A DNA stretch of 64,000 nucleotides, from positions 744,001 to 808,000 of the forward strand of contig NZ_CP083740.1 in the NCBI RefSeq assembly GCF_020150455.1, written 5' to 3'. The notes under the pieces were generated by a model that worked only from the letters and a program-made list of their open reading frames with translations, was not told the DNA's origin and ran no database searches. This DNA is from Bremerella sp. TYQ1 (GTDB taxonomy: Bacteria > Planctomycetota > Planctomycetia > Pirellulales > Pirellulaceae). This document shows positions 1 through 64,000 of this stretch, piece after piece. A program made the position numbers and the translations under genes. Positions within the stretch are counted from its first letter, which is position 1; each line of letters opens with the position of its first letter.

Positions 1-2
1 CG

Positions 3-1109
3 CTGCTGACCTGTGGCGAACTGGAGAAAGCGGTACCCGTTTCGGCAGATGATCCGGCACTCATTCTTTTCACGTCCGGCAGTACCGGCCATCCCAAGGG
101 AGTCGTTCATTCACACTCTGGTTGTTTTCATGCCATCGATCAGTCACGAGCATTGTTCGACTTTACGGCGGACGATGTCGTCTTGGTCGGCAAGCCGATC
201 AGCCATGCCGGAGGGCTTCAGACGCAGATGATGCCGGTCTGGTTGGCAGGCGGCGAAGTGTTGCTCGCGATGCGACCTGAGCCTGCGGCAGCGGTCAAAT
301 TGATTCAATCCCAAAACGTGACCGAGTATGGAATGTTGGCAAGCGACTTGCTGGACTTCATCGAATACCTGGAAGCGAACCGAGCTGAGTTGCCGTCTCT
401 CGTTAATGCGATCGGCTCGGGAGACAGCGTGCCTTCCGACTTGCATCATCGCTTTCGCGACTTGTTCGATTGGGAAGTCATGGAAGGAGCCGGCATGACC
501 GAAGTCGGCTGTTATTACGCAGCCAACCCACGCAACGGGCTTCGTAAATGGGGGTCTCTCGGACTTCCCGCGCCTGGGATGACACTGCAGATTGTCGATG
601 CGGAAAACAACCCCTGCGGGACAGGCGAGCAAGGCGAAATCGTTTTGCAAACCCCATCCGCAACGATTGGGTATTGGCAAGATGAAATCGCGACGCAACA
701 ACGTTTTCGCGATGGCTGGCTGCACACCGGCGACTTGGCCTATCAAGACGAGGATGGATATATCTGGTTCGTCGGCCGAAAGAAACTGATGATCGTGCGG
801 CGCGGATCCAACATCGCCCCTGCGGAGGTCGAAAATGTTCTCGACGAACATCCGTCGGTACACGCGTCGATCGTAGTCGGCGTAGCTGATGCACGAGACG
901 GTCAGATCCCCGTCGCATGTGTCGCACTGCTGGAAGGTGAAAATGAATCCGTCGAACCCTCCCTGCGCGAATTCGCCAAGCAACACCTGGCCGCGTATAA
1001 AAACCCAGTGCACTATCTCTTCCTGCTGGAACTCCCAAGGACAGGAACCGGAAAGTTCGACCGTCGTCAATTGCAACTGCTTGCCTCTGAATATCTCAAC
1101 AAGGATTAA
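3..1109 (+). CDS. AMP-dependent acyl-CoA synthetase/ligase, 5' end cut off by window
   Basis: C-terminal 368 residues of an adenylate-forming enzyme (ANL superfamily), which activates a carboxylic acid as an acyl-adenylate and usually transfers it to CoA. The reading frame is open to the window edge, so the start is missing. The phosphate-binding loop TSGSTGHPKG lies at 72-101. The later core motif is present (DGWLHTGDLAY), followed by the hinge (FVGRKKLMIVRRG) and the small C-terminal domain ending in PRTGTGKFDRR, whose Lys is the usual catalytic lysine of the adenylation step. Substrate cannot be told from what is visible; long-chain fatty acid, aryl acid and polyketide-associated ligases share these motifs. 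It is the only gene of its transcription unit seen here, and a 425-base gap follows. Confidence 0.9.
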   Translation: MLTCGELEKAVPVSADDPALILFTSGSTGHPKGVVHSHSGCFHAIDQSRALFDFTADDVVLVGKPISHAGGLQTQMMPVWLAGGEVLLAMRPEPAAAVKLIQSQNVTEYGMLASDLLDFIEYLEANRAELPSLVNAIGSGDSVPSDLHHRFRDLFDWEVMEGAGMTEVGCYYAANPRNGLRKWGSLGLPAPGMTLQIVDAENNPCGTGEQGEIVLQTPSATIGYWQDEIATQQRFRDGWLHTGDLAYQDEDGYIWFVGRKKLMIVRRGSNIAPAEVENVLDEHPSVHASIVVGVADARDGQIPVACVALLEGENESVEPSLREFAKQHLAAYKNPVHYLFLLELPRTGTGKFDRRQLQLLASEYLNKD

Positions 1110-1322
1110 TACATATCAGACCCTGCTTATTGGCTGTGCGGGCCACTTCTGAGGGGTGTCTTCTTTGAGATTGGTAACCCTGCCAACGGTGGGGTGGCGA
1201 TGAAAAAAGTCATAAGGCGCATGGATTACCTGCAAAATCAAGTGGTGCGATGTATAGCACAATATTTTCAAGCACTTCTTTTGTCGTTACGCTAACGGCG
1301 ATTGACGAAGGTAAAAGTTCCC

Positions 1323-1351
1323 TTGAGAAAATTTTGATTCGTTGTTAGAAT
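1323..1351 (+). promoter_or_regulatory. Sigma-70-type promoter for the DUF1559 gene
   Basis: TTGAGA at 1323-1328 and TAGAAT at 1346-1351 are separated by exactly 17 bases; each box has 5 of 6 consensus bases. It lies in the 425-base gap 1110-1534, which holds no convincing gene, and predicts a leader of about 175 bases before the start at 1535. Confidence 0.6.
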
Positions 1352-1534
1352 TTTTGCGTAGGCAATGGTCGGGTTTTTCGGCAATAGCCACCGACTTGTA
1401 ATCAGCTTCCTACCTTCTAATTTTCCCTTCTCCTGCCCCAACCCGCCCGATGGCCTTGCGTTTCTTAGCGTGGCATTTGCCAAGAGGTCATTCTATTTCC
1501 TCTCTCCACACCCCAATCCAAAAGGACTCCCCCC

Positions 1535-2503
1535 ATGCACAGAAGAAGAGGGTTTACGTTAGTCGAATTGCTGGTGGTGATCGCCATCATCGGCGTATTG
1601 ATCGCATTGTTGTTGCCGGCCGTGCAACAAGCGCGTGAAGCTGCGCGACGTATGAGCTGCTCAAACAACATGAAGCAAACCGGCTTGGCGCTTCACAACT
1701 ATCACGACACCTTTAATGTGATGCCTCCACAGTCCGCAAAAGGTGGTCATAGCGCGAACTGGTGGGTCTTTCTGCTTCCGTTTTGCGAGCAAGGCAGCGC
1801 CTACAATCAGTTGCAAATGAACGGCGGCGGTTTTTGGATGGGATCGACGTCAGCTGCAGCGATCAACAATAAAGATGTGCTCGACGGATTCGCTCCCGAC
1901 TACATGGTTTGTCCATCATCGCCGATGCCCACGTTTCTCACGAAGGCAAACTCAAATGGCGATACAGAGCAGATCGAGCCTTCCTACGTTGCCATTCTGG
2001 GATCGAACAATCATCCTTCGGTCGACAACTCGACCAACGGTGGTAATTCGCCAATTTCTGGCGGAGGAATGATCGTTCGCGTTCGAGCACTAAACATGTC
2101 CGCATGTACTGACGGTACCTCGAACACGATCATAGTTGGTGAACAAGGAGATTACGTTGTTGATTCGTCGGGTCAAAAGTACGATACCCGTGCATCGCAC
2201 AACGATGGCGGTTGGCAAGGCACCAACGGTCTGCAGGAGGTGAAAGGCGATGGGAGCGTTGTCGATCCGGCGAATCGCTGCTGGAACGAAACGACCATCA
2301 TCGGCGGTCTTGGCGTCCGTATCTACGATGGTACTACGATGGGAACCAACCGCTGTAACACGCCCATTATCTCGGCCCATCCAGGTGGCGTGATGGCGTT
2401 GGGACTCGATGGCCATGTGAACTTCATAACCGAAACGATCGATGTTCCGACTTGGAAGAACATGGTCGATCGTGACGACGGCAACGTGATTAACATGCCG
2501 TAG
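1535..2503 (+). CDS. DUF1559 protein with prepilin-type N-terminus (322 aa)
   Basis: Member of the DUF1559 family that is greatly expanded in planctomycetes. The N-terminus has a short basic leader (MHRRRG), the prepilin peptidase and methylation motif [20 protein letters not shown], and the conserved stretch [21 protein letters not shown]. The rest should be an extracytoplasmic globular domain, ending with the family's usual HPGGVMALGLDGHVNFI-type segment. This architecture resembles type IV or type II pseudopilins, so a surface or periplasmic fibre-like role is inferred; no function is established for the family. A strong terminator at 2531-2566 follows, then a small lipoprotein gene. Two more DUF1559 genes lie at 7515 and 60125, each also with a lipoprotein gene just downstream. 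Confidence 0.93.
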   Translation: MHRRRGFTLVELLVVIAIIGVLIALLLPAVQQAREAARRMSCSNNMKQTGLALHNYHDTFNVMPPQSAKGGHSANWWVFLLPFCEQGSAYNQLQMNGGGFWMGSTSAAAINNKDVLDGFAPDYMVCPSSPMPTFLTKANSNGDTEQIEPSYVAILGSNNHPSVDNSTNGGNSPISGGGMIVRVRALNMSACTDGTSNTIIVGEQGDYVVDSSGQKYDTRASHNDGGWQGTNGLQEVKGDGSVVDPANRCWNETTIIGGLGVRIYDGTTMGTNRCNTPIISAHPGGVMALGLDGHVNFITETIDVPTWKNMVDRDDGNVINMP

Positions 2504-2530
2504 TTCGCGTCAAATGAAAGCTCGACAGCA

Positions 2531-2566
2531 AGCCGCCGCCTAGCCATTACAGGTGGCGGCTTTTTG
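2531..2566 (+). terminator. Intrinsic terminator after the DUF1559 gene
   Basis: A 10-bp stem pairs 2531-2540 with 2552-2561 (one G-T wobble) around an 11-base loop and runs into a T tract. It lies between the DUF1559 gene and the lipoprotein gene, so read-through or a second promoter would be needed for the latter. Confidence 0.85.
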
Positions 2567-2605
2567 TTGGTATCAACGTCATCATCTGCATAAGAGACAT
2601 TGGTC

Positions 2606-3019
2606 ATGAAGTTCTACACGTGTTTGTTGACTGTCGCTGTCCTGGGAATAGGACTTGCCGGGTGCAATCAGGATAAAACCTTAGGTACGATCCACGGAAA
2701 CGTTACTTACGACGGCGATCCGGTAAAGGAGGGAACCATTTCCTTTCGAGGTGTTGAAAATGGGGTAAGTGTCAGCGATGAGCTCGACAGCGAAGGCAAG
2801 TTCGAGATCACCGCGGCCGGAGGAATTGCTCCAGGCACTTATCAGGTCTTTATTGTTCCACCTGAGGTGGAAGTTTCGATCGGTGAGAACGTCGCTCCGA
2901 TTCTAAAGCCGAAAGATATGAAAGACTTGCCCAAGGAGTATCGAAGTATCCGCACGACACCACTTAAGGCGGACATTACCACTGGGGAAAACGAAGTGAG
3001 CTTCGAGTTAAAGAAGTAA
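2606..3019 (+). CDS. Small lipoprotein with carboxypeptidase-regulatory-like fold (137 aa)
   Basis: Predicted exported lipoprotein. A hydrophobic signal segment is followed by the lipobox LAGC near residue 19. The mature part (GTIHGNVTYDGDPVKEGTISFRG-like start) resembles the beta-sandwich carboxypeptidase-regulatory/transthyretin-like domains that planctomycetes encode next to DUF1559 genes. An upstream TTG at 2600 is in frame, but the ATG at 2606 is preferred because AAGAGA at 2592-2597 is then well spaced. No catalytic residues are visible, and function is unknown. The same arrangement recurs at 7097-8522 and 59793-61165. Confidence 0.8.
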   Translation: MKFYTCLLTVAVLGIGLAGCNQDKTLGTIHGNVTYDGDPVKEGTISFRGVENGVSVSDELDSEGKFEITAAGGIAPGTYQVFIVPPEVEVSIGENVAPILKPKDMKDLPKEYRSIRTTPLKADITTGENEVSFELKK

Positions 3020-3141
3020 CTTCGTATTCGCCTGCGTGCCACTCACCTGTCTGTAAACTACCGCTATAGAGAACGACGGCGTTGTGCTAAAACGTTCCCA
3101 ACGTCGTCGTTGCAGATAGGGAATAGGTTAGGCAGAGCGAA

Positions 3142-4020
3142 ATGCACGGAATTCTTAATATTAATAAGCCGGCTGGGATGACGTCTCGCGATGTTGTGAA
3201 CCGGGTTCAGCGTGTTGTGCGTCCGGCGAAGACTGGGCACGCTGGGACGCTTGATCCGTTGGCGACTGGGGTATTGGTTTGCCCCGTCGGGCACGGCACG
3301 AAATTGATCGAGTACGTTCAGCGGCTGCCTAAGACGTACGAGGCCTGCTTTCTGCTGGGGCGAAAAAGCGAAACGGAGGACATCGAGGGGGAGGTCACGG
3401 TGTTGGACGATCCGCCTCGGCCTGAGTTGGCTCAGCTTGAAGCCGTCCTGCCGCAGTTCACTGGGAAGATCCAGCAGACGCCGCCGATCTTTTCGGCACT
3501 GAAAGTGGCTGGCAAGCGTGCTTACGATTTAGCCCGCCAAGGAAAAGAAGTCGAACTAGCCAGCCGTGAGATCGAAGTCTATTCGCTAACAATTCTTGCC
3601 TACGAGTACCCCGAGCTACGTATGCGCATCGAATGTGGCAGCGGGACGTACGTTCGTTCGCTGGGACGCGACATTGCCAAGGCCGTGGGTACGGAAACGG
3701 TAATGTCGGAATTGGTGCGAACCGCGATTGGTAGCTTTCGCATTGAAGAAGCGATCGAAGTGACCGACCCTATGCAGCGTGATGTAATTGAGTCGGCGCT
3801 CGCGCCAACGATTCTCGCCGTCCAGGAGCTCCCTCATGTTGAAATTGGCGAAGAAGAAATTGTTCGTCTGTCTCAAGGGAAAATGATCTCGCTGGACGTT
3901 CCAAAGGAGACGCCAGAAGCGGCGGCGGTTAGTCGCGATGGTGGCCTGGTTGCGGTGATGGTGCCTGGCAAAGAGGGCATGTGGCGGACGGTGAAGAACT
4001 TCGCCAACGACTACTTGTAA
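3142..4020 (+). CDS. truB: tRNA pseudouridine(55) synthase TruB
   Basis: Converts U55 of the tRNA T-loop to pseudouridine in the cytoplasm. The start MHGILNINKPAGMTSRDVV and the catalytic motif GHAGTLDPLATGVL, with its nucleophilic Asp, are unmistakable for TruB. At 292 residues it has normal bacterial length, with the catalytic domain first and a short C-terminal region that may be PUA-like. In many bacteria truB sits with rbfA, infB or rpsO. Here it stands between a lipoprotein gene and ftsK on the same strand, with 126 bases before ftsK. The ATG at 3142 matches the family N-terminus; no strong ribosome-binding site is visible. Confidence 0.95.
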   Translation: MHGILNINKPAGMTSRDVVNRVQRVVRPAKTGHAGTLDPLATGVLVCPVGHGTKLIEYVQRLPKTYEACFLLGRKSETEDIEGEVTVLDDPPRPELAQLEAVLPQFTGKIQQTPPIFSALKVAGKRAYDLARQGKEVELASREIEVYSLTILAYEYPELRMRIECGSGTYVRSLGRDIAKAVGTETVMSELVRTAIGSFRIEEAIEVTDPMQRDVIESALAPTILAVQELPHVEIGEEEIVRLSQGKMISLDVPKETPEAAAVSRDGGLVAVMVPGKEGMWRTVKNFANDYL

Positions 4021-4146
4021 CGATTGTGTCGGCTGTACGACGCCTAGCGGATCTGCGAACTAGGGAATTGCGTCGGTGAGCGAAAAACGCATTGCGGCTT
4101 TCTCGCTAGCAAAACCGAAGGAGGAAAGTGGAGCGCTGTAACCCTC

Positions 4147-7029
4147 GTGCCTGCGAAGGTCACGCTTCGACGTTCTCCCCAAAGTTTCCCGGCAACGTGC
4201 ATGTTCGAAGAACGAAGCATCCAGCGAGATCTGTTCGCCATTGGATTGTCTGCATTGACAATCTTCTTGGCGTTGTCGCTGCTGTCGTATCGTGCTGACG
4301 ACGCGATCGGCGAGCTGCCTGCCCCTTTCTCGGGGATCTATCAGCCTGATCAGGTCGCCTATCCGCAGCCGAACCAAGTAAGCAATCTGTGTGGCGGTAT
4401 CGGAGCGTTGGCGGCCGACTTCCTTTTGGTAACGCTCGGGATCGGAGCCTACTTTGCTGTCGTTAGCATGGCGGCGTTCGACGTCATTCTGTTGTTGCGA
4501 AAAGAAATCACGTCGCCGGCCGCACGGCTCATCGGTTGGTTGATGACGCTGACAGGCATTACCACGTTGGTCACCATTATTATCCCCGGAGCTTCGCCAG
4601 GCCCGATCAGCAGTTCTGGGGGAAGACTGGGACTTGTCGGCCAGCAGTTCCTTAGCGAACACTTCGCGACGACGGGGTCGGTTATCCTTTGCCTGGCTGT
4701 TACTGCGTGCGGGCTGCTGCTATGCACAGAATACGAATTGGTCCGGCTAACGGTGTGGAGTTTCCTGAAAGCGAAAGAAAAAACCCAAGCCGGCGCGGCT
4801 GCCTGGAAGAGTCGTCGGGAACGATTGAAGGAAGAACGCAAAGCGAAGCTGTTGGCCGAATTTGGTCTTGATGGCGAGGAAGAAGAATACGAATACGAAG
4901 AAGAGGGTGAGTACGACGAGAAGGGCGTGCGGATCAAAATTGGCGGACGCCAGCTGAAGACCGACGTCGACGAAGAAATTCCATTCGAGGATGGCGAAGA
5001 GGTCTTCGACGAAGAAGCGGCCGCCGACGAAGAGATCGAGGAAGAGGAAGACACCGAAGAAGAGATCGACGAAGAAGTCGAAGAGGAGATCGAGGAAGAA
5101 GAAGCGGACGAGGAAGTTCCGATTACCCGCGTCGATAAGGCTCAGGAATCGGCGCTATCGGTTAAGAACCGCAACAGCAAAAAACAGAAGCAGGAAGAAG
5201 ATCGCAAAAACGTCATGAGCGAGCTCGACAGTGCCGCCAATGGCCGTGCGAATCCGAAAAACTACGAGCTTCCGCCGATCGAATTGTTGATTGAAAGCGA
5301 TGACTTCAGCTTCGAAGAGCAAGAGAAAGAAGTTCGCAAGAAGGCGAAAGTTCTCGAGAAGACATTCCTCAACTTTGGCTTCAACGTGAAGGTGGTCGAG
5401 ATCGAAACCGGTCCGGTCATTGCCCAGTACGAAGTCGAACTGGAAGCAGGCTTGCGTCTTTCCAAGATCACCGGGCTCGCCGATGACTTGGCGATTGCCC
5501 TGCGTGTTCCGAGCGTTCGTATTGTCGCGCCGATTCCTGGGAAGAACACTGTTGGGATCGAAGTGCCCAACGACGAGCGGCAGATGGTCCGCCTGCGCGA
5601 GGTAATGGAAGAAGCCAGCGGCCGCATGAACAAGATGAAAGTCCCCATCTTCCTAGGTAAGGATGTGTCGGGGAACTCGTTGGCGGTCGATCTCGCAGCG
5701 ATGCCTCACCTTCTGATCGCCGGTCGAACAGGTACCGGTAAGTCGGTCTGTTTGAACGCGCTGATCACCTCCATCCTCATGACGCGTCGCCCTGATGAAG
5801 TGCGAATGCTGATGATCGACCCGAAGATGGTCGAATTGTCTTGCTATCGTACATTACCGCACTTGATGCACCCGGTGGTGACCGACATGAAGAAAGCCGA
5901 AGCCATCTTGGCTTGGGCGGTCGAGAAAATGGAAGAGCGTTACCAGCTTCTGGCCCAAGTAGGCGTGCGACATCTGAGCGCGTTCAATGCGTTGGGTGAA
6001 GAGGAAATTTGGGACCGCATGGGTGCTGAAGACGAAGGGGAACGCAACAACGTCGCGACCCATCTGCCGTACATCGTGATTGTGGCAGACGAAATCGCCG
6101 ACATGATGATGACTGCCGGCAAAGAGGTGGAGCAGCACATCATTCGTCTCGCTCAGAAATCGCGTGCGGTGGGTATTCACCTGATTCTCGCCACGCAGAA
6201 GCCAACTGTGGACGTGATCACCGGTTTGATCAAATCGAACTTGCCGGCGCGTATTTCCTTCCAAGTGGCCAGCCGTACTGACAGCCGCGTTGTGCTCGAT
6301 GAAATGGGTGCTGATAAACTGCTGGGTAACGGTGACATGCTGTTCCTGTGGCCAGGAACGTCGACGCTGATGCGTGGCCAAGGTACGTATCTGTCGGACG
6401 AGGAGATCAACCGTGTCGTCGAATTTGTCAGCACCGGCGAGCAAGACTTCGTTAAAGAACTCGTTCAGCTGAAAGTCGAAGATGGAGCAACGGCCGACCC
6501 TGCGAAGATGAAGAAGCGGGACGATCTGTACGAGCAAGCAGTGGATGTCATTGTCGCCGAACAGCGGGGAAGCGTGTCGCTACTGCAGCGAGCCCTAGGC
6601 GTCGGTTATGGCCGCGGAGCACGATTGATCGACTTCATGGCAGAAGATGGCATTGTGGGTCCGTACAATGGATCGCAGGCCCGGGAAGTGGTTATTTCTC
6701 CGGAAGAATGGGAACTGATGAAGTCTGGTCAAACGGTCGATAGCACCGCGACAGTGACCGAGGAAGAAGAGGCACCAGCCCCGAAGGCGAAACGCTCGAA
6801 CAAGATTCGTCCGCATGTGGTCGAGGACGAGGAGGAAGAAGAGGAAGCAGACGAAGAGGCGGAATACGAAGAGGAAGAAGTCGAGGAATACGAAGACGGC
6901 GAAGAGTACGAAGACGAGGAAGAAGCGGAGTACGAAGAAGAAGACGCCGAGTACGAGGAAGAAGAATACGAAGAGGAGTATGAGGAAGAGGAAGACGACG
7001 AAGAAGAGTACTACGAAGAAAGCGCCTAG
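4147..7029 (+). CDS. ftsK: DNA translocase FtsK/SpoIIIE with long acidic C-terminal tail (960 aa)
   Basis: Septal DNA pump that moves chromosome termini through the closing division site. Four hydrophobic segments lie in residues 30-200, followed by a Glu/Asp-rich linker (about 240-340). The motor has a Walker A GRTGTGKS at 526-533 and a Walker B ending in D648-E649. A winged-helix gamma domain follows (about 792-860, containing VSLLQRALGVGYGRGARLIDFM). Unusually, about 90 residues of almost pure Glu/Asp/Tyr follow the gamma domain, which is normally the C-terminus. The start is uncertain: GTG at 4147 is the longest choice, and ATG at 4201 begins MFEERSIQRDLF just before the first membrane segment. 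A bidirectional terminator at 7043-7086 closes the gene. Confidence 0.93.
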   Translation: MPAKVTLRRSPQSFPATCMFEERSIQRDLFAIGLSALTIFLALSLLSYRADDAIGELPAPFSGIYQPDQVAYPQPNQVSNLCGGIGALAADFLLVTLGIGAYFAVVSMAAFDVILLLRKEITSPAARLIGWLMTLTGITTLVTIIIPGASPGPISSSGGRLGLVGQQFLSEHFATTGSVILCLAVTACGLLLCTEYELVRLTVWSFLKAKEKTQAGAAAWKSRRERLKEERKAKLLAEFGLDGEEEEYEYEEEGEYDEKGVRIKIGGRQLKTDVDEEIPFEDGEEVFDEEAAADEEIEEEEDTEEEIDEEVEEEIEEEEADEEVPITRVDKAQESALSVKNRNSKKQKQEEDRKNVMSELDSAANGRANPKNYELPPIELLIESDDFSFEEQEKEVRKKAKVLEKTFLNFGFNVKVVEIETGPVIAQYEVELEAGLRLSKITGLADDLAIALRVPSVRIVAPIPGKNTVGIEVPNDERQMVRLREVMEEASGRMNKMKVPIFLGKDVSGNSLAVDLAAMPHLLIAGRTGTGKSVCLNALITSILMTRRPDEVRMLMIDPKMVELSCYRTLPHLMHPVVTDMKKAEAILAWAVEKMEERYQLLAQVGVRHLSAFNALGEEEIWDRMGAEDEGERNNVATHLPYIVIVADEIADMMMTAGKEVEQHIIRLAQKSRAVGIHLILATQKPTVDVITGLIKSNLPARISFQVASRTDSRVVLDEMGADKLLGNGDMLFLWPGTSTLMRGQGTYLSDEEINRVVEFVSTGEQDFVKELVQLKVEDGATADPAKMKKRDDLYEQAVDVIVAEQRGSVSLLQRALGVGYGRGARLIDFMAEDGIVGPYNGSQAREVVISPEEWELMKSGQTVDSTATVTEEEEAPAPKAKRSNKIRPHVVEDEEEEEEADEEAEYEEEEVEEYEDGEEYEDEEEAEYEEEDAEYEEEEYEEEYEEEEDDEEEYYEESA

Positions 7030-7042
7030 CTTCCGCCAAGAA

Positions 7043-7086
7043 AACAAAAAAGGCTACCGACGTTTCACGTAGGTAGCCTTTTTTTA
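7043..7086. terminator. Bidirectional intrinsic terminator
   Basis: AAGGCTACC (7050-7058) pairs with GGTAGCCTT (7072-7080). An inner ACGT/ACGT stem extends the hairpin. It has an A-rich run on the left and a T run on the right, so it can end ftsK on the plus strand and the convergent lipoprotein gene on the minus strand. Confidence 0.88.
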
Positions 7087-7096
7087 TGCGGGTTCG

Positions 7097-7480
7097 TTAC
7101 CGGGAAGTGGTGAGCTCGAAGTTGTGCTCGTTTTCGCCGGGGACCACTTCTACGCTCAGATCGGTCTTAGCGTTGTAGCGGATCGGAATTCGTACTTTCG
7201 CTTCGGAACCGGAAGGGACATCGATTCGGACTCGGTGATTACCGATGGAAGCACCACCTTGGTTAGCGGTGTACTGAAGTTCGTAGTTGCCTTCGGTGTC
7301 GGTAAAACCAATTGCTGGCCGACCACTTTCAGGCTCGAATGTCACTTCCAATCCTTCGGTCGGCTTTCCATCGACAGTGACGTTTCCGTGCACCGTGGCG
7401 AATGATGGATCTTGGCCGACGCATCCTAACGTAGCAATCAAAGCGACACATATCGCGAGTGTCATCCAACGAGATATCAT
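7097..7480 (-). CDS. Small lipoprotein with carboxypeptidase-regulatory-like fold (127 aa)
   Basis: Second lipoprotein of the DUF1559-associated type. The signal segment (MISRWMTLAICVALIATLGC) ends in the lipobox ATLGC. The mature part begins with a VHGNVTVDGKPTEGLEVTF-type strand pattern closely matching the protein at 2606 (IHGNVTYDGDPVKEGTISF), so the two are paralogues. The start at 7480 is preferred to an upstream ATG at 7555, because AGGAAG lies 5 bases before it and because the upstream choice would overlap the preceding DUF1559 gene. It is the second gene of a minus-strand pair with the DUF1559 gene, 34 bases downstream of its stop. Function is unknown. Confidence 0.82.
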   Translation of the reverse strand: MISRWMTLAICVALIATLGCVGQDPSFATVHGNVTVDGKPTEGLEVTFEPESGRPAIGFTDTEGNYELQYTANQGGASIGNHRVRIDVPSGSEAKVRIPIRYNAKTDLSVEVVPGENEHNFELTTSR

Positions 7481-7514
7481 GGGACTTCCTAACTGTGGCT
7501 TGCAGATGTGATGA

Positions 7515-8522
7515 CTAAGGGAGCTCAACTGGGCGACCGTCGTTGCGGACACCAAGCAGTTGATAAACGCCCAAGTTATTCACGTCGTAGTGAGTCGGAT
7601 CGGGATTGTCCCAATAGAAATCGCTCGTGCGATACTCGATGGTTTCCGGGAGGAAGCGAACTGATCCATCGACCAGCAAAAACTGCGAACCACCGGGGTG
7701 AAGACTGCCGAAGCCCTTCGCGTTATGGTCGGCTCCAGCGACCGTTGGACGATTCATTGGCTGGGCAAACGAAGCCAGCACGTCCATCACGCCTCGCGGC
7801 CATTTGCGTGTCGAGTTCATCGTGCCTGCCCAAACACCGCCGCGGCGAGCGTTTCGTCCGCTGGTCAGACCATCGGTGTCAGCCCCGTCACGTTCGCCGA
7901 CGAAGATCGTATTGCTGGTACCGTCGATGACGTCCCGCATCTTGATGCCACTATTTCCGTGAAACATCCCATGCGACTTCTCGGCGCCACTGATATGAAC
8001 CATCCCTTCGCTACCAATGTAATTCGACGTGGCGATGTTCTCGCTATTGCTGCCGTAAGTCGGCCAAGGGTTCAAGTCAGGCATCGTGTCGGAAGGGCAG
8101 CGATAACCATCGATCGGGGTTTTAATCAAAGCCAGGCAGTCGCTATTCGCAACACAGTTGCTAAGGCGCTGCTTGGTAACGCCGATCTGCTGATGCATGG
8201 CACTTTGTTCCATGAACGGCAGTAGCAAAGCACCCCACGACCAATGCGTGTTGGTGGTCGAATCGTGCATGAAGCCGCTGGGAAATGTTTGATACGTGTC
8301 GTGATAGTTGTGCAGCGACAGGCCAATTTGCTTGAGGTTGTTCGAGCACTGCATGCGGCGGGCAGCTTCGCGCGCTTGTTGCACGGCTGGCAGCAGCAGG
8401 GCGATCAAAACACCGATGATCGCGATAACGACCAACAATTCGACCAAAGTAAACGCATTCCGGCGGCGGGATGCCTTCACGTGCGCACCGGGGGCGCAGA
8501 GAGATTGGTAAGAGAAATGCAT
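7515..8522 (-). CDS. DUF1559 protein with prepilin-type N-terminus (335 aa)
   Basis: Second DUF1559 protein. A longer N-terminal leader of about 23 residues precedes the prepilin motif [20 protein letters not shown] and the family signature [20 protein letters not shown]. Later landmarks are [13 protein letters not shown] and the [19 protein letters not shown] segment near the C-terminus. Translation is placed at 8522 because TAGGAG sits 7 bases upstream; an ATG at 8576 would give a longer N-terminus without such a site. It probably shares a transcript with the lipoprotein gene at 7097-7480. A pseudopilin-like role at the cell envelope is inferred from the N-terminus only. Confidence 0.92.
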
Positions 8523-8590
8523 GGGGCAACTCCTAGAGGTTAGGAAGGAGGGACGCATGTGGGGGGTAAATCGCAAAAAATCACATAGTT

Positions 8591-8619
8591 ATTATGCTTA
8601 ATAAATACCAGTTAGTAAA
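8591..8619 (-). promoter_or_regulatory. Possible promoter of the minus-strand DUF1559/lipoprotein pair
   Basis: Read on the minus strand, TTTACT (8619-8614) and CATAAT (8596-8591) are 17 bases apart, matching 4 and 5 of 6 consensus bases. This would give a leader of about 60 bases before the start at 8522. Confidence 0.45.
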
Positions 8620-8889
8620 TGGCGATAGTCTGGATAGACCTGCACGCTGGGGAAGTAGATACGTCAGATGTGGCTTTGGCGACGTGTGTAAGTGGTTGGC
8701 GTATTAGTGGTTACGATACGCGACGAGGGAAGTTTCCGGACGACCAAACCCCGCGGTCTGATGTGGTAGCAGGTGAAGACATTTCGTTGAGGTGGAATTC
8801 ACTAATTCGGAAACGATCCTTGTCGCTTCGAGACGTGTCTTAGCCCAAAGTTAGCGATTTCGCGCAGACGTGGCCAAGCCAGGGCCAAC

Positions 8890-8918
8890 TTGACAGTTCT
8901 TATTGCCACACCTAAACT
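8890..8918 (+). promoter_or_regulatory. Promoter of the cimA leader
   Basis: A perfect TTGACA (8890-8895), a 17-base spacer, then TAAACT (8913-8918, 4 of 6 consensus bases). Transcription would start near 8925, about 35 bases before the leader-peptide start at 8960 and about 230 bases before cimA. The region 8620-8889 between this promoter and the divergent one at 8591 holds no convincing gene. Confidence 0.7.
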
Positions 8919-8959
8919 TACGACTTCCATAGACGAAGAAATTGCCCCTCGGGGATACC

Positions 8960-9034
8960 ATGTTGCAGCCCACTACTGACATCGCCGTAACAATCATCAT
9001 TAGCATTGTGGGAGTACCCACAACCTCGGCGTAG
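8960..9034 (+). CDS. Isoleucine-rich leader peptide of the cimA attenuator (24 aa)
   Basis: Short reading frame ATG...TAG, 24 residues, whose second half reads AVTIIISIVGV. Five of 24 codons are Ile, three of them consecutive at 8993-9001 (ATC ATC ATT); there are also 3 Val and 5 Thr. This matches the composition of known ilv-type leader peptides, in which ribosome stalling at branched-chain codons senses charged tRNA. GGGGA at 8951-8955 is a weak ribosome-binding site very near the start. The peptide lies between a good promoter and an intrinsic terminator upstream of cimA, and its stop codon falls inside the predicted antiterminator. It is unlikely to have any function other than being translated. 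Confidence 0.75.
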   Translation: MLQPTTDIAVTIIISIVGVPTTSA

Positions 9035-9075
9035 GGACTGCGAACAATAATGATTCAAAGGTAAGCCCTGACGCC
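9006..9075 (+). promoter_or_regulatory. Pause hairpin and antiterminator of the cimA attenuator
   Basis: Two RNA structures can be drawn. A 7-bp hairpin (9006-9012 with 9017-9023, loop AGTA) sits just after the Ile codons. A 9-bp antiterminator pairs 9028-9032 with 9071-9075 and 9033-9036 with 9066-9069, with G9070 bulged. The second uses most of the 5' arm of the terminator (9063-9071), so the two are mutually exclusive. A ribosome stalled at 8993-9007 leaves 9028-9036 free; one that reaches the stop codon at 9032 covers it. Confidence 0.7.
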
Positions 9076-9097
9076 CAAACGGTTTCAGGGCTTTTTT
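9063..9097 (+). terminator. Attenuator terminator before cimA
   Basis: Perfect 9-bp stem, 9063-9071 with 9085-9093, followed by a T run to 9097. No gene other than the 24-codon leader precedes it in this direction, so it can only regulate entry into cimA. Confidence 0.85.
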
Positions 9098-9157
9098 GTT
9101 GAACGGATCGGTCCATTTCAGATGGACTGTTCGGTGCTACCCAAGCGGATCCGCCCC

Positions 9158-10780
9158 ATGAAGAAGATCGAAATCTACGACACGACGTTACGTGACGGTG
9201 CCCAGGGAGAAGGCGTCAGCTTTTCTCTTCAGGACAAACTTGCAATCACGGAGCGTCTCGACGAGATCGGTGTCGATTTCATCGAAGGGGGTTATCCACT
9301 TTCTAATGAGAAAGATGCCGAATACTTCCGGCGTGCCCAGGACTTAGACCTGAAGCATGTGAAGGTGTGTGCCTTTGGAATGACGCGCCGCAAAGGGATG
9401 GCTGCCAAAGACGACCCCGGCATGCAGGCCTTGCTTAACTCCGGCGCGCCAGTGGTTACTATCGTCGGCAAGACGCACGACTTTCATGTCACCGACGTTT
9501 TGAGGGTAACGTTGGAAGAAAACCTTTCCATGATCGAAGACTCGATAGGTCTGATGATCACCGAAGGACGCGAGGCGATCTACGACGCGGAACACTTCTT
9601 CGACGGCTGGAAAGCGAATCCTGAGTACGCTGCCCAAACGATTCGCGCCGCCGCAAAGGCCGGAGCTCGCATGGTCGTGCTGTGCGATACCAATGGTGGA
9701 AGTCTCCCTGAAGAAGTCGCCGAGCTGACGAAAGCGGCAATCGAAGCCCTCAGCGAGTTTGGTGTGCCGGTCGGTATCCATACTCATAACGATGGCGACT
9801 TAGCCGTAGCGAATGCTCTAGCCGCCGTCGATGCCGGTGCAACGCAAATTCAAGGAACGATCAACGGCTTCGGCGAACGCTGTGGCAATGCCGACCTGAT
9901 CTCCTGCGTGGCCAACCTAGCGTTGAAGAAAAAGGGGTACGAAGTCCTTGGCGGCGACGGGTTAGAGCACCTGACCGAGCTGTCGCGGTTTGTTTACGAC
10001 ACCGCTAACGTCAATCGTCGCAATAACCAGGCTTTTGTCGGGCAAAGTGCGTTCGCCCACAAAGGTGGCATGCATGTCCACGCGGTCAATCGTGCGGCAT
10101 CCAGCTATGAACATATCTCGCCGGAAGCAGTCGGCAACGAACGCCGAGTCCTGGTCAGCGAGCTATCGGGTCGCTCGAACATCGTGGCATTGACCACCAA
10201 GATGAACATCGAGCAAGATCGCGAGGTGATGGACAAAATCCTCTCGCGAGTCGTCGACTTGGAAAACAAGGGCTTCCAATTTGAAGCGGCCGAAGCGTCG
10301 TTTGAACTGCTGGTCCGCAAGACGCTCGGCACGTTCACTTCGCACTTTACAACGCTGAAGTATCACGTTGAAGTCCAAGATGTCGTGCAGCATCAAGACT
10401 TGGAGCTCACGACCGAAGCGACCGTCAAGCTGGACGTAGCTGAGACCATCAAGCATGAAGTGGGCGAAGGGGATGGCCCTATCGACGCTTTAAGTGCCGC
10501 GCTGCGTAAGGCCTTGTTGGATACCTATCCGAACCTCAGCCAAATGAAGCTGGTCGACTACAAAGTGCGTGTCGTCAACAGTGAAGCGGGAACCGCCGCA
10601 CGAACTCGCGTGCAGATCGAATGCAGCGACGAGCATGACGTATGGGGGACGATCGGCGTTAGCGAGAACATCATCCAGGCCAGCTGGAATGCGTTAGTCG
10701 ACGCGGTCGAATACAAGTTGCACAAGGACGAAGCGGCCCGCGAAACTTCCAGCACTTCCCAGGTCGCCGCAACTAACTAG
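9158..10780 (+). CDS. cimA: (R)-citramalate synthase CimA
   Basis: Condenses pyruvate and acetyl-CoA to citramalate, the first step of the threonine-independent route to 2-oxobutyrate and isoleucine. The N-terminal TIM barrel starts MKKIEIYDTTLRDGAQGEG. The metal-binding HTHNDGDLAVANAL and the motif NGFGERCGNADL are typical of the isopropylmalate/homocitrate/citramalate synthase family. The C-terminal part is a LeuA-type allosteric dimerisation domain, usually the site of Ile or Leu feedback. Length (540 aa) and the GEGVSFS variant after DTTLRDG favour the CimA group over LeuA. The ATG at 9158 gives the family N-terminus; an in-frame ATG at 9122 would add 12 residues. Expression is probably controlled by the attenuator at 8960-9097. 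Confidence 0.9.
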   Translation: MKKIEIYDTTLRDGAQGEGVSFSLQDKLAITERLDEIGVDFIEGGYPLSNEKDAEYFRRAQDLDLKHVKVCAFGMTRRKGMAAKDDPGMQALLNSGAPVVTIVGKTHDFHVTDVLRVTLEENLSMIEDSIGLMITEGREAIYDAEHFFDGWKANPEYAAQTIRAAAKAGARMVVLCDTNGGSLPEEVAELTKAAIEALSEFGVPVGIHTHNDGDLAVANALAAVDAGATQIQGTINGFGERCGNADLISCVANLALKKKGYEVLGGDGLEHLTELSRFVYDTANVNRRNNQAFVGQSAFAHKGGMHVHAVNRAASSYEHISPEAVGNERRVLVSELSGRSNIVALTTKMNIEQDREVMDKILSRVVDLENKGFQFEAAEASFELLVRKTLGTFTSHFTTLKYHVEVQDVVQHQDLELTTEATVKLDVAETIKHEVGEGDGPIDALSAALRKALLDTYPNLSQMKLVDYKVRVVNSEAGTAARTRVQIECSDEHDVWGTIGVSENIIQASWNALVDAVEYKLHKDEAARETSSTSQVAATN

Positions 10781-10830
10781 CCAGCACAACGCCGTGCCAA
10801 GCAAGTAAGGGTGTGCTCATCCCTCTCTTG

Positions 10831-10860
10831 CTGAACACCGAAAACTGAACACTGAAAACC
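10831..10860 (+). repeat. GAACACTGAAAA-type short tandem repeat
   Basis: Two adjacent 14-base units (10831-10844 and 10845-10858), CTGAACACCGAAAA and CTGAACACTGAAAA, differing at one base. They lie in the gap between cimA and valS. Related motifs flank the gap between cysD and cysNC (46685-46789), which suggests a dispersed repeat family. Confidence 0.6.
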
Positions 10861-10884
10861 AATAACTTATAGCGAGTCATACTG

Positions 10885-13800
10885 GTGGCGTTTTCCGCTC
10901 AGGACATTCCCAATCGTTTCGATTTTTCGATCTCGCCCAAAATCTACGAATACTGGGAATCGCAGGGATTCTTCCATAGCGAGCCAGATCCGAATCGCGA
11001 ACCGTTCACGATTGTCATTCCACCACCCAACGTGACGGGGGCCCTGCATCTGGGGCATGCTCTGAACAACACGCTGCAAGACGTGTTGATTCGCTACAAG
11101 CGACTGAAGGGCTTCAATACGTTGTGGATGCCTGGCACCGACCACGCTGGGATCGCAACCCAGGCCGTCGTCGAAAAGCGTATCTTCGAAGCGGAAAAGA
11201 AAAGCCGTCACGATCTCGGCCGGGAAGAACTCGTCAAACGCATCTGGGATTGGAAAGATCAATACGAGGCCCGCATTCTTGGGCAGCTAAAGCGTCTCGG
11301 CAGCAGCTGCGACTGGGATCGAACGCGGTTCACGCTCGACGACACCTGTGCTCGGGCCGTGCGTCGGACCTTCTACGATTTGTTCGCTAAGCAGTGGATC
11401 TACAAAGGAAAACGCCTGGTCAACTGGGACACGTTCCTGCAGACGGCGGTGAGCGACGATGAAGTGTTTCACGAAACGACCGACGGTAGTTTTTGGCACT
11501 TCAAATACCCAGTCATCGATCCAAAGCCAGGTGAGCCGAAGTTCGTGACCATCGCCACAACGCGTCCTGAAACGATGCTTGGGGATACGGCCGTCGCAGT
11601 GCATCCTGATCCTGAAAAAGCACTGAGCACGATCGAGACGGAATTGCAAGAGAAGCTCAAAGAAGCTTCCGGCAAAGACAAGCCTGCCATTCAAGAGCAG
11701 CTGGACCAAATTGCCGAACGTCGCGAGGCAATGTTGCCACAGTTGATCAAGCTGCGCGACATGGCGCTCGACGGTCGCAAGCTGATGCTGCCGTTGGTCG
11801 ATCGCGAGATCCCGCTGGTGGCTGATCAATGGGCTAAGCCTGAACTTGGTTCCGGTTGCGTGAAGATTACGCCTGCCCACGACCCGAACGACTATGAAGT
11901 GGGACGTCGGCAAGATCTGCCGATGATCAACATCCTCAACTCGAACGGGACCATGAATGAAACGACCGGCGAGTATGTCGGACTGACCATTCCCAAGGCT
12001 CGTAAAGCGGTCGTGGACGATCTCGAGAAGCTGAGCTTGCTCGAAAAGATCGAAGACCGCAAGATCGAGCTGGCCTACTCGGATCGTAGTAAGACGCCGA
12101 TCGAGCCGTATCTGGCCGATCAGTGGTTCATCAAGATGGACCAGTTGGCTCAAAGCGCGATGGACGCGGTGAAGGATGGCCGCGTGAAGATCTTCCCCCA
12201 GCGATACGCCAACGGCTACCTCGACTGGCTGAGCGAAAAACGAGATTGGCCGGTCAGCCGTCAGCTTTGGTGGGGACATCAGATTCCGATTTGGTCGCAG
12301 GAATGTGCCTACAAGGATGACCACGACAAGCTGGTCGCCCAGTTGGAAGCGGATCCCGACATTCAAAGCGGCAAAGCCAACTTCCAGATCGAACGTGACG
12401 AAGAGTTAGAAGCGGCCGAAAAGATCGGCACAATCCAAGGCGCCGCTCGCGTGACGATGCCGTACGCTCAAGTTCACGTCTGCATCGCGGAGGAGAATGC
12501 CCAACTGGCCCAGAAGTACGAAGCGATGGGCTTTGTGCGAGAGGAAGACGTGCTCGATACCTGGTTCAGCTCTGCGTTGTGGCCACACTCGACACTGGGT
12601 TGGCCGGAAAAGACACCGGAGCTGGAGTACTTCTATCCGACCAGCACGCTGATCACCAGTCGCGATATTATCACACTGTGGGTTGCCCGAATGGTGCTTG
12701 CTGGCATCAACAACATGGGCGAAGTGCCGTTCCGCGAAGTGTTTATCCACCCGACCATCCTTGATGGCCTCGGCGAACGAATGAGCAAGTCGAAGGGGAA
12801 TGGTGTCGACCCGCTCGACGTGATCGAAAAGTTCGGTGCTGACTCGCTTCGATTCGGTTTGGCTTACCTGACCACCGAAACGCAAGACGTGCGGATGCCG
12901 GTGCAGTTCGAGTGCCCTCACTGCAACGCCCTGATCGATCAAACGAAGAAGAATCGTCAGCTACCGCGTGTCGAATGTAAGAAGTGTAACGAGCCGTTCA
13001 GCACGCAGTGGGCCGAGAAGGCGGAAGACAAAGCGTTGCCACGTGGAGCCGTTGTCAGCGAACGGTTCGAGCTAGGTCGTAACTTCTGCAATAAGTTGTG
13101 GAACGCGGCCCGCTTCACGATGATGAACCTCGAAGGCTACACGCCGGGGACCGTTTCAACCGACGAGATGCAGCTGGAAGATCGCTGGATCTTGTCGCGG
13201 CTTTATACGGTCAGCCAGGAAGTGACCCGGTGCTACGAAAGCTACGGCTATGCCGATGCGGCTCGAGCCACGTACGACTTCGCCTGGGACGAGTTCTGCA
13301 GCTTCTATGTCGAAATCCTCAAAGAACGTTTCCAGGACGAGAAGCAGCGACCTGCCGCACAGCGTGTGATCACGTACGTGCTTGATGCAATGCTGCGTTT
13401 GTTGCACCCGATCATTCCCTTTATCACGGAAGAGATCTGGCAAACGCTCGGCAAGATTGCTCCGCAACGTGGTATTGAAGAGCTGACCGACGCGACCGAA
13501 AGCATCATGCTTTCCAACTGGCCAGAAATCGATCCGAAGTGGGAAGACCAATCAATCGAACGTCAATTCGCCGTGTTCCAGGAAACGCTCGGTAGCCTTC
13601 GCGAGATTCGCAGCCGTCAGAACATTGCACCGAAAGACACGATTGAATTTGTGATTCGCTGCGACGAGCCGACTGCCAAGCTGCTGGAAACGATGTCTCC
13701 TTACTTCCTTTCGATGGCGAACGCTAAAAGCTGCGGCTTGGGCAAGGATGTCGCTGTTCCAGAAACGAATGCGACGATCACCGTGGGTGACATGGAGATC

Positions 13801-14040
13801 TTCGTCGACTTGAATGACTTCATCGACGTTGAAGCGGAAATCGAGCGGAACGAAAAGCAGGAGCAGAAGCTGCAGCAATTGGTGACCAGCAAGGAAAAGA
13901 AGCTGGGCAACGAGAGCTTCGTCAGCCGAGCTCCGGCCGACATCGTGGCACGCGAACGCGAAAGCCTCGATCAGGCGAAGCAAGAGCTCGAACGAACGCA
14001 AGCGGCTCTTGCCAAGCTACGAGAATCCGCCTCGAAGTAA
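10885..14040 (+). CDS. valS: Valyl-tRNA synthetase (1051 aa, with insertions)
   Basis: Charges tRNA-Val; class I synthetase. The HIGH motif is H55-L-G-H58 within PPPNVTGALHLGHA, and the KMSKS motif is 633-636 in the variant GERMSKSKGN. The editing domain holds TTRPETMLGDTAV and GSGCVKITPAHDPNDYEVG. The C-terminal end is a coiled coil (about 985-1050). Two features enlarge it: a Lys/Glu-rich helical insertion of about 40 residues in the editing domain (about 250-300), and a zinc-ribbon-like insertion C677-x2-C680-x17-C698-x2-C701 soon after the KMSKS loop. The start is a GTG at 10885; no strong Shine-Dalgarno is visible. It follows cimA on the same strand after 104 bases and could be co-transcribed with it. 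Confidence 0.96.
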   Translation: MAFSAQDIPNRFDFSISPKIYEYWESQGFFHSEPDPNREPFTIVIPPPNVTGALHLGHALNNTLQDVLIRYKRLKGFNTLWMPGTDHAGIATQAVVEKRIFEAEKKSRHDLGREELVKRIWDWKDQYEARILGQLKRLGSSCDWDRTRFTLDDTCARAVRRTFYDLFAKQWIYKGKRLVNWDTFLQTAVSDDEVFHETTDGSFWHFKYPVIDPKPGEPKFVTIATTRPETMLGDTAVAVHPDPEKALSTIETELQEKLKEASGKDKPAIQEQLDQIAERREAMLPQLIKLRDMALDGRKLMLPLVDREIPLVADQWAKPELGSGCVKITPAHDPNDYEVGRRQDLPMINILNSNGTMNETTGEYVGLTIPKARKAVVDDLEKLSLLEKIEDRKIELAYSDRSKTPIEPYLADQWFIKMDQLAQSAMDAVKDGRVKIFPQRYANGYLDWLSEKRDWPVSRQLWWGHQIPIWSQECAYKDDHDKLVAQLEADPDIQSGKANFQIERDEELEAAEKIGTIQGAARVTMPYAQVHVCIAEENAQLAQKYEAMGFVREEDVLDTWFSSALWPHSTLGWPEKTPELEYFYPTSTLITSRDIITLWVARMVLAGINNMGEVPFREVFIHPTILDGLGERMSKSKGNGVDPLDVIEKFGADSLRFGLAYLTTETQDVRMPVQFECPHCNALIDQTKKNRQLPRVECKKCNEPFSTQWAEKAEDKALPRGAVVSERFELGRNFCNKLWNAARFTMMNLEGYTPGTVSTDEMQLEDRWILSRLYTVSQEVTRCYESYGYADAARATYDFAWDEFCSFYVEILKERFQDEKQRPAAQRVITYVLDAMLRLLHPIIPFITEEIWQTLGKIAPQRGIEELTDATESIMLSNWPEIDPKWEDQSIERQFAVFQETLGSLREIRSRQNIAPKDTIEFVIRCDEPTAKLLETMSPYFLSMANAKSCGLGKDVAVPETNATITVGDMEIFVDLNDFIDVEAEIERNEKQEQKLQQLVTSKEKKLGNESFVSRAPADIVARERESLDQAKQELERTQAALAKLRESASK

Positions 14041-14068
14041 GACGCTTGGCATCGAAGCACGTCCCTCT

Positions 14069-14097
14069 GTAGCGGTTGCCGATTGGCAGGCCGCTAC
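14069..14097. terminator. Hairpin between convergent valS and protease genes
   Basis: GTAGCGG (14069-14075) pairs with CCGCTAC (14091-14097), with an inner TGCC/GGCA stem. It overlaps the stop codon of the minus-strand protease. No T run follows on either strand, so it is a weak terminator candidate. Confidence 0.35.
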
Positions 14098-14912
14098 TTC
14101 ATCAGCGCGATGGTTTCGACGATAGACGATGCGTGAACGATAATCGCCAGACCAAACTGGTGATGCGTTTTCACCGTGATGTAATTTCCTTTGATCGTGT
14201 CGTTTACAAATCGCTGGCCATGAACGACACCTAAAATCAAGGGTTCGTCCTGTGCCGACGGATCTGCGGCTTCGTCTCGCGTTGTATAAACAGGTCCACC
14301 ACTATCACCGCTGAAGATTGGCGTGCTCAAATAGAACGTCTTCGTTTTCTGTGTCGGCAGCAGCGGATAAGTGGCGATGGGGCCAGAACGCAGAATCGGA
14401 AATCCTGCTTCGCTGGCTTCTTCGCGATGGGGATAGCCGAGCAGATAGCTTTGCTGCCCAGGATGAATTTTCGTTTCTCGAAGGATCTCTTCCGTCGCCA
14501 GGCACGTCGTAGAAATTAATGCCAAGTCAGCGTCCTTCGGCGGTGTCACCGAAATTGCGGCGACGTCTTCGGTAGGATGTTTGGCCCACAGCGGCTTATC
14601 GTCTTTCCGAATGATCAACTTGGTCGGTTGCTTGTGGTATTCCCCTTCTGACACCAGGGAACGAAAGATGATGCTTGCTTCATTGCTCTGGATTTTATCG
14701 AGCACGTGGTGAGCCGTCACAAGGATAAACGACTTTCCATTGTCGGGCGTCAGCACGAAACCGGTGGCTGTTGAGTCCTTGTGGCTGATCTTTACCGTCG
14801 CGCGAAGCATCTGCGTATGGATGTCTTGGGCTTCGCCCCAAAGTGGCGACGGACCAACAACAAGCAGCGCCAGCAATGGTAATAACAACAGACGAAAGAA
14901 GAAGCGTATCAT
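14094..14912 (-). CDS. Exported trypsin-like serine protease (272 aa)
   Basis: Secreted peptidase of the chymotrypsin/trypsin fold (S1-like). A strongly hydrophobic signal segment covers residues 1-26. The triad can be read directly: His69 in VTAHHV, Asp116 in EDVAAI, and Ser204 in FSGDSGGPVY. It is short and has no PDZ domain, so it is not a DegP/HtrA-type protease. Substrate is unknown. The gene is alone on its strand, convergent with valS, and divergent from the BFN-domain gene after a 275-base gap. Degradation or processing of envelope proteins is inferred from export alone. Confidence 0.82.
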   Translation of the reverse strand: MIRFFFRLLLLPLLALLVVGPSPLWGEAQDIHTQMLRATVKISHKDSTATGFVLTPDNGKSFILVTAHHVLDKIQSNEASIIFRSLVSEGEYHKQPTKLIIRKDDKPLWAKHPTEDVAAISVTPPKDADLALISTTCLATEEILRETKIHPGQQSYLLGYPHREEASEAGFPILRSGPIATYPLLPTQKTKTFYLSTPIFSGDSGGPVYTTRDEAADPSAQDEPLILGVVHGQRFVNDTIKGNYITVKTHHQFGLAIIVHASSIVETIALMK

Positions 14913-15138
14913 CGGTGAAAAATCTAAGTGCGGGGTTAGCAGTAGACAGCGTCGAAGTGTATCGCGTGTCGATTTGGCAGGTCGAGCCGCAGGGAATCAT
15001 TCGGCGGTCGCTTTACACAATGTATACTTTCACGAAGGTGGTCGCTACTTGGTGAAATGGTTGCAGAAGCCGCGACAAAAATCGTCTTCGTCGAGAACTC
15101 ACCATTTTGGGGACTGTTCCCACCTGAATTTCCAGAGA

Positions 15139-15144
15139 TATAAT
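15139..15144 (+). promoter_or_regulatory. Consensus -10 box before the BFN-domain gene
   Basis: TATAAT at 15139-15144, 44 bases before the start at 15188. No good -35 hexamer is found at the usual spacing, so only the -10 element supports this call. Confidence 0.4.
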
Positions 15145-15187
15145 CGGGTTAGTTCAACGAGAATCCCTCAGGAAGTCAGATCCTCTT

Positions 15188-15589
15188 ATGCCGATCCAGA
15201 TGGAACTCTCGCGGATCATTATCAGCGAGATTAACGACCAGCAGGTTATCTACTTGAAGGAAGTAGACGGAGATCGCCAATTTCCGATTATGATTGGCAT
15301 CTTTGAAGCGACCAGCATCCACCGCCGCGTGAAGGACTTTGTGCCGCCGCGACCGCTGACGCACGACTTAATCGTCAGCATTGTCGAGCGGCTCGGAGGC
15401 GAACTCGATAGCGTCGTGATCAACGACTTGAAAGAAGGGACGTACTTCGCCAACCTGCGTGTGAAAGTCGATGGCGAATTGGTTTCGATCGACGCACGAC
15501 CGTCCGATGCTATCGCCGTGGCGGTGACCAGCCAGCCCCACTTGCCGATCTACGTTGAAGAACACGTGCTGGAAGAATCGGAAGTCTGA
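15188..15589 (+). CDS. BFN-domain (bifunctional nuclease, DUF151) protein (133 aa)
   Basis: Single-domain protein of the BFN/DUF151 family. Family members have been described as having DNase and RNase activity in plants, and are widespread but poorly understood in bacteria. Typical features are the start MELSRIIISEINDQQVIYLKE, FPIMIGIFEA, the RPLTHDLIVSIVERLGGE segment and SIDARPSDAIAVAV; the last is the best-conserved stretch of the family. It covers the whole domain with no extension. It is a single gene with its own likely promoter and is closed by the terminator at 15602-15633. Enzymatic activity is inferred from family membership only. Confidence 0.85.
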   Translation: MPIQMELSRIIISEINDQQVIYLKEVDGDRQFPIMIGIFEATSIHRRVKDFVPPRPLTHDLIVSIVERLGGELDSVVINDLKEGTYFANLRVKVDGELVSIDARPSDAIAVAVTSQPHLPIYVEEHVLEESEV

Positions 15590-15601
15590 GCGAGCGGCTT
15601 A

Positions 15602-15633
15602 CAAAAAATGGCCACCTTGATCGGTGGCCATTT
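15602..15633. terminator. Bidirectional intrinsic terminator
   Basis: An 11-bp stem pairs 15606-15616 with 15623-15633. The A run at 15603-15608 becomes a strong U tract for minus-strand transcripts coming from lysC; the plus-strand side has a weaker TTTCTATTTC. It serves the convergent BFN and lysC genes. Confidence 0.85.
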
Positions 15634-15685
15634 CTATTTCGAAACATGCGTTATGCATTCGGCATTATGAAACCGGTCGACGCAT

Positions 15686-17467
15686 TCACGTGTCGAGCAG
15701 GACGTCTTTGAACGCTTCTTCCAAAGCCTTTAGGCCGGGCTCCCCTTCGTGCTCGTCAACAATCACGTTAACGCGAACTTCCGAAGTGCTGATCAAGTCG
15801 ACATTGATTCCAGCATTGCTGAGGGCCTGGAACATGCGAACACCGACCCCAGTGTGGCTGCGAAGCCCGATCCCGCTGACCGAAAGCTTGGCTGCTTCGC
15901 GATTGCCTTGCACTTCGCCGGAGCCCATTTCGTTGACGATTTCTTCCAAAGCTGCATACGCTTTTTCGTAGTCGCCCACAGGACAGGTAAAGCTGACATT
16001 CGCACAGTCGTCTCGGCCGACGTTCTGAATGATCACGTCGATGTTGATTCCCTTGGAAGCGACCGCATCGAAGATTTGCGCGGCGATGCCAGGGTGATCT
16101 GGTACGCGGCGAACCAAAAGCAGCGATTGGCTACGATCGAGTTCGATGTTGTCGATCGCCAGGTCTTCCATCTCGCGCAGACGCTGCACGACGATCGCTG
16201 GGTCGGTCACGTCGCGAACACGTACCGCACTGACTTCTGCCGGCGAGTCTTCCGGCGTGACGTCCAGCTCGAAGCCATTATGGACGGCTTGAAGGGCACG
16301 CTGGGCATCGGTCTGGCTGACAAGCACCGAGATCTTGATTTCGGACGTCGAGATCGCTTGGATGTTGATCCCTTCTTCCGAGAGAACTCGGAACATCTTA
16401 TCGGCCACTCCAGGCACGCTGGCCATTCCGAGGCCGACGACCGAAACCTTCGACACATGTTCGTCGTAGGTGACGTTCTCTGGCTGCAAGATCTCAGAGG
16501 CCTGATTCACGGCGTCGAGCGTTACTTTCAGCTCGTTCTGAGGAACGGTAAAGCTGATGTTTGCTTTGCCATCCTTACTGATATTCTGAACGATCATGTC
16601 GACCGAAATTGCCTTAGCGGCAATGCGGCGGAACAGTTCGAGCGAGATGCCAGGTTCGTCCGGAATGCCTTCCAGCGTGATTCGGGCTTCCTTCTTCGTG
16701 ATCGCAGCACCGCTAACCGGCCGTGACTTCGATTCCGGATCGTGCACGATCAGCGTTCCGGGGATATCGGTGAAGCTGCTACGAACATGAATCGGCACGC
16801 CAAACTTCTTTGCAAATTCGATCGAGCGGCTATGCATCACGCCGGCACCGAGACTGGCCAGTTCCAGCATTTCGTCGTAGGCAATCTGCGGAACGCGGCG
16901 AGCATCCGGCAGCACCCGGGGATCGGTCGTGTAAACGCCGTCGACGTCGGTATAGATTTCGCACGTATCGGCATCAAGCACGGCAGCCAATGCCACGGCG
17001 GTCGTATCGCTACCACCACGGCCGAGCGTGGTAATGTTCAAGTTCTCGTCGATCCCTTGAAAACCAGCGGCGATGACAATGTTGCCGTCGTCGAGCAACT
17101 GTTTCACGCGGGACGTTTCGATCGATCGAATGCGGGCCTTGGTGTGGGTGCTGTCGGTGCGAATACCGATCTGAGCACCAGTGAGGCTCACCGCCTTCGA
17201 ACCGAGTGCGTCGATCGCCATCGCCATCAAAGCGACGCTGACTTGTTCGCCGGTGGACAGCAGCATGTCCATTTCACGTGCCGGCGGGTTATCGCTGACT
17301 TGTTGGGCGAGGTCGACAAGCACGTCCGTGTTCTTGCCCATTGCGCTCACGACCATCACAACTTGATGGCCTTCTCGTTGGGCGCGAATCGCTTTTCGCG
17401 CGGCAGCAACGATCTTCTCGCAATCGCCTACGCTAGTTCCTCCAAACTTCTGAACAATCAATGACAT
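15686..17467 (-). CDS. lysC: Aspartate kinase with four ACT domains (593 aa)
   Basis: Phosphorylates aspartate, the entry to Lys, Thr and Met synthesis. The kinase domain starts MSLIVQKFGGTSVGD and contains GFQGIDENLNITTLGRGGSDT and the TDVDGVYTTDPR loop. Usual bacterial LysC has about 400 residues and one ACT pair. Here about 325 residues follow the kinase domain and contain two ACT pairs, seen as repeats of 'GISLELFRRIAAKAISVDMIVQN', 'GVADKMFRVLSEEGINIQAIS', 'GIAAQIFDAVASKGINIDVIIQN' and 'GVGVRMFQALSNAGINVDLIS' type segments. This tandem arrangement is known from cyanobacterial enzymes. It is third in the minus-strand order hom, mutase-like gene, lysC, 71 bases after its neighbour, so co-transcription is likely. 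Confidence 0.95.
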   Translation of the reverse strand: MSLIVQKFGGTSVGDCEKIVAAARKAIRAQREGHQVVMVVSAMGKNTDVLVDLAQQVSDNPPAREMDMLLSTGEQVSVALMAMAIDALGSKAVSLTGAQIGIRTDSTHTKARIRSIETSRVKQLLDDGNIVIAAGFQGIDENLNITTLGRGGSDTTAVALAAVLDADTCEIYTDVDGVYTTDPRVLPDARRVPQIAYDEMLELASLGAGVMHSRSIEFAKKFGVPIHVRSSFTDIPGTLIVHDPESKSRPVSGAAITKKEARITLEGIPDEPGISLELFRRIAAKAISVDMIVQNISKDGKANISFTVPQNELKVTLDAVNQASEILQPENVTYDEHVSKVSVVGLGMASVPGVADKMFRVLSEEGINIQAISTSEIKISVLVSQTDAQRALQAVHNGFELDVTPEDSPAEVSAVRVRDVTDPAIVVQRLREMEDLAIDNIELDRSQSLLLVRRVPDHPGIAAQIFDAVASKGINIDVIIQNVGRDDCANVSFTCPVGDYEKAYAALEEIVNEMGSGEVQGNREAAKLSVSGIGLRSHTGVGVRMFQALSNAGINVDLISTSEVRVNVIVDEHEGEPGLKALEEAFKDVLLDT

Positions 17468-17538
17468 GGGATTGTGTAATCCATAATAAGTTTACACTGG
17501 GCAAAGAGATCGGCCGGGCAACCGCCGCGGCCTTCATT

Positions 17539-18741
17539 TTAACCGCCGAGGAAGTGGGGCATCATCTTCCAGCCTTCGTCGAAGCTTAGCGACGAGGCAT
17601 CGGCATTGCGTTCGTTGTAGGTCTCGAACGCGTCGGCTTCGATCCCCTTACCGCACATGGTAAGTGGGACGAAACCGTGGCTATGCGTTTTTGTGCGACA
17701 AAACGTCGGATGGTCCGGCAAGACAATCATCCGGTAGTCGCCCTGCTTCTTAAGCGCTTCGTGCAGAGGACCGACGATCTTTCCGTCGATCGCTTCGAGC
17801 GCTTTGATCTTTTCTTCGATGTCACCTTCGTGCGAGGCTTCGTCGGTTGCTTCGACGTGCACGCAAATCACGTCGGTCGAATCCAACGCGTCGATCGCGT
17901 ACTGCCCCTTGGCGGCATAGTCGGTATCGGTGTATCCGGTCGCTCCCGGCACTTCGATCCGATCCCAACCGATCAGTGCCGCAAGTCCGCGAAGCAGATC
18001 GACGGCGGTAATCATTTTGCCGGTCTTACCGTACAGATCCGTAAATGGTGTCAGGGCAGGCCGGCGGCCGAGTCCCCACAGCCAGATGTTCGTCGCCGGC
18101 GGTTTGCCTTCGGCGATTCGCTTCTTGTTGACGGGATGATCGGCAAACAGCTCGACGCTGCGGCTCATCATGTCCGAGAGCCAATCGCTGCCCAACCCAC
18201 GCGGGTAACCATCGGCAACCGACTTATCGCTCAAGTCGTGCGGCGGCGTGGTACGCGTTTCCATGCTGAATGGGGCAGGGCGGTCTTGGCCGCGATAGAC
18301 CAGCAAGTTGCGATAGCTGACCCCGGGATGGAATTCGACCCCTTCGCCGGCGATTTCGTTCTGAGCCGATTCTAGCAACGCTTTCGCTTCTTCCGACGAG
18401 ATCTGCCCGGCGGTGAAGCTCTTCATGATTTGGTCTTCGATGGTGACCAAGTTACAGCGGACGGCCCAGTCGTCGGCGCCGAGCTCAATACCTTGCGCAG
18501 CAGCTTCCAACGGAGCGCGGCCGGTGAAGTATTCCAGCGGGCTGTAACCGAGCAGGCTCAAATTGGCAACGTCGCTACCTGCTGGCAGATGAGCCGGCAC
18601 GTTATCGGCACGGCCAACGACACCAGCTTGGGCGATCGCATCCATGTTGGGGACGTTGGCAGCTTCCAGAGGCGTCTTGCCTCCGAGCGACTCTTGCGGT
18701 TCGTCGGCGCAGCCGTCGGGAATGACAATCGCGTATTTCAT
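17539..18741 (-). CDS. Phosphoglycerate-mutase-like protein, proposed homoserine kinase (400 aa)
   Basis: Alkaline-phosphatase-superfamily protein related to the archaeal type of cofactor-independent phosphoglycerate mutase. Visible active-site elements are Asp9 in VIPDGCADEP, the likely nucleophile Ser56 in PAGSDVANLSLLGY, and metal ligands around D343-H344 and H353 in LPDHPTFCRTKTHSHG. A subgroup of this family has been proposed as homoserine kinases because its genes sit with threonine-pathway genes in genomes lacking thrB. This gene lies exactly between hom and lysC on the same strand, which supports that role here. A glycolytic mutase function remains the alternative, and sequence alone cannot decide. 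Confidence 0.85.
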   Translation of the reverse strand: MKYAIVIPDGCADEPQESLGGKTPLEAANVPNMDAIAQAGVVGRADNVPAHLPAGSDVANLSLLGYSPLEYFTGRAPLEAAAQGIELGADDWAVRCNLVTIEDQIMKSFTAGQISSEEAKALLESAQNEIAGEGVEFHPGVSYRNLLVYRGQDRPAPFSMETRTTPPHDLSDKSVADGYPRGLGSDWLSDMMSRSVELFADHPVNKKRIAEGKPPATNIWLWGLGRRPALTPFTDLYGKTGKMITAVDLLRGLAALIGWDRIEVPGATGYTDTDYAAKGQYAIDALDSTDVICVHVEATDEASHEGDIEEKIKALEAIDGKIVGPLHEALKKQGDYRMIVLPDHPTFCRTKTHSHGFVPLTMCGKGIEADAFETYNERNADASSLSFDEGWKMMPHFLGG

Positions 18742-18854
18742 TTTTCCCGAATCTCCTTAATAAGAACCGACGTGAATGATGGAAAACTTATGAGGTGCTA
18801 CTTGCTTGCCCGGAGCTTATGTCCGTGGCACGCGGTGTCCTTGCGCTTGGGCAG

Positions 18855-20162
18855 CTAGTCTTGGACCAGCATTTTGCGGGCGCCTGGTTTGACGGTCGGC
18901 ATCTTGCTGATGACTTCCAACGCCCGAGCCGCTTGGCCCTGGGTGGCGGTGTGGGTCATGATGACCAGTGGCGTGTAGCTCTTCGTATCGCCATCGAAAT
19001 GTTCTGGCTCGTGCTGAATGACCGAGGCAATCGAAATCGACTGTTCGCCGAGCACGCGAGCGATGTCAGCCAAAACGCCAGGTCGGTCTTCGACGCTGAA
19101 GCGGAAGTAATGGCGTCCGCGAATCTTGTCTGGCGAACACATTTGCACGTCGCTGTGATTCTCGGTGAAGAGCTTCAGCGTACGGAACGTCAACGCTGTG
19201 CGTCCGACTGCCATGTCGATCATGTCGGCAGCGACGGCGGAAGCGGTAGGCTTTTGTCCGGCTCCCTGGCCATGATAGAACAGCGGGCCGACTTGATCGC
19301 CGATCACGCTGATTGCATTGAACGGGCCACGCACTTCGGCGAGCGGTTCTCCTTCGCGTATCAGCGATGGCGAAACGTGCAGTTCCAAGCCGTCATCGCT
19401 CAGCTGAGCCGAGGCGAGCAGTTTGATGCGGTAGCCGAGTTCTTTGGCGAAGCGAATATCGACCGGCAGCAACTTGTCGATTCCTTCGCGCGGAATCGTC
19501 TTCCAGTCGATCTTAATGCCGAATGCGATATGGGCGAGGATGGCCAGCTTTTGGGCGGCATCGGTTCCGTCGACGTCCATCGTCGGATCTGCTTCGGCAT
19601 AGCCAAGCCGCTGGGCTTCTTTCACTGCCCACTTGTAACTCGCCTCTTGTTCTTCCATTGCCGAGGCAATAAAGTTGGACGTGCCGTTGAGAATGCCGCT
19701 AAGCGAGCTGATCTGATTCGCTGTCAAGCATTGGCTCAGATTGGTGATGATCGGAATCCCACCTGCCACGGCGGCATCAAAAGCGATACTGCGACCGAGC
19801 TCGCGAGCTCGGGAAAACAGCTCCGCACCATGTTCGGCAATTAACGCTTTATTTGCCGTAACGATATCTTTGCCACTTTCCAGCAGCTGAAGCATGATCG
19901 TGCGGGCCGGTTCGATACCCCCGATCAGCTGCGCGACGACTTTGATTTCGGGGTCGTCGGTGACTTCGCTCAAGTCATCCGTGAGCACTCCCTCCGGCAG
20001 TTCGCAGTCGCGTGCGCGGTTCAGATCGCGAACAACGGCTTTCTCTAACCATAAGGTAGTGCCTGCGTTACGCGCAGTACGGTCGCCATGGTCGAGTAAG
20101 ATTTTTGCGACACCGGCGCCGACGGTTCCTAAGCCGACGATGGCGACCTTCGTTTTGTGCAT
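18855..20162 (-). CDS. hom: Homoserine dehydrogenase (435 aa)
   Basis: NAD(P)H-dependent reduction of aspartate semialdehyde to homoserine. The N-terminal Rossmann motif is KVAIVGLGTVGAGVAKIL. The conserved catalytic-domain segments TANKALIAEHG, GILNGTSNFI, GYAEADPTMDVDGTDAAQKLAILA and YHGQGAG are present. A C-terminal ACT domain (about 350-435, starting YFRFSVEDRPGVLADIARVL) predicts amino-acid feedback, usually by threonine. Length is typical of Gram-positive-type Hom. It is first in the likely minus-strand operon hom, mutase-like gene, lysC, 113 bases before the next gene. No leader peptide or terminator was recognised upstream. Confidence 0.95.
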   Translation of the reverse strand: MHKTKVAIVGLGTVGAGVAKILLDHGDRTARNAGTTLWLEKAVVRDLNRARDCELPEGVLTDDLSEVTDDPEIKVVAQLIGGIEPARTIMLQLLESGKDIVTANKALIAEHGAELFSRARELGRSIAFDAAVAGGIPIITNLSQCLTANQISSLSGILNGTSNFIASAMEEQEASYKWAVKEAQRLGYAEADPTMDVDGTDAAQKLAILAHIAFGIKIDWKTIPREGIDKLLPVDIRFAKELGYRIKLLASAQLSDDGLELHVSPSLIREGEPLAEVRGPFNAISVIGDQVGPLFYHGQGAGQKPTASAVAADMIDMAVGRTALTFRTLKLFTENHSDVQMCSPDKIRGRHYFRFSVEDRPGVLADIARVLGEQSISIASVIQHEPEHFDGDTKSYTPLVIMTHTATQGQAARALEVISKMPTVKPGARKMLVQD

Positions 20163-20480
20163 AGTTGCAGACGGACAGTATGAGGATGAACGAAATCGAT
20201 GGTGAAAGGGATCATCCTAGGTTGCTGTGGGGCGTGTAGTCAACTGGGCTAAAGTTGTTGCCCGCCAATAGGTTGGGCTCAGAGTTACGCGATTTTACAC
20301 AGTTTTAATCGTGCTATTCGACGTGGTTTCCCTGGTTTCCGCGACGGGAAAACCGGAGAGGGCGTTGGGTACTATGCCTTTGGTTTTCCACTCACCCTTG
20401 TATGTGCCATCCAGCTCTCTCCAGGGGGCGAGGGGATGAGAGCCGGAAGTGGTGGACTAATCGCCAACAGAACTAGATGC
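20163..20480. other. Intergenic region between hom and kbl
   Basis: 318 bases upstream of hom and downstream of kbl. No convincing gene, terminator or operator was seen. A promoter for hom is expected here but no box pair of good quality was found. Confidence 0.5.
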
Positions 20481-21668
20481 TTACAGCCCCAATTCTTCCT
20501 TCACAGCGGCGAACTGTTCGACGGCGAACTTAAGTTCTTCGATCGAGTGACCTGCGGAGACTTGGGTACGGATGCGTGCTTTGCCTTGCGGGACGACAGG
20601 GTACGAGAACCCGATGACGTAGATGCCCCTCTTCAGCAGACGCTCCGAGAACTCGGCCGCGACTTTGGCGTCGTAAAACATCACGGGAACGATCGGGTGT
20701 TCGCCTGGCAGTACATCGAGACCCAACTTCGCGATTTCTTCGCGGAAGAACTTGGTGTTGGCTTCCAACTTGTCGCGAAGTTCGGTCGAGCCCTGAATCA
20801 ATTCCAACGCTTTGAGCGACCCCGAAACAATCGGCGGGGCCAATGTGTTGGAGAACAAGTAAGGTCGCGATCGTTGACGAAGCAGGTCGATGATTTCCTT
20901 GCGACCGCTCGTGTAACCGCCTGAGGCACCGCCGAGCGCTTTGCCAAGAGTGCCGGTGATGATGTCGATCCGATCGATCACGTCGTGATGCTCGTGGGTT
21001 CCCTTGCCGGTCTTTCCCATGAAGCCCACCGCGTGCGAATCGTCGACCATGACCATTGCGCCGTATTTATCTGCCAGATCGCAAAGGTCGGGCAAGTTAC
21101 AGATGTAACCGTCCATGCTGAAGACGCCATCCGTGGCGATCAATTTGACCCGAGCCTCTTGGGCCTCCTTCAGCTTGGCTTCCAAATCGGCCATGTCGTT
21201 GTTTTTGTAGCGAAACCGTTTCGCTTTGCAGAGACGTACGCCGTCGATGATGCTCGCATGGTTTAACTCGTCTGAAAGAATCGCATCTTCCGGACCGAGG
21301 ATCGTTTCAAACAAACCGCCGTTGGCATCGAAACAAGAAGAGTACAGGATAGTATCTTCCATGCCGAGGAACTTGGAGATTTCATCTTCCAAGTGTTCGT
21401 GCGACTGCTGGGTTCCACAGATGAAACGAACCGAGGACAGACCGTATCCCCAGCGCTCGAGTCCCTGCTTGGCGGCAGCAATGATCTCGGGATGATCCGA
21501 CAATCCGAGGTAATTGTTCGCGCACATGTTGAGGACTTCCTGCTGCTCAGGCAGGTCGATCTTCGACTTTTGCGGCGAAAGAATCGTGCGTTCGCTTTTG
21601 TAGAGACCTGCTTCGCGGATTTCGTCCAGGATGCCGGAGTAACGCGATTTAACTTGTTCGTTCCACAT
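20481..21668 (-). CDS. kbl: Glycine C-acetyltransferase (2-amino-3-ketobutyrate CoA ligase)
   Basis: PLP enzyme that splits 2-amino-3-oxobutyrate with CoA into glycine and acetyl-CoA, the second step of threonine catabolism. Of the alpha-oxoamine synthase family: the PLP lysine is Lys243 in [14 protein letters not shown], and the cofactor-binding pair D210/H212 lies in [12 protein letters not shown]. The length of 395 equals that of E. coli Kbl. BioF and HemA-type synthases share the fold, but the pairing with tdh 81 bases upstream on the same strand decides the assignment. Translation from 21668 ([17 protein letters not shown]) matches the family start. Confidence 0.93.
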
Positions 21669-21749
21669 GGAGAAAGCTCCCGTTCTGTCTGGTTCGCTCT
21701 CGCTCGAAGGGAGAGATCAGTGTGTTGTTTAGCGTTTAAAACGTATGAA

Positions 21750-22781
21750 CTACTTCTCGGTCCAATCGAGAACGACTTTGCCGGATTGACCGGAGAACAT
21801 GGCCTCGAAGCCTTGCTCGAATTCGGTGTAGTGCAGGCGATGGGTGATCACCGGATCGAGATCCAAACCACCTTGCAGCAGTACGGTCATCTGGTACCAG
21901 GTTTCGTACATCTGGCGACCATAAATGCCTTTGATCGTGAGCATGTTGAAGATCACGTCGTTCCAGTCGATCGAGATGTCTTCCGGCGGAATGCCGAGCA
22001 TCGCGATCTTGCCGCCGTGGCACATGTTTTTGATCATGTCGCGGAACGCGGCATCGTTGCCAGACATTTCCAAGCCGACATCGAATCCCTCGTGCATGCC
22101 TAGTTCGTTCTGCACGTCGGTCAGTTTCTCTTTGCGAACATCGACCACGCGCGTCGCACCTAACTGCTTGGCAAGTTCCAGCCGCCAAGGGTTCACGTCG
22201 GTTACCACCACGAATCGGGCGCCCGCATGTTTGCAAACAGCCGCGGCCATACAGCCGATCGGACCAGCCCCAGTAATCAGAACGTCTTCGCCCAGCACCG
22301 GGAAGGTAAGCGCCGTGTGGACCGCGTTGCCGAATGGATCGAAGATCGACGCGACGTCCAGCGGAATGTCATCGGCATGATGCCAGACGTTGGTCATTGG
22401 GATAGAGATGTATTCCGCAAACGCACCGGGCCGGTTGACGCCGATCCCTTCGGTTTCCGAACACAAATGTCGCCGACCGGCCATGCAGTTACGGCACTGA
22501 CCACAAACGACATGCCCTTCGCCGCTGACGATCTGGCCTGGCTCGAAGATGCCGACATTCGAGCCAACTTCTACGATCTCGCCGACAAACTCGTGCCCGA
22601 CGACCATCGGGACTGGTACCGTCTTTTGAGCCCACGCGTCCCACTTGTAAATGTGCAAGTCGGTTCCGCAGATGCCGGTCTTCATGACCTTGATCAGGAC
22701 GTCGTTGATTCCGATGGTTGGTTCCGGGACGTCTTCCAGCCACAACCCTTTTTCCGAATGACGCTTGACGAGCGCTTTCAT
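21750..22781 (-). CDS. tdh: L-threonine 3-dehydrogenase (343 aa)
   Basis: Zinc-dependent oxidation of threonine to 2-amino-3-oxobutyrate with NAD+. Medium-chain dehydrogenase: catalytic zinc ligands Cys38 (GICGTD) and His63-Glu64 (VGHEF), then the structural-zinc cluster CGQCRNC with a fourth Cys at RRHLC, then the Rossmann motif [12 protein letters not shown]. The start at 22781 gives the family N-terminus [17 protein letters not shown] and is preceded by AGGTAG; a longer frame to 22889 has no support. With kbl it forms a two-gene catabolic operon, placed beside the threonine biosynthetic genes. Confidence 0.95.
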
Positions 22782-23090
22782 GAATCTACCTGCAGGAGCT
22801 CTGCGCAAAGTTAAACATTGAGTCCCAAGCTTTGATTGTAACGCTCGTTGGCGAGACGCGAATGCCAAACCACCATTCTCGAACAACAAACTTCGCAGGA
22901 AATCGCTTACAGATAGACAACCGTTTGGTGACAGTCGGAACTGTACCCATGGTCATGCGTGGTTGTGCTGCAGTATCTTGAAGGCTTGCCGTTTTGAAGT
23001 TCATCTATTGGGCGCCAGAGATGCGGGTTACCGCCTCTTCAATTCAGCTCAACGGTGCCTGCACATGACGCACGACGAAGAAAGACCAGC

Positions 23091-23492
23091 ATGCCACGCC
23101 CGATCCCAATCACAAGTTTGAATCACTTGGCTTTGGCCGTTCGCAATAGTGACGTTGCGCGAGACTTCTATCGCGATGTCTTAGGCTTTCGCGAAGTCGA
23201 ACGACCTCCGTTCAACTTTCCCGGAGCCTGGCTGACCGGGTATGGCATTCAGATTCATATCCTCGAAACAGAACATGCCGTCGAGTTTGGTGTCGACCCT
23301 AATTCCCGTGCCGATCACTATGCGTTCGCGGTGGAAGATGCCAGCGATCTAGTGGACATTCTCAACGAGCATGGCATTCCGTTCGTTCAGCGGGTGAATG
23401 CCGGAAACATCCACCAGACTTTCTTCCAAGATCCCGATGGTCACACGATTGAAGTGGCCGTTTATCCGCAAGACCCGCCGTATATCGACTAG
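23091..23492 (+). CDS. VOC (glyoxalase/dioxygenase superfamily) protein (133 aa)
   Basis: Single vicinal-oxygen-chelate domain built from two beta-alpha-beta-beta-beta modules: ITSLNHLALAVRNSDVARDFY starts the first, and ADHYAFAVEDASDLVDIL the second. Possible metal ligands are the His in LNHLAL and a Glu near the end (DGHTIEVAVYP). Glyoxalase I, fosfomycin-resistance proteins and dioxygenases share this fold, so the reaction cannot be named. The ATG at 23091 begins MPRPIPITSLNHL; a GTG at 23055 would add 12 residues. It stands alone and is followed at once by the dispersed repeat at 23520-23595. Confidence 0.8.
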   Translation: MPRPIPITSLNHLALAVRNSDVARDFYRDVLGFREVERPPFNFPGAWLTGYGIQIHILETEHAVEFGVDPNSRADHYAFAVEDASDLVDILNEHGIPFVQRVNAGNIHQTFFQDPDGHTIEVAVYPQDPPYID

Positions 23493-23519
23493 ACGGCATT
23501 TCGCTAGGCACAAAAAAAT

Positions 23520-23595
23520 GGGTGCCGTGCGGTCGGCCCCGTAGACATGCTTGAAATCGCCAAGACATGCTTACGAAGACGAGAGCATGGCACCC
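23520..23595. repeat. Dispersed palindromic repeat, copy 1
   Basis: 11-base inverted ends, GGGTGCCGTGC (23520-23530) and GCATGGCACCC (23585-23595), pair with one G-T wobble. Inside, AGACATGCTT occurs twice (23543-23552 and 23563-23572). The minus strand matches a plus-strand segment at 35359-35388 at about 26 of 30 positions. It lies in the gap between the VOC gene and the Gfo/Idh/MocA gene. Confidence 0.7.
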
Positions 23596-23621
23596 GTCTC
23601 AGTTTCGTTCTTTTGCGAACT

Positions 23622-24923
23622 CTAGATTCGCCACCCTTCGCGGTACTTACGTTCGATGTACTGATTGGCCGAATCGTTATTGGTGACCTTCAAGTTTTCA
23701 GCATCCCACTCGATCGGTCCACCGCTACGATAGGCGACGTTCCCTAGCAGGACCGTTTCGGTCAGTGGACCGCTGTAATCGAAGCTGCACGTCGTTGGTG
23801 TGCCTTCTTTACAGGCCTTGATCCATTCTTCGTAGTGGCCGATCGAATTCGGGATTGTCTGCTCAGGAGCTTCCCAGTTCTTGAAGTCATCTTCCGGCAG
23901 CAGTTGGAAACCGCCATAGGTAGCCAACATCATTCCCTTATCGCCGTGGAACATCACGCCAGAGCCAGGAACTTTGTGCCCGTTGATTTCTTTCGGGCAG
24001 TGGTTTCCGTCCCGCCACTTCATGGTCACTGCCGGAGCGACGTCGGTCTTGGGGTATTCATAGTTGACCGTCAGACCCATCGGCGCGGTGTGCGGATCCG
24101 CTTCTGGACCTTCGGCGGCAACTTTGGTTGGGTACTTCAGCTTCAACGCCCAGAACACCAAATCGATGTAATGGCAACCCATGTCGCCGAGCGTACCGCC
24201 ACCGAAGTCCCACCAGCGTCGCCATTGAGCTGGCATGTAAACCGGCGAATAAGAACGTTCGGCTGCTGGGCCGAGCCACAAGTCCCAGTGAATGTTTTTC
24301 GGAACCGGAGGCGTATCGGTCGGCACGGTACCACCGCCCCAGCCTTTGCCAACCCAAACGTCAACATGCTTAATGTTGCCGATAGCGCCCGATTGAATCG
24401 CTTCGACAACACGGCGATAGTTGTCGCCGGCATGGATTTGCGTGCCCATCTGCGTCGCCAGCTTGTTCTTGACGGCGTAGTTGGTCATTTCGCGGGCTTC
24501 GTGCACGGTGTGCGTCAGCGGCTTTTCACAGTAGACATGTTTGCCCAACTGCATGGCCCACATCGAAGCCGGAGCGTGCGTATGGTCTGGGGTACTGACG
24601 ACAACGGCGTCGATTCCCTTTTCCTTGTCCAGCAGCACGCGGAAGTCGTTGTACTTTTTCGATTTGTGCTGGCCGTAAGCGCTCAACGCCTGGCCGAGAT
24701 ACTTGTCGTCGATATCGCACATGGCGACAAGATTTTGTCCACTGACACCACTGACATTGGCCGAGGCGCGGTTGGCAACACCAATGCACGCGATATCGAG
24801 CAGCTCGTTGGGCGACTTTGATTCGGCGGCAGAAGCTAGTTGATGAAAACCGGTTCCTGCCAGCAACGCCGCGGCGGACGAGGTTTGAAGAAAGGAACGA
24901 CGGTTCAAAATTGGTTTAGACAT
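23622..24923 (-). CDS. TAT-exported Gfo/Idh/MocA-family oxidoreductase (433 aa)
   Basis: NAD(P)-dependent sugar or polyol oxidoreductase family, abundant in planctomycetes. The N-terminus is a twin-arginine signal (NRRSFLQTSSAAALLAGTG) ending in an Ala-rich region. The Rossmann domain follows with DIACIGVANRASANVSG and the family motif HVYCEKPLTHTVHEARE, in which Lys is part of the active site. The C-terminal part is the Gfo/Idh/MocA alpha/beta domain. Translation at 24923 puts the RR motif near the start, with AAGGAT upstream; an ATG at 24941 would add six residues. Substrate unknown; glycan breakdown in the periplasm is a common inference for such proteins. No neighbour gives a clue. Confidence 0.9.
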   Translation of the reverse strand: MSKPILNRRSFLQTSSAAALLAGTGFHQLASAAESKSPNELLDIACIGVANRASANVSGVSGQNLVAMCDIDDKYLGQALSAYGQHKSKKYNDFRVLLDKEKGIDAVVVSTPDHTHAPASMWAMQLGKHVYCEKPLTHTVHEAREMTNYAVKNKLATQMGTQIHAGDNYRRVVEAIQSGAIGNIKHVDVWVGKGWGGGTVPTDTPPVPKNIHWDLWLGPAAERSYSPVYMPAQWRRWWDFGGGTLGDMGCHYIDLVFWALKLKYPTKVAAEGPEADPHTAPMGLTVNYEYPKTDVAPAVTMKWRDGNHCPKEINGHKVPGSGVMFHGDKGMMLATYGGFQLLPEDDFKNWEAPEQTIPNSIGHYEEWIKACKEGTPTTCSFDYSGPLTETVLLGNVAYRSGGPIEWDAENLKVTNNDSANQYIERKYREGWRI

Positions 24924-25321
24924 ACGGCAGGCATCCTTCATGCAAAACGAACGGTAGGTGGGTGGGGCAGAGTGAAGGGGTGATAAGACGTGTGGATTAT
25001 CGTCTAGTTTGAAACGTGCCGCAAAGTAGATTCGCGCGAAAAAGTATGCAGAAATCGAGTTTGTTGTCTATTTTCTACTTGCCGGCCAGTGGCGGCATAA
25101 AAAACATTCCCCTCATTGTTGGGGCGATTTTAAGCTCGTTTTTCAAATGACCGTGGCGGCGAAGCCCCTTGCCAAAGGTGGTGGGGTGCGGCACAATGTG
25201 TGGTTTCCACCCGGTCAAAAGTTTTGGCTAGGGAACAATCGTGGATGTAGGAATCACGTTTTCGCTGCGTTATCGCGGTATGGTGATATCCTGGAAAGTA
25301 AATTTTAGGAGTTAATCGTAC
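24924..25321. other. Divergent intergenic region upstream of rpsD
   Basis: 398 bases between the divergent Gfo/Idh/MocA and rpsD genes. It must hold promoters for both, but no pair of boxes close to consensus was seen. TAGGAG at 25309-25314 is the rpsD ribosome-binding site. Confidence 0.5.
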
Positions 25322-25930
25322 ATGGGCCATTACACAGGTCCGAAGGCCAAAATCAATCGTCGTCTCGGTGCGGTCATTTACGAAAGCCGCGGTGCCATGC
25401 GTGCATCCGACCGACGGCCTTCCCCCCCAGGCATGCACACTCGCCCAAAGCGTCCGTCGGTGTACGGTGCCGCTTTGATGGAAAAGCAGAAGATCAAGCA
25501 CTATTACGGTGTCGGTGAAAAGCAGCTTCGTCGCTACTTCTCGCATGCCAAGCACAGCAAGGGCAACACGGGTGAAAACCTTCTGTCGCTGTGCGAACGC
25601 CGCTTGGACAACGTGGTTCGTCGTGCCGGTTTGGCACTGACTCGCTGCCAGGCTCGCCAAGGTATCGTGCACGGTCACTTCATGGTCAACGGCCACAAAG
25701 TGGACAAGCCATCTTACCAGATGCGTCCCGGCGACGTGGTTAGCGTTCGCAACCGCGAAAAGCTGCAGATCCTGTATCGCAGCATTCATGCCGATGCTTC
25801 GGGTGAACCGGCTGCGTTCCTGTCGCCAGATCCAGAGACCCTTTCGGCGACTTTCGATGCCGTTCCAGGTCCCGAAGACATCAGTCTGCCAGTGGACGTG
25901 AACATGGTGGTCGAATTCATGTCGCGTTAA
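25322..25930 (+). CDS. rpsD: 30S ribosomal protein S4
   Basis: Primary 16S rRNA-binding protein of the small subunit; nucleates assembly of the 5' domain. The sequence opens MGHYTGPKAKINRRLG and carries the S4 RNA-binding domain (about 94-160, CERRLDNVVRRAGLALTRCQARQ). The N-terminal zinc-binding cysteines found in many S4 proteins are absent, so this is the zinc-free form. Length 202 is normal. A strong TAGGAG precedes the ATG. It is not in the usual rpsM-rpsK-rpsD-rpoA cluster; it stands alone and is closed by a hairpin and a strong terminator. Confidence 0.97.
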   Translation: MGHYTGPKAKINRRLGAVIYESRGAMRASDRRPSPPGMHTRPKRPSVYGAALMEKQKIKHYYGVGEKQLRRYFSHAKHSKGNTGENLLSLCERRLDNVVRRAGLALTRCQARQGIVHGHFMVNGHKVDKPSYQMRPGDVVSVRNREKLQILYRSIHADASGEPAAFLSPDPETLSATFDAVPGPEDISLPVDVNMVVEFMSR

Positions 25931-25933
25931 TTT

Positions 25934-25951
25934 CCGAAAAGCGATTTTCGG
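25934..25951 (+). other. GNRA-type hairpin after rpsD
   Basis: CCGAAAA (25934-25940) pairs with TTTTCGG (25945-25951) around a GCGA tetraloop, 4 bases after the rpsD stop. It could stabilise the 3' end or mark an older terminator; function unknown. Confidence 0.5.
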
Positions 25952-25976
25952 CAATTCGCAGCAATTCGTAAATTTC

Positions 25977-26022
25977 AAAGGGATTCCGGCACGACAGCCC
26001 GTCGCGGAGTCCCTTTTTTTTT
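25977..26022 (+). terminator. Intrinsic terminator of rpsD
   Basis: The stem pairs 25977-25988 with 26005-26016 (one wobble) around a 16-base loop and runs into a long T tract. Confidence 0.9.
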
Positions 26023-26051
26023 GGTTCAATGTGCCCTTGTAGCACGTCGAT

Positions 26052-26085
26052 CTTGAGACGCATCTCCCCACTACCGCATCTCAAG
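26052..26085 (+). promoter_or_regulatory. Inverted repeat upstream of lpd
   Basis: CTTGAGACGC (26052-26061) and GCATCTCAAG (26076-26085) form 10-base arms with one mismatch and a 14-base spacer, 48 bases before lpd. It may be an operator or a leader hairpin; no promoter boxes were identified to tell which. Confidence 0.35.
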
Positions 26086-26133
26086 TGAAGTAACTCACCT
26101 TTTGCCTTAGAAATAATTAGCTAGAGAGACATC

Positions 26134-27564
26134 ATGGCTCATACCCAGTTGGTGGTCATCGGAGGTGGTCCCGGGGGCTACGCGGCAGCATTTTTGGCAG
26201 CCGACGAAGGAATGGAAGTCACCGTCATCGAAAAGGAACCGCGGCTCGGGGGAACATGTTTGCTGCGCGGCTGTATCCCTTCGAAGGCTTTGCTGCACGT
26301 TGCCAAGGTGATCGACGAAGTCGACGAAATGAACAAAGACTGGGGCGTCACATTTGGCGAACCTCAGATCGACTTGGACAAGCTTCGCTCCCGCAAAGAA
26401 AACGTCATCAAGTCGCTTACCACCGGCTTGGGACAGCTTGCCAAGAAGCGTAACGTCACCGTCATCAAAGCCACGGCCAGCTTCATCGATTCTGATACCA
26501 TTCAGCTCGACGGCGACGATCCTTCGATCCCTGAAGATGGCAAGCTGACGTTCGATCACGCGATTGTCGCGACCGGATCAATTCCAGCGATGCCACCAGC
26601 GTTCCAAATCGACTCGCCACGCGTGATGGACTCGACAGGTGCCCTGGATCTCGAAGACATTCCAGAAACCATGTTGGTCATCGGTGGTGGCTACATCGGG
26701 CTGGAACTGGGCACCGTTTACGCTCACCTGGGCACGAAAGTCAGCGTCGTTGAACTGACCGACGGACTTCTCCCCGGGGCCGACCGCAACCTGGTCAAGC
26801 CACTCGCGAAGAAGCTGGATGGCTTGTTTGAGGGGCGTATCTTCACGAACACCAAAGTTGGTTCGCTCGGCGATCGCGATGGCAAAGTGGAAGTTGCCTT
26901 CGAAGGTCCCGCGAAGTTCGGTACTTTCAAGTACGACCGCGTCCTGGTGTCGATCGGTCGTTGGCCGAACACCAAGGGAATCGGCCTGGAAAACACGAAG
27001 ATTGTCGTCGACAAGCGTGGCTTCATCGAAGTCGACAAGCAGCTTCGCACCGCCGAACCTAAGATTTCGGCGATCGGCGACGTGACCGGCAATCCAATGC
27101 TGGCCCACAAAGCGACCCACGAAGGTCGTGCCGCCGTCGAAGCGATCCTGGGCCACCCAGTTTCCTTCGAGCCTGCCGCGATTCCAGCGGTGATCTTCAC
27201 CGATCCCGAAATCGCTTGGGCCGGTTTGATGGAAGAAGAAGCCAAAGCCATGGGCAAAAAGGTCGACGTGGCCCTGTATCCATGGGCTGCTAGCGGTCGT
27301 GCTCAAGCCCTCGGACGCACCGACGGGATGACCAAGTGGATCATCGATCCCGAAACCCAGCGCGTATTGGGCTGTGGAATTGTCGGTCCAGGGGCTGGCG
27401 AAATGATTTCTGAAGCCGTTTTGGCGTTGGAAATGCGTGCCGAAGTGTTCGATTTGACGTCGACAATTCACCCGCATCCGACTCTAAGTGAGACGGTTAT
27501 GAACGCCGGCGAGGTATTTTTCGGAACCGCGACCGAAATTTACAAGCCGAAGAAGAAGTCGTAA
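26134..27564 (+). CDS. lpd: Dihydrolipoyl dehydrogenase (E3), 476 aa
   Basis: Reoxidises dihydrolipoamide on E2 with NAD+ for the pyruvate dehydrogenase complex, and perhaps for other 2-oxoacid complexes. The FAD-binding start is QLVVIGGGPGGYAAAFLA. The redox disulfide is Cys42/Cys47 in GGTCLLRGCIPSKALL. The NAD-binding motif is LVIGGGYIGLELG. The C-terminal dimer domain carries the active-site His-Glu segment STIHPHPTLSE. Length is typical. It precedes aceE by 270 bases and aceF on the same strand, so the three complex subunits are encoded together, with E3 first. Confidence 0.95.
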   Translation: MAHTQLVVIGGGPGGYAAAFLAADEGMEVTVIEKEPRLGGTCLLRGCIPSKALLHVAKVIDEVDEMNKDWGVTFGEPQIDLDKLRSRKENVIKSLTTGLGQLAKKRNVTVIKATASFIDSDTIQLDGDDPSIPEDGKLTFDHAIVATGSIPAMPPAFQIDSPRVMDSTGALDLEDIPETMLVIGGGYIGLELGTVYAHLGTKVSVVELTDGLLPGADRNLVKPLAKKLDGLFEGRIFTNTKVGSLGDRDGKVEVAFEGPAKFGTFKYDRVLVSIGRWPNTKGIGLENTKIVVDKRGFIEVDKQLRTAEPKISAIGDVTGNPMLAHKATHEGRAAVEAILGHPVSFEPAAIPAVIFTDPEIAWAGLMEEEAKAMGKKVDVALYPWAASGRAQALGRTDGMTKWIIDPETQRVLGCGIVGPGAGEMISEAVLALEMRAEVFDLTSTIHPHPTLSETVMNAGEVFFGTATEIYKPKKKS

Positions 27565-27834
27565 GGTCTTCTCAATACACAACTTATGGTTTTGTTAAGG
27601 CTTCTGCCGATTCTGCCGACTGCAGAAGACGGGGAGGGTTCGCCTTCCTCTCGCTGACAAATTCGGACAGCGCGGTAGAATTCAGACTCGAAGCCTGCCT
27701 CGGGCCTAAGCCGAGATTGATCTTTGAGATAAGTTAATCGAGGGTTGCTTCGCCAGTTGAAGTCGCACAATGAAGTCGCGGCCGAAGAGTTTTTTTCCTG
27801 GCGCAAAGCAACGGACTGAAAAAAGGGAAGTTGC

Positions 27835-30552
27835 ATGGCGAACGCCAAAATGATGCCTGCCGAAGAGAACTTGATGCGGAACAACCCGTCGACCTTCGCT
27901 GCAGACGTGGACCCGGCTGAAACGCAAGAGTGGCTCGACTCACTCGATTACGTGTTGGAAGGAAAAGGCGAGGACCGGGTCCGCTTTCTTCTTTCCGCCT
28001 TGGAAAACCAGGCACACGCACGCGGCGTCGATATTCCATTCGCCGCGAATACGCCGTATATCAATACGATCCACTCGTCGGAACAACCGGCTTATCCCGG
28101 CAACCGCGAGTTTGAACGCCGTATCAAGAGCATCATCCGCTGGAATGCGATGGCGATGGTGACTCGGGCCAATAAGAACTTTGAAGGGCTCGGCGGCCAT
28201 ATCAGCACGTTCGCTTCGAGTGCTACGCTCGTCGAAGTGGCTTTCAATCACTTCCTGCGTGGTCGTGGCAGCGGTTACGAAGGAGATCAGGTCTACTTCC
28301 AGGGACACGCTTCGCCGGGGATTTACTCGCGAGCATTCGTCGAAGGGCGTTTGACCGAAAAGAACCTCGAAAACTTCCGCCGCGAATTGCAGCCGGAAAT
28401 GGGCCTGTCGTCCTATCCGCACCCTTGGCTGATGGAAGACTTCTGGGAATTCCCAACGGTCTCGATGGGCTTGGGACCAATCTGCTCGATCTATCAGGCT
28501 CGCTTCAACCGCTATATGCACGATCGCGGTTTGAAGGACACCAGCAAGACCCGCGTCTGGGCGTTCCTGGGCGACGGCGAATGTGACGAACCAGAAACCT
28601 TGGGTGCAATCAGCCTCGCTTCCCGCGAACAGCTGGACAACCTGACGTGGGTGATCAACTGTAACCTGCAGCGTCTCGATGGTCCCGTTCGTGGTAACGG
28701 CAAGATCATTCAAGAGCTGGAAGCGGTCTTCCGCGGTGCCGGTTGGAACGTCATCAAAGTGGTTTGGGGAAGCGACTGGGATCCGCTGTTGAAAGCGGAC
28801 AAAACCGGCCTGCTCGTCAAACGGATGGAAGAAGTCGTCGACGGTCAGTACCAGAAGTATGTCGTCGAATCAGGCGAATACATCCGTAAGCACTTCTTCG
28901 GCAAGTATCCAGAACTGCTGGAACTGGTGAAGAACTACTCGGACGAAAAGCTACAGAAGCTGACCCGTGGTGGTCACGACCCCGAGAAGGTTTACGCCGC
29001 CTACAAAGCCGCCACCGAATGCAAAGGCAAGCCGACTGTCGTCATCGCCAAGACGATCAAAGGATATGGCCTCGGCGAAGCGGGTGAAGGGCGAAACGTT
29101 ACCCACAACCAGAAGAAGCTCAACGAAGAAGAGCTGCGAGAGTTCCGAACCCGCTTCAGCATTCCGATTTCGGACGAAGAAGTGGCAAAGGCTCCGTTCT
29201 ACCGTCCGCCCGAAGATAGCGCCGAAATGCGTTACCTGAAAAAGCGACGTGAAGAATTGGGCGGTCCGGTTCCTTCGCGACCGACGAATCATCCTGTCTC
29301 GACTGTCCCTTCGATGGAAGAGTACAAGGAATTCCTCGGCGGCAGCAAGGGGAAGGAAATGTCGACGACGATGGGTTTCGTCCGACTTCTTTCCAAGCTG
29401 TGCAAAGACAAAAACATTGGCGAGAACATCGTGCCGATCGTCCCAGACGAATCGCGTACCTTCGGTATGGAAGGCATGTTCCGCCAAGTCGGTATCTACG
29501 CCCACAGTGGCCAGTTGTACGAGCCGGTCGACTCCGATCAGCTGATGTACTACAAGGAAGCCAAAGACGGTCAGATCCTGGAAGAAGGGATCACCGAAGC
29601 GGGCTCGATGTCGTCGTTTATTGCCGCGGGTAATGCCTATTCGCAGCACGGCATCAACATGATTCCGTTCTTCATTTACTACAGCATGTTCGGCTTCCAA
29701 CGCATCGGCGACTTGGTCTGGTGTGCTGCCGATACGCGTGCCAAGGGTTTCCTGATCGGCGGTACCGCTGGTCGCACGACCCTCAACGGCGAAGGGCTTC
29801 AGCACCAGGACGGCCACAGCCACCTGAATGCGATCGCCTTCCCGACGGTTCGTTCGTACGACGTTTGCTACGCCTACGAAACGGCGGTCATCACGCTGGA
29901 CGGCATGAAGAAGCTGTACGAAGAAGGCGAAACGGCCATCTACTACATCACCGTCGGCAACGAAAACTACGCGATGCCGGAAATGCCCGCAGGTGCCGAA
30001 GAAGGCATCATCCGCGGCATGTACAAGCTGAATGCGGAAGCGGCTGAAAAGCCACGTGCGACCGTTCAGCTGATGGGTAGCGGTACGATCACTCGCTGCG
30101 TGCTCGACGCTGCGAAGATTCTCGCCGAGAAATACAACATTGCCAGCGATGTCTGGGCAGTGACCAGCTACACCGAGCTTCGCCGAGATGCTCAGTCGTG
30201 TGAACGCTGGAACATGTTCCATCCAACCGAAGATCCGAAGCAGTCTTACCTTGAAAAGATTATGGACGGCGTCGAAGGCCCGTTCATCTCGGCTTCGGAC
30301 AACGTTCGTGCTTGGGCCGAACAGATTCGACCTTACCTGCCTGGCAACATGGTTGCTTTGGGAACCGACGGCATGGGCCGCAGCGAAACTCGCGAAGCCC
30401 TGCGTCGTCACTTCGAGGTGGACGCCGAATCGGTGGTCATTGCTACGCTTTATGAACTGGCTCGTACCGGGGTCATCGAGCGTCAGGAAGTGGCCCAGGC
30501 CATCCAGGATTTGAACTTCGACGCGGAAAAGCCAAATCCGTACTTCGCCTAA
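27835..30552 (+). CDS. aceE: Pyruvate dehydrogenase E1, homodimeric type (905 aa)
   Basis: Thiamine-diphosphate enzyme that decarboxylates pyruvate and acetylates the lipoyl group of E2. It is the single-chain AceE type, close in length to the 887-residue E. coli protein. Clear markers are GGHISTFASSATLVEVAFNH, the TPP-binding region with FLGDGECDEPETLGAISLA and later NCNLQRLDGPVRGNGKIIQELE, and GRTTLNGEGLQHQDGHSH in the second half. Translation from 27835 is preceded by AAGGGAAG. Downstream aceF begins 93 bases later. Bacteria with this E1 use AceF-type E2, as found here. Confidence 0.96.
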   Translation: MANAKMMPAEENLMRNNPSTFAADVDPAETQEWLDSLDYVLEGKGEDRVRFLLSALENQAHARGVDIPFAANTPYINTIHSSEQPAYPGNREFERRIKSIIRWNAMAMVTRANKNFEGLGGHISTFASSATLVEVAFNHFLRGRGSGYEGDQVYFQGHASPGIYSRAFVEGRLTEKNLENFRRELQPEMGLSSYPHPWLMEDFWEFPTVSMGLGPICSIYQARFNRYMHDRGLKDTSKTRVWAFLGDGECDEPETLGAISLASREQLDNLTWVINCNLQRLDGPVRGNGKIIQELEAVFRGAGWNVIKVVWGSDWDPLLKADKTGLLVKRMEEVVDGQYQKYVVESGEYIRKHFFGKYPELLELVKNYSDEKLQKLTRGGHDPEKVYAAYKAATECKGKPTVVIAKTIKGYGLGEAGEGRNVTHNQKKLNEEELREFRTRFSIPISDEEVAKAPFYRPPEDSAEMRYLKKRREELGGPVPSRPTNHPVSTVPSMEEYKEFLGGSKGKEMSTTMGFVRLLSKLCKDKNIGENIVPIVPDESRTFGMEGMFRQVGIYAHSGQLYEPVDSDQLMYYKEAKDGQILEEGITEAGSMSSFIAAGNAYSQHGINMIPFFIYYSMFGFQRIGDLVWCAADTRAKGFLIGGTAGRTTLNGEGLQHQDGHSHLNAIAFPTVRSYDVCYAYETAVITLDGMKKLYEEGETAIYYITVGNENYAMPEMPAGAEEGIIRGMYKLNAEAAEKPRATVQLMGSGTITRCVLDAAKILAEKYNIASDVWAVTSYTELRRDAQSCERWNMFHPTEDPKQSYLEKIMDGVEGPFISASDNVRAWAEQIRPYLPGNMVALGTDGMGRSETREALRRHFEVDAESVVIATLYELARTGVIERQEVAQAIQDLNFDAEKPNPYFA

Positions 30553-30645
30553 GGCGAGCGGTACCGTCGCAGGTCGGAACCAATGGCCGGCCTGCCTCGC
30601 TTTTCCCTGCGACTGAAATAAGCATTCCAAGCAAGGTTAATCACC

Positions 30646-32034
30646 ATGGCGATAGACGTACAACTGCCTGATCTGGGCGATGGAATTGAATCGGGTGACG
30701 TGCTGACCGTTCACGTTTCGGTTGGCGATACCGTCGAGAAGGGGCAAACCCTGATCGAAATCGAAACGGACAAAGCCACCGTCGACGTGCCGAGCACCGA
30801 AGGGGGCAAGATTGCCAAAGTTCACGTGAAAGCGGGCGACACGGTTGCCGTGCACGCTCCGATCGTGACTCTTGACGGCGCGGCTTCCGGCGGTTCCTCC
30901 GCACCTGCGGAAGAGCCCCCCAAGGAAGAAAAAGCTCCGGAACCAGAACCACCTGCCGCAGAAGAAAAGGCTCCCGAGCCAGCCCCTGCCAAGGAAGCTC
31001 CGAAGCCAGCACCTCCTAAACCGGCGCCTGCTCCGGCCACGCCACCTCGAATGACAACGCCACCGCCGGCGCCTGTGGCCAACACGCCAAGCGTGGACGA
31101 AAGCGTTCCTGCAGGTCCGGCCGTGCGTCGATTCGCTCGCGAAGTGGGTGTCGATCTGCGGAACGTCCAAGGTTCCGGCCCCAACGGCCGAATCGAACGT
31201 GACGACGTCCTGCGTACCGTTCGCGATCTTAACCAAGGCGGCGGAGCAGCCACGAGCGCCGGAACTGCTTCGGCTCCGGCTCCTTCCGGTTCGCTTCCTT
31301 CGCTGACCGGAGAATCGACCGAAGACAAATACGGACCTATTCGCATCGAAAAGATGAAGAAGATCCGTAAAGTCACCGCTGCTCAGATGTCCAAGAGCTG
31401 GACCACCGCTCCGCGTGTGACCAACTTCGACGACGCCGACATCACGGCCCTCGAAGAACTGCGTCAGCAAAGCAAAGACGACTACGCGGAAGCGGGCGTC
31501 AAGCTGACCACCATGCCGTTCCTGATCAAAGCGGTCGCCGTAGCTCTGCGAGAGCACCCGGAACTGAACGCCACGATCGACATGGAACAGGAACAAGTCA
31601 TTTACAAGGACTACGTGAACGTCGGCATCGCTGTCGACTCGGACCGTGGTCTGCTCGTTCCGAACATGAAGAACACCGACCGCATGGCCATTCCTGACAT
31701 CGCTCGTAATCTTCAGCAGACGGCTGCCGACATCCGCGGCAACTCGTTTGAAATGTCGACCCTGCAAGGCGGTACGTTCACCATCAGCAACCTCGGCGCC
31801 ATCGGCGGTACCTACAGCACCCCGATCATCAACGTGCCGGAAGTCGCTATTCTGTTGGTCGGTCGCTCCCGCAAGATGCCGGTCGTCGTTAAAGACCAGA
31901 TCGTCGCTCGCTTGATGATGCCAATGAGCCTCTCGTACGACCACCGCCTGGTCGACGGTGCTACGGCTCAGCGATTCCTGAACGACGTCAAGTCGCTCTT
32001 GGAAAACCCAAGCAAGTTGCTGATGGCCCCGTAA
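30646..32034 (+). CDS. aceF: Dihydrolipoyllysine acetyltransferase E2 (462 aa, one lipoyl domain)
   Basis: Core of the pyruvate dehydrogenase complex; transfers acetyl groups from lipoamide to CoA. One lipoyl domain (1-80) has its attachment Lys43 in IETDKATVDVP. A long Pro/Ala/Glu-rich linker (about 85-145) follows, then the peripheral-subunit-binding domain (about 150-195, with VRRFAREVGVDLRNVQGSGPNGRI). The catalytic domain ends with HRLVDG (His433, Asp437). E. coli AceF carries three lipoyl domains, so this is a short version. It is last in the lpd-aceE-aceF cluster and is followed by a strong terminator. Confidence 0.95.
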   Translation: MAIDVQLPDLGDGIESGDVLTVHVSVGDTVEKGQTLIEIETDKATVDVPSTEGGKIAKVHVKAGDTVAVHAPIVTLDGAASGGSSAPAEEPPKEEKAPEPEPPAAEEKAPEPAPAKEAPKPAPPKPAPAPATPPRMTTPPPAPVANTPSVDESVPAGPAVRRFAREVGVDLRNVQGSGPNGRIERDDVLRTVRDLNQGGGAATSAGTASAPAPSGSLPSLTGESTEDKYGPIRIEKMKKIRKVTAAQMSKSWTTAPRVTNFDDADITALEELRQQSKDDYAEAGVKLTTMPFLIKAVAVALREHPELNATIDMEQEQVIYKDYVNVGIAVDSDRGLLVPNMKNTDRMAIPDIARNLQQTAADIRGNSFEMSTLQGGTFTISNLGAIGGTYSTPIINVPEVAILLVGRSRKMPVVVKDQIVARLMMPMSLSYDHRLVDGATAQRFLNDVKSLLENPSKLLMAP

Positions 32035-32060
32035 TAACGGTTCCGTCGCATCGAATACCA

Positions 32061-32097
32061 AAGCCCTTCGCATGACATCGTGCGAAGGGCTTTTTTT
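32061..32097 (+). terminator. Intrinsic terminator after aceF
   Basis: Perfect 12-bp stem, 32061-32072 with 32081-32092, 8-base loop, then T7. It closes the pyruvate dehydrogenase genes. Confidence 0.92.
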
Positions 32098-32201
32098 GTG
32101 CTTGTCATGTTCGTCGGTCAGTGGTTATTCCAGGGGGAGCGGTTCGTCCTTGCTCCGGCGTCGCTCACTTGGTTGTTATGGAATGGGCCAACCAGGGTGG
32201 C

Positions 32202-32207
32202 TATAAT
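32202..32207 (+). promoter_or_regulatory. Consensus -10 box before the zinc-ribbon gene
   Basis: TATAAT at 32202-32207, about 40 bases before the chosen start at 32247. No good -35 box at normal spacing. If used, it excludes translation from any start upstream of it. Confidence 0.4.
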
Positions 32208-32246
32208 CCGATCCAAGTTCACTTGTGCCTTCCGGATTGCCCGCCC

Positions 32247-34232
32247 ATGTCGAAGCTCTTCATCGTCTGTCCCAGCTGCCAAACCAAGTATCCCGTTGCC
32301 GACCAAAAGCTTGCCGGCAAGAAGGTGACTTGCAAGAAATGCTCGGAAAAGTTCGTCGCGAAAATCATGGCGGCCACGCCGAAAAAAGCTGCTAAGCCTG
32401 CTACGTCTCCAGCTCCGGCGCCTGCCGACGATCCATTCAACGATCCGCTTGGCGACGACTTATTCGCCGACATGCAGGCCTCCTCGTCCGAAGGCCCTGC
32501 GCTCAGTTCGCTGCCGCCGAAGAAGCGAACCAAGTCTTCCGGTTCCTTTCCGATCGTGCCGGTCGTCCTGGGGGGCGTTGGGTTATTGGTCGTCGGAATT
32601 CTCGTGATTACCGTCGTGTCGCTCGCGTCCAACGGGCTCGGCGACCTCGGCGGATCCGGGGGCGGATTCGCTTCCAACTCGGTCGATGAAAGCGCGGTCC
32701 AGCAGCATCGCGATATCGCCATGAAGCAGCACAACAGTACCATCAAGTTTATCGAGGCGATTGAAGCGATTCAGGGCGACGGCGATCTGCCTGGCTTCAA
32801 ACAAAAAATCGAAGGCCTCACCCGGGAAATGGAATCGCTCGCCGAAAGTGTCAAAACGGTTCCCGCGATTCCCGAGGAACGTGTCCAAGAGATCAACAAA
32901 GAGAACAAGCAGCGGCTCCTCAAACTCGAAGGAAGGATGCGAGCAGCCGGCGAGAAGCTACGGCAATTTAACAAGCCCGATGTCATGTCTACGGTCGTCA
33001 AATATCAAGGCTCGCTCGGTAAAGTCATCGCGGCTTTAAACTCCGTGCATGTCAACGCTCAAAAGGAAAACGAACTGCTGCAGAACGTCAGCTACGAAAC
33101 GAAGAACAAGCCGGGCGATTCGCCCGAGATGCTCTTCAAGTATGTGTTGGACGATTACGAGATCATCAATTTGCTACTCTCCAAGTTGTCCGATCGTAGC
33201 AAGCAGGAGAGTCGGTTGCGACAGATTCAAAGTCTGCAAGCGAATATCAAAGCGTGCGCCGAGCAGCTGCGTGATACCTCGGTTTTCCTTTCCGAGGACC
33301 TCGCTCCGGCGATTTCCGAGTATGGTTCGAAGACGCAACAAGCCGATAACCAAACGCGATCCACGTTAAACCGAGTGGCCAACGAAGGTTTGTCCGGTAC
33401 ATCCGCTCAGCTGGCCAAGTCTGCCCAGCAGCAGGCGAATGAAATCAATAGTCTGTGGAAAGTGATCAACGGGCCGCGGCCGGTTCGAGTCGATGGCGAC
33501 TTGATCGGCCCGTCGGCGTTCTGTTTTTCAGCCCAGGAATCCGAAACATTTCTGAAACGCTTTGAGCAGTTCAAACAAAGCACCAACGACGATCGTCCCG
33601 TCGTTCTATTCGTCGATCGCCGCATGGAGAAGCAGATCGAAGAGTGGAAGTCGTCCCGACGCGAAACAAATTACGAAACGTTCGACACGCAATTGATGAT
33701 CATCCTCTTCAAGCACTTTGATCGGGGCGATCGTTGGTTCGGCCCCGGCGTCGAATTCAAAGAGGTTGCGGATGTCAACGTGGTCATCATTCCGTACGAT
33801 CCCAACGCCGGCAGTACGTCTCCTGCCGAGTCAACTCCCAGTCGTCCAAGTGGTCCTCCGATACCACGTCCAGGGATGACCGGACCTCCAGGATTTCCGC
33901 CCGGCGGTCCTGGCCGAGGTATGCCTCAGCGGCCTCGGTTTGATGAGATGCCTGCCAAAATGATCGCGGAGTTCGGCGCCGAGAATGTCGTTCGGATCGA
34001 GACGCCCAGAATTTCCCCGGAAGAAAGCAAGAAGTATCGCGAGGTCATCACTCCCTGGATGACGAAGAACACGCACGTGTCCTGGTACAATTCCAGCGTC
34101 GGCGTTCAGGTCATGCAGTTTCCCTACGACGGCGACGTCTTGGAGCTTTCCGAAAAGATCACCTTCGGTGAAGTCGAAGAAGTACTCGTCGACGAGCGTC
34201 TGATCCGATTGAAATCGATATCCTTTCCGTAG
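32247..34232 (+). CDS. Zinc-ribbon membrane protein of unknown function (661 aa)
   Basis: Not recognised beyond its parts. The N-terminus is an MJ0042-type zinc ribbon (C8-x2-C11-x17-C29-x2-C32; FIVCPSCQTKYPVADQK). A low-complexity Ala/Pro/Lys segment and a single membrane helix (about 112-135, VVLGGVGLLVVGILVITVVS) follow. Next come about 300 residues of mostly charged helical sequence, then a Pro/Gly-rich linker (about 555-590) and a C-terminal globular segment. The cytoplasmic zinc ribbon followed by one helix suggests a sensor or scaffold with an extracytoplasmic body; this is inference. A longer frame reaches back to 32121 but would start upstream of the TATAAT box. Such proteins are frequent in planctomycetes. 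Confidence 0.78.
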   Translation: MSKLFIVCPSCQTKYPVADQKLAGKKVTCKKCSEKFVAKIMAATPKKAAKPATSPAPAPADDPFNDPLGDDLFADMQASSSEGPALSSLPPKKRTKSSGSFPIVPVVLGGVGLLVVGILVITVVSLASNGLGDLGGSGGGFASNSVDESAVQQHRDIAMKQHNSTIKFIEAIEAIQGDGDLPGFKQKIEGLTREMESLAESVKTVPAIPEERVQEINKENKQRLLKLEGRMRAAGEKLRQFNKPDVMSTVVKYQGSLGKVIAALNSVHVNAQKENELLQNVSYETKNKPGDSPEMLFKYVLDDYEIINLLLSKLSDRSKQESRLRQIQSLQANIKACAEQLRDTSVFLSEDLAPAISEYGSKTQQADNQTRSTLNRVANEGLSGTSAQLAKSAQQQANEINSLWKVINGPRPVRVDGDLIGPSAFCFSAQESETFLKRFEQFKQSTNDDRPVVLFVDRRMEKQIEEWKSSRRETNYETFDTQLMIILFKHFDRGDRWFGPGVEFKEVADVNVVIIPYDPNAGSTSPAESTPSRPSGPPIPRPGMTGPPGFPPGGPGRGMPQRPRFDEMPAKMIAEFGAENVVRIETPRISPEESKKYREVITPWMTKNTHVSWYNSSVGVQVMQFPYDGDVLELSEKITFGEVEEVLVDERLIRLKSISFP

Positions 34233-34310
34233 TCTCATCCGCTGCTTCGCCGCGAGCATTGTTAGGTAAGACGCCGCGGAAGTCCTTGCCCATCAGTGCC
34301 ATCAATCATC

Positions 34311-34351
34311 GAGCCCAGGCAACATTCAATGCGAATGGCCTGGGCTCTTTT
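34311..34351 (+). terminator. Intrinsic terminator after the zinc-ribbon gene
   Basis: Perfect 10-bp stem, 34311-34320 with 34338-34347, 17-base loop, then TTTT. Confidence 0.75.
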
Positions 34352-34397
34352 GCCGCGCGGTCGAACGAAACCTGGATAGCGAATTTGGGTCGAATGC

Positions 34398-34426
34398 TTG
34401 ACAAGAGAGCCCTCTCGCTAGATATT
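34398..34426 (+). promoter_or_regulatory. Promoter and possible operator of the arsR-like cluster
   Basis: A perfect TTGACA (34398-34403), a 17-base spacer, then GATATT (34421-34426, 4 of 6 consensus bases). GAGAG-CC-CTCTC (34405-34416) forms an inverted repeat inside the spacer, where a repressor would block polymerase; autoregulation by the ArsR-like product is inferred. Transcription would start close to the AAGGGG ribosome-binding site (34433-34438). Confidence 0.65.
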
Positions 34427-34444
34427 AACCCAAAGGGGTGAATG

Positions 34445-34777
34445 ATGTCGACCACTCAGGAAGCAAGACTTGATCGAACGTTGGTCGCTTTGGCCGATCC
34501 GACGCGCAGGGCCATTTTGCGGCAATTGTCGCGAGGGGAAACGCGTGTCACCGACCTGGCCAAACCGTTCGACATTTCGCTCAATTCGGTTTCGAAGCAT
34601 ATCCGCATGCTGGAGAAAGCGAACTTGGTGCTGCGGCGCCGTGCCGGTCGCGAGCATTGGCTGCGATTCAATCGAGAGCCACTCGACGAAGCGGCGGCAT
34701 GGATCGAGTCGCAGCGAACATTTTGGAACGACCGGCTGGATGCCCTCGAAGCAGAACTGAATAAGCCTGAACCGTAA
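34445..34777 (+). CDS. ArsR-family winged-helix transcriptional regulator (110 aa)
   Basis: Small DNA-binding repressor of the ArsR/SmtB fold: LADPTRRAILRQLSRGETRVTDLAKPF leads into the recognition helix region DISLNSVSKHIRMLEKANLV and the wing LRRRAGREHWLRF. No Cys or His metal-sensing motif is visible, so it belongs to the metal-independent group commonly found beside SRPBCC (AHSA1-like) genes. ATG at 34442 and 34445 are both possible; 34445 has better spacing (6 bases) to AAGGGG. It is first of a plus-strand run of five genes (arsR-like, two SRPBCC, VOC, membrane protein) and probably represses the promoter at 34398-34426. Confidence 0.88.
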   Translation: MSTTQEARLDRTLVALADPTRRAILRQLSRGETRVTDLAKPFDISLNSVSKHIRMLEKANLVLRRRAGREHWLRFNREPLDEAAAWIESQRTFWNDRLDALEAELNKPEP

Positions 34778-34786
34778 AGGGAAGCA

Positions 34787-35329
34787 ATGGGTGAGTTTGG
34801 AAAACCGTTGGCGAAAGATACGATGCAGCTCGAGCGGTTATTGCCTGGCCCGATCGAGCGTGTCTGGGCCTACTTAACCGAGAGCGAGAAACGGGGCACA
34901 TGGCTCGCTTCCGGCGACATGGAACTGCGCGTGGGCGGGAAAGTGCAGTTGAATTTCCTGCACTCAAGTCTTTCTCCGCAGCCTGAGCCAACGCCGGAGC
35001 GATTCAAATCGATGGAATGCGGCGCCGGCTTCGAGGGAACGATAACCCAGTGCGATCCCCCGCGGCTGCTGGCCTACACGTGGGGTGGTGATACTTCGGA
35101 AGTCAAATTCGAGCTAACCCCAAGCGGCGATAAAGTCTTGCTGGTAATCACCCACACACGACTTCGCGATGTCGACGAAATGGGCCTGGTCGCTTCCGGC
35201 TGGCATACCCATCTGGGCATCCTTACGGATCAACTGCACGACCAAACGCCCCGTCCGTTCTGGGCCACCTTCCTGGAAGTTGAACAGCAATACAAACAGC
35301 GACTCGCCGAGCAAGACAACTCGGGCTAG
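34787..35329 (+). CDS. SRPBCC (AHSA1/START-like) domain protein (180 aa)
   Basis: Helix-grip fold protein of the SRPBCC superfamily, related to the activator of Hsp90 ATPase C-terminal domain (COG3832 group). Typical elements are ERLLPGPIERVWAYLTESEKRGTWLASG at the start and FEGTITQCDPPRLLAYTWGG in the middle, followed by the long C-terminal helix. These proteins bind small hydrophobic ligands; none is known here. The gene starts 10 bases after the ArsR-like stop, so the two are translationally close. ArsR-SRPBCC pairs are common, and the regulator is often thought to respond to the same ligand or stress. Confidence 0.85.
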   Translation: MGEFGKPLAKDTMQLERLLPGPIERVWAYLTESEKRGTWLASGDMELRVGGKVQLNFLHSSLSPQPEPTPERFKSMECGAGFEGTITQCDPPRLLAYTWGGDTSEVKFELTPSGDKVLLVITHTRLRDVDEMGLVASGWHTHLGILTDQLHDQTPRPFWATFLEVEQQYKQRLAEQDNSG

Positions 35330-35357
35330 TCGTCGTACAGAAGTACGGAAAAAACGT

Positions 35358-35388
35358 GGGGTGCCATGTCTTTGTCTTCGTAGGCATG
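35358..35388 (+). repeat. Dispersed palindromic repeat, copy 2 (partial)
   Basis: The segment beginning GGGTGCCATG and containing GTCTTCGTAGGCATG matches the minus strand of 23520-23595 (GGGTGCCATG...GTCTTCGTAAGCATG) at about 26 of 30 positions. The matching inverted right end is decayed; a short similar stretch TAAGCATGTA lies near 35421-35430. It lies between the two SRPBCC genes. Confidence 0.6.
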
Positions 35389-35472
35389 CAATTCATCCAA
35401 GAGGGATGCCCACAAAGATGTAAGCATGTAACCAGACCCAATGATTCCTTTCGTTACTCCTCAGGTGACTTC

Positions 35473-35955
35473 ATGACCGACATCTTTGTGCCTAATGTGC
35501 ATGTTCAAATGTTGTTCCATGTTCCTGTACCACGCGTCTTCCAGGCATTCGTCGACCCGGCGATCACGACTCGATTTTGGTTCAGTCACAGTAGCGGTCC
35601 ATTGAAAGTCGGCGAAGACGTTCAATGGGAGTGGCGGATGTTCGGCGTGTCGACACGGGTACACGTCCAAGAGATGGAGCCGGACCGACGAATCTTGATG
35701 GAGTGGGGGGACGAAGGGAAACGAGCCACTGTCGACTGGAAATTCGAGCAGCGTGACAAGGATAAATGCCTGGTCGACGTTACGAACTTTGGATTTATCG
35801 GAACGCAGGAAGAAGTAGTCAACGAAGCGGTCGATTCGATGGGGGGCTTTTCGCTGGTGCTTGCCAACGCGAAAGCACTGCTGGAGCATGGAATCGAGTT
35901 GCGGCTGATCCACGATCGATTTCCTGACGCTCTTGTGGAAGAGCAAGCAAGCTGA
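35473..35955 (+). CDS. SRPBCC (AHSA1-like) domain protein (160 aa)
   Basis: Second SRPBCC protein of the cluster: VQMLFHVPVPRVFQAFVDPAITTRFWF at the start, EDVQWEWRMFGVSTRVHVQEMEPDRRILMEW in the middle, and a C-terminal helix with GGFSLVLANAKALLEHG. It is clearly distinct from its neighbour at 34787 rather than a recent duplicate. The start at 35473 follows CAGGTGA and gives the family N-terminus; a longer frame back to 35356 would run through the dispersed repeat. The ligand is unknown. The 143-base gap holding the repeat separates it from the first two genes of the cluster. Confidence 0.85.
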   Translation: MTDIFVPNVHVQMLFHVPVPRVFQAFVDPAITTRFWFSHSSGPLKVGEDVQWEWRMFGVSTRVHVQEMEPDRRILMEWGDEGKRATVDWKFEQRDKDKCLVDVTNFGFIGTQEEVVNEAVDSMGGFSLVLANAKALLEHGIELRLIHDRFPDALVEEQAS

Positions 35956-36003
35956 TCGTCGGCGTCAGGCCAATTCCCTTTTCATTCCCACCAAGGAAAC
36001 CCC

Positions 36004-36414
36004 ATGAATCTTTCCAGCAGTCCTGACGTCACAACATTTCTGATGTTCGAAGGCAATGCCGAGCAAGCGATGGACTTGTATGTTGGCTTGTTCGAGAACT
36101 CCCGTGTGGAGCATATTTCTCGCTACGGACCTGGCGAGCAGGGGAAAGAGGGGAGCGTTCAAGTCGCGACGTTCACGTTGAATGGTCAAACGCTTCGCTG
36201 CATCGACAGTCCGGCTCCGCATGAATTTACATTCACCCCGGCCATGTCGTTGTATGTCACACACGCAGATGAAAAGAAGATTGCGAGCTACTTCGAGACA
36301 CTTTCCGACGGCGGCCAGGTTTTGATGCCGCTCGGCGAGTACCCTTTCAGCAAGCAGTTTGCCTGGGTGCAAGACAAGTTTGGCGTGTCGTGGCAACTAA
36401 GCCATTCGGAATGA
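36004..36414 (+). CDS. VOC-family protein, PhnB-like (136 aa)
   Basis: Single-domain VOC protein of the PhnB/3-demethylubiquinone-methyltransferase-like group: VTTFLMFEGNAEQAMDLYVGLFENSRV, then SVQVATFTLNGQTLRCIDSPAPHEFTF, and the C-terminal FAWVQDKFGVSWQL, all typical landmarks. Proteins of this group often occur with SRPBCC genes and ArsR-like regulators, as here. No enzymatic activity can be assigned; metal-binding residues are not clearly conserved. It is fourth of the cluster, 48 bases after the second SRPBCC gene and 10 bases before the membrane-protein gene. Confidence 0.85.
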   Translation: MNLSSSPDVTTFLMFEGNAEQAMDLYVGLFENSRVEHISRYGPGEQGKEGSVQVATFTLNGQTLRCIDSPAPHEFTFTPAMSLYVTHADEKKIASYFETLSDGGQVLMPLGEYPFSKQFAWVQDKFGVSWQLSHSE

Positions 36415-36424
36415 AAGTTCGAGC

Positions 36425-36838
36425 ATGAAAAACATCTTTTGGATGATTCTGGCCATCGTCGCTGGCGTGCTGATGGTACTTTTCCTGACGATCTCCGTAG
36501 AGCTGTTCAGCGAAGTGGTGCACCCTGTGCCGGAAGACTTCGACGGCAGCAAAGAGCAAATGTGTACGCATGTCGAGAATTATCCCGGCTGGGTGCTTGC
36601 CGCCGTGATACCGATGTGGGGAGCGACCGCGTTCTGCGGCGTCTGGATTGCCGGCAAGATTGGCTATCCCGTGTCAGCGGTAATCGTGGGGCTGCTTGTC
36701 TTGATCGCGGTCGGTTTCAATCAATGGATGCTGCCGTACCCGAAGTGGTTCGAGATCGGCAATTTCATTGTCTTGCCGTTAGCGATCTTCGTCGCGATTC
36801 AAATTACGCGCTGCTCGTCCTCGGAAGTCACTGCGTAA
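36425..36838 (+). CDS. Small integral membrane protein (137 aa, about four helices)
   Basis: Not recognised. Hydrophobic segments at about 4-26 (FWMILAIVAGVLMVLFLTIS), 57-77, 80-98 and 107-128 predict a four-helix inner-membrane protein with a short acidic loop after the first helix (VHPVPEDFDGSKEQMCTHVE). It starts 10 bases after the VOC gene, so it is almost certainly co-transcribed with it. Some SRPBCC/VOC clusters carry DoxX-like membrane proteins in this position; a clear DoxX signature is not seen here. Confidence 0.75.
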   Translation: MKNIFWMILAIVAGVLMVLFLTISVELFSEVVHPVPEDFDGSKEQMCTHVENYPGWVLAAVIPMWGATAFCGVWIAGKIGYPVSAVIVGLLVLIAVGFNQWMLPYPKWFEIGNFIVLPLAIFVAIQITRCSSSEVTA

Positions 36839-37153
36839 GATTTTGTCAGAAGTGACAAGTTCATGCTGACATGGTGATCGTTTCCCGGGAATTGCGGCAG
36901 AAAGAATGCCGTAATTTTCGAGGCGAGTCTGCGTGTTGCTGTCTTAAGCGCATTGTAAGCAAGTGTGCGCACACTCTACAAGAACTATTTGACAAATCAT
37001 ACGGAACTATGCGCCGAGTGGAAGCAAAGCGGAGGCATTCGGCGGAGTAGGGCGGGGGGTAAATAAGGGCGAGCCACATTCGAGTATGATTGGGGCGCCA
37101 CAAAAAAGTGATCGGCGCGAGCCAGACAAACCTAAGAAAGTGCTTGGACAGTC

Positions 37154-37162
37154 TGTTATAAT
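37154..37162 (+). promoter_or_regulatory. Extended -10 promoter pointing into a gene-free region
   Basis: TGTTATAAT at 37154-37162 is a perfect extended -10 element. No -35 box is needed for such promoters and none is seen. No coding sequence follows on this strand; the next feature is the hairpin at 37216-37252. Confidence 0.45.
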
Positions 37163-37215
37163 ACTTCAGTAGTTAGCGAATCGGAATTTGATCGTTGGCA
37201 ACTTGCGCAGTGCAT

Positions 37216-37252
37216 AAAAAAACGACCTGAGCAAACCCAGGCCGTTTTCTTT
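37216..37252. terminator. Intrinsic terminator of glgC, possibly bidirectional
   Basis: The stem pairs 37219-37229 with 37238-37248 with one mismatch. On the minus strand an eight-T run follows, ending glgC; on the plus strand TTTTCTTTC follows. Confidence 0.75.
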
Positions 37253-37282
37253 CAATTCTTGATTTAGCGAGCGAGTCATCGC

Positions 37283-38575
37283 TTACGTCAGCGTCCAGTT
37301 GTCTGGGATGCAAGCGCCTTTCTCGACGACAGGAATCCCGTCGACAATCGTGACCCCTTCCGGGTACTCTTTGTCAGGCAGATTGTCGCTGTTAACCACG
37401 CGAACGTTGTTGCCGATGTGGCAGTTCTTATCGACGATGGCACCCTTGATGACACTGCCGGCACCGATCTTCATGCGAGGCCGTCCGCACGATTCGTCTG
37501 CTTCGGTTTCCATGCGAGTCGCGTAGTAGTCGCAGCCCATCAGCACCGAATCTTCGATGGTGACGTTCTCTTCGATCACGCTACGCAGGCCGACCACGCT
37601 GTTTTTAATGGTGCAGCCGGAACCGATCTGGCAGCCATCAGCGATCATACTGTTGCTGATGTTGCCTTCCATGACCATCGTAGGCGGCAGGAAGCGAGCA
37701 CGCGTGAAGATCGGAGCTTCTTCTTCCACGAACTCGAACGGCGGCTTCGGAGCAAGCGTCGCGAGATTCGATTCGTAGAACGCTTTGATCGTACCGATGT
37801 CTTCCCAGTAGCTATCGAACATGTGCATCTGAACCTTTTTGGCACGGATGGCAGCAGGGAAGATCTCTTTACCAAAGTCTTGGTAGTCGGTCTTCTCGAG
37901 CAGTTCGACGAGCGTGTCGCGGTTGAACAGATAGTTGCCCATGCTGGCCAGGCAGTCGCGTCCGCCAGACTCAATGCCGCGAGCGTCGATCCAAGCTGGA
38001 TCAGTTCGCACATGAGCGAGTTCTTCGGGGGTCTTCGGCTTTTCGACGAAGCCGTTCACGCGACCTGATTCGTCGATCTTCATGATGCCGAGACCGCCGG
38101 CATCCTTCGAGTGAACCGGAAGCCCGGCGATGGAAACGTCCGCGCCAGACTCGATGTGCGAGTCGAGCATTTCGCGGTAGTCCATCCGGTAAAGTTGGTC
38201 GCCGGAAAGGATCAACACATAGTCGATGCCGTGCTGCTGAATGTATCGCAGGTTTTTGCGAACGGCGTCGGCGGTGCCTTGGTACCAGTCGGAGCCTTCG
38301 CTGGCAGTTTGCTGAGCGGCAAGCAGTTCGACGAAACCACCGCTGAAGTGATCGAAGCGATAGGTCTGACGAATGTGGCGGTGCAAGCTAACCGACATGA
38401 ACTGCGTCAGCACATAGATGCGATTCATCTGGCTGTTTAAGCAGTTGGAGAGGGGAATGTCGATCAGGCGATACTTACCGGCCAACGGTACGGCAGGCTT
38501 CGATCGGTATTTGGTGAGGGGGTAGAGCCGAGTTCCGCGGCCTCCGCCGAGCACCAGGCAGATGACATTACGCAT
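37283..38575 (-). CDS. glgC: Glucose-1-phosphate adenylyltransferase (430 aa)
   Basis: Makes ADP-glucose from ATP and glucose-1-phosphate, the committed step of bacterial glycogen synthesis. The nucleotidyltransferase start is LVLGGGRGTRLYPLTKYRSKPAVPLAGKYR-like and includes the effector- and ATP-binding region. ILSGDQLYRMDY and the substrate motif GFVEKPKTPEE follow. The C-terminal third is a left-handed beta-helix (SNSMIADGCQIGSGCTI-like hexapeptides). Length 430 is close to cyanobacterial and plant small-subunit enzymes, which it resembles more than the E. coli type. The gene stands alone on its strand, 167 bases after ppa. Confidence 0.95.
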   Translation of the reverse strand: MRNVICLVLGGGRGTRLYPLTKYRSKPAVPLAGKYRLIDIPLSNCLNSQMNRIYVLTQFMSVSLHRHIRQTYRFDHFSGGFVELLAAQQTASEGSDWYQGTADAVRKNLRYIQQHGIDYVLILSGDQLYRMDYREMLDSHIESGADVSIAGLPVHSKDAGGLGIMKIDESGRVNGFVEKPKTPEELAHVRTDPAWIDARGIESGGRDCLASMGNYLFNRDTLVELLEKTDYQDFGKEIFPAAIRAKKVQMHMFDSYWEDIGTIKAFYESNLATLAPKPPFEFVEEEAPIFTRARFLPPTMVMEGNISNSMIADGCQIGSGCTIKNSVVGLRSVIEENVTIEDSVLMGCDYYATRMETEADESCGRPRMKIGAGSVIKGAIVDKNCHIGNNVRVVNSDNLPDKEYPEGVTIVDGIPVVEKGACIPDNWTLT

Positions 38576-38742
38576 GGGTCACCTTCTCTCCGTGATTAGA
38601 AAAGCAAAGCATTGGGTGGTTTGTTCATCGGTGGCGTTCGAACGATAACGGGCAACGCCCAAGCAACGCAAGTGAGCGCGCATCCGTCCACCGAATATTC
38701 GCGTAACTTTACGCAATTATTGCGCCGTAATGGGTACGACGA

Positions 38743-39291
38743 CTACTTTCGATAAAACCCGCGTCGACGCTGTTCGCTGTAGCGTTCCAGGGCTTCATTG
38801 ATGATCGGCAGGGCCAATTCGGATGGAAGGATCTCGTCCACCTCGACCGACTTGCCTTCCAACATCTTGTAGTCTTGGAAGAAGCGTCGCAACATGTTTC
38901 GGCGATGATTCGGCAGATCGATCGCTTCGTTGTAAGAAGAGTATTCAGGATCGGTGACCGCCACGGCAATGATTTTATGGTCGAGCTTGCCGCTATCGAC
39001 CATCGTCATCAAGCCAACCGCACGAGCGGTAATCAGCGTCAGCGGAGCGACTGGTTCCTGGCAAAGGACCAGCACGTCGAGCGGATCGTCATCTTCGGCA
39101 AGCGTCTGTGGGACGAAACCGTAATTGGCGGGGTAGTGGACCGCCGAGTAGAGCATGCGGTCCATTCGCAGCAGCCCGGTGTCTTTGTCCAGTTCGTACT
39201 TGATGCTGGAACCGGTCGGGATCTCGATGACCGCACAAAATTCCCTAGGAATTGCCTCACCGGGGGTCACGTCATGCCAAGCGTGCGTCAT
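38743..39291 (-). CDS. ppa: Inorganic pyrophosphatase (182 aa)
   Basis: Family I soluble pyrophosphatase; hydrolyses PPi to phosphate and so pulls reactions such as ADP-glucose and aminoacyl-tRNA formation. The signature EDDDPLDVLVL holds the metal-binding aspartates. The N-terminal IEIPTGSSIKYELDKDTG carries the conserved Lys, and YPANYGFVPQTL precedes the signature. The length is normal. It lies between leuS and glgC on the same strand, both of which produce PPi; the gaps of 167-169 bases leave co-transcription open. Confidence 0.95.
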   Translation of the reverse strand: MTHAWHDVTPGEAIPREFCAVIEIPTGSSIKYELDKDTGLLRMDRMLYSAVHYPANYGFVPQTLAEDDDPLDVLVLCQEPVAPLTLITARAVGLMTMVDSGKLDHKIIAVAVTDPEYSSYNEAIDLPNHRRNMLRRFFQDYKMLEGKSVEVDEILPSELALPIINEALERYSEQRRRGFYRK

Positions 39292-39460
39292 GGATGCGAA
39301 TCTTCCTTGCGAGCCAGGTAGGGTCTGGCTCCAATAGCTTTACCAAATTGCCATAGTTGGTTCCGCTTCCCTGTCAGGCACAGCCTAACCAACGCGAACC
39401 TATGTTTGTAAGCATCCGTCGTAAAATGCGCCGCGTCAACCGGAGTCGAGCACGCTAAGT

Positions 39461-42295
39461 TCATTTCACGACGAAATTTACGAGACGACCAGGAACGACA
39501 ATCGTTTTGATAATTTGTTTTCCTTCGAGAAGCTCTTGGACGCGAGAATCAGCTTTCGCAAGAGCTTCAAGATCATCCTTCTTAATGTCGGCTGGAACGG
39601 TAATACGGCCGCGAACTTTACCCATAATCTGAACCGGTACTTCGATCTCGTCGTCTTTGGTGTACGACTCGACGAACTGTGGCCATGCTTCATAGGCCAA
39701 AGTGTTACCGTGCCCTAAAAGTTGCCAAAATTCTTCCGCCAAGTGCGGAGCAAGCGGCGACAGCATGAGCGTAAACCACTCCATGGCCTGTTTCGGACGC
39801 GTCGATTCCTTGGTGAAGAAGTTCGTGAACTCCATCAATCGGGCAATCGCCGTGTTGAATCCAAGGCTGTTGAGGTCTTGCGTGACGCTCTTGAGCGTGC
39901 GGTGGAGCACTTTGTTTTGTTCGTCGGTCAGTTCGACATCTTGAATGGCCGCGTTCAGTGTGAGCTCTTCGGCGTTGTGATCGACGATCATACGCCACGC
40001 TCGATCGAGGAATCCGCGAACCCCCTTCACGCCATCCATCGCCCATGGCTTGGTGGCTTCGAGAGGGCCCATGAACATTTCGTACAAGCGAAGACTGTCG
40101 GCGCCGTAGTCCTCGACGACCCGATCGGGATTCACCACGTTGCCGCGGCTCTTCGACATTTTATGAGCCCGGGCGTCGATCCGAATGTTGGCGTCTTCCG
40201 CGAGAACGAAACCATCGCCCTTTTTGGTGACTTGATCTTCGGTAAGCTTGACCAGTTGAAGCTCGTTGCCATTGGCATCTGTGATCGTGCCATCTTCCTG
40301 CTTGCGAGTCTGGTTGCTACCAACCCATTTGCCGTCGGAAGTTTGGAAGCCGGTGTACTCGATCTCGCCAAGAATCATCCCTTGGTTAACGAGTTTCTGG
40401 AACGGTTCCCGCGTTGAAACGTAGCCGCGATCGAAAAGCACTTTGTGCCAGAAGCGAGCATACAAAAGGTGAAGCACCGCGTGTTCCGCGCCGCCGATGT
40501 AAAGGTCGATCGGCATCCAGGCTTTTTCTTTTTCGGGATCGACGAACACTTCGCCGTTCTTCGGATCGATGAAACGAAGATAATACCAGCACGAGCCAGC
40601 CCACTGAGGCATGGTGTTCGTTTCCCGCTTATACTTCACGCCGTCGATCACGGGATAGAGCCAGGAATCATCCGCTTTTTCCAGTGGTGGTTCCGGGCGT
40701 CCGATTGGCTTGTAGTCTTCAATTTGTGGCAAATCGACGGGAAGCTGATCGACAGGGACGGCGCGGATCTTGCCGTTTGGCTGGCCGTTTTCGTCGAGCT
40801 CTTTGAGGATTGGGAACGGTTCGCCCCAAAAACGTTGACGACTGAACAACCAGTCGCGAAGCTTAAAGTTCGTCGCTTCTTTGCCGAGACCGTTTTGCTC
40901 GAGATCGAGGGCGATTTGCGACTTCACGTCGGCCGTTTTCATGCCGTCGTACTTGCCTGAGTTAATCGCGACGCCATCAAATGTGGCACACGCCGTTCCA
41001 GCAAGTACGGCATCGCGATCGATGTCTGACTTGTCGCCAGGATCGACGACGGCGATGACCGGAATATCAAACTTTTGGGCGAACTCGAAGTCGCGATCGT
41101 CATGAGCTGGCACCGCCATAATGGCCCCGGTACCGTAACTGGCGAGGACGTAATCGGCGATCCAGATCGGAACCGGCGTGCCGTTCACCGGATTGATGGC
41201 ATACGAACCGGAGAAGACGCCGGTCTTTTCCTTGGCGAGTTCGGTTCGCTCTAAGTCCGACTTGAACGCCGCTGCTTCGCAGTACTTTTTCACTTCGGCC
41301 GACTGCGACTCGGTCGTTAATTGGTCGACGAGTGGGTGCTCGGGAGCAATGACCATGTAGGTCGCGCCATAAAGCGTATCGGGCCGGGTCGTGTAAACGC
41401 GAAGAACGTCGTTGCCCGGCTTGCGTGGGTAACCGAGTTTCTTCCGCTCAATTTCCCATGGAGTGAATTCCTTTTCGGTACCCAGGAAGAAGTCAACTTC
41501 CGCCCCGGTACTGCGACCGATCCAGTTTCGTTGAAGCTGCTTGATGCTGTCGGACCAGTCGAGGTCTTCGAGATCTTTTTCCAATCGCTCGGCATAAGCC
41601 GTAATACGAAGCATCCATTGGCGAAGCGATAAACGCTGCACAGGGTGGTTGTCCCGCTCGCTCTTGCCGTCGATGACTTCTTCGTTGGCAAGTACGGTCC
41701 CAAGTCCGGGGCACCAATTGACTGGGGCCTCACTAACATAGGCCAAGCGATGCTCGTCTTGATACTTACGGACCGCGTCTTCCCCTTCCGCTTGAACGTC
41801 GGCTGGGATCGGCAATTCCGAGATAGGCCGTCCCTTGCCTGCTTCTTTGTCGTACCACGTGTCGAACAAAACAAGGAAAATCCACTGCGTCCAGCGGAAG
41901 TACTCGACGTCGGTCGTGGCGACTTGGCGGTCCCAGTCGTAGCTGAAGCCAATCATCTTCAACTGGCGAACGAATTCACCGATGTTCTTTTCGGTCGTGA
42001 TCCGAGGATGGGTGTTGGTACGAATCGCGTACTCTTCGGCTGGAAGACCGAACGAGTCAAAACCCATCGGATGGAGGACGCTCTTCCCCTGCATTCGGGC
42101 AAAACGGCAGACGATATCGGTGGCCGTGTACCCTTCTGGGTGGCCGACATGCAATCCGGCACCACTGGGGTAGGGGAACATATCCAGAACGTATAGCTTT
42201 TCCCCGTTGGGCATTTCAGGACTGCGGAAGGTCTTGTTCTCGTCCCAGTATTTTTGCCATTTCGGTTCGATCTGGGCCGGGTTGTAACGAGGCAT
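39461..42295 (-). CDS. leuS: Leucyl-tRNA synthetase (944 aa)
   Basis: Class I synthetase charging tRNA-Leu. The HIGH equivalent is His49-Val-Gly-His52 in [21 protein letters not shown]. The KMSKS motif is in [14 protein letters not shown]. The editing domain carries [23 protein letters not shown] and [14 protein letters not shown]. It is longer than the 860-residue E. coli enzyme, with extra sequence between the catalytic halves near [18 protein letters not shown]. The start [19 protein letters not shown] fits the family. It is transcribed divergently from map. Confidence 0.96.
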
Positions 42296-42619
42296 GATTC
42301 TGTTCCGGGGTTGTATTGAGGACGAAGTCCGCAGCTTGGTCTGCCGTCGGTATCGATCGAAAAGCTGGGGGATCGCCGCAAAATGTTGTCACATAGGGCT
42401 TTCCCGCACTCTTTGGAAGGTAACGATTCTAATGGTCGTCGCGAAAACTGACAATTGACGGACGCCGTTGGTTGTTGGGAACGTTCGCGCTAAACGGCCC
42501 AGATGGTTAAAATCTGTGCAAGGAAATCGCGAGAATTGCATGTTGCCAAGTCGATTACCCTGGTAGACTGCTGGTTTCCCGTCAAACACGTACCCCACAA
42601 TACGAACCCCTGAATCCTT

Positions 42620-43417
42620 ATGCTTCACGGACGACGTCATCTTCAACTGGTTGATTCCGAACGCGACGCAATGCGAATTGCCTGTCAGTTCAACGCGCAA
42701 CTGATGGACTTTGTGCGTCCTCATGTGAAAGCTGGCATCACCACCGAAGCGCTCGACCGCATGGTGCACGAGTACACCCTGGATCATGGCCACACGCCTG
42801 CTTGCTTGAACTATCAGGGCTATCCGAAAAGCTGCTGCACCAGCATTAATGAAGTGATCTGCCACGGAATTCCTGACGATTACGAGCTGAAAGATGGCGA
42901 TATCGTCAATGTCGACCTGACTTCGATCGTCGACGGTTGGCACGGCGATCAGTCCGAAACATTCCTGATTGGGGAAGTCACTCCTGAGGCCAAACAGGTC
43001 ACGCAAACCGCATTCGATTGTCTGTATCTGGCAATCGGAGCGATCTATCCCGAATGCCGCGTCTCGGAAATCGGGCGTGTCATCGTCGAAGAAGCCAAGA
43101 AGTACAACTTTGGTGTGGTCGAAGAATTCGTCGGACATGGACTCGGACGCCGCTTCCACCAAGATCCTTCGATCCCACACGTGCCGACGCGAGCCGCTCA
43201 CTCGGTGCGTTTAATGCCAGGCGTCTGTTTCACGATTGAACCGATGATCAACATAGGTGTTGCCGCAACGCAATTGGATCCGACCGATGGCTGGACGGTT
43301 CGTACGCGTGACCGTAGCCTGAGTGCCCAGTTTGAGCACACCATTCTGATGACCGAAAACGGGCCAGAGATCTTGACCCTCACGAAAGATGGTCCGCAAA
43401 AGGGACACCAGTTCTAA
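42620..43417 (+). CDS. map: Methionine aminopeptidase, type I (265 aa)
   Basis: Removes the initiator methionine from nascent proteins. All five metal ligands are visible: Asp99 and Asp110 ([18 protein letters not shown]), His173 ([10 protein letters not shown]), Glu207 (FTIEPMIN) and Glu239 (SAQFEHTIL); the substrate-contact His82 is in VICHGIPD. The N-terminus is a short extension relative to the E. coli enzyme (264 residues overall, comparable). It stands 324 bases from the divergent leuS, and an SH3-like protein gene follows after 100 bases. Confidence 0.93.
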
Positions 43418-43517
43418 GCGTCGGCTGCGATAGCACTGAAATCAGTCTTGCTGGCGAAGCGTAAATTCGGTATTTCCTCGGGCAAAGAACTCAAGTTTTT
43501 GCCTGAGGGATCCGGGT

Positions 43518-44813
43518 ATGTTTCAGTTTCGACCAGTCATCATCCTCTCTGCTGCGGTAATTCTCGCTTCGGTAGCCGCGGCAAACGCTGCCGATCCGTA
43601 CAAAGGCCGCGTCACCACAGGCCAGGTATTTACACGAAGCGGCCCCGGGCAAAATTACTATCCAACGTCGTATCTGGAAAAAAATACGGTCGTTGATGTC
43701 TACCGCGAAGAAGCAGGGGGATGGCTGGCAATTCGGCCACCTGAGAACGAATTCAGTTTGATTCGTGCTGAAGATCTTTCATACGGCGAGGATCGGCGAA
43801 TCGCACATGTTCAGCTTCACGAAGCACCTGCGTTTGTTGGAAGCCAAATCAGCGATCAGCATCACATTACCCATGTAAAGCTGAACCAGGACGAGCCAGT
43901 CGAAGTGCTTGGAATTGTCGAGCTGCGTGATCCTGAATCGGGCAAAAAAGAAGCGTTCTATCGAATTGCTCCCCCGGCAGGCGAATTCCGTTGGATCAAC
44001 AAGCACTTTGTCGAGGCAATTGGTGTCGAACCTCGGGCATTGGCCACCCAAGCCGATCCGACCGCCATGAAGCAAACCATTGCGGATGCGGAGTTTTGGA
44101 AGAAAGCGGAAGAGAAGCTTAGTGCTGTGCGCCCGGTGTCCTTCGATGCTGAACCGAATGAAAGCGGCGGAGCACGGCTATCTGGCGACTTGCAACCGTT
44201 AGAGCAACTAGGTCCAGAGACCAGTCTAAGTTTGATCGAGCTGGAACTACACGTCAGCCAGGAATGCCTGAAACCAACCGATCAATGGGACTTCAAGCCA
44301 CTTAAAGTGCAAGCCAAACGGCTCATCGAATCAGGGGAATCGCCCCTTGAACGTGGCAAAGCCCGCCTTTTGCTCGAGAAGATCGAAGAGTTCAGCGCAT
44401 TTCACGAACGAAAATTGGCCAGCGAAGAAGGGTTTGTGGCCGGCACGGGACCACTCAAAATGCCGCTCGTCAGTGATGACAAGCTGGGAGGTACCGAGCG
44501 ATCGAATGATCCTGCCGCATCTTTCACCGGAGCCGGCATTGATCCGCGATACGATGGTAGAGGTTGGTTGATGCCGGTAATTACCCGGGCATCTTCTAGC
44601 CGAGACGTCAATCAGTATACGCCTCCGTTCGCTTTAACGGACGCTCAGGGGAATGTCCTTCAGTTTGTAAGTCCCTCACCGGGACTCAACTTGCGACGAT
44701 ATTCCCGAATGCAGGTAGGGATTTACGGGCAGATCTCGCCATTGGATCAATTCACCAAGCCACATCTTACGGCTCACCGAATTGTGGTTCTTTCTCGGCA
44801 TGAAAAGAAATAG
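43518..44813 (+). CDS. Exported protein with an SH3-like domain (431 aa)
   Basis: Unrecognised secreted protein. The signal peptide (MFQFRPVIILSAAVILASVAAANA) ends in an AxA-type cleavage site. Residues 30-85 resemble a bacterial SH3 (SH3b) domain: VTTGQVFTRSGPGQNYYPTSY, then VVDVYREEAGGWLAIRPPE. The remainder is mostly charged and probably helical, with a C-terminal segment (VLQFVSPSPGLNLRRYSRMQVGIYG) that looks like a second small beta-barrel. SH3b domains in exported proteins often bind peptidoglycan, so a cell-wall or envelope role is a guess. It precedes the large hairpin and rsmG. Confidence 0.75.
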   Translation: MFQFRPVIILSAAVILASVAAANAADPYKGRVTTGQVFTRSGPGQNYYPTSYLEKNTVVDVYREEAGGWLAIRPPENEFSLIRAEDLSYGEDRRIAHVQLHEAPAFVGSQISDQHHITHVKLNQDEPVEVLGIVELRDPESGKKEAFYRIAPPAGEFRWINKHFVEAIGVEPRALATQADPTAMKQTIADAEFWKKAEEKLSAVRPVSFDAEPNESGGARLSGDLQPLEQLGPETSLSLIELELHVSQECLKPTDQWDFKPLKVQAKRLIESGESPLERGKARLLLEKIEEFSAFHERKLASEEGFVAGTGPLKMPLVSDDKLGGTERSNDPAASFTGAGIDPRYDGRGWLMPVITRASSSRDVNQYTPPFALTDAQGNVLQFVSPSPGLNLRRYSRMQVGIYGQISPLDQFTKPHLTAHRIVVLSRHEKK

Positions 44814-44859
44814 CCAAAGCGGCAGTGTCATAGCCCCAAATGGCCATTCATGGTCAAAT

Positions 44860-44915
44860 AGTGAGAATTGGAAAACCACCTAAGGGTGGTCATAAGGTTT
44901 CCGCCAATTCTCACT
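44860..44915. repeat. Large inverted repeat immediately upstream of rsmG
   Basis: Perfect 12-base outer arms, AGTGAGAATTGG (44860-44871) and CCAATTCTCACT (44904-44915). Inside, either AAACC/GGTTT (44873-44877 with 44896-44900) or ACCACC/GGTGGT (44875-44880 with 44885-44890, loop TAAG) can pair. It ends 10 bases before the rsmG start and is not followed by a T run. It could control rsmG translation or be a miniature mobile element. Confidence 0.7.
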
Positions 44916-44925
44916 GAAAGCAAGC

Positions 44926-45591
44926 ATGAGCGAAGAAGGCTCCCCAAGTGCCACGCTAGAAGACGCGCTGCAAAAATATGGTGCGCCTCTCCCTCCGGAG
45001 ATTCGCGACCAGGTTCAAAAGTACGTCGATGCACTGTGGGAAATCAATAAAACGATGAACCTCACGCGGCATACCGATTACGACAAGTTCGTTTCGCGTG
45101 ATGTCATCGATAGCCTGGCCATTGCCGGCCAACTGAAGCCGAACGAGGAAATCCTCGACATGGGCAGCGGTGGCGGTGTTCCTGGAATTTTAATCGCGAT
45201 CCTGCGACCTGACGTGCGTGTCACTCTTTGTGATTCCGTCGGCAAAAAAGCCCACGCCATGCAGGCCATCGTCGAGCAGGTCGAATTAGAGGTTCCTGTT
45301 TACCACAACCGAGCGGAACAGGTACTCGAAGACCTCAGCTTCGATGCGGTTGTCTGCCGCGCGGTCGCTCCGATGCGAAAGCTGCTACTTTGGTTGGACG
45401 ATCATTGGCTGGCAGCCGGCCGATTGCTGACCATCAAGGGAGGTCGCTGGGTGGAAGAAGTCAAAGAAGCGCGGCATCATGGCTATACCAAGGGCGTCGA
45501 GATCCGAAACGTCCACGAATATGAAACGCCAGGCAACGATCACCCCAGCGTGATCTTGAAAGTTTGGCCGAAAGGTCGCAAAGAGCCTTAA
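44926..45591 (+). CDS. rsmG: 16S rRNA (guanine(527)-N7)-methyltransferase RsmG
   Basis: SAM-dependent methylation of G527 in the 530 loop of 16S rRNA; loss of the enzyme gives low-level streptomycin resistance in other bacteria. The SAM-binding motif is EILDMGSGGGVPGILIAIL, preceded by family-specific NLTRHTDYDKFVSRDVIDSL and followed by SVGKKAHAMQAI and VVCRAVAPM. The length of 221 is normal. In many genomes it is next to mnmG or parAB; here it stands between an SH3-like protein gene and cysD. Its ribosome-binding region abuts the inverted repeat at 44860-44915. Confidence 0.93.
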   Translation: MSEEGSPSATLEDALQKYGAPLPPEIRDQVQKYVDALWEINKTMNLTRHTDYDKFVSRDVIDSLAIAGQLKPNEEILDMGSGGGVPGILIAILRPDVRVTLCDSVGKKAHAMQAIVEQVELEVPVYHNRAEQVLEDLSFDAVVCRAVAPMRKLLLWLDDHWLAAGRLLTIKGGRWVEEVKEARHHGYTKGVEIRNVHEYETPGNDHPSVILKVWPKGRKEP

Positions 45592-45621
45592 GCTGGTTCA
45601 ACTTACGGCCGATTAGTGTCG

Positions 45622-45650
45622 TTGTTGACAATACGTAAGACCCCTATAAT
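45622..45650 (+). promoter_or_regulatory. Promoter of the cysD-cysNC genes
   Basis: A perfect TATAAT (45645-45650) with TTGTTG (45622-45627) 17 bases upstream. A closer TTGACA (45625-45630) is only 14 bases away. The leader to cysD is about 105 bases. Confidence 0.6.
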
Positions 45651-45762
45651 CAGACGATTCTCTCCTAGCTTTCCCAGCCGGTAGAGAGACACCGACCCTC
45701 CGACAATAAGGCCTAATGCAAATCGGCCAAATTGCCTAACTTCAACCCACAGCGATTGATCG

Positions 45763-46671
45763 ATGTCCGGTTATCAGATTACGCATCTCAAGCAGTTGGA
45801 AGCAGAAAGCATCCATATCATCCGCGAAGTGGCGGCTGAGTTTGAGAACCCGGTGATGTTGTACTCCGTCGGGAAAGATTCCTCCGTCATGGTTCACCTG
45901 GCGATGAAGGCATTCTATCCGGCCAAGCCACCATTTCCCTTGATGCATGTCGACACGACATGGAAGTTCCGGGAGATGATCCAGTTCCGCGAAGATTACG
46001 CTCGCAAGGAATTGGGGCTCGATCTGATCGTGCACATCAACGAAGAAGGCAAGAAGGTCGGCATCGATCCGTTCCAAGACAGTGTCCGCCACACCGACTT
46101 GATGAAGACCGTTTCGCTGAAGCAGGCTCTGGATAAATATCAGTTCGATGCAGCTTTCGGCGGCGCTCGACGTGATGAAGAAAAGTCACGAGCCAAGGAA
46201 CGCGTCTTCTCCTTCCGTGATAAGAACCACCGCTGGGACCCAAAGAACCAACGACCAGAGCTGTGGAATCTGTACAACACCAAAGTCAACAAAGGGGAAA
46301 GCATTCGCGTCTTCCCTCTGTCGAACTGGACCGAGCTTGACGTTTGGCAATATATCCACTTGGAAGAGATTCCGATCGTGCCGCTGTACTACTCGGCAAA
46401 ACGCCCCGTCGTTTGGCGTAACGATATGTGGATTCTCGTCGACGACGATCGCTTGAAGCTCGAACCGGGCGAAAAAGTGGAAGAGAAAATGGTTCGCTTC
46501 CGCACGCTAGGTTGCTACCCGCTGACGGGTGCCGTCGAATCGGAAGCCGTGACGCTGCCAGACATCATTCAAGAGATGTTGCTGACGACCACCTCAGAAC
46601 GTCAAGGTCGTGCCATCGACAAAGATCAGGGCGCTTCGATGCAGAAGAAAAAAGAAGAAGGATACTTCTAA
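45763..46671 (+). CDS. cysD: Sulfate adenylyltransferase subunit 2 CysD (302 aa)
   Basis: Small, catalytic subunit of ATP sulfurylase; forms adenosine-5'-phosphosulfate from ATP and sulfate in partnership with the GTPase CysN. ATP-PPase-type motif [21 protein letters not shown] and the family segments [33 protein letters not shown] and [12 protein letters not shown] are all present. Length matches the 302 residues of E. coli CysD. The partner gene cysNC begins 125 bases downstream on the same strand, with a repeat-rich gap between. Confidence 0.97.
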
Positions 46672-46684
46672 CGCTCGAGGCGAG

Positions 46685-46789
46685 TGTTCAGTTTTCAATT
46701 TTCAGTTTTCGACAATGACGAGAAGACTGAATCGCAGCGAAAGCTGAGCATCGAATCCTACTGCAAACTGAACACCGACAACTAAACAC
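46685..46789. repeat. GAACACTGAAAA-type repeats in inverted orientation between cysD and cysNC
   Basis: The left part (46685-46711) reads on the minus strand as CGAAAACTGAAAATTGAAAA continuing to CTGAACAC. The right part (46763-46789) contains AAACTGAACACCGACAAC. Both resemble the tandem CTGAACACTGAAAA units at 10831-10860. The two sides face each other across about 50 bases and could fold on each other in RNA. Confidence 0.55.
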
Positions 46790-46796
46790 TAGACCT

Positions 46797-48728
46797 ATGT
46801 CTCATAAATCTGACCTGATCGCGACCGACATTCATGCTTATCTTGCTCAGCACGAGAAGAAGGAGCTGCTGCGATTCATTACGTGCGGCAGTGTCGACGA
46901 CGGTAAGAGCACGCTATTGGGCAAGCTGCTGATCGAATCGAAAGCCGCCTACGAAGATCAGCTCGCTGCGATTGAGAAAGACTCGGCCACGCACGGAACG
47001 GTTGGCGGTGAAATCGATCCGGCCTTGCTCACCGATGGTCTCAAAGAAGAACGCGAACAGGGCATTACGATTGACGTCGCGTATCGATACTTCTCGACCG
47101 CGAAGCGCAAGTTCATCGTTGCCGACACTCCAGGCCACGAGCAGTACACGCGTAACATGGCTACCGGCGCTTCGACCGCTGACTTGGCCATCATTTTGAT
47201 TGACGCCCGCCAAGGTGTTTTGACGCAGACGAAACGACATAGCTTCATCACGTCGCTGCTAGGTATTCGTCACATTCTGGTGGCGATCAACAAGATGGAC
47301 CTGGTCGATTACAGCCAGGAAGTGTTCGAGAAGATCAAGCAGGATTACATCGACTTCGCGGCGAAAATGTCGGCCGACGACGTCCACTTCATTCCGCTCT
47401 CGGCACTTAAAGGGGACAACCTCGTCGAGAAAAGCGAGAAGATGCCGTGGTACGAAGGTGCCACATTGATGCATATGCTCGAGAACCTTTACATCGGTTC
47501 CGACCGTAACTTGCAAGACTTCCGCTTCCCGGTTCAGTTGGTGAGCCGCCCGGACTTGAACTTCCGCGGTTTCTGCGGAACGGTCGCTTCCGGTACGATT
47601 CGACCCGGCGAAGAGATTATGGTTTTGCCGTCCAAAAAGACGAGCAAAGTCAAAAAGGTCGTCACGATGGATGGTGACGTGGAAGAAGCGTATCCGCCGA
47701 TGTCAGTCACACTGACCTTCGAAGACGAAATCGACTGCAGCCGTGGCGACATCATTGTTCGACCTGGGAACCGACCGAAAGTCGATAGCCAGTTCGACGC
47801 CATGGTGGTTTGGATGTCGGAAGAGCCGCTTGTTCCTGGCAAGCAGTACTTTGTGAAGCATACTACGAAGATGATGACCGGTACGGTCTCTCGTGTTCGC
47901 TACAACGTCGACGTGAACACGCTTCACCGCGAAGATTCGCCAGCTTTGAAGTTGAACGAAATCGGTCGCTGCTCGATCAAATTGAATCAGGCAGTTTGCT
48001 TCGATCCGTATGCGAAAAACAAAACGACCGGAGCGTTCATCCTGATCGACTACATGTCGAACCGTACCGTCGGTGCAGGGATGATCATCGATCGCGATGC
48101 AAGTGACGCCGATGAGTTGTGGGACGTCGAAGGTGACGAAACTCTCCAAAGCTCGAAGGGAAATGTCTCCTCAGATGAGCGAGCCGCTCGATTCGGTCAA
48201 AAGCCGGCCACAGTCCTTTTGACCGGTTTGACTGGGGCTGGCAAAACCACGATTGCTTACGCTTTAGAGCGCCGCCTGTTTGACGAAGGAAAGACCAGCG
48301 TCGTCTTGGACGGTCAAAACCTTCGTCGAGGGATCAGCAAGGATCTCGGCTATACGGCCGAACAGCGTGGCGAAAACCTGCGTCGTGGAAGCGAAATCGC
48401 GCGAATGCTCAACGAGTCTGGCATGCTTTGTATTGCTGCCTTCCTGGCACCCAACAGTGAAGTTCGGCAGAAGGCGAGCGAAGTTGTCGGAACCGATCGT
48501 TTCCTGACGGTTCACCTATCCGCCCCGATTGAAGTTTGTCGGGAGCGAGAAGATGGTGGAATGTACGCCAAAGCGGATAGCGGCGAGATCGCCAACTTCC
48601 CCGGCGTCAGCTACGACTACGAAGTGCCAGAGAATGCAGACCTCGTTCTTCCAACACACGAACTTAACGTGGAAGAATGCGTTGATAAGATCTATCAGTT
48701 GCTCCAAGATCGCGGAATCATTGACTAA
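46797..48728 (+). CDS. cysNC: Bifunctional sulfate adenylyltransferase subunit 1 / adenylylsulfate kinase (643 aa)
   Basis: Fusion of the regulatory GTPase of ATP sulfurylase (CysN) with APS kinase (CysC), which phosphorylates APS to PAPS. The GTPase domain shows G1 GSVDDGKST (31-39), G3 DTPGHEQ and G4 NKMD, followed by EF-Tu-like beta-barrel domains to about 450. The kinase domain has P-loop GLTGAGKTT from residue 477. Its next motif is [10 protein letters not shown], where single-domain APS kinases usually have DGDN; this variant is, to my knowledge, common in CysNC fusions. The ATG at 46797 follows the repeat-rich gap; no strong ribosome-binding site is visible. Confidence 0.95.
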
Positions 48729-48873
48729 CAAGCGGTTCGTATTGAATGCGTCGTTAGATTCCTGAAGTAACTAACCTTGCACTGTTTCGCTTGATGCTGG
48801 CATATTGATCGGCAACGCCTTCTTGGGAATATGGCTCGATCAATGACAGGTGAATAGCATGCAGGGACGTGAT

Positions 48874-50088
48874 ATGAAATTTCGGCACCGCGTACGCAAT
48901 TGGGTGCGCCGAAAATCACGCGAAGCATTTCACCGAATTGCTGGAGTAGCGCCTCCCACGCATTCCATGACATCGCAAGAATGGATTGCAGAACACCCAG
49001 GCGATGGTAGCCGGACGGTTCTTTCTGGTGCTCAAAGCCAAAGGTTTGCTGCTCGCAAAATTGGGGGAAGTGTTGAAGAGATTGATCTTCATTTTGATTC
49101 TTTAGATGATGATCGTCGGTCGATATTCCAGCGTCATGTCTATGAACCTTTAATTCGCGAACTTCCCGCAGATGTCATGGTCTGTTTGCGAGATGCATGC
49201 GTAGGCTGTCGTGGAGTTGCTGCGATCTCTTCTGACGGAATTTTGCTTTCCGATCTGAGTGCTGTTGTTTTCCAAGAGATGTCGAATGTGCCATTGAATC
49301 GGACATTCGAATACGCTGGCTACTTGCCTCCGCTAAGGAGGCTTCAGGGAACACTCGGTGTACTTTCCTACGCGTATGCCAACCAGAACTATTTTCATTT
49401 TTTACTCGAATGCCTGCCCAAGATTCGGTTACTTGAAGAATCGGGCGTGGTAGTGGATCGCTACTACGTACCGTATAAGCAAATTTATCAGCAAGAACTG
49501 CTCGAGTTGTTTGGCATCGACCGGGGAAAAGTAATTGCGGAATCGGACTTGTGCTTTGTCCAGGCGGATGAGGTTTATTTTCCTTCCCATTCGGATATAC
49601 CACGGAAGGAATCAGTTCGATTTTTGTTTGAAACGGCGAAGCGTCAGTCGTGGGCAAAGCTCGAAAGCGGAGTAAAAAAACGAGTCTATGTTTCGCGTTC
49701 TAGAATGAAACGCCGAAATTGCTTGAATGATGATGATGTTATGACCATGCTCTCCAAGTACGGATTTGAGCGATACCACTTGGAAACGATGTCCGTCCGA
49801 GAACAGATTCAACTTTTTCAACAGGCAGAGATTATTGTGGGCCCCCATGGAGCAGGCCTAGTCAACATGGTGTTTTCAACGCCAGGGACAATGGTGGTAG
49901 AAATAGGTACGCCTTTCCGCCCCTATTCTTTTTTTCATGATTTATCGATGGCATCTGACCACGTTTTTCGATGGTTTGTCGCCTCGCCCACGGATGGCAA
50001 AGGAGATGAGTCAAATATGATCGTTGATGTCCCGCTGCTGGAAAGCTTCTTGAAGCAATCTGTGCTGGAGCAAGGGAGTTTTGCCTAG
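48874..50088 (+). CDS. Glycosyltransferase family 61-type protein (about 404 aa)
   Basis: Likely sugar transferase of the GT61/DUF563 group. The conserved C-terminal half contains RVYVSRSRMKRRNCLNDDDV, SVREQIQLFQQAEIIVGPHG and AGLVNMVFSTPGTMVVEI, which together are typical of the family, and YANQNYFHFLLECLPKIRLL in the middle. The N-terminus is basic with no signal peptide, so it acts in the cytoplasm or at the inner face of the membrane. GTG at 48850, ATG at 48859 and ATG at 48874 are possible starts; 48874 is chosen because AGGGA lies 8 bases upstream. The gene is visibly richer in A and T than its neighbours, which may mean recent transfer. Acceptor unknown. Confidence 0.82.
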   Translation: MKFRHRVRNWVRRKSREAFHRIAGVAPPTHSMTSQEWIAEHPGDGSRTVLSGAQSQRFAARKIGGSVEEIDLHFDSLDDDRRSIFQRHVYEPLIRELPADVMVCLRDACVGCRGVAAISSDGILLSDLSAVVFQEMSNVPLNRTFEYAGYLPPLRRLQGTLGVLSYAYANQNYFHFLLECLPKIRLLEESGVVVDRYYVPYKQIYQQELLELFGIDRGKVIAESDLCFVQADEVYFPSHSDIPRKESVRFLFETAKRQSWAKLESGVKKRVYVSRSRMKRRNCLNDDDVMTMLSKYGFERYHLETMSVREQIQLFQQAEIIVGPHGAGLVNMVFSTPGTMVVEIGTPFRPYSFFHDLSMASDHVFRWFVASPTDGKGDESNMIVDVPLLESFLKQSVLEQGSFA

Positions 50089-50209
50089 GCATATCTCTGT
50101 GATTACCGATTCGTGAGTTTTCCTGAAGGTTGACTGCCATGTCGTACATTGTGGCGCGTGGTCGAACCGTCTAAAATTCCGGTGCCTTGAAATCCCCGGA
50201 GCCGACCCC

Positions 50210-50872
50210 ATGCCCAGTTTGACGATTGAAAACTATGTGAAAGCGATCTATCAGATCGCTCTTCAGGCACCGGAAAAAGCGGCTTCGACTGGGGAGATTG
50301 CCACGGCTCTTGAGGTTTCGCCAGGTACGGTGACCAGTATGATGAAGACGCTCAGCGAGACAGGGCTGGCGTCTTATACGAAGTACGAAGGGGTGCGTCT
50401 TACCGATAGCGGTCGGAAGTTGGCGCTGCGAGTGTTACGACGTCATCGCTTGATTGAACTGTTCTTGGTTCATACGCTCGATTTGGCTTGGGATGAAGTC
50501 CATGAAGAAGCGGAGAACATGGAACATGCTGTCAGTGACTTCCTGGTAGATCGAATCGATCAATACCTCGGATTTCCATCTTCCGATCCGCACGGTGACC
50601 CCATTCCGACGGCCGATGGAAAGATCCGCACAGAGCAGGGGGTTAAGCTTACGCAGTGGGAAACCGGCAAGGCGTTTCGCCTGGTTCGCGTCATGGATCA
50701 AAGCTCTGATTTCTTGCGGTATCTTAGCGAAGAATCGCTGCAGCCTGGCTGTGAAGCAAAGCTGCTTTCCAATCGTGTCGAGGCGGGCATCGTCATGATT
50801 GAGATCGAAGGACGCACAACCGCACTTGGCTTAGAAGCTGCGGAGAAGTTGATGGTCGCCGCAGTTTCCTGA
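50210..50872 (+). CDS. DtxR/MntR-family metal-dependent transcriptional regulator (220 aa)
   Basis: Iron- or manganese-responsive repressor family. An N-terminal winged helix (SLTIENYVKAIYQIALQAPEKAASTGEIA, then TALEVSPGTVTSMMKTLSETGLASY) is followed by the dimerisation and metal-binding helices (RHRLIELFLVHTLDLAWDEVHEEAENMEHAVSD, with the usual His and Glu ligands) and a C-terminal FeoA/SH3-like domain (about 145-215). The three-domain length is typical of DtxR and IdeR rather than the shorter MntR. Its target is not evident: no feoB, mntH or siderophore gene lies nearby. It is the last plus-strand gene before a run of five minus-strand genes. Confidence 0.88.
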   Translation: MPSLTIENYVKAIYQIALQAPEKAASTGEIATALEVSPGTVTSMMKTLSETGLASYTKYEGVRLTDSGRKLALRVLRRHRLIELFLVHTLDLAWDEVHEEAENMEHAVSDFLVDRIDQYLGFPSSDPHGDPIPTADGKIRTEQGVKLTQWETGKAFRLVRVMDQSSDFLRYLSEESLQPGCEAKLLSNRVEAGIVMIEIEGRTTALGLEAAEKLMVAAVS

Positions 50873-50897
50873 TGTTGCGTTGGGCTTAGGCAGTGAC

Positions 50898-51182
50898 TTA
50901 CCTAATCCGTTGATAGTAGCCAATTGCCGAAATAAAGCCGATGAATCCGCCTCCGATGAGCCAGAACGGATAAAAGTAAAGACGTCCGGCGAGTAAGCCA
51001 ATAGCCAGCCATACGATCCCAAGTAGCATAGCCCCGAAACCACTTGCCATACTCGTCCACGCCACCTTCAGGTTCTCCTGGTGGCGTTGAGTCGAAACTT
51101 TCGTTTCGGATTCCACCAATTGGCGATATTGATCCGTGGAATGGCTCGAGCTTTGCGAACTTTCGTATGGCTCTTTAAACAT
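50898..51182 (-). CDS. Small membrane protein with two helices (94 aa)
   Basis: Not recognised. About 40 residues of polar, Ser/Gln-rich sequence (MFKEPYESSQSSSHSTDQYRQ) precede two closely spaced hydrophobic segments near the C-terminus (GFGAMLLGIVWLAIGLLAG and FWLIGGGFIGFISAIGYY). The start at 51182 is strongly supported by GGGGAGAG 6 bases upstream; a start at 51236 lacks such a site. It is convergent with the DtxR-like gene, only 25 bases apart, and is not obviously linked to the DinB-like gene upstream. Confidence 0.7.
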   Translation of the reverse strand: MFKEPYESSQSSSHSTDQYRQLVESETKVSTQRHQENLKVAWTSMASGFGAMLLGIVWLAIGLLAGRLYFYPFWLIGGGFIGFISAIGYYQRIR

Positions 51183-51339
51183 CCGACTCTCCCCAACGGT
51201 TCTTCCGAGAAACGAATGAATCGACGACCTGAGCAAGAGGAGGTCTTTCCCCTAATTAGTGCGGTTCGATAAGAGAGTAGATTAGGCCGGGAGGCAACGA
51301 AGCGTCAAACGAATTCTCAGTGAAGACGAATAATTGCCG

Positions 51340-51834
51340 CTAAGAGATCGTCGGTTTGTGCCCCAGTGAGCGTCGGACCATGGTGAGCTGTCCACTATGA
51401 AGCCCTTCGTGCCAGATGGCTGTTTCGAAGACTTGTCCGTAATCAGCTAAGAAGTCAGGCGTGCCGTCAGGAGTTTTCGTGGCTAGATCGTCATCGGAAA
51501 GGGTAGCTAGTATTTCCAACAGTACTGTACGTCGATCATTCATGTAGGCACGAACTTCGTCGACGGGAGGGTAGTCCTCCAGTTTCGGTGAAGGGGTCGA
51601 TCCCAGCCCGAACAATTCCTGGTAGTTATCTTTGGCGGCCGCTTTCTCAGGTCGGAGCAGCGAGATAAAGAAATTGTCGGTCGTCGCCATATGGCCAATG
51701 AACCACAGGGCATGGTTGCTTTGATTACAGACTTGAGCTACCCAGTCTTGAGGCGCCTTGAAGTCTTCCAGGATCCTCTGCGTGAACCCACGAGCCGATT
51801 GTAGTTGGTGCTGAAGTCGCTCGATCATCGACAT
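51340..51834 (-). CDS. DinB-family protein (164 aa)
   Basis: Four-helix-bundle protein of the DinB/YfiT superfamily, whose members include thiol-dependent transferases and many proteins of unknown role. The usual three metal-ligand histidines can be placed: one in HALWFIGHMA and two in the C-terminal AIWHEGLHSGQLTMVRR segment. It starts 11 bases after the MarR-like gene, and its AAGGAT ribosome-binding site overlaps that gene's stop, so the two are one operon. A detoxification role under MarR control is a reasonable inference but the substrate is unknown. Confidence 0.83.
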   Translation of the reverse strand: MSMIERLQHQLQSARGFTQRILEDFKAPQDWVAQVCNQSNHALWFIGHMATTDNFFISLLRPEKAAAKDNYQELFGLGSTPSPKLEDYPPVDEVRAYMNDRRTVLLEILATLSDDDLATKTPDGTPDFLADYGQVFETAIWHEGLHSGQLTMVRRSLGHKPTIS

Positions 51835-51845
51835 GGTGCGTATCC

Positions 51846-52298
51846 TTAGAGGGTCTGGGTTCGATCACTACTGCTGCCTGCTTTTCGCAGAATACTCAGA
51901 AACGAATCGATTTGCTCGACGTCGCAGCCATCGAAAAAGGCTTCGTGGACTTTTTCTTGAAGCGAAGTAATCACGGGGCGAAGTCGCTCGAGTGCGTGTT
52001 CCCCCTGAGGGGTCAAGTAAATACGCAGCGCTCGGCGATCTTCAGGGTCGCGCATTCGACGGATTAACTGAGCTTTTTCCGTTCGATCGAGAAGGCCTGT
52101 CATGCTGCTCGCATCGAGATGAACTTCTTCGGCAAGCTCGCTAGGCTTCTGGCCATCACGTTGTTCCAAGCAGGAAAGTACAAAGAGTTGCGCTGGCGTC
52201 ACCTCGTGACCGGAGAGACCTTCGGTATAGATTCGCGAGATCTTCCGCATCGCGACACCGAGCAGAAAACAGAGTTGATCGTCCTTTTTCCAGTTCAT
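51846..52298 (-). CDS. MarR-family transcriptional regulator (150 aa)
   Basis: Winged-helix repressor: VTPAQLFVLSCLEQRDGQKPSELAEEVHLDASSMTGLLD contains the DNA-recognition helix, and MRDPEDRRALRIYLTPQG is the conserved wing with the Asp-Arg pair. These regulators usually respond to phenolic or other lipophilic compounds and repress their own operon. The start at 52298 (MNWKKDDQLCFLLG) fits the family; a longer frame to 52364 is possible and no strong ribosome-binding site decides. It is co-directional with the downstream DinB-like gene, which is its most likely target. Confidence 0.88.
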   Translation of the reverse strand: MNWKKDDQLCFLLGVAMRKISRIYTEGLSGHEVTPAQLFVLSCLEQRDGQKPSELAEEVHLDASSMTGLLDRTEKAQLIRRMRDPEDRRALRIYLTPQGEHALERLRPVITSLQEKVHEAFFDGCDVEQIDSFLSILRKAGSSSDRTQTL

Positions 52299-52393
52299 TT
52301 CGTGCGTGTTGTCTGAGAAACTTTTGCGTCTAAATGATTGTACGTAGAAGGCAATCCTCAGCAATATCCACCACTACGAGCGGAAACGATCTG

Positions 52394-54577
52394 CTACATC
52401 GGCCGGACGGTTACCACAACGCCTTTGAAAGCTGGGGTCTTGGATTTGGGATCGGCAGTGCGCGCTACAAGCGTATTGGCCTCCGGATAGTACATCAGGG
52501 CATTGCCAGCTTTGATGTCAGCGAACTCGTGAACGACGAACCCGTCAATCTTTCCGATGTTCGAGGTAATGCTGACTCGTTGGCCGTTCTTGACACCTAG
52601 CCGCTGGCAGTCGTTGGGATGCATGACAATCACGTCACGGCGATCAATGCCGCGGTAGATGTCATATTCTTCGTAGACGACTGTATTGAATTGCCCTTCG
52701 CTACGAACAGTCATCAGGCGTAGTTCATTCTCTCCAGTCCCTTTTAGCTCAGGGATATCGTGCGAATGTAAAATCAAGCGTCCGCTCGGTGTCGGAAATT
52801 GCGGCGAGTGAAACGTTCTGCCAGCGATTTGAAATTCCTGTTTGGAACGATCGATCTCAGCGATTTTCTCGAAGCCTGGAACTACCTTGGAAAGGGCCTC
52901 ACGAATTTTGTTGGTGTCTTGCATCGACTTCCAATCGATCGGCGTCTTATTCTCGAGAACACCTTCGGCCATCGTGGCAATGACGTCGACCTCGCCGCGT
53001 GGACCATCGAGTCGGCTGGGACCACCATCTGACATTCGCACATAGTTGAACATCGATTCTTGCGTGGTCTGGTACGGCTCTTCGTCTCGAGCAAGTACCG
53101 GAAGAATAATGGTTTCTTTCGCAAGTCCGTGAGCATGACCGGTATTAAGGGTCGTGCTCATGTAGACCATGGTGTCTAGTTTTTGAAGAGCTTGGGCGGC
53201 AAAAGCCAAGTCGGGGTTGGATCCATACAGGTTTCCTCCAAGACAGAAGCCCATTTTCAGCTTGCCTGCATCGGCGTCTTCCATGCAACCAAGCGTATCG
53301 AGACCTGGTGTTCGTGGCAGTTGCACACCGTATTCTTTTTCCAGGCCGTCGAAGATTGCCTGTTTGAGAACTGGGGTCACGCCAACGGACCCAATCCCTT
53401 GGACGTTCGAGTGGCCGCGAATGGGCATCAGGCCGCATCCTGGCTTACCGACCATGCCGCGCATGGCTGCGAGTCCGGCAATGGCTTGAACGTTATCGAC
53501 TCCATGCGCGTGATGGGTGATTCCCATCGTCCAACTAAAGATAACACGCTTGGCTTTAAGATAACGCTGCGCAATGTCTTCGATCTTCAGCTTGCCGACG
53601 CCAGACTTGGTTTCGATTTCTTCCCACGAAAGGTTGCGAAGGAAGGCCAGGTATTGATCGGTGTTTTCGCAGTGGTTGTCCAGAAATGGTTGATCTTGTC
53701 CTCCTAGTTCCAGCACGCGTTTGGCGATGCCGTACAGAAGCGCGAGATCGCCTCCAATATCAGGTTGAACGTAGAGCGTGGCGATCTTCGTTCCAAACAG
53801 AAGGCTGATCGGATCGCTGGGAACTCGAAAGTTGACCAGGCCCGTTTCGACAACGGGATTGATCACGATCACTTCTCCGCCGCGACGTCGAACATGCTTC
53901 AACGTCGACATTAATCGCGGATGATTGCTGGCCGGGTTACCACCGATCAGAAAGACCAAGTCGGCATGTTCCACGTCATCCAGAACGATTGTCGCGGTGC
54001 CGCTGCCAACGGTGCTCGCTAGTCCGACGCCACTTGCCTGGTGGCAATAGTAACTGCAGTTGTTGACATTGTTGGTGCCATACAGACGGGCGAAGAGTTG
54101 CAGCAGGAAGCCGGCCTCCATGCTGCTACGCCCGCTGAAGTACCAGAATGTTTTATCCGCGGTCAGGGACTTCAGTTTGTTGATGACCCGAGCGAAGGCT
54201 TCGTCCCATGCAATTGGGCGGTAATGCTGAGTCCCTGATTCCCAGAGCATCGGCTGCGTGACTCGGCCGGCATGCTCCATCTGATAAGGGGTAAACTTCT
54301 GAAGTTGAGCAACGCTGTAAGTTGTCCAAAAGTCTTCCGGGATGGCTCCCTGCATATCAGCGGCCATCGCCTGCATCGATTTTTTGCAGACCTCGGGAAA
54401 CGTCCCTTGCTCGTTGACCATTCCCCCTTTTTGCCCTCCCATCCCCAAAGCGCATGTCTTGCAAGCGTTCTTGCTTCGCATGGCTTTCCAGAACTTCCAA
54501 TACCCGCCCGACTCACGTGCTTTTTGAAACGTGTACCGGATCGCTTGCCAGCCGCCGCCACTGGTTGGCTTTTTCAT
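52394..54577 (-). CDS. FdhF/YdeP-family molybdopterin oxidoreductase (727 aa)
   Basis: Molybdenum-dependent oxidoreductase of the FdhF/YdeP group, related to formate dehydrogenase H. An N-terminal NACKTCALGMGGQKGGM segment holds two of the cysteines expected for an iron-sulfur site, fewer than in true formate dehydrogenases. The likely molybdenum-ligating Cys is in NNCSYYCHQASGVG. Cofactor-binding landmarks include FLIGGNPASNHPRL and RGHSNVQGIGSVG, and the C-terminal MopB-type domain has IVMHPNDCQRLGVKNGQRV. E. coli YdeP is linked to acid resistance, but its substrate is not known. The start at 54577 (MKKPTSGGGWQAI) is preceded by AGGA. No maturation genes are nearby. Confidence 0.88.
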   Translation of the reverse strand: MKKPTSGGGWQAIRYTFQKARESGGYWKFWKAMRSKNACKTCALGMGGQKGGMVNEQGTFPEVCKKSMQAMAADMQGAIPEDFWTTYSVAQLQKFTPYQMEHAGRVTQPMLWESGTQHYRPIAWDEAFARVINKLKSLTADKTFWYFSGRSSMEAGFLLQLFARLYGTNNVNNCSYYCHQASGVGLASTVGSGTATIVLDDVEHADLVFLIGGNPASNHPRLMSTLKHVRRRGGEVIVINPVVETGLVNFRVPSDPISLLFGTKIATLYVQPDIGGDLALLYGIAKRVLELGGQDQPFLDNHCENTDQYLAFLRNLSWEEIETKSGVGKLKIEDIAQRYLKAKRVIFSWTMGITHHAHGVDNVQAIAGLAAMRGMVGKPGCGLMPIRGHSNVQGIGSVGVTPVLKQAIFDGLEKEYGVQLPRTPGLDTLGCMEDADAGKLKMGFCLGGNLYGSNPDLAFAAQALQKLDTMVYMSTTLNTGHAHGLAKETIILPVLARDEEPYQTTQESMFNYVRMSDGGPSRLDGPRGEVDVIATMAEGVLENKTPIDWKSMQDTNKIREALSKVVPGFEKIAEIDRSKQEFQIAGRTFHSPQFPTPSGRLILHSHDIPELKGTGENELRLMTVRSEGQFNTVVYEEYDIYRGIDRRDVIVMHPNDCQRLGVKNGQRVSITSNIGKIDGFVVHEFADIKAGNALMYYPEANTLVARTADPKSKTPAFKGVVVTVRPM

Positions 54578-54767
54578 ATCGGGTCGTCCTGCATATCGGT
54601 GGGGTAAAAAAGAGAAGAATCCCTTGCAAGTCTGCTGGGTCATATTCTAGCAGATCGGGCACGCGAGGGAATGTCGATGCGCAAGCTCAAGGCCCGCGAT
54701 GGTGATAAGAATCGGTTCGATTCCATCTCCGACGACGGGCCTCAATTCAATTGTCTAACGTGTCAGC

Positions 54768-55871
54768 CTATTCGGAGGCGACGTTTACGAACACTTTGAG
54801 TGCCGTATTGTCTTCGACCAAGAGACGCATCATTTCTTCATAGTTCTCTAAGCCGTCGACAGGGTTGGTCAAGATGCGTTCGAGCACTCCAGGGTACATC
54901 ATTTCGCCCAATGCGAGGTCTTTGATACCCATCTCGAAGTGATCGCGATTGGCGTTCACGCTACCGAGAAGCAGCTTGTTACCGAGCACCCATTCCAAAT
55001 TGATTTTTGAGGTCGGCAATTCATGGCGATCGCTGTCACCGGTGACACTTGTAAAGACAAGCACACCATTAAGACCGAGGTACTTCATACCTTCAAAGGC
55101 GATCACGCTGTTGCCGGTCGCGTCGACAATGATATCGGGCCGGCCGGTCTTTTTGACCAATTCGTCGAGGTCGGTTTCTTTGGTGCTGACGTAGTTCGCT
55201 TCCATGCCTTCGGTGATCTCTTGTTTGAGATGCGGACCTGGCGAACGTGCAATCGTGCTGACTTGCAAGCCGCGAAGTCGAAGGCAGAGCGTTGTTAGAA
55301 GCCCAATCTGACCGGCGCCCATTACCCAGGCTACCTTAGGGCTCCAGACCTTCATTCGGCGCTGTACTTCGTAAGCTTGATGAACTGCTTTAGCGGCACA
55401 GCTCATCGGTTCCATCAGCACATGCAGATGGTTCAAGCCTTGCGGAACGCGGATGATGTAGTCTTCTTCGTCGACGAATTTTTCGGTGAGGTAGCCATGC
55501 AGCAGGTTGATCCCGCGTTCGTAGTAGGTTTCCTCGCTGGTCATGTCGTAGGTGCCGATCTGGTCATAGATCGAACCACCAGGGCGACGAACCGTCGCAG
55601 TGACGTAATCGCCTGGCTTGAAGCGAGTCACATTTTCGCCGACGGCTTCCACGATACCGAACGACTCGTGACCGATGACCATGAAGTCATCCCCGGGAGG
55701 GGCATTGCCGTAAAGGGCGTCGTTGATTTCTTTGTCTGTCGCGTCCACCCCAACTTTGAGCACCTTAACCAGAACACCTTTTCCATTGGGAAACTGGTCC
55801 AAGGAAGGTTCGGGGATGTCACGAAGATGAACGCTGTTGGGAGTCCCGGGTTTAACCGCAATCGCCTTCAT
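54768..55871 (-). CDS. Glucose 1-dehydrogenase-like zinc alcohol dehydrogenase, haloarchaeal type (367 aa)
   Basis: Medium-chain dehydrogenase resembling archaeal glucose dehydrogenases, which oxidise glucose to gluconolactone with NAD(P)+. The start [21 protein letters not shown], a catalytic-zinc Asp43 in place of the usual Cys (GVDATDKE), His68-Glu69 (VIGHESFG) and Glu154 (LMEPMSC) match the pattern known from Haloferax. The structural-zinc lobe has lost its cysteines. The Rossmann motif is [21 protein letters not shown] frame open to 55988 is longer, but 55871 gives the family N-terminus. It is 190 bases upstream of the FdhF/YdeP-like gene on the same strand. Confidence 0.85.
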
Positions 55872-56077
55872 AGGGAGCCGACTCTTCACGAAAGTGGGGT
55901 GAATGGATTGACGCGTTTTTGCGTTAAAGCAGCGTAATTTACCATAATGACTACTATAGAGGAATCGGGGCGATAGCATGAAGTTCAACTACGTTGATGA
56001 ACTTTATCGGAACATCGGATGTTCGTTTTAGGGACTGACGAGTCGAGCATACCCCGTTAAATAGGCTGAGTGAAATA

Positions 56078-56575
56078 ATGACGCGACCTGCTCCTTTTCA
56101 ACGCTACTTGGATCTCGCACCTGAGGAGAACTGCATTGCGACGTTACAAACCCAGTTCGAGAAAGACTTTCCTCAGTTTCAGCTCATCTCTGAAGAGCAA
56201 GCAAGCGTCGTCCATTCGCCCTATCTGTGGAAGATCAAGGAAGTTGTCGGGCATCTGAGTGACACCGAGCGAGTCTTTTCCTACCGGGCCCTACGGATGG
56301 CGAGAGGCGATAAAACACCGCTGCCTGGTTTTGACCAGGACATGTATATGCAGAACTCGAATTTCAACGACCGCCCTTGTTTTGAGTTGGTTCAAGAACT
56401 GTTTCTTGTCCGCCAATCGACGATGGAGCTATATCGATCGTTCACCGAAGAATTGCTCGACCGAGACGGAACTGCCAGCGATTATCGCTGGACAGTGCGT
56501 GGGCTTGGGCGATGCTGTGTAGGCCATGTGCGTCACCACTTGGAAATTGTTTCCAAGCGGTTGGCAATGGGTTAA
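56078..56575 (+). CDS. DinB_2-type protein (165 aa)
   Basis: Four-helix-bundle protein of the DinB_2 group, distinct from the DinB-like protein at 51340. Conserved landmarks are YLWKIKEVVGHLSDTERVFSYRALRMARGD with one metal-ligand His, and the C-terminal GHVRHHLEIVSKRL with two more. Members such as BSH-type or mycothiol-dependent enzymes use such a site, but substrate and cofactor are unknown here. The gene ends 4 bases inside the convergent octaheme cytochrome gene, so the two stops overlap. No regulator is adjacent. Confidence 0.83.
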   Translation: MTRPAPFQRYLDLAPEENCIATLQTQFEKDFPQFQLISEEQASVVHSPYLWKIKEVVGHLSDTERVFSYRALRMARGDKTPLPGFDQDMYMQNSNFNDRPCFELVQELFLVRQSTMELYRSFTEELLDRDGTASDYRWTVRGLGRCCVGHVRHHLEIVSKRLAMG

Positions 56576-59100
56576 CGCTGCTGCTCTTGCTCGCGTCGAG
56601 GTGAATAGCGTGCATCGATCTGCTGTTTGAGACCCAGGAAATCGGCATTGCCAGGCTCCATCTCAAGCAAATCAGCAACGGCCTGATCTGCTTCGTCCCA
56701 ACGTTCCAGGTATTGGGCGATCAACGCGTACATGTAGGCGTATTGCACACTATTGGGTTGCAGTTCTTTTGCTTTTCTGTAGGCATCGAGGGCATCGTTG
56801 TAAAACGGTTCCGCGTTTTCAGGAGATGTGTTTCGTGCTGCGAGATACAATGCCGAACCAAACTGGTACTGAAGCGGAGCGAAGTCCGGTTGCTGGCTTA
56901 CATCACGTTTGAGATTGTCGAGTTCTTCCAAACGAAATCTTGCGATTTCGACCGCGCGCTTGGCTAAGTCGGATGTCATTGCTTCCGCGGCAGCACGGTT
57001 GCCTTGTACAACAAGTTGCCGCATTCGCTGTTCTTCCACTTTCTGACGCTGTTCCAACAGGCTAACCAAGTTGGAACGCGGCCCGGTAAAGTTTGGACCA
57101 ATACGAATTGCCGTTCGATACGCCTTTTCAGCCTTGTTGACATCACCCATGCGTTCGTAGAGAACGCCAAGCGAAAGGTGCGCCGATGGCTGATCACTGT
57201 CCCGTTCCAGCTGCTTGATCGCCTCGGCGAGAGCTGATTGAAACGCTTGATTTTTCCCGCGAAGTTCCAAGGCCTGAGCGTCCTGGTTGGCAAGAGACCA
57301 AGCCGCTTCCGTACGAACAGCTCGATCTTCATCTGTTAAGCGGTTCATCAGAGCATCCAGGACTTGGCCTTGAATGTCTGGCGTGACGGGAGGAAGATCG
57401 CGGAGCGTTTCAATAGCCGCAATGCGAACTTGGGGATCGTCGTCCGACAAGTACCGCAGTGCGGTCCGAACACCATCTTCATTCAAGTAGTTGGCGAGAT
57501 ACATCATGCCGCTCGCACGCACAATGCCAGGTTGCTGAACATCACGAACGAGTTCGATCAAGCCTTCTCCTGCATCAGGCTCGTTGCTCCATGCTTTGGC
57601 CAGCTTATAGGCGAAGTGCTCTTCTTTGGGAAGCTTCGAGTTATCGCCGTACCATTGGTCGACCGCGCCGAGGGCCCATTGATCGACCTTGGCGAGTGCT
57701 TCGCGAACTTTCTCGTCACCACCACGTGCGAGTGCCATCCACTGGTCGTAGCGAGTGATTTCAGGGTGTTCATCTCGCGGCAAGTCGGCTCGGTCGAGAT
57801 GACATTGCGTGCATGCGTTTGGCGTCCCTAGATTGACAGAGAGATCTGGTCTTGGAATACGAATGCTGTGATCGCGACGTGGATCGACATCCATATAGGT
57901 TGTCTCAGGCATGTGGCATTCGACACAGGATGTGCCTGTGGAGCCAGTCTTGTGAAAGTGGTGGGCAGGCGAATCGTACTTGCCGGCAGGGTGTTGATGG
58001 CACGAAGTGCACAACTTGTTTCCCTCGAATTTCACTTTCGTGGAATGAGGGTCGTGACAATCTGTGCAGCGAATGCCTTTGTGGAACATCTTGCTTTGAA
58101 TGAAAGAGCCATAGACGTAATCTTCGTCCATGATCTGACCGTCGCAGTAATACGTGTGCGGCGAGAGAAGCTCGTTGCTGAACTGATCGTAGTAGTCATT
58201 GCCGAGCTGAAAATCTGGGCAGACGACTTGTCGGCGCGAGTGACACGTGCCGCAGGTCTCGACTTGATTCAATTGAGCGTCGGTGGATTCTCCTTTGAGC
58301 TTTTTTAGCCCGTAACCGAGGTTTCGATCCCAAAATAAGCTAGGAGCCTTGGCAAGCTTCACGTGCGCACTTCCTGGCCCATGGCAGGTTTCGCAGCTAA
58401 CATCAATTTCGGAGAACGTCGTATGAAACGTGTTCGTCGCCAGATCATGATTCTTCTGAAGGTTGGTTGAGTGGCAATCGGCACAATAGTGGTTCCAGTT
58501 CTGGGTCAGTCCTGTCCAGTGAAGCGGATCGTCGACCGCAAGTTTTTCTTTCACATCAGGCGGAGAAAGATAGAACCATTTCTTCTTTTTGGTATCCCAC
58601 GAAACACGTAGGACCTGAACTCGGCCGATCGATCCCTCTTCCGACCCTGGCGTAGGTGGTTCGATTTCTACCATGTACTGCTGTAGTGGACTGACACCAA
58701 AGACATATTTGATCTCGAAGTCCTGCATTTCGCCGTCAGGACCTTCGGTATTAATCATGTACTTTCCGTCCCGACGAAACAGCTTCGAAGTGATGCCATA
58801 GTGTTCGATCTCTTGATCGTTGAAGTCTCCTAACACGGTGTCGTCGCTGGCTAAATCCATTGCCTGGTCGTGGTAGGAACCTTCCCATTTTTCATGTTCC
58901 GTCTTGTGACATTCGATACATGAATTGGCACCGACGTACGTCAGCTTCGTATCGCTGGGCAGTGCGTAATACCAGTCGGCTGTGACTAGCGAGACAGCCA
59001 AAAGAATCAGGATCAGACTTGCCCCGGATAGGAGGATCCAGCGAGGGATCGGCTTGGAAGAGGTAGACGTCTGCTTGCGTTTTTGCTTGCGTGATGCCAT
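56572..59100 (-). CDS. Membrane-anchored octaheme cytochrome c with HEAT and TPR repeats (842 aa)
   Basis: Periplasmic multiheme electron carrier or enzyme. A basic N-terminus is followed by one membrane helix (21-41), which probably anchors it. Eight CxxCH haem-binding motifs start at residues 61, 206, 236, 283, 345, 364, 392 and 430 (for example CIECH, CETCH, CVECH). From about 470 to 640 alpha-helical HEAT-like repeats follow (DDDPQVRIAAIETLRDLPP, DEDRAVRTEAAWSLANQD). From about 640 to the end come TPR repeats (PSAHLSLGVLYERMGDVNKAEKAY). The cytochrome part resembles the cytochrome c554-like family. Electron donor and acceptor are unknown; no other respiratory gene is adjacent. Confidence 0.92.
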   Translation of the reverse strand: MASRKQKRKQTSTSSKPIPRWILLSGASLILILLAVSLVTADWYYALPSDTKLTYVGANSCIECHKTEHEKWEGSYHDQAMDLASDDTVLGDFNDQEIEHYGITSKLFRRDGKYMINTEGPDGEMQDFEIKYVFGVSPLQQYMVEIEPPTPGSEEGSIGRVQVLRVSWDTKKKKWFYLSPPDVKEKLAVDDPLHWTGLTQNWNHYCADCHSTNLQKNHDLATNTFHTTFSEIDVSCETCHGPGSAHVKLAKAPSLFWDRNLGYGLKKLKGESTDAQLNQVETCGTCHSRRQVVCPDFQLGNDYYDQFSNELLSPHTYYCDGQIMDEDYVYGSFIQSKMFHKGIRCTDCHDPHSTKVKFEGNKLCTSCHQHPAGKYDSPAHHFHKTGSTGTSCVECHMPETTYMDVDPRRDHSIRIPRPDLSVNLGTPNACTQCHLDRADLPRDEHPEITRYDQWMALARGGDEKVREALAKVDQWALGAVDQWYGDNSKLPKEEHFAYKLAKAWSNEPDAGEGLIELVRDVQQPGIVRASGMMYLANYLNEDGVRTALRYLSDDDPQVRIAAIETLRDLPPVTPDIQGQVLDALMNRLTDEDRAVRTEAAWSLANQDAQALELRGKNQAFQSALAEAIKQLERDSDQPSAHLSLGVLYERMGDVNKAEKAYRTAIRIGPNFTGPRSNLVSLLEQRQKVEEQRMRQLVVQGNRAAAEAMTSDLAKRAVEIARFRLEELDNLKRDVSQQPDFAPLQYQFGSALYLAARNTSPENAEPFYNDALDAYRKAKELQPNSVQYAYMYALIAQYLERWDEADQAVADLLEMEPGNADFLGLKQQIDARYSPRREQEQQR

Positions 59101-59316
59101 GGAGTATGGGGGAAGAGTTATGGATTTGGGATAAGTTAGGCGGGAAACATACTATTATTACGACTGGGCCCCTGGATAGGGAACACACCGATTCCCGTAC
59201 AACTGCAATTCCCCCAAAACGCCGGCCTGAATGGACCAAAAGGTCGACCTATTCCATCTATACCAATTTCGCACGATTTCCACACGGAGAATACCAAAGT
59301 AGATATGCTTCCCCCG

Positions 59317-59345
59317 TTGACGAACCCAGCGGGAAAACTTAATTT
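59317..59345 (+). promoter_or_regulatory. Possible promoter of the tRNA gene
   Basis: TTGACG (59317-59322) and TAATTT (59340-59345) are 17 bases apart. Transcription would begin about 7 bases before the tRNA at 59359. The -10 box is poor. Confidence 0.4.
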
Positions 59346-59358
59346 CTAGGGTTTCCAT

Positions 59359-59432
59359 GGCGGCATAGCTCAGTTGGTTAGAGCAGCGGAATCATAATCC
59401 GCGTGTCGGGGGTTCGAGTCCCTCTGCCGCTA
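59359..59432 (+). tRNA. tRNA with CAU anticodon, probably elongator tRNA-Met
   Basis: All arms pair: acceptor 59359-59365 with 59425-59431 (first pair G-T), D-arm GCTC/GAGC, anticodon stem GCGGA/TCCGC around loop ATCATAA (anticodon CAT at 59393-59395), and T-stem 59408-59412 with 59420-59424. The discriminator is A59432; CCA is not encoded. CAU could also be tRNA-Ile2 (lysidine-modified). The acceptor with G1-U72 resembles Bacillus elongator tRNA-Met, so that is preferred. It is not the initiator, which would have a different D-arm and three G-C pairs in the anticodon stem. Confidence 0.85.
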
Positions 59433-59465
59433 CTTCTAAGCTGTTTCTCAGCATAGGTTTACGTC

Positions 59466-59498
59466 AAACCGGGCGGAATTCAATTCGTCCGGGTTTTT
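59466..59498 (+). terminator. Imperfect terminator after the tRNA
   Basis: AAACC (59466-59470) pairs with GGTTT (59492-59496), and AATT with AATT further in, with internal mismatches, followed by TTTTT. Confidence 0.5.
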
Positions 59499-59792
59499 CG
59501 TGCTAGGAACCCGAATAGGTCCTAAGGTGATCCCGAAGCGACTCTTTATTGCTCCTAGCTACATAGCTGACGGCAACGAAGAAGATAACTCTTAGATTTT
59601 CTTAAGCCTATTAGGCTTCCGGAAAGCTTCATCTTATCGTTGAATTTGCTTGAGCCGACGCTTGATCACTTTTCCGAGTAGATCTTTTTTGGGGAGTGTT
59701 ATCTCGTTCTGCGTTCGGTAGCAAACCCAAGGTCACAGGTAAGTGTGGCAGCCGGAAGTTACGGCGGAAGGTGATGTTTGGCAAAGTCACTT
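59499..59792. other. Gene-free stretch after the tRNA
   Basis: Nothing convincing on either strand. A small symmetrical hairpin AAGCCTATTAGGCTT (59604-59618) has no T run and was not called as a terminator. Confidence 0.4.
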
Positions 59793-60050
59793 TTACTCTG
59801 CAGAAATCGACTCGCCCGTTTGCTCTTTGACTTCCATCTGGATTCTCTCGATCATTATTTGCTTCTGTCTTCTGGGAATCGCTCGATCCTTTTTGATGCG
59901 TTCGATGGCGTTCTGGCCTTCTTGAACCGCCTCTTGGTCAATTGCTTGGATAGCCTCTTGGTCTGTACAACCTGTGATGCTGAAAGAGCCAGCGAGGATA
60001 AGAGCGATAGTTACCAAGGATGCCATAAGGCTTTTAACGATTGGCGTCAC
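59793..60050 (-). CDS. Small lipoprotein (85 aa)
   Basis: Signal segment (SLMASLVTIALILAGSFS) followed by a lipobox ITGC near residue 28. The mature part of about 57 residues is highly charged and Gln/Glu-rich (DQEAIQAIDQEAVQEGQNA) and probably one long helix. It is unlike the beta-sandwich lipoproteins at 2606 and 7097. Yet it occupies the same position downstream of a DUF1559 gene, 74 bases after it on the same strand. Function unknown; the pairing suggests an envelope partner for the DUF1559 product. Confidence 0.75.
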   Translation of the reverse strand: MTPIVKSLMASLVTIALILAGSFSITGCTDQEAIQAIDQEAVQEGQNAIERIKKDRAIPRRQKQIMIERIQMEVKEQTGESISAE

Positions 60051-60124
60051 GGGATCCTCTCATTTTTGAAATGAAACTGAATGGGAAAAAGTAACCGGTG
60101 GAATGGTCAATACATCGTGTCTTC

Positions 60125-61165
60125 TTAGAAATCACCAAGAACCATGCCGTCGTTTCGTCCTCCGAGCGCCCACCAGGTTCGAAGGTCAATCGTTTCCGTT
60201 GCAAAGCGAACCGAGCCATCCCCCAACAGGCAGTTCACCCCACCAGTATGCATGCTGCTGGGAGACGTCCCACGATCGCCATCGTAGTAGCCAGGTCCTC
60301 CGTAGGCAGAACCGAACAAGCAGGACCGCGAATTAGGCGGCATTAAACTGGTAAACGTTTGATTGCATGTCGGAAATGCGTCGTACCAATTTGTGCCCAG
60401 TCCTTTGGTAGATGTGGAGTCGCGATTTGTAAGCGAATAGCAGAGGTCAACCAACTCAGGCATCGATTTACCGATGGCATCGTTGTGGCTCGTAGAAAAC
60501 ACTGCCCGGTCGTCGGCAACGGTAGCCACATCGGCCGTCACACCGGAGTGCTTCAAACGTTCACTGTAAGCGATCGTATTGGAAAGGCCGTCGGTCACAT
60601 CGCGAAAGCGGACAATGGTTCCGTCCTCTGGTACGGACGCCATTCCATTCATCGGAGAGAGATTGACGTAAATCCCATCGACTCTCGTGAGGTCCGGAAC
60701 AGGAAATGCACCATCAGGGCCTGTCGAAAGCCGAGGCCAGCCCACGTTAATAACGTAGGAGCTATCTGCCCTGGCACTCGTGTGTTCGACTGAGTCGGAA
60801 GGGCAGACATAAATAGGTAGGGGAACGAGGTATAGCGGCTGATTCACAGTTGCCCAACTGAATACCGAAAAATCAAGCTCGTCATGAATGGCGGACTGCT
60901 CAATAAACGGCAAGAGAAACGCCAAATTGTTGAATTCGCCAGGTTCGAGGACCATTTGAAGCGGAGTAACGCCGTGTGTGCTTTCATAGTTATGCACCGC
61001 CAAGCCAATCTGCTTCATGTTGTTGATGCACTGCATACGCCGAGCTGCTTCTCGAGCCTGCTGTACCGCAGGAAGTAAAAGTCCAATCAAGATTCCAATG
61101 ATGGCGATCACAACCAATAGCTCAACCAATGTAAATCCCTGCTTGTGATTCGGACGCTTTGTCAC
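60125..61165 (-). CDS. DUF1559 protein with prepilin-type N-terminus (346 aa)
   Basis: Third DUF1559 protein. It has a leader of nine residues ([10 protein letters not shown]) before the prepilin motif [20 protein letters not shown], then [20 protein letters not shown], with the [13 protein letters not shown] and [19 protein letters not shown] landmarks later. The order of features equals the proteins at 1535 and 7515, but the middle region is quite different, as expected for a divergent family. A Cys-rich segment near the C-terminus (NSRCSC-like positions are scattered) is not conserved in the other two. It is followed by the small lipoprotein gene at 59793. Confidence 0.92.
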
Positions 61166-61581
61166 GTTGTTAAGCCTTGTCTTTAAGAATCGAAGGCTGC
61201 AAGTACGTCAGGAATACCGCCCATTGATGCTGCTTCCCGCCGGCATGCAGAGTTAAGCCAATTCAGTGCGAGTCTATTGGTAGTGCAGGAAAGTTGCAAG
61301 TGGGAGACGTGTGTGAAAGAGTGGGGTTATCAGGCTAGAGTGTCAGAAAAAAATTGTAGTATGGGTCATCAAATAGTATGTGGGTGGCAACGCTTGGAAA
61401 GGAATGTTGGCAACAGACGCGTAAGCTGTGGCTTAATGCCGCGCTAATGACTTTAGTTAGCTGCGTCTGCGCTTTCTTTTGGTAAGGTGCCAGCACTTAC
61501 AAAGAATTGGCTAATCGCCAAAGCACACTTCAGCAAGCATCTCGAAAAGATTAGTTAGAGCAGGACACCCGGAGCGATCAC
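61166..61581. other. Gene-free stretch upstream of the third DUF1559 gene
   Basis: 416 bases with no convincing gene, repeat or terminator. A promoter for the DUF1559 gene should lie here, but no clear box pair was found. Confidence 0.4.
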
Positions 61582-61779
61582 ATGGCGACTCACCACGGAA
61601 CGAATGTCCACGAAGTGATCTCTCTAACGTTCGCATTTGATCAGGGTGTCGATCCTTATCTCGGGACGGCTGTTCGGCTTGAATCGCATAAGCAGCATCC
61701 GATGACGGAACCATTGATCATGGAAGCTACCGACCCTTTTCGGTTTAACGCTTCAAGTCTTGCTTTGCCCATTCAATAA
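61582..61779 (+). CDS. Possible small protein (65 aa), uncertain
   Basis: An open frame with a good ribosome-binding site: GGAG at 61571-61574 lies 7 bases before the ATG. The product (MATHHGTNVHEVISLTFAF...) has no signal peptide, membrane helix or recognised motif. An opposite-strand frame overlaps it. No homologue is known to me, and the following 262 bases to 62041 are empty. It is reported only because of the well-spaced ribosome-binding site. Confidence 0.3.
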   Translation: MATHHGTNVHEVISLTFAFDQGVDPYLGTAVRLESHKQHPMTEPLIMEATDPFRFNASSLALPIQ

Positions 61780-62041
61780 GTCTTTCCATCCTGATGATAT
61801 TGCCGTTTTGCTAGTGCGTTAGAAGAAAGGATCGGGTACGCGACTTGGAGTCATGAAGCATCGTGTTCTCGTTGAGACGCTTCAAACGCATAGCCTGGGG
61901 CAGGTAGACTTGGATCAAATTTACCCGCAGCACATGCACGATTAATTTGTTGTGCAATGAGGTTTCTCGTGCGAGTTTGTTCGCGAGCTTCAAGGCGGTG
62001 ACCTAGATTCGGCGCGATGTCGCCTGCTGATGCGGTCTACC

Positions 62042-62644
62042 CTAAATCTTTGCAGCGGCAAGAACTTTGTTTTCTCGGAGAACTCGCCAATAAGAGATGG
62101 GCGTAAGAACAGAAAACGCGATGATGGCGGTCCAGGGGGCTTGGAGAATCAATGGACCGCCCACCGCAATGGCAAGCATGCCAATTTCGGAGGGGTGCCG
62201 CATAAAACGGTAAATCCCCTTGGTAACCGGCGGGCCATCGCAGTGTACGTCGGAAATGAAACGTGGTCCTAGCGAATGAATCGCACTTGCACGAAGTATG
62301 ATGCCGCAAACGACGAGCACTGTGCCAAAGACCGAGAGATTCCAAGTACTGGGCGAAAGAAACTGGCGTTCCAATTGGGCTGTCCAGAACATGACTAACA
62401 TGAATGCGCCCACGAACGCCGCAACTTGAAGAGCGCGAGGATCGTCGGTTGTCTCCTTACGAGATGGGTAGACAAGAATGCTTTCGATCAGTCCTGCAAC
62501 TCCGATCATAAAAGCAAAAATCAACACATCGTACTGCGTGATACTGCCAAGCGAAATCAGAATCGTCGGAAATAGAATGAGAGCCAAATGCAGTAGGTGC
62601 CCTGTCGCATGACGCCAAACATTCATCGACGAAGAGGGCCGCAT
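62042..62644 (-). CDS. Isoprenylcysteine carboxyl-methyltransferase-like membrane protein (200 aa)
   Basis: Integral membrane protein of about five helices with the C-terminal signature of ICMT/phospholipid-methyltransferase-like enzymes: VTKGIYRFMRHPSEIGMLAIAVG, then FSVLTPISYWRVLRENK; the RHP and the later Arg-Glu pair are the SAM-binding elements of the family. Bacterial members are of unknown substrate, as bacteria do not prenylate proteins in the same way. Its ATG overlaps the upstream gene's stop codon by one base (TGATG), so translation of the two is probably coupled. Confidence 0.78.
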   Translation of the reverse strand: MRPSSSMNVWRHATGHLLHLALILFPTILISLGSITQYDVLIFAFMIGVAGLIESILVYPSRKETTDDPRALQVAAFVGAFMLVMFWTAQLERQFLSPSTWNLSVFGTVLVVCGIILRASAIHSLGPRFISDVHCDGPPVTKGIYRFMRHPSEIGMLAIAVGGPLILQAPWTAIIAFSVLTPISYWRVLRENKVLAAAKI

Positions 62645-63273
62645 CAGGCGAATTCCTCATTTTGGGAATCGCGAATGTGTTTCAGCAACTCTAAGAACTG
62701 ATCTTGTGGAATTCCGAGCGTATCTCCAAGTTCGATCAGTGCATTGTCTTGTTCTGGAGTCAGATCGCCCGCGGAGCTCATGACGCAATAGGCAAGTTTG
62801 ACGACTAACGCACGACCATGACCGGAAAGTCCGTTGACAATTTTGCTGACGAACCCGCAAAGTGTCACTTTGGCTTCCATGGCGAAATCAATTTCCTGAT
62901 CCAACGTGACATCTGTAAGTGGAAGCCCCGTCAAGTCCAGGTACAAAGTCTTGATCTCGTCTCGCTCGAAACGGTCGACTTGACCATCCGTCAACGCAGC
63001 AACAATCATCACTCGCAGCATCTGCTGCATCGTTTGGGCTTGTTCTCTTTCTGGGTCATACGTCCAAACTTCTTCGGCGAAAGTGCCTCCGCACGAATGG
63101 CATTCCACATAACGTCCAGCCGATGACATGGGAATGATTGGGATGAAGTAGAGCGTGAAAAAGGTGCGGACGTTTTTTAAACTTCCATCACGCTTCGTAC
63201 GGCATTGCGGGCAATTGAAATGATTCCGTTCTTCCGTCGAGGAGATCCCTCGCGTACCCCAGATAATCATCAA
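62644..63273 (-). CDS. Zinc-ribbon plus TerB-like domain protein (209 aa)
   Basis: The N-terminal part is a zinc-ribbon domain with two Cys pairs (CPQC near 21-24 and CHSC near 58-61) split by a hydrophobic hairpin (TFFTLYFIPIIPMSS). The C-terminal half (about 75-200) is an acidic all-helical TerB-like domain: MLRVMIVAALTDGQVDRFERDEI and CVMSSAGDLTPEQDNALIELGDTLGI are the two metal-binding-like helical repeats. TerB domains take part in tellurite- and stress-response systems, often with membrane partners. Here the partner is probably the translationally coupled ICMT-like membrane protein. Confidence 0.78.
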   Translation of the reverse strand: MMIIWGTRGISSTEERNHFNCPQCRTKRDGSLKNVRTFFTLYFIPIIPMSSAGRYVECHSCGGTFAEEVWTYDPEREQAQTMQQMLRVMIVAALTDGQVDRFERDEIKTLYLDLTGLPLTDVTLDQEIDFAMEAKVTLCGFVSKIVNGLSGHGRALVVKLAYCVMSSAGDLTPEQDNALIELGDTLGIPQDQFLELLKHIRDSQNEEFA

Positions 63274-63469
63274 CTAAACCTTTCAAGGGAAACGAAAAGA
63301 GTATGTTCGATCGCCGGAAGTTCTGGGCGAACGAAGAGGAGGTGTGCGGCAATAATGGCCTGGGAGAAGTCTTATTACAAGGACTATAGAGGGAGATGTC
63401 AATTCAGATTTAGGTAGAAATTCAATCGGTGGGATGTCATGCGATTTCCTACGGCCAATGTTGTTTAGG

Positions 63470-64000
63470 CTACGGTTTATTCCCTATAAGAAAATCAAAC
63501 CATTGTCCGTACTGCTTTCCGTCTAGAGTGATGTCCAGTGGAATGATTTGAACTCCTTCGGGCATTTGACTTGTGTCGGCCGTAAGAGTGACTTTAAATT
63601 CTTGACGGCTTTTGGGTGACACCGAACCGACCAGCAATTTTGGCTGGGCCGTCACTCCTTCTGGAAGAATCAACTCAACGCGATGATGCTGATCTTGTTT
63701 TCTGAAATTTCGAACCGTAATCATGACATCATGCGACTTGCCGTCGCTTAGATCGATGCGATAGGGATAAGCTGAGACCCAGTAGGGATCGAAAAGATAT
63801 TCGTAATCCTGATCGGGTAACATTTGTTGAAAAGCTGCTTGCATATCTTTCGACCAGGCATGGTAACGCTGCAGTAGTTCTTGAGGATCCGGCATCACGT
63901 ACGAATGAGCTGCCATGATGATGTCCGGGTTCAATTTCAAAAGGTATTGGCTGCCGTGAACGTGGCCTTCTGCGAGAATAGCGCTGTTTCTGGCGACGAC
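63470..64000 (-). CDS. C-terminal part of a probable metallo-beta-lactamase-fold hydrolase, 5' end outside window
   Basis: The frame is open to the window edge: 177 codons including the stop are visible. The first visible residues (AILAEGHVHGSQYLLKLNPDIIMAAHS) resemble the second half of the metallo-beta-lactamase fold, where a buried His follows 'D-x-hydrophobic-AAHS'. The last 100 residues (DLSDGKSHDVMITVRNFRKQDQHHRVELILPEGVTAQ) form an immunoglobulin-like or NEW3-like beta domain. The enzyme assignment rests on a short stretch, and full-length sequence is needed. A TTG at 63940 within the frame is not a credible start. Confidence 0.6.
   Translation of the reverse strand, partial: VVARNSAILAEGHVHGSQYLLKLNPDIIMAAHSYVMPDPQELLQRYHAWSKDMQAAFQQMLPDQDYEYLFDPYWVSAYPYRIDLSDGKSHDVMITVRNFRKQDQHHRVELILPEGVTAQPKLLVGSVSPKSRQEFKVTLTADTSQMPEGVQIIPLDITLDGKQYGQWFDFLIGNKP

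Follow-up and report, generated by a model that had tools for sequence, protein, structure and literature searches.

An isoleucine-rich leader peptide and a predicted transcription attenuator upstream of cimA in Bremerella and related planctomycetes

The window analysed here is a stretch of 64,000 nucleotides from Bremerella sp. TYQ1. Its + strand carries cimA (9158..10780) followed by valS (10885..14040), the latter coding for valine--tRNA ligase (NF004349, 1060 bits). The sequence-only reading had named the first of these genes cimA, and its product indeed scores 661.3 bits with TIGR00977 for a cut-off of 450, which qualifies it as a citramalate synthase. For the start of cimA, the alignment makes position 9158 likely, rather than the in-frame ATG at 9122, because the frame from this ATG is broken by a 1-nt difference from the other members of the genus. 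Isoleucine codons upstream of this gene had been judged sensible since citramalate leads only to isoleucine. This holds for citramalate itself, but the genome also encodes an ilvA-type threonine dehydratase (TIGR01124, 825 bits), so that cimA is one of two isoleucine routes. Own-genome ilvA has neither a terminator near its start nor an Ile leader of the cimA type. On the minus strand, 7515-8576 encodes a protein with a prepilin-type N-terminus and an H-X9-DG C-terminal domain; a 152-aa frame (7097-7555), without NCBIfam match, adjoins this gene.

Upstream of cimA, a TTGACA-17-TAAACT promoter and a 24-codon frame with five Ile, three of them consecutive, had been described, and both are read in the sequence as claimed. 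The promoter (8890..8918, + strand; hexamers 8890-8895 and 8913-8918) was assigned from the consensus, with 10 of 12 matches in the promoter scan, and from the genus alignment. The scan returned 2 promoter-like sites for 1.0 expected and is by itself weak evidence. The leader frame (8960..9034, + strand) runs from the ATG at 8960 to the TAG at 9032-9034 and translates directly to MLQPTTDIAVTIIISIVGVPTTSA. Its Ile codons are numbers 8, 12, 13, 14 and 16 (positions 8981-8983, 8993-9001 and 9005-9007), and three further codons are Val. When ATG frames ending 40-95 nt before the terminator tract were sought in dinucleotide shuffles, at least five Ile occurred in 1/3000 and at least four in 12/3000. 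Thus the short leader contains a cluster of cognate codons of the kind that characterises attenuators (five Ile in 24 codons, gene-specific across genomes). Its stop codon lies 123 nt before the start of cimA, with a terminator in between. A search of this region against Rfam gave two matches, both sub-threshold; the second is Thr_leader (RF00506), whose 16.1 bits fall well short of the 55 required for gathering, and membership of that family was rejected.

The earlier span (8890..9034) ended at the leader stop codon and left out the main functional part, i.e. the terminator. This predicted intrinsic terminator (9063..9097, + strand) consists of a hairpin of -18.9 kcal/mol and six T at 9092-9097, and is placed, as in attenuators, between the leader and the first gene. 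It was missed by the terminator scan, probably through the loop limit of the latter, and was revealed by folding, in which the pairing of AAGCCCUGA and UCAGGGCUU encloses a GCC/GGU inner stem. The 5' part of the hairpin, strand 3 (AAGCCCTGACGCC, 9063..9075, + strand), is common to the terminator and to a predicted antiterminator. The 5' strand of the antiterminator, strand 2 (GGCGTAGGG, 9028..9036, + strand), includes the leader stop codon and has 9066-9075 as its partner. At the RNA level CCCUGACGCC (9066-9075), which forms the 5' arm and loop of the terminator, has GGCGUAGGG (9028-9036) as an alternative partner, a single G being bulged, and the stop codon UAG lies inside the latter strand.

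The two pairings were compared by folding, with assumed ribosome edges. RNA freed from 9016, as it would be behind a ribosome held at the Ile codons, folds into the antiterminator (-16.7) while strand 4 is still to be made; when RNA is freed only from 9047, corresponding to a ribosome on the stop codon, the terminator alone can form (-18.9). By computation, the antiterminator and the terminator are thus mutually exclusive, the former becoming available if the ribosome stalls on the control codons. For the RNA from 9016 on, the terminator is slightly the more stable fold at equilibrium (-23.8 vs -22.5 for the antiterminator), and antitermination must therefore be kinetic. A small hairpin GTGGG/CCCAC (9008..9021, + strand), also found by folding, is located between the Ile codons and strand 2, and could possibly act as an RNA polymerase pause hairpin. 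A strand 1 forming a hairpin with strand 2, which would impose termination when the leader is not translated, is seen in the own genome (G000); no conserved strand 1 was seen by eye in the alignment of the other genus members.

The genus alignment comprises the eight members with cimA, i.e. the own genome and seven others. Both promoter hexamers are invariant in 8/8, and the promoter block 8885-8922 has 31/38 invariant columns with a mean pairwise identity of 94%. Strand 2 is invariant in 9/9 columns and strands 3-4 in 31/35. The flanks vary: identity is 42% over the 67 nt upstream of the promoter, where 4 columns are invariant, and 52% over the 45 nt that separate the terminator from cimA, where 8 are. 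An alignment of this kind had been proposed as a check, and it shows the promoter, the ATG, the stop region and the terminator to be kept; the number of Ile codons varies. The leader length differs among members by an in-frame 9-nt gap. Genus members also have hairpins where the small hairpin lies (9008-9021), but with changed loops and, in G004 and G008, a shifted stem. The triple Ile is private to the own genome. The leaders of G001, G002, G005 and G007 contain 3, 4, 2 and 3 Ile respectively, with 4 or 5 Val each, and those of G006, G008 and G004 contain 6, 6 and 4 Ile. From these sequences, what the genus conserves in the leader is the frame and its Ile/Val content, not the triple Ile. The proposal of an attenuation-type leader before cimA is supported.

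To look beyond the genus we used 40 genomes of relatives: cimA is complete in 37 and fragmentary in one, and the remaining two have just a leuA-like paralogue. Since the 37th cimA is at a contig end, 36 upstream regions were examined. A terminator in the style of the cimA leader was found in 30/36 by eye and in 32/36 by the detector. A fixed rule was applied, requiring a terminator and a frame that ends 40-95 nt before the T tract and has at least four Ile among its last 25 codons. Under this rule a leader is present at 20/36 cimA of the relatives, at 37/78 named cimA loci and at 6/22 cimA of a phylum-wide draw, three sets that partly overlap. Among 129 pooled cimA loci distinct in the 150 nt upstream, 79 have a leader and a terminator, the leader being here the highest-Ile frame with at least two Ile; the 50 others, which include the cultured strains L213, L217, L235, L239 and L250, have none under the rule. 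In distant relatives the common sequence is reduced to strand 2 and the terminator, with an Ile-rich frame upstream of them.

The extent of the element was surveyed in a class draw of 148 genomes, 138 of which have cimA. For 102 loci, taken regardless of leader, we counted leaders with at least three Ile near a terminator: 31/34 in f21, 11/20 in f65, 2/3 in f66, 1/3 in f68 and 14/21 in the order. The value for family f64 is 0/21, and some members of the order have neither frame nor terminator upstream of cimA. Thus the expectation that relatives share the Ile-rich frame holds in that it recurs across the order and the class, but fails for f64 and for these order members. Outside the class, G154 and G139 have a leader among 19 genomes with cimA (one of them with only 45 nt upstream).

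Between genera the leader peptides resemble one another in little more than their Ile/Val content and the end for which strand 2 codes. Along the cimA leaders Ile is most frequent (0.37-0.46) at a distance of 6-9 codons from the stop, and its frequency is only 0-0.05 at the final two codons, so that stalling of a ribosome at the Ile cluster would keep most of strand 2 accessible. As a whole these leaders have 20% Ile, an inflated share since they were chosen by Ile count; the positional profile, the cross-gene comparison and the Val test given below are independent of it. In family f65 (e.g. L396, L422, L424 and L427) several cimA leaders share AAQGVR-like residues after the Ile cluster; they may be fixed by RNA pairing, or may be an arrest motif.

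The alternative pairing was then assayed on many loci. In 64/79 cimA loci the strand that forms the best duplex with the 5' arm of the terminator includes the leader stop, against 30.5 expected from shuffled upstream regions; for leuA this holds in 31/35 loci, against 12.2 expected. Only 47/79 cimA loci combine a covered stop with an energy that ranks in the best 5% of the shuffled ones, and a locus taken singly is therefore often not significant. For 57 thinned cimA loci the stop-codon window binds the strand 3 of the same locus more stably than that of another locus (-17.0 vs -14.17; 0/5000 permutations), and the same is observed for 27 leuA loci (1/5000 permutations). The terminator helix, compared over 25 loci, has 7/12 pairs changed on both sides, and its stem has a covariation score of 0.263 vs 0.179 when shuffled; in these 25 loci one of five covariation measures, that of further pair types, is not above the shuffles (135/500).

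The residues of the leaders follow the gene downstream. Leaders with at least four Ile, present at 20/36 cimA, were found at 0/40 leuA, 0/20 ilvB, 0/19 trpE and 0/30 DAHP synthase genes. Conversely, at least five Leu are found at 32/40 leuA (own genome included) vs 0/39 for ilvB and trpE together; at cimA such frames are rare (2/36, 5/78 for the named loci and 1/22 phylum-wide). Frames with at least four Phe/Tyr/Trp near a terminator are found at 26/30 DAHP synthase genes vs 4/115 at the other genes (cimA 1/36, leuA 2/40, ilvB 1/20, trpE 0/19). In these relatives the leader element was found upstream of neither ilvB (0/20) nor trpE (0/19).

A covariance model of the element recovers these counterparts. 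In the own genome it matches cimA with 68 bits and gives ten weaker matches, of which three (L041-L043) were examined. L042 (G000:C1:2874262-2877363) has a Leu-run leader, MNQNLLLLPLLLITPGC (locus 1480-1533), and a terminator before leuA. L041 (G000:C1:2617680-2620787) has a Phe/Tyr/Trp leader, MNNWQFYFGFFFTYFPSRAEDSV (from locus 1473), and a terminator before a gene for DAHP synthase (NF006421, 479 bits). L043 is an apparently ordinary terminator. Among the 40 secondary matches obtained from relatives, cimA and leuA are the neighbours of 10 each and DAHP synthase of 15; the other 5 are near none of the three genes. The aromatic leaders contain Phe and Tyr, often with Trp as well; many of those outside the genus end in a GRGAGGG-like (Gly/Arg-rich) tail.

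Taken together, the element very probably controls cimA, and probably cimA-valS, by ribosome-mediated transcription attenuation. The frame, the terminator, the alternative pairing, their conservation and the gene specificity are computed; we infer the start of transcription, the translation, the stalling and the response to isoleucine. Transcription would start near 8925, as placed from the -10 hexamer, and a ribosome would translate the Ile-rich leader. With charged Ile-tRNA it would reach the stop at 9032-9034 and cover strand 2; strand 3, left free, would pair with strand 4, and transcription would stop at 9092-9097. When charged Ile-tRNA is short, the ribosome would stall 27-51 nt ahead of the stop, at the Ile codons. 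This would expose strand 2 (9028-9036), which would pair with 9066-9075, so that no terminator forms and cimA is transcribed. Most likely, the cell would in this way make the enzyme only under a shortage of isoleucine.

Ribosome-mediated attenuation explains all parts of the element, and other explanations fit less well. It could be proposed that a constitutive promoter and an ordinary terminator simply lie between two units, the frame being there by chance. The apparently ordinary own-genome terminator L043 does have the same AAGCCCTGA...TCAGGGCTT style, and the number of sites in the promoter scan hardly exceeds chance. But the terminator sits between a conserved promoter and cimA, and the leader residues match the gene product at cimA, leuA and DAHP synthase, no such leader being found at ilvB and trpE. 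Attenuation is favoured over a chance frame because the leader residues follow the downstream gene in this way, and the latter appears highly improbable.

A leader RNA that binds tRNA or a metabolite (T-box or riboswitch), instead of a translated leader, would account for a structured leader linked to a terminator before an amino-acid gene. We consider it just as improbable: neither in the window region nor in 13 loci does any Rfam family reach its gathering score, no conserved non-coding aptamer is seen upstream of the terminator, and what distant relatives keep is strand 2 and the terminator downstream of an Ile-rich frame. Scarcely more probable is a function of the small frame as a protein, or a control of cimA by translation coupling instead of termination. 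An open frame with a conserved promoter would agree with this. However, across genera the peptides are alike in little but Ile/Val content and their strand 2-encoded end, and 123 nt with a terminator separate the leader stop from the cimA start.

We return to the attenuator and to the gene behind cimA. valS, looked for within 700-1500 nt only, follows cimA in 28/30 loci of the relatives and in 61/80 named loci, on the same strand in 61/61 of the latter. In the own genome the detector found no terminator between the two genes (10600-11000). From this arrangement valS is probably the second gene of the attenuated operon. The Val content of the leaders is 13.5% with valS next (75 thinned leaders) vs 5.3% without (23), and their Ile content is 20.1% vs 22.5% (thinned set). 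The Val difference has the same direction in three taxonomic strata, and 0/5000 stratified permutations reach the observed value. Among pairs of nearest relatives the partner with valS is richer in Val in 21/25 cases, or 11/14 with distinct partners. These data support the view that the Val codons of the leader fit the downstream valS better than cimA.

The attenuation reading can be extended accordingly to a leader that senses both amino acids, Ile for cimA and Val for valS, in one attenuator serving a two-gene operon. The Val enrichment next to valS, its consistency over the strata and the nearest-relative pairs favour this extension, as does the fact that leaders were selected by Ile and not by Val. 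On the other side, four of the 25 pairs go in the opposite direction, one of the three strata lumps several families, Val and Ile codons differ by a single change, and co-transcription of cimA and valS is a prediction. Moreover, of the 20 residues tested, Val (up) and Arg (down) are both at the extreme of 2000 permutations, Arg being rarer with valS next (7.2% vs 11.9%; 98 thinned leaders). This opposite and equally extreme shift calls for caution, composition or clade effects being possible. On balance a leader sensing both amino acids seems to us as good a bet as a leader that does not.

A wider proposal, which we make tentatively and hold to be slightly less probable than the preceding one, is that in Planctomycetia the leader peptide spells out the contents of the operon: Ile for cimA, Val for valS, and few Val when valS is not adjacent. 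With the Leu leaders of leuA and the Phe/Tyr/Trp leaders of DAHP synthase, attenuation would then be a main amino-acid control at committed steps, with the stop codon of the leader as the switch inside the antiterminator. The presence of the element in many genera, its near-constant geometry and its Leu and aromatic counterparts predict how amino-acid synthesis is set in planctomycetes. With the link between Val codons and valS, the evolution of a leader towards the genes under its control becomes cleanly testable.

Ribosome-mediated attenuation is a well-known form of gene control in proteobacteria, actinobacteria and firmicutes, the ilv and leu operons of proteobacteria (ilvGMEDA, leuABCD) being controlled by leader-peptide attenuators. 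The latter are reportedly treated by Vitreschak in 2004. The cimA element resembles them by a short leader with runs of cognate branched-chain codons, a terminator and an alternative antiterminator. It differs by its target, cimA, by control codons that are mainly Ile (with Val), and by the stop codon placed inside the antiterminator strand; moreover, no such leader was found at ilvB in 20/20 relatives.

The sequence-only reading knew of no description of such a leader for cimA in planctomycetes, and our comparison with the literature found none either. Among the papers found by literature search, titles and the beginnings of abstracts contain no report of leader-peptide attenuation for planctomycetes or cimA, although the survey by Lopatovskaya and colleagues (2010) and Vitreschak 2004 could mention planctomycetes. 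Leader genes in Planctomycetes are counted in PMC4833913, in the main text of which isoleucine, cimA and citramalate are absent. The mechanism itself is classical; the cimA target and the planctomycete host are apparently unreported.

The nearest published relatives are these ilv/leu leaders and, for DAHP synthase, an attenuator of Corynebacterium. The ilvB attenuators of Actinobacteria (PMC1262725, PMC10272879) have an Ile/Val/Leu-rich leader before a branched-chain gene, with a terminator. The former paper mentions neither cimA nor planctomycetes, and the latter does not mention planctomycetes. The cimA attenuator is like these in its leader and terminator, and differs in gene and phylum. 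For the DAHP synthase leaders, the counterpart is the aroR-aroF attenuator of Corynebacterium glutamicum, in which an aromatic leader peptide precedes DAHP synthase (Neshat 2014, as cited in PMC11802643). The planctomycete leaders are similar in being aromatic and preceding this gene. The phylum is unrelated, and they differ by their Phe, Tyr and frequent Trp and by the Gly/Arg-rich tail that they often have outside the genus of the window.
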